This document shows, in pieces, positions 1-25,471 of a DNA stretch of 25,471 nucleotides; within the stretch, counting starts at the first letter, position 1; each line of letters starts with the position of its first letter. Both the position numbers and the translations under genes were made by a program. The DNA is from a virus: IMG/VR virus record IMGVR_UViG_3300027759_002963, positions 1 through 25,471 of that record; one strand, given 5' to 3'. A model generated the notes under the pieces. It did no database searches, was not told where the DNA came from, and was given only the letters and a program-made list of their open reading frames with translations.

Positions 1-20
1 ACTAAAAAAGGCAAAAAATT

Positions 21-170
21 ATGGCAAGAAAAGTAGCAGGAAACACAAATTCCTCAAAAAAAGTAAGTAAACCAAAAAGAACAAGCATTGGCCGTGGATT
101 TCACAGTAAATGTATGATGAATAAACACAAAAGACGAAGTTATAAGAAGTATAGAGGCCAAGGAAGATAA
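21..170 (+). CDS. Small very basic protein, function unknown
   Basis: This 49-residue reading frame starts MARKVAGNTN and ends KYRGQGR. About a third of its residues are Lys or Arg, with one Cys (position 31) and no hydrophobic segment. A purine-rich AAAAAGG about nine bases before the ATG could be its ribosome binding site. Its stop overlaps the next start in a TAATG junction, which implies translational coupling to the PAAR gene. Small basic proteins occur near the hub and spike genes of marine T4-like phages, but I know of no assigned function. The composition would suit nucleic acid binding or a minor virion component; that is inference. The coupling and the clean start make it a likely real gene despite its size. 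Confidence 0.7.
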   Translation: MARKVAGNTNSSKKVSKPKRTSIGRGFHSKCMMNKHKRRSYKKYRGQGR

Positions 171-433
171 TGCCAGGCGTTGCACGTAAAGATACAGACG
201 CTGCCGGCGGCGTTGCAATTGAAGGAAGTGAAAATGTTTTTGTAAATAGTTTTGGAGTTGTTAGAATTGGCGATAGAGTTGCAGGACACGGATTGCCACC
301 ACATAGTCCATCACCACCTATGTCAGAAGGATCAGCAAATGTATTTGTAAATGGTATAGGAGTATGTAGAGACGGCGATTCAGCATCTTGTGGCGATATT
401 ATTAGTGGTTCTGATAATGTTTCAGTAAATTAA
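170..433 (+). CDS. PAAR-motif tail spike tip protein (T4 gp5.4-like)
   Basis: This 87-residue protein is a PAAR-type spike tip, which caps the central baseplate spike and sharpens the point that pierces the host envelope. The chain is built of near-repeats: GS-ENVFVNSFGVVRIGD at 19-35, GS-ANVFVNGIGVCRDGD at 54-70, and a truncated GSDNVSVN at 80-87. Such short beta repeats form the PAAR cone. Known PAAR tips bind one metal through three His and one Cys; here His40, His45, Cys66 and Cys74 are the candidates, so the exact ligand set may differ. The length is close to T4 gp5.4 (97 residues). It is translationally coupled to the small basic gene before it and is followed at once by gp25, as expected for a baseplate operon. 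Confidence 0.87.
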   Translation: MPGVARKDTDAAGGVAIEGSENVFVNSFGVVRIGDRVAGHGLPPHSPSPPMSEGSANVFVNGIGVCRDGDSASCGDIISGSDNVSVN

Positions 434-441
434 TATAAATA
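434..441 (+). promoter_or_regulatory. TATAAATA late-promoter-like octamer before gp25
   Basis: This is a perfect match to the T4 late promoter -10 box TATAAATA, located in the 13-base gap between the PAAR stop and the gp25 start. The box ends only five bases before the ATG at 447, so a transcript would begin at or just inside the start codon. It could give a leaderless gp25 message, serve gp6 downstream, or be chance in AT-rich DNA. Confidence 0.4.
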
Positions 442-446
442 TACGT

Positions 447-872
447 ATGCCAAACTACGATGCTGGTTCTTTAAACAAAAGTAAAAGAGCCACAAAACAA
501 TATAGAGATTTAGATTTAGATTTTGGTCGTAATTCGGTAACAAATGATGTAAATAAGTTAACTGATATTGAAGCTGTTAAGAGAAGTATAAGAAATTTAA
601 TTAATACATCACACTTTGATAGACCTTTTCATCCAGAAATAGGTTCAAGTGTAAGAGCAATGTTGTTTGAGCCAATGACGCCTCTAACTGCATTGAATTT
701 GCAAAGAAAAGTACAAGAAGTTTTGATTAATTTTGAACCAAGAATTAAATTAGTTCAAATAGTATCAAATCCGAATATTGATAGCAATTCATATGATTTG
801 AGAATTTATTTTTACGTTATTGGTTCAAATGATCTAATAGAAGTACAAACATTTTTAGAAAGACTAAGATAA
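447..872 (+). CDS. gp25: Baseplate wedge protein gp25 (GPW/gp25 family)
   Basis: This 141-residue protein matches the gp25 family, the lysozyme-like-fold wedge protein whose interaction with gp6 starts sheath assembly on the baseplate. Family hallmarks are visible. DFGRN lies at 25-29. An Ala-Val-Lys helix leads into IRNLINTS (48-55). The conserved segment FHPEIGSSVR at 61-70 is followed by LFEP (73-76). A C-terminal beta unit contains DLRIYFYV. Length is near T4 gp25 (132 residues). The approximately 20 residues before the DFGRN motif are charged and probably flexible. It sits directly before gp6 with one base between stop and next start, the conserved gp25-gp6 pairing of contractile phages. 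Confidence 0.93.
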   Translation: MPNYDAGSLNKSKRATKQYRDLDLDFGRNSVTNDVNKLTDIEAVKRSIRNLINTSHFDRPFHPEIGSSVRAMLFEPMTPLTALNLQRKVQEVLINFEPRIKLVQIVSNPNIDSNSYDLRIYFYVIGSNDLIEVQTFLERLR

Positions 873-873
873 G

Positions 874-2730
874 ATGGCAAGTAACAAATTAGAAGTATCA
901 GATTTTGATTTTGATAGTATAAAAGCAAATTTAAAAACATTTTTACAAAGTCAAACAGAATTTCAAGATTATAATTTTGAAGGTTCAGGCTTTTCTATAC
1001 TTTTAGATGTATTAGCATACAACACACACTATCTAGGCTTCAATGCTAATATGTTAGCAAACGAAATGTACTTAGACAGTGCTGACATACGAAAAAATAT
1101 TGTGTCGTTAGCTAAAATGTTAAACTACACACCATCATCAGTAAGATCACCGGTAGCAAGTATAGATATTGAAGTAAATGATGCAACAGGCTCAACTTTA
1201 ACAATGCCAAAGGGCACAATATTTACAACTACAGTTTCAGGAGTAGGTTATCAATATTTAACAAACGAAGATTATACAATTACTCCTACAAATGGTGTAT
1301 TTAATTTTTCAGATGTAGATATTTACGAAGGTACTTTAGTTACATTTAGATATACAGTTGATAATGAAGATCCAGACCAAAAATACATAATTCAAAATGC
1401 AAATGCTGATACAACAACACTCAAAGTATCAGTACAAGAAAGTTCTACAAATACAACTACAAACATTTATTCATTAGCAGGTGGTTTTAATAGTGTTACA
1501 GATACATCTAAAGTTTATTTTTTACAAGAAGTAGATGATGGTAAATTTGAAGTTTATTTTGGCGATGGTGTTTTAGGTGCGGCTGTTTCAACGGGCAATA
1601 TAGTTATTTTAGAATATATTGTTACAAATAGAGATGAATCAAATGGCGCTTCTACATTTACTTTAGCAACAAATATTGGTGGATTTTCTGATATTACAAT
1701 TACAACTAATTCTATATCACAAGGTGGTAACGCTGCTGAATCTAAAGAATCAATTCGTTTTAACGCACCTTTAAGTTACGCAACACAAAATCGTGCCGTT
1801 ACAACTTCAGACTATGAAACTATTGTAAAATCAATTTATCCTAATGCTCTATCAGTGAGTGCTTGGGGTGGAGAAGATGATGAAACTCCTGTTTACGGAA
1901 CGGTAAAAATTGCAATCAAAGCAGCCAGTGGTTCTACGTTAACAGCTTCTACTAAAGCAAGTATAGTATCCTCATTAAGGCCATTTAATGTTGCTTCCGT
2001 AAGGCCAGTTATTGTAGATCCTGAAACAACTTCTGTTTTGATTACAAGTAATGTAAAATACGATTCAAGATTAACTACAAAATCAGCTGCAACTTTAAAA
2101 TCAGATGTATTGAGTACTATTACCGATTACAATACAAACACTTTACAGAAATTTGATGGCATATTCAGATATTCAAAACTGTTAGGTTTAATTGACAATA
2201 CAGATACAAGTATAGTATCAAATATAACAACAATAAAAATTAAAAAAACATTTACACCTATTTTAAGTTCATCTACAAAATATAACATATACTTTAGAAA
2301 CGCATTATATAATCCTGTGTTAGGTTATAATGCTTCACAAGGTGGGATTTTAGAGTCATCAGGATTTAAAATAAGTGGTGACATAACTAACATTTATTTT
2401 TTAGATGATGATGGTATAGGCAATATAAGAAGATATAGATTATCAGGTGGAGTAAGAACTTATGCAAACAATACACAAGGCACTATTAATTATTCAACAG
2501 GACAAATTACTTTAAATTCATTAAATATAACAACGATAGAAAATATAAGAGGTGCAACTTCAACGGTTATAGAGTTAACTGTTAAACCAAATTCAAATGA
2601 CATAATTCCTGTTAGAGATCAAATCATAGAGATTGATGTTACTAATTCTTTTATTACAGTTGAACCAGATACTTTTATAGGTGGTTCATCAGATGCTGGT
2701 ATAGGTTACACAACAACAACTAGCTATTAG
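874..2730 (+). CDS. gp6: Baseplate wedge subunit gp6 (Baseplate_J-like)
   Basis: This 618-residue protein is the gp6 wedge subunit, which dimerises to form the inner ring of the baseplate and contacts gp25, gp7 and gp53. The N-terminus carries the family segment LLDVLAYNTHY at 43-53, followed by EMYLDSADIRKNI, typical of marine T4-like gp6. The middle holds YFGDGVLG (about 228-235) and the NRAVTTSDYETIV segment near residue 305, both characteristic of Baseplate_J-type proteins. Length is close to T4 gp6 (660 residues). The C-terminal part is Thr/Ser/Ile-rich beta. The start lies one base after the gp25 stop without a clear Shine-Dalgarno sequence, so coupled translation is likely. The next gene begins five bases after the stop. 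Confidence 0.93.
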   Translation: MASNKLEVSDFDFDSIKANLKTFLQSQTEFQDYNFEGSGFSILLDVLAYNTHYLGFNANMLANEMYLDSADIRKNIVSLAKMLNYTPSSVRSPVASIDIEVNDATGSTLTMPKGTIFTTTVSGVGYQYLTNEDYTITPTNGVFNFSDVDIYEGTLVTFRYTVDNEDPDQKYIIQNANADTTTLKVSVQESSTNTTTNIYSLAGGFNSVTDTSKVYFLQEVDDGKFEVYFGDGVLGAAVSTGNIVILEYIVTNRDESNGASTFTLATNIGGFSDITITTNSISQGGNAAESKESIRFNAPLSYATQNRAVTTSDYETIVKSIYPNALSVSAWGGEDDETPVYGTVKIAIKAASGSTLTASTKASIVSSLRPFNVASVRPVIVDPETTSVLITSNVKYDSRLTTKSAATLKSDVLSTITDYNTNTLQKFDGIFRYSKLLGLIDNTDTSIVSNITTIKIKKTFTPILSSSTKYNIYFRNALYNPVLGYNASQGGILESSGFKISGDITNIYFLDDDGIGNIRRYRLSGGVRTYANNTQGTINYSTGQITLNSLNITTIENIRGATSTVIELTVKPNSNDIIPVRDQIIEIDVTNSFITVEPDTFIGGSSDAGIGYTTTTSY

Positions 2731-2735
2731 TTTTT

Positions 2736-5264
2736 ATGGCTACATTTAAAGATAAACTTTCAAACTTAATAGCTTCACAAGTACCTGATTTTGTAATTGA
2801 TGAACATCCTAAATTTTTAAAATTTTTAGAAACATATTATACATTTATGGAGGCTGCTGAACTATCAGTTATTTCCGTTGAAACTACAGACGGTATTCAA
2901 TTAGAAACTCAAACAAACCAACAGAATCAATTAATATTAGATGGCTCTCGCATTGATTCTGATAGAACAGCATTAGATGAAGGCGATAAAATACTTTTAG
3001 AAAGTTCTACTTTTGGTAAATTTACAAGAGGTGAAACTATAAAAGGTGAAATTTCAAAAGCTACCTCTACAGTATTAACAGAAGATTTGGATAATAATAG
3101 ATTAATTATTGTAGCACAAAATAAATTTATTAAAGGTGAAACAATCATTGGATTAACTTCAAATGCAAGTGCTGTAATTAGTAATTATAAACCAAATCCC
3201 GTAAACAGTATACAGGAATTATTAAATTTTAGAGATCCTGACAAGGTTATTTCAAATTTTTTAACTCAATTTAGAAATGAATTTTTGGTTACACTACCAG
3301 AAAATTTAAACGTTAATGTAAATAAAAGAAATTTAATTAAAAATATAAAATCTATATATCAAAAAAAAGGCACACAAATAGGACACGAAGTATTTTTTAG
3401 ATTATTATTTAACGAAAATTCAGAAACTTTTTATCCACGTGAACAAATGTTAAGAGTATCAGATGGTAAATTTACATCTAATAAAGTTTTAAGATCTTTT
3501 AATATAACAGGAAATTCTTCAAATCTAGTTGGCAGAACAATAACAGGACAAACATCAGGTGCAACAGCTATTGTTGAAAACGTTACAGATTTTTTAATTG
3601 GTGTAAATCAAGTATCTGAATTTATTTTAAATGCGGATAGTATATTCGGTTCTTTTATTGTTGGTGAGGAAATTAGAGGAACTGCCAGTGACACAGATGA
3701 TATTTTAATTAAGGCTACGGTTACAGGTATTCCCGTAACAAAAATAATAACAAATGCAGGTTCTTTACATTCTGAAATAGAACCCGTATCTATTATTGGA
3801 GGAGGTTCAGGTGCAATTATTCAAACAAAAACTATTTCAACGGGTGGCGTTACAGAAATACTTATTGATACTGCCGGTTCAGGTTACGATATTGGTGACA
3901 ATTTAGTTTTTGCAAACACAAACACAAGTGGATCAGGTGCTGCAGGATTTATTTCTATTGTTAACGGAGCATTTACTCCTGAAGATAGCACAAGTACAAC
4001 AGAAGATCATATTATATTGGAAGACGCAACAACCCAAACGGACACTTATACAGGAAATAAATTAATACAAGAATTGGGAACAGGTAATAGAGATGTAACT
4101 GATATATTTTTGTATAATAAAGGATATGGGTATAAATCTTTACCTATTGTTTCTATTTCTACAATTGCAGGTACAGGTTGCAATTTAAAACTTTTTAGCA
4201 CAGAAATTGGCCAAGTATTAGATTTAAATACAGTGGAATTAGGAGTTGACCACCAATTATCTCCTACTCCGCCTACTTTGAATTTTTTTAAACCTTGTAT
4301 AGTTTTAAATGCTTCTTTAGTTTTTTTAGAAGGAGAGATAGTCACAATAACAGGTGGAGTTTCTGCTACAGTTGTAAGTTATAATGCACCAAGAGGGTTA
4401 TTAATTTTAAAAAATAATTCAGGAACAATTAATATAGATACGTTGGTTACAGGTGCAACTTCAGGAGCTACTGCTACAATAAAAAGATTAAATAATTCAT
4501 TAGCTGTATTGACTGTAGGTGCAGTTGCTGATACTGATGGAATATTTGTAAACGAAGATGGATTTGTTTCTGAATCTACTATGAAAATACAAGATAGTTT
4601 ATTTTACCAAGATTTTTCATATGTAATAAAAGTTGCTAGATCAATTAAAGACTGGAGAGATGATTTTAAAAAAACAATGCATACAGCTGGCTTTTATTTT
4701 GCAGGACAAGTTGATGTATATTCAAAAGTGAATGCTAAAATAAGATTTCCTATTACAGGCGCTGTTTCATCAACCATTGAATCTCCTTTATTCAGTGTTC
4801 TTAATACTTTATTTTCTACGATATTTGGCAGAAGATTGGGAACAATAGACGATGGAACTACTTTAAGAACCACAGCAACTGTAGGTGTTGCCGCAGATTT
4901 AAATACTTCAACAATTTCTCCTTTTTCTTCAACAACAAGAGATGTAACTTTATTCAGAAATCCTATAGGATTAACAATAACTCCTAGGTTAAGAGGTATA
5001 TTTAATGATATAAATGTAATACAAGGTTTTGCCTATGCAGGTCCTCGTTATGATACTATTAATAAACAAGCTTTAAGTGCTTTTATAAGAACAACAGACA
5101 CAAATTATTCTATATCAGAATTAAGTAATAATGTTACATTCGGTACAAGAACAATATTAGATGGAGTAGATAATACATTATTATTTTGTTCTTCAGAATT
5201 AGGCAGAAAAATTAAAACAAAGTTAACAATACCTGCTGAAATTACAATAACAACTACACCATAA
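2736..5264 (+). CDS. Large structural protein in the gp7 position, baseplate-associated
   Basis: This 842-residue protein occupies the slot of gp7 between gp6 and gp8 but has no similarity to T4 gp7 that I can recognise. It opens with SQVPDFV and FLKFLETYYTFME (about 13-39), an N-terminal signature I associate with virion proteins of marine myoviruses. The middle is a string of beta modules with the motif GE-x-I-x-G-x-TS-x-A-x-A, near residues 92, 129, 262, 305, 528 and 567. Glycine-rich GSGY and GYGY turns lie between them. Towards the C-terminus, from about 627, FSYVIKVARSIKDW and HTAGFYFAGQV form another conserved-looking block. A baseplate or wedge role is inferred from position. The gene ends in front of two late-promoter boxes. 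Confidence 0.75.
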   Translation: MATFKDKLSNLIASQVPDFVIDEHPKFLKFLETYYTFMEAAELSVISVETTDGIQLETQTNQQNQLILDGSRIDSDRTALDEGDKILLESSTFGKFTRGETIKGEISKATSTVLTEDLDNNRLIIVAQNKFIKGETIIGLTSNASAVISNYKPNPVNSIQELLNFRDPDKVISNFLTQFRNEFLVTLPENLNVNVNKRNLIKNIKSIYQKKGTQIGHEVFFRLLFNENSETFYPREQMLRVSDGKFTSNKVLRSFNITGNSSNLVGRTITGQTSGATAIVENVTDFLIGVNQVSEFILNADSIFGSFIVGEEIRGTASDTDDILIKATVTGIPVTKIITNAGSLHSEIEPVSIIGGGSGAIIQTKTISTGGVTEILIDTAGSGYDIGDNLVFANTNTSGSGAAGFISIVNGAFTPEDSTSTTEDHIILEDATTQTDTYTGNKLIQELGTGNRDVTDIFLYNKGYGYKSLPIVSISTIAGTGCNLKLFSTEIGQVLDLNTVELGVDHQLSPTPPTLNFFKPCIVLNASLVFLEGEIVTITGGVSATVVSYNAPRGLLILKNNSGTINIDTLVTGATSGATATIKRLNNSLAVLTVGAVADTDGIFVNEDGFVSESTMKIQDSLFYQDFSYVIKVARSIKDWRDDFKKTMHTAGFYFAGQVDVYSKVNAKIRFPITGAVSSTIESPLFSVLNTLFSTIFGRRLGTIDDGTTLRTTATVGVAADLNTSTISPFSSTTRDVTLFRNPIGLTITPRLRGIFNDINVIQGFAYAGPRYDTINKQALSAFIRTTDTNYSISELSNNVTFGTRTILDGVDNTLLFCSSELGRKIKTKLTIPAEITITTTP

Positions 5265-5269
5265 GTGAG

Positions 5270-5277
5270 TATAAATA
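5270..5277 (+). promoter_or_regulatory. Late promoter box 1 upstream of gp8
   Basis: This is a perfect TATAAATA octamer, six bases after the stop of the 842-aa gene in a 63-base gap. It faces gp8. It is the first of two tandem copies; the predicted transcript start is about 40 bases before the gp8 ATG. Confidence 0.65.
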
Positions 5278-5298
5278 ATAGTAGGTTTGAATAACTTG

Positions 5299-5306
5299 TA
5301 TAAATA
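5299..5306 (+). promoter_or_regulatory. Late promoter box 2 upstream of gp8
   Basis: This is the second perfect TATAAATA in the same gap, 29 bases downstream of the first. It would give a leader of roughly 15 bases before the gp8 ATG at 5328. Two perfect copies in 63 bases argue for a genuine late promoter region. Confidence 0.75.
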
Positions 5307-5327
5307 TAACAAAAGAAACTAAAAACT

Positions 5328-6791
5328 ATGCCAGCAATTATAACAAATAAGTTTAGAATCAACAACGCTGAACAATTTAGCGAATCATTTACAGAAGCCT
5401 CACCAGAAGTATATTATCTAGGTATTGGTAGACCTCAAGCATTTGCTACACAAATTAGAGGTGATTTAAGATCAGACAATCAAGGTACAGATTCGGCTGC
5501 AATAACACCAGCAGACAGTGTTATAGAAGAATTTAATACGTTTGATGATTTATTGGCAGTTAAAAAAATTACATCTTCAGATGTTTCCTTTGTAATACCA
5601 AGAAGAAACTGGATTACAAGCACTGTTTATGATTATTATAGACACGATTACGGAAACAGAATTACAGGCACAACTACAACACAAACAGCAAACAGCGGTG
5701 CAACAACTTTATTTGATGCAACGTTCTATGTATTAACTGCAGCAAGAAATGTTTATAAGTGTTTAGATAATAATGGTAATGCAGCTTCAACTACAGAACC
5801 AACAGGCACATCTACAGGAATTTTAACAACTGCTGATGGTTATAAGTGGAAATATATGTACACTTTATCAGCAACACAACAAGCAAATTTTTTATCAACA
5901 GATTTTATGGCCGTTGTTACAGATGCTACCGTATCTGCAGCTGCCGTTAATGGATCTATTAATATATTAAAAATTAAATCTGGAGGTACAGGTGGTACAA
6001 ACGGAACATTTACAGGTATACCAATTAGAGGAGATGGTACAGGCGGAGTTATTTCTGCTACAGTATCAGGAGGAATTGTAGTATCAGTAACAGTTACAAA
6101 CGCTGGTTCAGGTTATACAATTGCTTATATACGAAATGCGGACATAGTATCTCAAGGAGCAACAGGTTTAACAGATTGTGAAATAGATGCAATTATTCCA
6201 CCAAGAGATGGACACGGGTTTAATGCAGTAAAAGAATTAGGTGGTTTTTTTGTAATGTTAAATGCAAGTTTGGAAGGAACTGAATCTGCAAACACTGGAG
6301 ATTTTACTGCTGAAAATGATTTTAGAAGAATTATTTTATTAAGAAATCCTTTTTCAGGCGGTTCAGCAGCTTCTTCTACAACATTAAGAGCGACAAAAGC
6401 GGTTAGATTTACTGGTACTCCAGGAACTTTTATAGTTGATGAAAAAATTACTCAAGCAACTACGCTTGCTGTAGGTAAAGTTGTAGAGTGGGACTCTACT
6501 AATAAAATATTACATTACATACAAACAAGATTTAATGACGAAGGACTTAGTTCTTTAGGTAACAGAACAGCATTTTCAGGAGCAAATGTTATTACAGGTG
6601 CAACTTCAGGTGCTACAGGTACACCAAGTGCAACAGCAAGTGAAACTGCTGACCAAATTACATTTACAAGTGGTTATAAAGATACAGAATTAGATAGACA
6701 TAAAGGCGATGTTTTATATATTGAAAATCGAGCACCTATAACAAGAGCGGCGGATCAAACCGAAAATATTAAATTAGTAATTGAGTTTTAG
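5328..6791 (+). CDS. gp8: Baseplate wedge subunit gp8
   Basis: This 487-residue protein is the gp8 wedge subunit. The N-terminus ITNKFRINNAEQF and the YYLGIGRPQAF segment parallel T4 gp8 (TSKFR..., ...ITFGRSEPW). The T4 landmarks VIPRRDW, VYRCLD and DGYVWEYLF appear here as VIPRRNW, VYKCLDN and DGYKWKYMY. It is about 150 residues longer than T4 gp8 (334). The extra length includes a Gly/Val-rich beta insertion around 215-273 ending in TNAGSGY, and a TGATSGATG stretch near 420-430 resembling modules in the neighbouring structural proteins. Two late-promoter boxes precede it. The next gene starts eight bases after the stop, with its ribosome site overlapping the end of this gene. Confidence 0.92.
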   Translation: MPAIITNKFRINNAEQFSESFTEASPEVYYLGIGRPQAFATQIRGDLRSDNQGTDSAAITPADSVIEEFNTFDDLLAVKKITSSDVSFVIPRRNWITSTVYDYYRHDYGNRITGTTTTQTANSGATTLFDATFYVLTAARNVYKCLDNNGNAASTTEPTGTSTGILTTADGYKWKYMYTLSATQQANFLSTDFMAVVTDATVSAAAVNGSINILKIKSGGTGGTNGTFTGIPIRGDGTGGVISATVSGGIVVSVTVTNAGSGYTIAYIRNADIVSQGATGLTDCEIDAIIPPRDGHGFNAVKELGGFFVMLNASLEGTESANTGDFTAENDFRRIILLRNPFSGGSAASSTTLRATKAVRFTGTPGTFIVDEKITQATTLAVGKVVEWDSTNKILHYIQTRFNDEGLSSLGNRTAFSGANVITGATSGATGTPSATASETADQITFTSGYKDTELDRHKGDVLYIENRAPITRAADQTENIKLVIEF

Positions 6792-6799
6792 GGAGATTT

Positions 6800-9700
6800 A
6801 TGCCAAGTCCAACAGACTTTAACCTTTCACCTTACTTTGATGACTACGCTGAGTCAAAGAAATTTCATAGAGTTCTTTTTAGACCAGCATTCGCAGTACA
6901 GGCTAGAGAATTAACACAATCACAAACAATTCTTCAAAATCAAATTGAAAGAATATCAGATCATCTTTTTGAAAAAGGCGCTATGGTTATTCCAGGAGAA
7001 ATTGCTTTTGATTTAAATTATTACGCTGTAAAACTTACATCTAAAACATACGCCACAGTTGCTGAATATATTGGTAAACAATTAACAGGAGTTACGTCAG
7101 GTGTTGTAGGTATTTGTATAAATGCTGTTGCAACCGACGGAACAGATCCAGATACTTTATATATTAAATATAATAAAACAGGAACAAATAATACATCTTT
7201 TACTTTTACATCAGGCGAAACAATACAAGCCAGAACAATAGGAAGTGCAACTGTTTTAGCAACCGCTGTAGTTAATTCAACTGCTACAGGTGCTGCAGCT
7301 AGTATAGCTGAAGGAATTTATTACATAAATGGTTTTCACGTTTCAGTATCAGAACAAACATTAGTACTAGATAAGTACACAAATACACCTAGTTATAGAG
7401 TCGGACTAACAATAACAGAATCTTTTATTACTTCAAATGATGATGTTACTTTAGTTGATAATGCTCAAGGGTCATCAAACGTAAATGCACCAGGAGCTCA
7501 CAGATTTAAAATAGATTTAACATTATCTAAAAAAACACTCACATCAATAGATGATACCAACTTTGTAGAATTATTAAGATTATCAAATGGTATTAGACAA
7601 AACCAAGTTCGTTCAACAGAATATGCAATATTAGAAGATACATTAGCAAGAAGAACATATGACGAATCAGGAGATTATACTGTAAAAGATTTTGATTTAG
7701 ATATAAGAGAACATTTAATATCAGGAAATAATAGAGGTATTTTTACATCAGGTAACGGTGGTGTTGAAACTAAATTAGCTGCAGGTTTATCACCTGGAAA
7801 AGCATATGTAAAAGGTTATGAAATTGAAACTATAGGAACAACTTTTGTAGATATAGATAAAGCTAGAGATTTTGGTACAGAAAATAATTTTAATACAAGA
7901 TTTGACGTAGAAAATTTTGTAAACGTTACAAACGTATTTGGTTCACCTGATATTGGATTTGTTTCTGGTGATGTTGAAGCATTTAAAAATGTTAATCTAT
8001 TTGATACAGCCACAGTTACAAGAGGTACACAACAATCAACAGTAGGTGTTACAGTACCGCAAATTGGTCGTGCTAAGTCAAGAGGCTTTGAATTAAATAA
8101 CGGAACGGCCAGTGCAAACACATTTTCTAGTTCAGCCTTAACAAGTGCAGTTTATAAACATTTTTTATTTGATGTAGAAATGTTTACACATTTAAACGTA
8201 AAAACAGCGCCTGCTTTTTCTAACGGAGAAAAAGTAACAGGTGGTACATCAGGAGCTTTTGGTTTTGTTCAATCTATATCTAATACAAAATCGGCAGCAG
8301 TTTCAAGTATTTCAGTTGCAAGTCCTGGAGTTGTAACATTAAACGCACACTCATTTAAAGAAGGAATGCAAATTACTTTAACAGGTGGTTCTTTTGCTAT
8401 TAATTCGGTTGCATATACAACTGGCACAGTATTTACAGTTAAAAATCCTACAACAAATACTTTTCAATTATTTGATGCCGCTGGTGATACGGCAATTAAT
8501 GTAACTTCTTATAGTTCAGCGCCTACGGCCGCACACGGTGTTACAGTTTTAAATAATGTAACAGGCACATTTGTAGAAGGAGAAACAATTACAGGTACTA
8601 CTTCAGCTGCAACAGCAGTTATACAAAATGAAAGATACGGATTCAAAGGTGTACAATCTTTTGATTTTACACAAGTTAAACAAGTTGGTATGTCAGGTTC
8701 GCCTACTTATACGGCAGACGTTGCTACAGATACAACATATGGAGAAAGATATCCTATATTTGGTTCTATATCAGTTGCAAATAGTGGAACAACAGTAACA
8801 GGATTTGGTACTTTATTTTTAACTGAATTAAAAATTGGCGATTCAATTTCATTTACTGATGATGCTGGTGATACAATTACTAGAATAGTAGAATCTATTT
8901 CCTCAAATACAAGTTTACAATTATTAACAGCAGTTGGTGCTTCTGATGTATCCACTAAAACAGTTGCATTTAGAAATCGTGGCAAATTACAAGGTTCAAA
9001 TAAAAACATTGCAATATTTCAATTACCAAATACAAGAATTAAAACATTAAAAACTACAGCCAATGGTGGTGTTACAGATACAAACTTTAATGTAAGACGA
9101 CATTTTACAGGTACATTATCTTCAAATGGTGATGTTACAATAACAGCCGGCACAAACGAAACGTTTCCTGCTCTAACAGAAAAAGATTTTTCAGTTTCTA
9201 TTATGACACTAGGTGCAGGTGTTTCAGGCGCAGTAGGAAACGTATTAAGTTTATCAGGAAATAATCACGAAGGATTTACCACATTCGTAAGAGGTGGTTC
9301 ACCAGAGGGAAAAACATTAACTTTAGATTTTGGTGCTAATTATTCAGGACACAAAGTTAAAATTTTAGCCACAATATCAAGAGCTGTTGCAGGTTCAAAA
9401 ACAAAAACTTTAAACACTAGTCAAACAGTTGCGATTTCAAACCAAACTATAATACAATCTGGAATAATAGGATTAGCAAAAGCAGATGTTTATAAAATAA
9501 ATGCTGTTTATATGTCAGCAGATTTTAGTACAGCCGCAACAACTGGTAGTACAAATATTACTACAAGATTTGATTTAGACACAGGTCAAAGAGATAATTT
9601 TTATGATATAGGTAGAATTAAACTAAAAACGGGTGCAATTGTACCAACAGGAAGATTATTAATTAATTTTGATTTTTTCTCACACGGTTCAGGAGATTAT

Positions 9701-12700
9701 TTTGATGTTGATTCATATTCCGGAGTAATAGATTATGAAGATATACCATCATATAATTCTGACACGACAGGTACAAAGTTTGATTTAAGAGATTGTTTAG
9801 ATTTTAGACCACGTGTTGATGATGCTTCTACAGTTTTAAGTTCAATACAAGATAGACAATATAGTGGTACAGGAGCTTCTATAGTTGATATAGTTCAATT
9901 TAATTCAGATGTAACTACTGATTTAGAATTTTATTTACCTAGAGTTGATAAAATATTTTTAGATAAAGATGGTTTTTTGAAAGTTATAAAAGGTGCTAGT
10001 TCTTTAAATCCTCAAATTCCAAAAGGACTTGAAAATGCTATGCACTTATATAGTTTATTTTTAAACCCATATACTTTAAACACAACTGATTTAAGAATTT
10101 TAAAAATAGATAATAAACGATACACAATGAGAGATATTGGCCGTTTAGAAAAAAGAATTGAAAATGTAGAATACTACACTCAATTATCTTTGTTAGAAAC
10201 ACAAGCACAATCTTTACAAATACAAGATGCTGAAGGATTTGATAGATTTAAAAACGGATTTATTGTGGACAACTTTACAGGACACGGAATAGGAGATGTA
10301 GGAAATTTAGATTATAAAGTTTCTATGGATATGGCCGGTGGTTATGTTAGACCTTTATTTAATTCTGAGTCTGTACAATTAATTGAAGCAGATGATGATG
10401 GTACAGCTATTATATCTTCGGATAGAACAGATAACATTTATCAAAAAACTGGAGATTTAATAACTCTTCCTTATGTAGAAACAACTATAATTAGTCAGCC
10501 TTATGCTAGTAAATATATAAACGTAAATCCTTTTAACGTATTTACTTGGGCAGGTTCAGTTACACTTGATCCTCCAGGAGATGAATGGAAAGAAACAAAT
10601 AGAGTTCCTGATTTATTAATTAATGAACAAGGCGCTTTTGATACAATGGTTGCTAATCTAGGCAATCCTAATTTGGACAGTGTTGAAATAGATACAGTAT
10701 GGAATGAATGGCAAGATTTTTGGCAAGGTACGCCGGTAGAAAGAGTTACAAGTCAAAGTGATAGAGCTGTTAATCAAGGTAGAGTAGGTACTGTAAGAGA
10801 TACGGTTTTTACAACTGAACAAGCAGTTTCACAAACGAGAACAGGTATTAGATCAGCTTTAGTTCCTCAAGTTGTTAGAACATCTTTAGGTGATAGAGTA
10901 TTAAATATTGCATTTATTCCTTTTATAAGAAGTAGAACAATTAATTTTACTGCTACTAGATTAAAACCAAATACTAGAGTTTATGCTTATTTTGATAATA
11001 TCGCTATTACTTCTTACATTACACCATCAGGTGGTTCATTAGGTGGTAATTTAGTTACAGATGTTAACGGTGCTGTATCAGGAACTTTTGCTATTCCTGA
11101 TCCAACTAATAACAGTAATCCTAGATGGAGAACAGGACAAAGATTATTCAGATTAACAAGTTCAGTTACTAACTCAACAACAGACGTTGAAACTTCAGCT
11201 GAATCAGATTATATAGCTAAAGGTTCTTTAGAAACTGTACAGAATACAATTGTCTCAACAAGAGAACCACAATTAGTTAGACAAACGGTAAACGATACAA
11301 GAAATATTACAAGAACATCCACAAGAGATACAACACAAGTTATAGCGTGGATTGACCCTATTGCTCAAACATTTTTAGTTGATGATACTGAAGGCGTTTT
11401 CGTAACATCTATTGAATGTTATTTTCAATCAAAAGATGCTAATATTCCAGTTACAATGCAAATAAGAGAAGTCGTGAATGGGTATCCTTCACGTACAATC
11501 GTACCTTTTGGTGAAGTTGTATTAAATCCTAGTTCAGTAAATATAAGTTCTGACTCAACAACAGCAACTAAATTTACTTTTCCTTCTCCCGTATATTTAC
11601 AGGGAAAAACAGAATACAGTTTTTGTTTATTGAGTAATTGTAATAACTATAATGCTTGGGTGGCTAGATTAGGAGATACACAGGTAGGATCAAACAGAAC
11701 AATATCAGAAAATCCATATGCAGGCGTGTTGTTTAAATCGCAAAACGGATCAACTTGGACAGCAGATCAAGAAGAAGATATTAAGTTTAAAATTAATCGT
11801 GCAGAATTTTCTATAAGCAGTCCAGGTCAAGCAACTTTTACTAATGGTATTTTACCTGTAAAAACTTTACCTAACAATTCATTGAGAACAACAAACACTT
11901 CAGGAGTAATAAGAGTATTCCATAAAAATCATGGAATGCACGGCTCAAATAATAATGTTACAATTGCTGGAGTGGCAGCAGGCACATATAACGGTATAAC
12001 ACATACACAAATTAATGGAACATATACAAGTATTTCAAATGTAACTTTAGATAGTTATGACATTACAACAGCTGGTACAGCCACTGCTACAGGAGACATT
12101 GGTGGCACTACTGTAACCGCAACTGAAAATAGATTATATGATGTGGCGTGTTTAAATTTAGGTACTTTAACAGTTCCAGGAACATCTTTATCTTACAATT
12201 TAAGAACAACAACCGGTAAATCTATACACAGTAATGATTCTGAATTTAGTCTAAATTCTACAACAAATACTATTAATGTAATACCAGGAGATAATATTTA
12301 CTTTAATTCTCCTCAACTTGTTGCAAGTTCTATAAATGAAACAAACGAGATGACAGGAAGTAAATCATTATTTTTAAACGTAATTCTAAGAAGCACTAAT
12401 TCTAAACTTTCTCCTGTAATAGATGTTACGAGAACAAGTTTAGTAGCAATTCAAAATAGATTAAATAATCCAACAGTAGCTAACACACCAAATTTTGTAT
12501 CAGATACTTCTCCTACAGGTACTTCATCAGCTGCAGTTTATTTAACAAGACCAGTTATTTTAGAAAATGCTTCTACAGCTTTAGATGTTAGATTAACTCA
12601 AAATGTTAGATCATCTTCTTCTGTAAGAGTATTTTATAGAGTTACAAGCTCTTCAGAAGTGAGAAATATAAATGATTTAAGTTGGTTGCCATTTAATATA

Positions 12701-12883
12701 GATGGTTCTGAAGATACAACTGTAACACCTGCCGAAAACTTTAGTACTTTTAAAGAATACAAATATTCCGATACAGGCATAAATGAGTTTACGGCATTTC
12801 AAATTAAAATAGTTATGAAAGGTAGCATTTCTTCTTATCCTCCTATTATTAGAGATTTAAGAGGAATAGCATTAGCGGTATAA
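6800..12883 (+). CDS. Giant DUF4815 virion structural protein
   Basis: This 2027-residue protein begins with the DUF4815 signature: SPTDFNLSPYFDDY, FRPAFAVQARELTQSQ and HLFEKGAMVIPGE within the first 75 residues. DUF4815 proteins are large structural proteins of marine T4-like phages, usually placed at the baseplate periphery or fibre attachment; the exact role is not settled. GE-x-V-x-G-x-TSGA modules occur near 476 and 592. Between them, about 500-590, is a beta domain with FKEGMQITLTGG and TNTFQLFDAAG. A second such domain, with FHKNHGMHGSNNNVTIAG, lies at about 1700-1790. A long middle section (about 1000-1130) contains FDLRDCLDFRPRV and an amphipathic LEKRIENVEYY helix. GGGAG at 6791-6795 is a good ribosome site five bases before the ATG. 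It is one of the largest genes expected in such a genome. Confidence 0.85.
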   Translation: MPSPTDFNLSPYFDDYAESKKFHRVLFRPAFAVQARELTQSQTILQNQIERISDHLFEKGAMVIPGEIAFDLNYYAVKLTSKTYATVAEYIGKQLTGVTSGVVGICINAVATDGTDPDTLYIKYNKTGTNNTSFTFTSGETIQARTIGSATVLATAVVNSTATGAAASIAEGIYYINGFHVSVSEQTLVLDKYTNTPSYRVGLTITESFITSNDDVTLVDNAQGSSNVNAPGAHRFKIDLTLSKKTLTSIDDTNFVELLRLSNGIRQNQVRSTEYAILEDTLARRTYDESGDYTVKDFDLDIREHLISGNNRGIFTSGNGGVETKLAAGLSPGKAYVKGYEIETIGTTFVDIDKARDFGTENNFNTRFDVENFVNVTNVFGSPDIGFVSGDVEAFKNVNLFDTATVTRGTQQSTVGVTVPQIGRAKSRGFELNNGTASANTFSSSALTSAVYKHFLFDVEMFTHLNVKTAPAFSNGEKVTGGTSGAFGFVQSISNTKSAAVSSISVASPGVVTLNAHSFKEGMQITLTGGSFAINSVAYTTGTVFTVKNPTTNTFQLFDAAGDTAINVTSYSSAPTAAHGVTVLNNVTGTFVEGETITGTTSAATAVIQNERYGFKGVQSFDFTQVKQVGMSGSPTYTADVATDTTYGERYPIFGSISVANSGTTVTGFGTLFLTELKIGDSISFTDDAGDTITRIVESISSNTSLQLLTAVGASDVSTKTVAFRNRGKLQGSNKNIAIFQLPNTRIKTLKTTANGGVTDTNFNVRRHFTGTLSSNGDVTITAGTNETFPALTEKDFSVSIMTLGAGVSGAVGNVLSLSGNNHEGFTTFVRGGSPEGKTLTLDFGANYSGHKVKILATISRAVAGSKTKTLNTSQTVAISNQTIIQSGIIGLAKADVYKINAVYMSADFSTAATTGSTNITTRFDLDTGQRDNFYDIGRIKLKTGAIVPTGRLLINFDFFSHGSGDYFDVDSYSGVIDYEDIPSYNSDTTGTKFDLRDCLDFRPRVDDASTVLSSIQDRQYSGTGASIVDIVQFNSDVTTDLEFYLPRVDKIFLDKDGFLKVIKGASSLNPQIPKGLENAMHLYSLFLNPYTLNTTDLRILKIDNKRYTMRDIGRLEKRIENVEYYTQLSLLETQAQSLQIQDAEGFDRFKNGFIVDNFTGHGIGDVGNLDYKVSMDMAGGYVRPLFNSESVQLIEADDDGTAIISSDRTDNIYQKTGDLITLPYVETTIISQPYASKYINVNPFNVFTWAGSVTLDPPGDEWKETNRVPDLLINEQGAFDTMVANLGNPNLDSVEIDTVWNEWQDFWQGTPVERVTSQSDRAVNQGRVGTVRDTVFTTEQAVSQTRTGIRSALVPQVVRTSLGDRVLNIAFIPFIRSRTINFTATRLKPNTRVYAYFDNIAITSYITPSGGSLGGNLVTDVNGAVSGTFAIPDPTNNSNPRWRTGQRLFRLTSSVTNSTTDVETSAESDYIAKGSLETVQNTIVSTREPQLVRQTVNDTRNITRTSTRDTTQVIAWIDPIAQTFLVDDTEGVFVTSIECYFQSKDANIPVTMQIREVVNGYPSRTIVPFGEVVLNPSSVNISSDSTTATKFTFPSPVYLQGKTEYSFCLLSNCNNYNAWVARLGDTQVGSNRTISENPYAGVLFKSQNGSTWTADQEEDIKFKINRAEFSISSPGQATFTNGILPVKTLPNNSLRTTNTSGVIRVFHKNHGMHGSNNNVTIAGVAAGTYNGITHTQINGTYTSISNVTLDSYDITTAGTATATGDIGGTTVTATENRLYDVACLNLGTLTVPGTSLSYNLRTTTGKSIHSNDSEFSLNSTTNTINVIPGDNIYFNSPQLVASSINETNEMTGSKSLFLNVILRSTNSKLSPVIDVTRTSLVAIQNRLNNPTVANTPNFVSDTSPTGTSSAAVYLTRPVILENASTALDVRLTQNVRSSSSVRVFYRVTSSSEVRNINDLSWLPFNIDGSEDTTVTPAENFSTFKEYKYSDTGINEFTAFQIKIVMKGSISSYPPIIRDLRGIALAV

Positions 12884-12884
12884 T

Positions 12885-13103
12885 ATGAAACTTAAAGTTC
12901 AAGGACACGATTCATTAGTGAGAGATTTAAAATCTAATGCAATTGTAAATAATTCTAATACTGAATATCAAATATATATGAATAGAATTAAGTCACGTGA
13001 ACAACAAGGCGATCAGATAAGAAATACAATAAAAGAGATAAATACTTTAAAGCAAGAATTATTTGAAATAAAAGAATTATTAAAAGAGGTAATTAAAAAA
13101 TAA
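12885..13103 (+). CDS. Small coiled-coil protein next to the DUF4815 gene
   Basis: This 72-residue protein starts MKLKVQGHDSLVRDLKSNAIVN, then becomes a charged helix (residues about 33-72, EINTLKQELFEIKELLKEVIKK) with heptad-like spacing of Leu and Ile, so a short coiled coil is likely. The N-terminal pattern of a G-H then a V-R-D segment followed by A-I-V-N resembles small proteins found beside structural genes in marine myoviruses. No function is assigned to them that I know of. It starts one base after the stop of the giant gene and ends three bases before the next, so it is embedded in the virion operon. It could be a minor virion part or an assembly helper. Confidence 0.72.
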   Translation: MKLKVQGHDSLVRDLKSNAIVNNSNTEYQIYMNRIKSREQQGDQIRNTIKEINTLKQELFEIKELLKEVIKK

Positions 13104-13106
13104 ACA

Positions 13107-14012
13107 ATGGCATTTACAGTAATTAATACCACTGATACATTAGAACAAATGCGAGTTAAGTTAAATACTTTAACTCAAACTGATTTTGGTAATCCATCAT
13201 TACTTGCAAGTGCTGGTCTTTCGTCCACGTCTATTGTAGGTGCAGTTATAGAAATAAAAAATATTGTTTCTTCTGTTGCAGGTTGGAATATACGAGACTC
13301 AAGTTCAACAATTCAAGTAATTGGTGCTGGTGAAACTTTAAGTGTTTTAGGAACATCAAATCAAATTACCGCCGTAGTAAGTGCTACAGATACTTTAACG
13401 CTAAGTTTAACTCCAAATGTAACTATATCAGGAAATTTTACTTCATCTACTGGAAATATTATTGCTACTAGTGGCAATGTAACTGCTGGAGGTTCTTTAC
13501 ACACATTAGGTACAATAGAAATTAGTGGAAATAATATTAGATCAACAGATTCCACAACAGTTAGAGTTAATGATTCTTTAAATGTTGTAGGAACTGTTAA
13601 TGCCTCTTCAATGATATCTTCAGGAACAATAGCGGGTACAACAGGAACTTTTTCAGGCGCAATATCAGGAACTACAATTACTGGTTCAAGTTCAATACAA
13701 GGTACAGAATTAATTTTAACTTCAGGTAATGTTATATTTGAAGGAACAACAGCAAATGATTTTGAAACCATTTTAACAGTTGTTGATCCTACGGCCGATA
13801 GAACAATTACCATACCTAATATCACTGGAACTATTATTACAACAGGAGATACTGGATCTGTTTCTACTACTATGATTGCTAATGATGCTGTTACCGAAGC
13901 AAAAATAGCAGATGATGCAGTAGGTCAAGATCAATTAAAAACACTAGTTACTTTACAAATACTCAATTCAACTGGAGGAGTTTTAAAAACTATCTACGGT
14001 GCTGGTGCATAA
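13107..14012 (+). CDS. Tail-fibre-like virion protein
   Basis: This 301-residue protein looks like a short tail fibre or fibre connector. The N-terminus VINTTDTLEQMRVKLNTL is the kind of helix that starts many marine phage fibres. Residues about 105-220 are Gly/Thr/Ser/Ile repeats (SGNI-ATSGNVTAGG, SGTIAGTTGTFSGAISGT, SSIQGTELILTSGN) typical of a trimeric beta shaft. Then follow RTITIPNITGTIITTGDTG and the fibre-type repeat AVTEAKIADDAVGQDQLK near the C-terminus. No enzymatic motif, signal peptide or membrane segment is seen. Its C-terminus is short and may bind a neighbouring protein rather than the host. It follows the coiled-coil gene by three bases. Confidence 0.75.
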   Translation: MAFTVINTTDTLEQMRVKLNTLTQTDFGNPSLLASAGLSSTSIVGAVIEIKNIVSSVAGWNIRDSSSTIQVIGAGETLSVLGTSNQITAVVSATDTLTLSLTPNVTISGNFTSSTGNIIATSGNVTAGGSLHTLGTIEISGNNIRSTDSTTVRVNDSLNVVGTVNASSMISSGTIAGTTGTFSGAISGTTITGSSSIQGTELILTSGNVIFEGTTANDFETILTVVDPTADRTITIPNITGTIITTGDTGSVSTTMIANDAVTEAKIADDAVGQDQLKTLVTLQILNSTGGVLKTIYGAGA

Positions 14013-14015
14013 ATA
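14008..14015 (+). promoter_or_regulatory. Degenerate late-promoter-like box CATAAATA
   Basis: CATAAATA differs from the late box by its first base and overlaps the stop of the preceding fibre gene, 18 bases before the ATG at 14034. Spacing is suitable for a short leader. A one-mismatch octamer in AT-rich DNA is weak evidence. Confidence 0.3.
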
Positions 14016-14033
14016 GATTTAGAATATATTATT

Positions 14034-14948
14034 ATGGCTGTACGAATACCTCTTTATTATAACGCTGGCAACTTACAAGAATTAACATCAACTCAAATTA
14101 CAGAAATCAAAACAAGAATGTTTTGGTTATTTGTAAATGATCCTTCCGTTACACTATCTGTAGTAGGATCAGCAGGATCTTTAGGAACAATTAGTGATAC
14201 TAGATTACAAGCTGGCGCGGCCGCAACAAACGTTAGTGCCTTTCCTGATGAAAATACGACAGATGAACCTAGTGTAGTTACAGTAAATTACGGTAGAATA
14301 AATCAAACTGTTTCTTCAATTGCAGAACCATCAAATACAAATAATATTGAATATCCTGTTTATTATACAGTAACGGGTGAATTACGTTCAATGTCATTAC
14401 CTGATATGTACGATACTTTTGCTTACGACACTATAGATAATTTAATTGTAGGCGGCGAAATATATACCATTGCGGCGACCAATACCATTTCTAATTATAC
14501 ATTAGTAAGTGCTACACCAATTTTTACAGATACAAGAGCTGATACTTCACAATACACGGCAGGTGGTATACAAGAAACTTTAGATCAACCAATAACAATA
14601 CAAAACTATTATTTACATAAAAGAAATGTATCTACAACTTCATATACAGTTCCTTCAAGAATAACTTTAGATGGCAATATAGAAACTCCATCTTCAGCAA
14701 CTTTTGATAATATATTAACAAATGTAATTAAATACACTGCTCAAAGCATTTTTAATTATAGAATAAGATTTGGTTGGAATATTTCAGGAGCAAATGCTTG
14801 CGGTACCTCTATGACTGACACCCGTTTAAATGGTTCAGGAAATTATCAAACATTACAAGTTGGTGGTGATGATTATAGAGCACAAGAGTTTCCAAACGGT
14901 TCAGAAATAACAATAAATACATATAACTTAACTATAGGTAAACAATAA
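14034..14948 (+). CDS. Virion structural protein, fibre or baseplate associated
   Basis: This 304-residue protein begins MAVRIPLYYNAGNLQELTSTQI, an N-terminus I associate with structural proteins of marine T4-like phages. It then alternates beta-rich Thr/Ser/Asn segments. Notable parts are FWLFVNDPSVTLSVVGSAG near 30-48, DMYDTFAYDTIDNLIVGG near 124-140, and a C-terminal block with FNYRIRFGWNISG and ETINTYNLT-like beta strands. There are no catalytic motifs or membrane segments. The start lies 21 bases after the previous stop with no strong ribosome site. Its stop and the next start overlap as TAATG, so the next gene is probably translated with it. The function is inferred from position and composition. 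Confidence 0.65.
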   Translation: MAVRIPLYYNAGNLQELTSTQITEIKTRMFWLFVNDPSVTLSVVGSAGSLGTISDTRLQAGAAATNVSAFPDENTTDEPSVVTVNYGRINQTVSSIAEPSNTNNIEYPVYYTVTGELRSMSLPDMYDTFAYDTIDNLIVGGEIYTIAATNTISNYTLVSATPIFTDTRADTSQYTAGGIQETLDQPITIQNYYLHKRNVSTTSYTVPSRITLDGNIETPSSATFDNILTNVIKYTAQSIFNYRIRFGWNISGANACGTSMTDTRLNGSGNYQTLQVGGDDYRAQEFPNGSEITINTYNLTIGKQ

Positions 14949-15436
14949 TGATTTTAGGTAAAGGTAAATTTACAAATGCTGTTTTTTCAAACAGTAAAAA
15001 AGATTTAATATTGACGATATGGTATGATGAAGATTTAAAAACATACCAAGAAATAGCAATCAAGCCAGATTTGAACGATAATATGTATAAAAAATTATTA
15101 GAAACTTTTACTACTGATGAAATTTCTACAATGACCGATCAGAAACATAAAAATCAAGCCGCAAGTTTTGAGTTGGTTGTAAAAGACATAGCAAAAAAAT
15201 ATGGTTTAATTTATGACCCAGCAATTACTAATCCACAAGATAAATTAACATTAGATCATTTATTTACGCCCACAAACGATAATGTAGGAACAGATTTATT
15301 ATTTAATCTTAAAGTAAAAATATTTGATTTGCCACAGGTAAATTCTTCTACAAATAGTGAATTGAAGAAAAAATTAAGAGAAACTAAAACTCCTTTAGAA
15401 GCTCTTTATGTTGCTGGTAAATTTTTATACGAATAA
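14948..15436 (+). CDS. Conserved-looking phage protein of unknown function
   Basis: This 162-residue soluble protein is not recognised. It opens with a beta-rich part (ILGKGKFTNAVF, DLILTIWYDEDLKTYQEI, residues about 1-36), followed by charged helical regions (YKKLLETFTTDEIS and FELVVKDIAKKYG). A C-terminal LFNLKVKIFDLPQV strand precedes a Lys-rich helix. It has no Cys, signal peptide or membrane segment. It is coupled to the preceding structural gene through TAATG, which suggests a role in the same assembly, perhaps as a chaperone or minor part; that is inference. Its last 12 bases overlap the end of the converging glycosyltransferase gene at 15425, leaving no room for a terminator between them. 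Confidence 0.65.
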   Translation: MILGKGKFTNAVFSNSKKDLILTIWYDEDLKTYQEIAIKPDLNDNMYKKLLETFTTDEISTMTDQKHKNQAASFELVVKDIAKKYGLIYDPAITNPQDKLTLDHLFTPTNDNVGTDLLFNLKVKIFDLPQVNSSTNSELKKKLRETKTPLEALYVAGKFLYE

Positions 15437-16123
15437 ATTGTATTTTTCCCAATCGTGTGGGTGGTTATCCATATGTGTAAAATGCACATACTTAATATCA
15501 GGATAAAATTCATTTCCTAAAAACATATAAGGATTACCAGTTACCTGATTATATAATCTATTCAGTGTAGCTACAGTATGTCTTGCAAAATGTTTGTTTC
15601 TAGCCTCCATTCTACAAAACCATTCATTTGGTAATTTAATCAATTTAAGTTTTTCTTTAACTGAATCCTCTATAAAGTGTTGTTCACCATTAATCGGGCC
15701 TGAAGTAAATCCTTCTTCTATATATTTTTTCTGCCAATGTTCTGGATTGCTCATAAATTTTTCGTAAATGTAATGACAATCTTTTGGAAAATACTTGTAA
15801 AATCCTCCATTAATACTAAATCGTTTTCCTTCTTCTCCCTTTAAATCTCTCCACCATCCTGGAGCAGCTAAAAACTGGCCAGGTTCTATAGGGTATTCAA
15901 ATATTTTTTTATAATCATTGATTAATAATATGTCAATATCTATTACACATATAGGTTCATCAATGTTTAGGGTCATACCATACATTTTGTTCCATTGCAA
16001 TTTAATATTATCGGCCATTGGTTCTCTTATCCAAACAAATTCATATTCAGGTAGTTTACTTTCCAAATATGTTTCATATTCAGGACCATATCTATTGCCA
16101 ATTCTAACTGCTACTATTTTCAT
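15425..16123 (-). CDS. GT-A-like glycosyltransferase with DxD motif (cassette 1, last gene)
   Basis: This 232-residue protein looks like a small nucleotide-sugar-dependent glycosyltransferase. The N-terminal beta strand KIVAVRIGNRYG is followed by a helix and then PICVIDIDILL, where Asp62-Ile-Asp64 is the candidate metal-binding DxD. Acceptor-side residues may include the aromatic APGWWRDL segment and NGEQHF near 145-150. It shares layout with the 221-residue protein encoded at 17254-17919: same N-terminal K/R-x-G-x-x-Y pattern and same DxD position. They are probably distant paralogues. Its start overlaps the methyltransferase stop by four bases (ATGA), so it is translated as the last gene of the minus-strand cassette. 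The donor and acceptor are unknown. Confidence 0.68.
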   Translation of the reverse strand: MKIVAVRIGNRYGPEYETYLESKLPEYEFVWIREPMADNIKLQWNKMYGMTLNIDEPICVIDIDILLINDYKKIFEYPIEPGQFLAAPGWWRDLKGEEGKRFSINGGFYKYFPKDCHYIYEKFMSNPEHWQKKYIEEGFTSGPINGEQHFIEDSVKEKLKLIKLPNEWFCRMEARNKHFARHTVATLNRLYNQVTGNPYMFLGNEFYPDIKYVHFTHMDNHPHDWEKYNLFV

Positions 16124-17253
16124 ATTTTTTGCAATGCTACTTGATTTTTTTTAGGTATAATTAATTCTTTAATTTTATTTTTATATATTTTTTTAAAACT
16201 ATCTACCGCTAATTTAGGACTTAAAGTTTCATCTTCTAATATTTGATTTGTATTATGATCTCTGGCCTTCCAATTTACTGCGTCATCAATTAACATTATA
16301 CCATTATCATTTAGTATATTAAAAGAATATATTAAATCTTGCATAACAATATGCGATCTATGATCTCCATCAATGTATATAAAATCAAATTTTTCTTTTG
16401 TGTGAATTAACTTTTGAAGTACATTTAAAGAATAGTCTTTATAATAAGTTATTTTATTATTGTTTTTACAGTTGTGTAAGTTATGTAACCAATTTTTCTC
16501 AACAGTATTAAATAAAGATTGCGATAAATTGTAAATATCTGATTTGAAAGGATCTATAGTGTATATTTTTAAATCATAATTATCGGCTAACCATAATGAA
16601 TATTTTCCTTCAAATGTTCCTATTTCTAATACTCTTTTAACAGAATTGTTTTTGAACAAATGTTTTGTATTTTCTATTGCGTTATCTGACCAATTTCTAT
16701 TGAATTTGTAATTACCAAATTTAGAATAATATTCATTTAGAGACATTTTAGGTACATTAAAATATTTTATATCTCCTATGTAATATATGTATCTCCAAGA
16801 AGAAGATTTTTCAGAATCTTTTCCTACTTGATATAGTTTATTATCGTCAACATAAAAACCTTTTTGTTTGTATATTCTTTTTATTGGTTTAGAATTAGGA
16901 TGCCTAGATATAAAATAAAAATCATATTTTTTTGTGTCAACTAATAAATTAATTCCATTTTGATAAATGTCTTTCATGGTTTTTAATGATAGTTTTCCAG
17001 CAAATTTAGGATTTGCAAAAAATTTAGTGTTACATCTTATAACATTTTTATCGTATAAATCACCATTTCTGGCTGTATATGAATATGCTGGTTCTTCATC
17101 TATTAAAACAACACCAAAATAATTATCATTTTTATCTTTTATTACTTTTTTGATATTTAATTTTTTAGCTACTGTTTGTAAATAATCAAATTCAAAATAT
17201 GGTTTATTAGATAAAATATATTTAATATTATCTTTTACACTTTCAATGTACAT
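16120..17253 (-). CDS. Two-domain protein: possible GNAT-like N-terminus plus SAM methyltransferase
   Basis: This 377-residue protein has a clear class I methyltransferase domain at about 190-377. Motif I is VLEIGTFEGK (208-217), an acidic residue follows the second strand in YTIDPF (231-236), FIYIDGDH lies at 291-298, and ILNDNGIMLIDDAV at 313-326. This order resembles the Methyltransf_24 type, common in sugar and natural-product clusters. The first ~165 residues are separate. DNYFGVVLIDEE, then strands, then IKRIYKQKGFYVDDNKLYQVG (125-145) recall the end of a GNAT acyltransferase, but no acetyl-CoA loop is obvious, so this part is tentative. The gene abuts the upstream glycosyltransferase exactly and overlaps the next by ATGA. 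The methyl acceptor may be a sugar or a modified small molecule. Confidence 0.78.
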   Translation of the reverse strand: MYIESVKDNIKYILSNKPYFEFDYLQTVAKKLNIKKVIKDKNDNYFGVVLIDEEPAYSYTARNGDLYDKNVIRCNTKFFANPKFAGKLSLKTMKDIYQNGINLLVDTKKYDFYFISRHPNSKPIKRIYKQKGFYVDDNKLYQVGKDSEKSSSWRYIYYIGDIKYFNVPKMSLNEYYSKFGNYKFNRNWSDNAIENTKHLFKNNSVKRVLEIGTFEGKYSLWLADNYDLKIYTIDPFKSDIYNLSQSLFNTVEKNWLHNLHNCKNNNKITYYKDYSLNVLQKLIHTKEKFDFIYIDGDHRSHIVMQDLIYSFNILNDNGIMLIDDAVNWKARDHNTNQILEDETLSPKLAVDSFKKIYKNKIKELIIPKKNQVALQKI

Positions 17254-17919
17254 TTAAATCCAATAATCTTTTATCCAAGTGTTTAAATCTTGTTGTTTAT
17301 TTCCGTGATTTAAAATACAAACTTCATAATCTGTTCTTAGTTTTTCTGGTGTGGTATCTTTACCATATCTTACACCTTTCCAATATGAATAAGCTATTGA
17401 GGTTGGTAATAAATCTACTTCAACAGGTTCATTAAACAAATACCGATCTATGCCTTGATATTTGAATAAAACCATTTCTTTATTTTTTTGAAAATAATCG
17501 TATATTTTAAACCCTTGATTACCTTCCCATTTCATAATAGATGAATTATATAAAGTAGGATATTTTTCTTTTGCTGTCGGCATTAAATACCCTTCTTTCC
17601 ATTGAGAATACAAAACCGAGAAAGTTCTTGTTTTAACTGAAAATAGTCTTTCTAAAGGATTTAATATAATAACATCTAAATCTAAAAATATGTTTACATC
17701 TTTATTAAAAATATTTAATAGATCAAGTTTAGGCCACCAATCTTTTAAGTCTGAATTTATTTTAACTGTTTTTATATTGCTTGATATATTAGAAATGTTG
17801 TCTGTATAACAATAGAAATTAAATGGTTGCCCATTTGAATTTTTCAAGATCATGTTGTATAGTTTGTTAACATAATCCGAGGAATATTTTGTTCCCCATT
17901 TAACACATAATATATTCAT
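17254..17919 (-). CDS. GT-A-like glycosyltransferase with DxD motif (cassette 1, third gene)
   Basis: This 221-residue protein is predicted to transfer a sugar from a nucleotide donor. It starts MNILCVKWGTKYSSDYV and has WWPKLDLLNIF (61-71). The acidic motif IFLDLDVIIL (78-87) contains Asp80-Leu-Asp82, the likely metal and donor binding site. YWKGVRYGKD and a late CILNHG segment complete a fold like that of small GT-8-type or lipopolysaccharide transferases. It matches its cassette neighbour at 15425 in layout, which points to duplication and divergence or to two steps of one glycan. The stop abuts the methyltransferase start with no gap, and 14 bases separate it from the QueC-like gene. No signal peptide or membrane helix is seen, so it acts in the infected cell's cytoplasm. 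Confidence 0.72.
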   Translation of the reverse strand: MNILCVKWGTKYSSDYVNKLYNMILKNSNGQPFNFYCYTDNISNISSNIKTVKINSDLKDWWPKLDLLNIFNKDVNIFLDLDVIILNPLERLFSVKTRTFSVLYSQWKEGYLMPTAKEKYPTLYNSSIMKWEGNQGFKIYDYFQKNKEMVLFKYQGIDRYLFNEPVEVDLLPTSIAYSYWKGVRYGKDTTPEKLRTDYEVCILNHGNKQQDLNTWIKDYWI

Positions 17920-17933
17920 AATAAAAAAATAAT

Positions 17934-18725
17934 TTAATTGTAGTCTGTTTTATCTTCTACGTTCATTTGTAGTAATGAGTATTTTCTTTCTAAACAGGCA
18001 TTACAATAACCACAGTGCGATTTTGTGGTTAAAACTGAACAACAAGTAGAGTCAAAAATTTTATCTTCTAATCCTACTATTTGATAAAATTTAATAATAT
18101 CTATCTTTTTTAAATTTTCAAAAGGTTTTTTTACTGATTGATAATAATAGTTTACTTGTTCAAATCCCCACACGTTTTCAGCTGCCCAATAATTGTTGTC
18201 AAAGTTTTTAACGTAATAATAGAGTTCAGGATATTTTTCTGAATTAGTATTTAAATAATCATATAGTTGATAGAACGATATTAAACCTTTATCCCAACCA
18301 GAATCCCATAATAGTTGTATAGTTTCTCTGTGTTTATTGTTATAACCTCCAAAAATAAATTTTACGTTATCGTATTCATTATTAATTTTTTCTACTATCA
18401 AATCATAAATCATTCTATGAGGTTCGGAAAGCCCACTACTAATGTTTAATATGTTTACAGCTCCTAATTTTTGAAGTGCTGAATTAAAACTATTTGTTAT
18501 TTTTGTTGTTTTTTTTTCATTGTTTTCTATATTAATAAATTCATCTGTAGAATTTAAAACAAAAACAATGTTTTCTATACCGTAAATTTCTTTAGCTATT
18601 AAAGCCAATAGGTGTGAATTGCTTCCTCCTGAATATAGTATTGCTATTTTTTCACCTGTTGCAATAGGTCTAAAAACATCAAAAGTGTTGAATGTTTTTC
18701 CGTTTATATTATAATTACTATTCAT
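17934..18725 (-). CDS. QueC-like PP-loop ATPase with C-terminal zinc site
   Basis: This 263-residue protein resembles 7-cyano-7-deazaguanine synthase (QueC), which uses ATP and ammonia to turn a carboxylate into a nitrile. The PP-loop is ILYSGGSNSH, with SGGSNS at 32-37. The usual SGGxDS has Asp where this protein has Asn36, an unusual change. The C-terminus has one or two Cys (228, 229), then His237-Cys238-Gly-Tyr-Cys241-Asn-Ala-Cys244-Leu-Glu-Arg, very close to the QueC zinc motif HCGxCxxCxER. An extra ~25 residues precede the PP-loop. No QueD, QueE or GTP cyclohydrolase gene is in the window. Its first bases overlap the radical SAM gene by eight, so the two are co-translated. QueC-like proteins outside queuosine synthesis are known (QatC, Cap9 of type IV CBASS). 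The substrate here is unknown. Confidence 0.78.
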   Translation of the reverse strand: MNSNYNINGKTFNTFDVFRPIATGEKIAILYSGGSNSHLLALIAKEIYGIENIVFVLNSTDEFINIENNEKKTTKITNSFNSALQKLGAVNILNISSGLSEPHRMIYDLIVEKINNEYDNVKFIFGGYNNKHRETIQLLWDSGWDKGLISFYQLYDYLNTNSEKYPELYYYVKNFDNNYWAAENVWGFEQVNYYYQSVKKPFENLKKIDIIKFYQIVGLEDKIFDSTCCSVLTTKSHCGYCNACLERKYSLLQMNVEDKTDYN

Positions 18726-19737
18726 TGTCTATTCTTTCTTCTTTAGTGTACCACAAAGTTTTTTGTGGTGTTTTAATTCCATCAACTTCAATAACGTGTA
18801 CCTGCGAACCTGTACAACGTTGATGGCAAACAGATTTGTTGTTTGCATACATTGAGTTTAACCAATCATTATATAATTTACTTTTTAAAATTTCAAAAAT
18901 ACTTTTATTATGTAATGATATATTATATTTATCTTTATAAATTGACCAGTTAGTGGATTTATGAAATAAAGAGGCTGTCCAACAACAAGGGAATAGATTG
19001 CCCCAAGAATCTACATATATTTCTTTTCTTTGTTTATGTAAACAAATAAGCGGGCCTTCTTTAATTTGCATATATTCTATATTAAAACGATCTGCTGTTG
19101 GCGGATAAATTGATTTTTTGTTATTATCTTTATCTTTATATAAGTATGGTTTTTTGAAATCCTTAAATCTTGCCGAAATTTTTAAAACAAATTCTCCAAA
19201 CCCCATTTCTTTAGAAAGTTTTTCAGCTTCTTCCACTTGATGTTCATTATGAAAAAAAGGTATAAAAAACCATTTAGCATTAGCACCTGTACTAATAAAG
19301 GCTTTTGAATTTTCCATAAGCTTAGACCATTTAACATCAACACGATATGTATGGTTTGTATCTTCTAATCCATCTATATGAAATTCTACAAAAGATTTAG
19401 GTGTTAATTTATAAAGTTTTCCTAATTTAATCCAAAAATCTGTATTTCTTACACCACCATTTGTGCTTAAAGACATTAGTATATCAGGATTATTGTCTAA
19501 AATATATTTTGTTATAGGTAATAAATCATGAGCTATAGCTGGGTCTCCAAAATTGCCACAAAATTTAAATTTTTTTAATGACTTGATAAAATCTATTGGA
19601 AAAAACTTAATAAAATTATCATAACTAATTTCTGATTGATTATTAAGTATAAGTGGATTATTAGTCCTAGAACACATAGGACACTTTGCATTGCAACGGT
19701 TGGTTATTTCAAGGTGAACGGAATCAATTTGTTTCAT
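18718..19737 (-). CDS. Radical SAM enzyme with SPASM-like C-terminal cysteines
   Basis: This 339-residue protein is a radical SAM enzyme: EITNRC-NAKC-PMC gives the CxxxCxxC cluster at Cys15, Cys19 and Cys22, which binds the 4Fe-4S cluster that cleaves S-adenosylmethionine. FCGNFGDPAIAHDL and LSTNGG follow as the usual second and third strand motifs. The C-terminus carries five more cysteines, Cys232, the pair Cys251-Cys252, Cys304 and Cys308, in the contexts VDSWGNLFPCCW and CHQRC, as in SPASM domains that hold auxiliary clusters. It is longer than, and different from, QueE. SPASM-type enzymes act on peptides, sugars or small molecules, and the substrate here cannot be told. It is first in the minus-strand cassette, behind a one-mismatch late-promoter box, and overlaps the QueC-like gene by eight bases. 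Confidence 0.88.
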   Translation of the reverse strand: MKQIDSVHLEITNRCNAKCPMCSRTNNPLILNNQSEISYDNFIKFFPIDFIKSLKKFKFCGNFGDPAIAHDLLPITKYILDNNPDILMSLSTNGGVRNTDFWIKLGKLYKLTPKSFVEFHIDGLEDTNHTYRVDVKWSKLMENSKAFISTGANAKWFFIPFFHNEHQVEEAEKLSKEMGFGEFVLKISARFKDFKKPYLYKDKDNNKKSIYPPTADRFNIEYMQIKEGPLICLHKQRKEIYVDSWGNLFPCCWTASLFHKSTNWSIYKDKYNISLHNKSIFEILKSKLYNDWLNSMYANNKSVCHQRCTGSQVHVIEVDGIKTPQKTLWYTKEERIDNE

Positions 19738-19749
19738 TGTTTTATGGTC

Positions 19750-19757
19750 TATTTATG
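19750..19757 (-). promoter_or_regulatory. Leftward late-promoter-like box (CATAAATA) for cassette 1
   Basis: On the minus strand this reads CATAAATA, one base from TATAAATA. It lies 12 bases before the radical SAM start at 19737, so the leader would be only about six bases. It is the only promoter-like element I see before this five-gene cassette. Confidence 0.45.
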
Positions 19758-19760
19758 TCG

Positions 19761-19768
19761 TATAAATA
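19761..19768 (+). promoter_or_regulatory. Rightward late promoter box with strong ribosome site
   Basis: This is a perfect TATAAATA on the plus strand, 30 bases before the ATG at 19799. A strong ribosome binding site AAAGGAG at 19787-19793 follows, five bases before that ATG, the best Shine-Dalgarno in the window. It forms a divergent pair with the leftward box three bases away. Confidence 0.75.
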
Positions 19769-19798
19769 TAATATGAATTATATCATAAAGGAGACTAT

Positions 19799-19990
19799 AT
19801 GTCAATAACCATTAACGGTAAAGAGTATGATGAAACAAAGTTCAGTGATAAATTAAAAAATTACATTATAACAAGACAAGAAATGCAAAATAATAAAATA
19901 AAATTACTTGTTGAAATTGAAAAAATAGATGTATTGACTGAATATTATAATAATAAAATAGTAAAAGAATTAGAAATAGAAATAAAATAA
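19799..19990 (+). CDS. Small helical phage protein, DUF6447-like
   Basis: This 63-residue protein starts MSITINGKEYDETKFSDKLKNYI and continues as a charged helix (about 20-63) with Ile, Leu and Val at heptad-like spacing. The opening I-x-I-N-G-K-E-Y-D followed by a short helix recalls the DUF6447 family of marine phages and bacteria; I base this on memory of the motif only. Its role is unknown. It has the best promoter and ribosome site in the window, so it may be made in quantity. Its stop directly abuts the start of the next gene. The composition suggests a short coiled coil, perhaps a virion accessory or assembly helper. Confidence 0.7.
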   Translation: MSITINGKEYDETKFSDKLKNYIITRQEMQNNKIKLLVEIEKIDVLTEYYNNKIVKELEIEIK

Positions 19991-20338
19991 ATGGCATATA
20001 TCGCAAATTTATATCTTGATGCTGGAGCATCTTTTTCAAGTGATGTCTTTGTTCAGAATAGTGATGGTACGGCTTTTAGTTTAGCTAATCACACGGCTCA
20101 AGGAAAAATGTCCAAAGGATATTCTAATACTTATGAAAGAGTATATTTTGATATTGTAATTTATGAATCTGATGGAATTGTAACTATAAAATTAGACCCA
20201 GCTACAACAGCTCTATTAGAAGATGGCCGTTGGGTATATGATGTAGAAATAACTAACACGCTTGACAGTACAGTAACTCGTGTGGTAGAAGGTATTGTTA
20301 CTGTTTATCCTGGCGTAGTTTCTACTTATACTCCTTAA
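19991..20338 (+). CDS. Small beta-rich marine phage protein, probable virion component
   Basis: This 115-residue protein reads MAYIANLYLDAGASFSSDVFVQNSDG and then alternates short strands: AQGKMSKGYSNT, VTIKLDPATTALLEDGRWVYDVEIT, and TVTRVVEGIVTVYPGVV at the C-terminus. The layout is that of a small immunoglobulin-like or baseplate-upper-protein-like beta domain. Similar proteins with the RVVEGIVTV-NPGV ending occur among virion genes of marine myoviruses as I recall them. No catalytic residues are evident. The start lies immediately after the previous stop, so the two genes form a pair under the late promoter at 19761. The last 17 bases overlap the end of the converging GT/FkbM gene, the same end-to-end arrangement as at 15425. 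Confidence 0.72.
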   Translation: MAYIANLYLDAGASFSSDVFVQNSDGTAFSLANHTAQGKMSKGYSNTYERVYFDIVIYESDGIVTIKLDPATTALLEDGRWVYDVEITNTLDSTVTRVVEGIVTVYPGVVSTYTP

Positions 20339-21629
20339 TTTTTTTTGAAAAATGGTAATCACCATCTGGCCCGTTATCGCAAAAAGGACCAGAAATTAAT
20401 TTAAAACCTAAATTCTCAACATACTCAATTACTTCATCTCTTAGTGGTGCACCTTTGTTATATTCCACTATTTGCAATTCTAATATTAAATCTTTACAAT
20501 TTTTTAAGGCTTCTTTAGATCCTTTTAGTACATCTAATTCAGCGCCTTGTACATCTATCTTTATTAAATCTGGCATAGGCAGGTTTTTTGAACTTATAAT
20601 ACTATCTAAAGTTTTAGTTTTATATAATTTTTTATTACTTTCATTATATAATCTATTTGATTCAGAACTAATTTGTTCGTTTTCTTTATAATAACTATTA
20701 CCGCCAGGATGATAAGTGTTTTTATAAAAATTAACTTCTCTATCGTTTCTATCACTTAGTACACCTATATGATATTGTAAATTATTTTCTTTATATAAAA
20801 ATTCACACTCTGACATAGCTTCAAAAACAACATACTCAGCATTTGGCCATATTGTTTTAGCTTCACTTGTCCAGTGTAGAACACAAGCACCTATATCATA
20901 AATTACTTTTGGTAATATACTTAAACTCTTTAAATAATCTACATGCATTTGAGGCAACAATCTTTTTGTTGATAAATCTTTTAATCTATCAGGTATATTA
21001 ATTTCTTTTTTATTTACAGTTGGTGTATTGGGTGTACTTTCTACTTTAAAAATTGTATTACCTATATGTTCACAATGTACTGTTGTATCAGCAAATATTC
21101 CAAAACCTTTTGCTTTAACTTTTCTACAAAAATCAACATCTTCTGATATTGTGTTTCTATGATCTATTGCTGAATGATAAACAAAATGAGGATAAGGTAT
21201 TGATCTAAAAACTTCTCCTTTGATTAATACACAGCCCATACCACAAGCTATCAATTCTACTAATGGAATATTCTTTATTTTTTCGAATGGTATATTTGAA
21301 CAACCACCTCTATCATTAGGTTCATAAACTTCTAATATATGTTCGTTTTGTTTTCTTTGTATATAAAGGCCAGATACCATATCTTTATTATGACTTAAAA
21401 GTTTTTTAAGTGTATCTGGTGTAAATGAAATATCACTATCAACTGAAAACAAATAGTCATAACGAGTAGACCAACTTGCTATTAAATTTCTTATTTGATC
21501 TATTTGATAACCAAAGAAAAATTGTAGTTCAACTGTATAACCATCAGGAACTTCAAGATCATAAATGGCCTTCATTGTTGTTGTTTCAACATATTTGTTT
21601 GTTGGTATGGCGATCAATATCTTTTTCAT
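20322..21629 (-). CDS. Fusion of GT-A-like glycosyltransferase and FkbM methyltransferase
   Basis: This 435-residue protein joins two enzymes. Residues about 1-200 are a GT-A-like transferase: KILIAIPTNKYV at the start, QIRNLIASW, FSVDSDISF with the DxD at 64-66, SGLYIQRKQ, then SEDVDFCRK (162-170) and CEHIG, the order seen in family 2-like transferases. Residues about 240-415 are an FkbM-type methyltransferase, with IYDIGA (243-248) as motif I, VVFEAM, LDSII, and LIKIDVQGAELDVLKG (355-370) as the family signature. FkbM enzymes usually O-methylate a sugar or polyketide. The pairing implies that one chain adds a sugar and methylates it or its neighbour. The start overlaps the upstream GT fusion by ATGA. 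The 3' end overlaps the plus-strand 115-residue gene by 17 bases. Confidence 0.83.
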   Translation of the reverse strand: MKKILIAIPTNKYVETTTMKAIYDLEVPDGYTVELQFFFGYQIDQIRNLIASWSTRYDYLFSVDSDISFTPDTLKKLLSHNKDMVSGLYIQRKQNEHILEVYEPNDRGGCSNIPFEKIKNIPLVELIACGMGCVLIKGEVFRSIPYPHFVYHSAIDHRNTISEDVDFCRKVKAKGFGIFADTTVHCEHIGNTIFKVESTPNTPTVNKKEINIPDRLKDLSTKRLLPQMHVDYLKSLSILPKVIYDIGACVLHWTSEAKTIWPNAEYVVFEAMSECEFLYKENNLQYHIGVLSDRNDREVNFYKNTYHPGGNSYYKENEQISSESNRLYNESNKKLYKTKTLDSIISSKNLPMPDLIKIDVQGAELDVLKGSKEALKNCKDLILELQIVEYNKGAPLRDEVIEYVENLGFKLISGPFCDNGPDGDYHFSKKIKEYK

Positions 21630-23653
21630 TGAGTTAATATCCTATTTGCGTTTTTAGTTTGTTCTTCTGAGTTTACTTTATAATCATTTAAGGGGTGGGT
21701 ATCATTATAGTTGTAAATAATGTCCTGCACCACTTTGATCTTTTCAGGTTGACATTTTTCTATAAGAGTATAAAAAATAGAACCATCTCCTCCTGCTTTG
21801 TACCAATTTCCTTTTTCATCTTTAAACATATTCTCATTCACATTTTCTAAGAGAGAGGCCTTAAATGTTCTTAAATGAGTATAAGGCATATTCCAATTGA
21901 ATTTGTATTGTCTATATTTCTTTTCTTTTTTAATTTGTTCTGGATAAGGTTGAGATACTAAAGGTATCTTATCTACCATAGACCAACAAGAACCATAACT
22001 AAACTCGGTTGTGCCATCATAAAGATTATTGTAAAAATGAAATATTTGATTATCGTTTACTAAAGAATCATCTCCATCTAAGAACATTACTATATCATCA
22101 CTTTCACAAAATTTATTTATTGACTCTATTTGATTTCTTACAGCACCTTTATTTTCTGTATTCTTAATTACTTTAATCTTATCACTCTCATATTTTTTAG
22201 CCAACTCATAAGTATTATCTGTAGAACAATCATCAATAACAACCATTAAATAATTATCATAGTCTTGTGTAATAACCGATTTGATACATCTCTCAATATA
22301 TTTAGAAGCATTGTAAGTAGGCGTAATCAAAACAATTTTTTGTTGAGTATTTCTTGGTAAATAATTTTCTTCGTAATTGCTAAATCTTCTACCAAATACC
22401 TTTTTAACCCTAGAATTGATATGACTAACTTGTTTGTATTCTTCTTTTGAAAGATATTCTCCTAATTTTTTATATATATGTTGTTTCCATTGTAACGCAA
22501 TTGAATCCCAACCCACGATGCCTTTTATAATATTACAAGAATACATTTTTTGTTGATGTAAATATCTATTATTATTGGCCTGTAAAACCATATTTACAAA
22601 TTTATTTTCTTGTTCTTTTTTGTCAATAAATTTAAAAAGACTATTTGGTTCTATTGCATAATCGATTAAATAACAGGCCTGTTCAACGGCAGTTTCTTCT
22701 AAAGCTCCAAAACGAGTTGTAATTAAAGGAGTGTTATAAGCTAAAGATTCTAAAGTTGAAATACCAAATGTTTCAGGAAAGGCACCAGGAAATAACATAA
22801 AGCTGGCTTTTGCCATCAATTCTGCTATTTCAGATTGTTTAATTATACCTGTAAACTCTATATCTAATTTTTTATATTTTTCATCAGCGACTAATTCTCT
22901 CCATTTTTTTTCTTGTTCATCAGGAATAGCATTTTCTCTAAATCTATAATATCCACCAATTACTTTTAATTTAGCTTGAGGTATTTGTTGTTTAATTCTT
23001 TCCCATATATTCTCAACTAGAGGCAACATGCCTTTTGTAACTGAAGCATTGTAAACATATAAATGAGGATCTTTTTGTCTTATGTCTATTTCATCTTTAT
23101 AAAGAACAATACCATTACGTGTCATAAACATATGAGATTTTAATACTTCAAAATTTCTTCTTTTACCATGATCGCATGTAGTTACATAAGAAGTATGAAA
23201 ATCTGAAAGAGTAAATATTTCATCCATATCTTTGTGAACGATCATATCTTCTAGTAGATGATCTCCTTTAGCAAAAGTATCATGCATCCACATTGCTTTA
23301 AATTTAGCATTTTGTTTTATTTTAGAATATCTTTGAGGTTTAAAATTTTCAAATTGGTTATATAAATGAGGTGGTAAAAATGGTATTACTGTTCTGGAAG
23401 ATATGACCACATCAAAACTAAAGTCGTTTTTATAATCTAATATGGTATGATCTATATATTGAACATTATCGAATGTTCCTTCTTTCGATTCTTTATCTAT
23501 ACAATTATTAAATACAGTTACTTTAAAATTTTTTTTAGCAAGTTCTTTAGCGAGTAAAATAACGGCGGATTCTGAGCCTCCTAAACCTCTTTTGTTTAAG
23601 GTGTCGCCGTCATAAGTCAATCCAATAATGTCAATAATTGCTATAGAAATCAT
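21626..23653 (-). CDS. Bifunctional GT-B + GT-A glycosyltransferase
   Basis: This 675-residue protein carries two transferase domains. The N-terminal GT-B part (about 1-400) has the donor-loop-like GLGGSESAV (24-32), MWMHDTFAKGD, KLKVIGGYY and the C-terminal half motif FPGAFPETFGISTLESLAY (about 288-306), where the E-x-F-G-x-x-x-x-E pattern of GT4 binds the nucleotide sugar. The C-terminal GT-A part (about 435-675) is GT2: VLITPTYNASKYIERCI, VVIDDCSTDNT, NKGAVRNQ and VMFLDGDDSL (about 521-530), the metal-binding acidic motif. Such fusions make two linkages in sequence. No membrane segment or signal is seen. It is the first gene of the second cassette, behind a perfect leftward late box, and divergent from the collagen-like fibre gene across 79 bases. 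Confidence 0.87.
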   Translation of the reverse strand: MISIAIIDIIGLTYDGDTLNKRGLGGSESAVILLAKELAKKNFKVTVFNNCIDKESKEGTFDNVQYIDHTILDYKNDFSFDVVISSRTVIPFLPPHLYNQFENFKPQRYSKIKQNAKFKAMWMHDTFAKGDHLLEDMIVHKDMDEIFTLSDFHTSYVTTCDHGKRRNFEVLKSHMFMTRNGIVLYKDEIDIRQKDPHLYVYNASVTKGMLPLVENIWERIKQQIPQAKLKVIGGYYRFRENAIPDEQEKKWRELVADEKYKKLDIEFTGIIKQSEIAELMAKASFMLFPGAFPETFGISTLESLAYNTPLITTRFGALEETAVEQACYLIDYAIEPNSLFKFIDKKEQENKFVNMVLQANNNRYLHQQKMYSCNIIKGIVGWDSIALQWKQHIYKKLGEYLSKEEYKQVSHINSRVKKVFGRRFSNYEENYLPRNTQQKIVLITPTYNASKYIERCIKSVITQDYDNYLMVVIDDCSTDNTYELAKKYESDKIKVIKNTENKGAVRNQIESINKFCESDDIVMFLDGDDSLVNDNQIFHFYNNLYDGTTEFSYGSCWSMVDKIPLVSQPYPEQIKKEKKYRQYKFNWNMPYTHLRTFKASLLENVNENMFKDEKGNWYKAGGDGSIFYTLIEKCQPEKIKVVQDIIYNYNDTHPLNDYKVNSEEQTKNANRILTQ

Positions 23654-23671
23654 TTATTATAAAGTTAAAAT

Positions 23672-23679
23672 TATTTATA
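23672..23679 (-). promoter_or_regulatory. Leftward late promoter box for cassette 2
   Basis: On the minus strand this is a perfect TATAAATA, 18 bases before the bifunctional glycosyltransferase start at 23653. It overlaps the rightward box by four bases, giving the palindrome-like TATTTATAAATA. A leader of about 12 bases is predicted, without an obvious ribosome site. Confidence 0.65.
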
Positions 23680-23683
23680 AATA
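23676..23683 (+). promoter_or_regulatory. Rightward late promoter box for the collagen-like fibre
   Basis: This is a perfect TATAAATA on the plus strand, 49 bases before the fibre ATG at 23733. The predicted leader is about 43 bases with only a weak TAAAG element near the start. It shares four bases with the leftward box. Confidence 0.7.
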
Positions 23684-23732
23684 TACTATAACATAATATG
23701 GTAGATTTGTCAATCTAAAGAATTTAAAATAA

Positions 23733-25471
23733 ATGCCAGTAATTAAAGGTCAGAATCAACAAGTAAAAGTTACTCTTCCATCACGTGGAGGATTTACAGG
23801 TTCATCTGGAGGTGTTGGATTTACAGGATCATCAGGTTCTTTAGGTTACACTGGTTCAGCAGGCGCTGGTTATACAGGTTCAGCTGGTTCAACAGGATTT
23901 ACAGGATCATCAGGTTCTTTAGGTTACACTGGTTCAGCGGGCGCTGGTTATACAGGATCAGCAGGCGCCGGTTACACAGGTTCAACAGGATTTACCGGAT
24001 CAGCAGGAGTTGGTTATACAGGATCAGCAGGTGCTGGTTATACAGGTTCAACAGGATTTACCGGATCAGCAGGAGTTGGTTATACAGGATCAGCAGGAGT
24101 TGGTTATACAGGATCAGCAGGAGTTGGTTATACAGGATCAGCAGGAGTTGGTTATACAGGATCAGCAGGTGCTGGTTATACAGGATCAAAAGGAGATTTA
24201 GGGTATTCAGGAAGTTTAGGATTTACAGGATCAGCCGGTGCTGGTTACACAGGCTCAACAGGATTTACCGGTTCAAAAGGAGATTTAGGATTTACAGGAT
24301 CAGCCGGTGTTGACGGAACAATTGGTAGAGACGGCTACACAGGTTCAATAGGATATACTGGATCAGCAGGTGCTGGGTACACAGGCTCTAAGGGAGATTT
24401 AGGATTTACAGGAAGTTTAGGATTTACAGGATCAGCAGGTGCTGGTTATACAGGTTCAAAAGGAGATTTAGGGTATTCAGGAAGTTTAGGTTACACTGGT
24501 TCAGCAGGCGCTGGTTATACAGGTTCAAAAGGAGATTTAGGATTTACAGGTAGTTTAGGATATACAGGATCAGCCGGTGTTGACGGAACAATTGGTAGAG
24601 ACGGCTACACAGGTTCAATAGGATATACTGGATCAGCAGGTGCTGGTTATACAGGTTCAACAGGATTTACCGGATCAGCAGGAGTTGGTTACACAGGATC
24701 TTCTGGAGTTGGTTATACAGGTTCAACAGGATTTACCGGATCAGCAGGAGTTGGTTACACAGGATCTTCTGGAGTTGGTTATACAGGTTCAACAGGATTT
24801 ACAGGTTCACAAGGTATTATAGGATTTACAGGATCAGGAGCAGATAGTCCTTTAGTTTTTACAACATCAGGAATTTATAGAACACTTACAGGTTACACTG
24901 AAAGTGGAACAACATCTACAGTAAGAACGGCAGAATTTGTTTCTAGTGCTTTAAGATTAACTTTAGCAACATTTACACCTACACTAGCGGCAGCAGGAAC
25001 GCCAAGTGCTTCTCCAAATTGGGACGTAGCAGCAACAGGATTTACAGTTACAGTAACTAATCCTGATGACGTGACAAGTGATTATATTAGTTCTGTTTAT
25101 TCAATAACAGGAACAACAGGCAGTGTAACAGGAACATTAGGTTCATATACAGCAGGAGCTAAAAGTAATACACCAGCAGCCACTATAGATTGGACACAAA
25201 CTTTTACTACAAATGGTTCATCATATATTAGACCAGTTTCATCTACAATCACTGGAGGTTCAGCAGCGGCTACTGTTAGATTTAATCACAATACAGGTTC
25301 AGAATCAGAATACACAACAAGTAATGCTAGTTTTACTATTACATGGGCAACACCTTCAATGAGTTTATCTAAATCTGATAAAAGTGGTTCAACATTTTTA
25401 AAAACTTATACAACTACAACTTATACAGCTTCTGTAACAGGTATTACAACTGCTGCTAATTATGTTCATAG
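23733..25471 (+). CDS. Collagen-like tail fibre protein, 3' end beyond the window
   Basis: The frame from ATG at 23733 stays open to the last base, giving at least 579 residues. It begins MPVIKGQNQQVKVTLPSR, a short N-terminus that probably anchors to the virion. Residues 19-369 are Gly-X-Y triplets rich in GYT, GFT, GSA and GSL, with occasional charged inserts (GSKGDLG, GVDGTIGRDG). The register is broken many times by a G-A-G or G-V-G dipeptide step. From residue 370 a Thr/Ser/Ala-rich beta region follows (NPDDVTSDYISSVYSITG, WTQTFTTNGSSYIRPV, FNHNTGSESEYTTS), looking like immunoglobulin-type modules. Collagen-like shafts are known in phage fibres and form trimers. The gene diverges from the glycosyltransferase cassette across a shared promoter region. 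The tip that would bind a receptor is not in view. Confidence 0.85.
   Translation, partial: MPVIKGQNQQVKVTLPSRGGFTGSSGGVGFTGSSGSLGYTGSAGAGYTGSAGSTGFTGSSGSLGYTGSAGAGYTGSAGAGYTGSTGFTGSAGVGYTGSAGAGYTGSTGFTGSAGVGYTGSAGVGYTGSAGVGYTGSAGVGYTGSAGAGYTGSKGDLGYSGSLGFTGSAGAGYTGSTGFTGSKGDLGFTGSAGVDGTIGRDGYTGSIGYTGSAGAGYTGSKGDLGFTGSLGFTGSAGAGYTGSKGDLGYSGSLGYTGSAGAGYTGSKGDLGFTGSLGYTGSAGVDGTIGRDGYTGSIGYTGSAGAGYTGSTGFTGSAGVGYTGSSGVGYTGSTGFTGSAGVGYTGSSGVGYTGSTGFTGSQGIIGFTGSGADSPLVFTTSGIYRTLTGYTESGTTSTVRTAEFVSSALRLTLATFTPTLAAAGTPSASPNWDVAATGFTVTVTNPDDVTSDYISSVYSITGTTGSVTGTLGSYTAGAKSNTPAATIDWTQTFTTNGSSYIRPVSSTITGGSAAATVRFNHNTGSESEYTTSNASFTITWATPSMSLSKSDKSGSTFLKTYTTTTYTASVTGITTAANYVH
24063..24158 (+). repeat. Four perfect tandem 24-base repeats in the shaft
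   Basis: The unit GGATCAGCAGGAGTTGGTTA plus TACA occurs four times in a row without change, coding GSAGVGYT four times. A fifth copy at 24159-24182 differs only in GGTGCT for GGAGTT. The exactness implies recent expansion. Confidence 0.88.
24293..24376 (+). repeat. Long direct repeat in the fibre gene, copy 1
   Basis: These 84 bases recur identically at 24563-24646, 270 bases (90 codons) downstream. They code for the segment with GVDGTIGRDGYTGSIG, the only charged, non-YTGS part of the shaft. An in-frame duplication of about 270 bases explains the pair. Confidence 0.85.
24563..24646 (+). repeat. Long direct repeat in the fibre gene, copy 2
   Basis: This is the second identical copy of the 84-base block at 24293-24376. 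After it the two sequences diverge, at GGTTAT versus GGGTAC, so the limits of identity are clear on both sides. Confidence 0.85.

Follow-up and report, generated by a model that had tools for sequence, protein, structure and literature searches.

The canonical 7-cyano-7-deazaguanine synthase QueC (PF06508), as found in E. coli and B. subtilis, combines a PP-loop (HUP-type) fold carrying an SGGxDS loop, a C(x)8CxxCxxC zinc site, and an operon shared with QueD and QueE with three substrate motifs (YxQxHxxE, VPxRN, and YPDC) containing residues indispensable in E. coli (PMC13329287). This scaffold has been recruited repeatedly outside queuosine synthesis, as in QatC and Cap9 (PMC13329287, PMC13279940, PMC11996544); QatC does without the QueC substrate motifs, and both proteins retain SGGxDS and work with ATP, the loop always being retained as far as PMC13329287 reports. 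Separately, the variable island of pelagimyophages has been described as a host-recognition cluster that holds GT8 glycosyltransferases and radical SAM cassettes, with no mention in that work (PMC7029224) of a QueC-like gene coupled to a radical SAM enzyme. Thus, radical SAM genes in such islands and recruitment of QueC are both known already. What is new with respect to the literature searched, which yielded no description of it, is a radical SAM enzyme coupled to a QueC-like partner that has lost its nucleotide loop, and it is such a pair that is analyzed here.

The window, that is, the whole stretch of DNA analyzed (25,471 nucleotides), is a 25.5-kb piece of a T4-like phage genome. Its gp6 baseplate protein shares 71% identity with the counterpart in Pelagibacter phage Mosig and 58% with the one in HTVC008M; on the strength of this identity, the virus is most likely a pelagimyophage, and its host, as judged from the same relationship, would probably belong to the ocean's most abundant bacteria. 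The pair opens a minus-strand cassette, continued by gC, gB, and gA (Table 1), which is set between plus-strand baseplate and tail genes of T4-like type, in line with an earlier placement of the pair inside a phage virion region, and the whole resembles the tail and host-recognition region of pelagimyophages. Beyond a second minus-strand cassette, an open-ended, Ser/Thr-rich, fibre-like ORF (23733-25469) contains long collagen-like GYTGSAG/GFTGS repeats (GxTGS) and is a possible target of the adjoining glycosyltransferases.

Table 1. Features of the pair and its cassettes, by position in the window
Feature	Position	Strand	Basis or remarks
gA, probable GT-A-like glycosyltransferase, DID motif, 232 aa	15425-16123	-	Present in every close relative
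gB, C-terminal SAM methyltransferase (Methyltransf_24), variable N-terminal half	16120-17253	-	Pfam E 8e-14
gC, GT-A-like glycosyltransferase, 221 aa	17254-17919	-	PHROG glycosyltransferase E 2.5e-11; DLD motif, D80-L81-D82 invariant
QueC-family protein, degenerate PP-loop, intact zinc site, 263 aa	17934-18725	-	ORF, Pfam, AlphaFold2 model, purifying selection
Zinc-site cysteines C229, C238, C241, C244; C(x)8CGxCxxC	17994-18041	-	Invariant in 31/31 phage proteins compared
Degenerate PP-loop SGGSNS, residues 32-37	18615-18632	-	Alignment and entropy comparison
Overlap of radical SAM gene end and QueC-like gene start, 8 bases	18718-18725	-	
Radical SAM enzyme, twitch-like (half-SPASM) C-terminal cysteines, 339 aa; first cassette gene	18718-19737	-	ORF, profile matches, orthologues
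Auxiliary-cluster cysteines C232, C251, C252, C304, C308	18814-19044	-	CX13GX4C plus CX3C
CX3CX2C, ligands of SAM-binding [4Fe-4S] cluster: C15, C19, C22	19672-19695	-	Invariant in both radical SAM alignments
Second minus-strand cassette	20322-23653	-	FkbM methyltransferase and GT4+GT2 protein; Pfam E 6e-16, 2e-24, 1e-15
FkbM methyltransferase, glycosyltransferase-like N-terminus	20322-21629	-	Pfam
GT4+GT2 protein	21626-23653	-	Pfam

The two genes of the pair are translationally coupled and co-inherited. The ORFs overlap just as the sequence-only reading had stated, and, counting that of the window, 11/12 distinct close cassettes, down to 53% radical SAM identity, have the identical 8-base overlap, which is replaced by a 3-base gap in L002. 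Sixteen IMG/VR contigs recovered with the radical SAM protein as query, and one more recovered by alignment search, share the pair, so its occurrence is not due to chance; the order radical SAM, QueC-like, gC is kept in 17/17 of them down to the same 53% identity, with gC following either directly or behind one GNAT-like gene that has no Pfam match. The radical SAM orthologues are 53-97% identical, and the distances of the two proteins correlate across 14 loci (r 0.83). With gC as the sampling point, 23 of 25 loci that have a radical SAM gene also have a QueC-like gene, against 0 of 55 loci that lack a radical SAM gene. The contrast is inflated by relatedness, so that its p value is no genuine probability, and most of the 55 are distant gC relatives. 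Single departures were seen: the QueC-like gene is missing from L042 (105-kb contig G009), which has the radical SAM gene and relatives of gC, gA, and gB, and both members of the pair are missing from L079 and L080, where a close gC is present. In divergent phages (L200, L207, and L038), the gene directly after the radical SAM gene is QueC-like and encodes an intact loop, and a QueC-like gene lies inside the fetched flanks of 12 of 73 further radical SAM-anchored loci. Bacterial genomes yielded no instance of the pair; seven MAG contigs, which may themselves be phage, encode radical SAM proteins at 32-35% identity without QueC-like genes. The phage-isolate collection gave no match to the QueC-like protein and radical SAM matches only ~27% identical. 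A viral-contig scan with the QueC-like protein as a single-sequence query was likewise empty because the peptide patterns are too variable, and the radical SAM and alignment queries did work. In some relatives, about five or six radical SAM genes, encoding proteins of 390-500 aa, also stand in tandem (L217, at G001:C1:36500-45500, and G003:C1:47317-53629), and the literature searched offers no explanation of what such arrays make.

Assignment of the first gene to the radical SAM superfamily follows from the invariance of its CX3CX2C motif together with profile matches. Several NCBIfam radical SAM models match it, down to E 1e-11 for N_Twi_rSAM (NF033640), with which, as with the pelagimyophage radical SAM cassettes (PMC7029224), it shares the radical SAM core, a twitch-type C-terminus, an origin in marine T4-like phages, and adjoining glycosyltransferases; its score of 44 bits, however, is far below that model's cut-off of 170. 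The Pfam models Radical_SAM (PF04055; E 4.9e-5) and SPASM (19.5 bits versus a cut-off of 21.5) are each reached just below their cut-offs. No named NCBIfam equivalog is matched, and no QueE model occurs among the 17 NCBIfam matches at E up to 1, which bears out the view that the enzyme is not QueE-like. Its five C-terminal cysteines are all invariant in 12 orthologues, and four are invariant in a wider set. A SPASM domain with two auxiliary clusters is defined by the seven-cysteine pattern CX9-15GX4C / CX2CX5CX3C / C; the middle CX2CX5 and the last cysteine are missing here. Since only CX13GX4C and CX3C are present, the enzyme would carry one auxiliary cluster at most and appears twitch-like, so that an earlier description as SPASM-like stands for the five cysteines but gives way to a half-SPASM pattern. 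The structure model of this protein (pLDDT 56.7) is too poor to place the C-terminal domain, and fold matches were set aside.

The second protein belongs to the broad QueC family (PF06508), as indicated by its Pfam score (26.1 bits against a curated cut-off of 22, mainly over the zinc end), its four-cysteine zinc site, and its PP-loop fold; the same model matches 11 of 13 aligned members at E 0.01. The AlphaFold2 model (pLDDT 85.5, pTM 0.87) also accounts for an N-terminal extension noticed earlier, which amounts to ~21 residues more than E. coli QueC and is predicted to form a beta hairpin absent from QueC. In a VIA comparison, the nearest fold is the sulfur transferase LarE (Z 14.0; the alignment spans 146 residues and starts at the N-terminal hairpin), ahead of QueC 3bl5 (Z 10.6 over 158 residues); unlike LarE, whose PP-loop is intact (SGGIDS in the aligned PDB chain), the window protein has a QueC zinc end. 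The zinc site, recognized previously from the sequence, was confirmed throughout the phage proteins compared. Nevertheless, the features of a canonical 7-cyano-7-deazaguanine synthase are lacking: YxQxHxxE, VPxRN, and YPDC are absent from the window protein and from 33 phage relatives in a test in which E. coli QueC was positive, the SGGxDS loop is altered, and the operon partner is neither QueE nor QueD. Nor does the protein resemble QatC or Cap9 in context, which is defined by an intact SGGxDS and by QatA/B/D or CD-NTase partners; the gene lies in a phage, its partner is a radical SAM enzyme, and its neighbours are glycosyltransferases and a methyltransferase.

The loop itself separates the window protein from most of its relatives. 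In a tree of 35 QueC-like sequences, it falls within a 14-row clade (support 100/99) in which the loop reads SGGSNS, TAGIKS, QGGIES, TGDIET, or EADIES and the Asp of SGGxDS is found in 0/14, its position being occupied by Glu (8), Lys (5), or Asn (1). The preceding residues vary as well (TAG, TNG, QGG, TGD, EAD), and Ser/Thr is kept at position 6 in 14/14. By comparison, 17 relatives, most of them from other radical SAM-rich cassettes, have an S-G-G-x-D-S loop that is invariant but for one Thr; entropy over the loop is zero at key positions in these intact relatives and ordinary to moderate in the clade, and by parsimony the motif state changed three times on the tree. Neither group shows any variation at the four zinc cysteines. 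The Asn in place of Asp that had been noted earlier is therefore real but not isolated, the whole clade being degenerate, and the label of PP-loop ATPase is contradicted by loss of the Asp in all 14 proteins, often together with the GG. Because the Asp is missing clade-wide, a sequencing error confined to the Asn was rejected; a decaying pseudogene was rejected as well, given the open frames of all relatives and dN/dS values well below 1. Both genes are under purifying selection, which is about three- to fourfold weaker on the QueC-like gene (dN/dS 0.14-0.32) than on the radical SAM gene (0.035-0.107), whose product is far more conserved. Clade-wide loss of the loop Asp, retention of the zinc cysteines, and these dN/dS values together indicate a maintained QueC-fold protein that is probably not an ATPase. 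Since the loop is degenerate and the QueC substrate motifs are absent, it is presumably no ATP-dependent nitrile or amide synthase, a degenerate motif in itself not being proof of lost nucleotide binding.

PAPS reductases carry a modified PP-loop motif, which the SGGxES-like loops of the clade recall. It is accordingly conceivable, though unlikely, that PP-loop chemistry survives and that the altered loop binds an adenylate and serves amidation or sulfur transfer on the product of the radical SAM enzyme, a proposal favoured also by the uniform Ser/Thr at position 6, by LarE as the nearest fold, and by the intact loops of sister proteins. Against it, Lys, Glu, or Asn at the critical position and replacement of GG by Ala, Asn, or Asp all occur within one clade, a far looser pattern than in the intact relatives. 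Arrangements with more than one QueC-like gene were also observed: at L068:4749-7163, two different QueC-like genes (loops FTGGMES and FSGGVNS) flank one radical SAM gene in a single overlapping operon, which suggests paired QueC-like subunits, and L168 and L044 each have two tandem QueC-like genes with intact loops.

Queuosine genes were sought in the window and in ten long contigs carrying relatives, all of them fragments. None of the family-searched ORFs of the window is a QueD, QueE, or GTP cyclohydrolase, in agreement with what had been reported from the sequence. The presence of QueD, QueE, and FolE in one genome, which the sequence-only reading had held to count against its proposal, was encountered in part: the 114-kb relative G001 encodes a QueE-like protein and FolE together, outside the cassette, and no QueD, transglycosylase, or second QueC was found on it, while the more distant 235-kb contig G008 has QueE-like, QueD, and FolE genes. 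Nine of the contigs gave a match to the QueC model, in each case to the cassette gene only. These genes, together with the QueC-family fold and zinc site, are what speaks for a role in deazaguanine chemistry, in which the QueC-like protein would handle 7-carboxy-7-deazaguanine made by phage QueE and FolE and conjugate it to protein or nucleic acid in the manner of Cap9 and QatC. This role is highly improbable, given that SGGxDS is lost most strongly in G001, the very carrier of QueE and FolE, whose YEADIES loop is the most altered of all and argues against the cassette gene being the QueC of that phage; that the three substrate motifs are missing from 34/34 phage proteins; and that a TGT family gene was found in 0/10 of the fragmentary contigs and QueD in 0/7 of those from close relatives. 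Plain queuosine or DNA-deazaguanine synthesis was rejected as the main reading on the same counts (motifs lost, no TGT, QueD missing in close relatives), and a deazaguanine link of the pair is unlikely. Phage QueE-like proteins with an insert between the cluster cysteines are encoded at L214:4023-4883 (minus strand) and L216:2044-2877; their relatives occur in KVP40-type Vibrio phages and in Synechococcus phage BUCT-ZZ01.

DNA identity profiles of the window against L001-L003 revealed two islands of low identity: most of the QueC-like gene (64-76%) and, sharply bounded, the N-terminal half of gB at ~16850-17253 (~66%, in DNA that is otherwise 83-97% similar). The radical SAM gene, gC, the C-terminal half of gB, and gA are mostly 85-98% identical, and synonymous divergence from L001 is three times as high in the QueC-like gene as in the radical SAM gene (0.79 versus 0.25). 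The two islands and the raised synonymous divergence point to allele exchange of both segments, as if they were swapped together, a pattern that would be expected of specificity-giving parts. A fast-evolving, allele-swapping, and presumably inactive QueC homologue might instead be a decoy that interferes with QueC-type host defences (QatC, Cap9). That possibility is very remote: the gene is strictly coupled to a radical SAM gene, similarity to QatC is weak and limited to the zinc end, and intact-loop relatives occupy the same kind of operon.

The indication of a substrate comes from the genes around the pair. In addition to gC and gA, which are related to each other by profile search (gA being 76-98% identical across relatives), recurrent neighbours across loci include two or more glycosyltransferases, FkbM and other methyltransferases, a carbamoyltransferase, a sulfotransferase, and APS kinase. 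These glycosyltransferase, methyltransferase, and sugar-decorating neighbours, together with the location in a host-recognition cluster, favour glycan tailoring on the host surface or virion. Ketosynthase, desaturase, or ferritin-like genes in some cassettes would also fit a lipid or small-molecule substrate; L038:6485-7803 and L040:9546-12418 contain ketosynthase and desaturase genes, to which the former locus adds ferritin-like genes and a small acyl-carrier-like ORF, a hint that lipids or small molecules may be synthesized by phage-encoded enzymes.

The preferred reading, to which a probability of roughly 0.4 is attached and which is thus tentative, is that the pair may form the core of a tailoring module within a glycosylation cassette of the pelagimyophage host-recognition cluster, the radical SAM enzyme supplying the chemistry and the QueC-like protein acting as its substrate partner. 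The QueC-like protein would have given up activation of a substrate with ATP and would serve as a zinc-stabilized partner that binds or presents the substrate to the radical SAM enzyme or holds the complex together. The enzyme might then subject a sugar or sugar-linked group, the sugar being proposed from the gene neighbourhood only, to dehydrogenation, epimerization, or a radical step of that kind, after which gC, gA, and the methyltransferase would transfer or finish the modified group; its place of display would be either the host surface or the phage's own fibre. Specificity could be conferred by two exchangeable parts, the QueC-like gene and the N-terminal half of gB. A bolder form of the proposal, in which a QueC pseudo-ATPase, as an exchangeable subunit, gives a viral radical SAM enzyme its substrate specificity, such that a surface or fibre modification could be changed by swapping a single gene, is considered improbable at present.

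Peptides are often the substrate of Twitch/SPASM radical SAM enzymes. For this reason, and in view of the weak NCBIfam similarity of the window enzyme to peptide maturases and of a cassette lying among tail genes close to the start of the Ser/Thr-rich repeat fibre, the enzyme could alternatively modify a phage structural protein, such as that GxTGS-repeat fibre, or a peptide, with the QueC-like protein as the substrate-recognition subunit. This alternative is regarded as doubtful, as no small precursor gene is present in the cassette, no conserved candidate protein substrate was found across loci, and the neighbourhood is dominated by glycosyltransferases and sugar-decorating enzymes. In six cassettes, no small same-strand ORF lies between the pair and its partners, and these cassettes therefore contain no RiPP precursor candidate at that place.

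Taken as a whole, the pair is real, coupled, conserved, and located outside any queuosine operon, so that the earlier proposal of a QueC relative recruited to a new modification is a fair reading once the ATPase label is removed. If correct, a viral lineage that keeps the QueC fold and zinc site, drops the loop, and is coupled to a radical SAM enzyme would imply that the QueC scaffold can work without ATP. The pair would also provide a concrete target for expression and thereby a way to learn what changes marine T4-like phages make to the host or virion surface with their many unexplained radical SAM genes.
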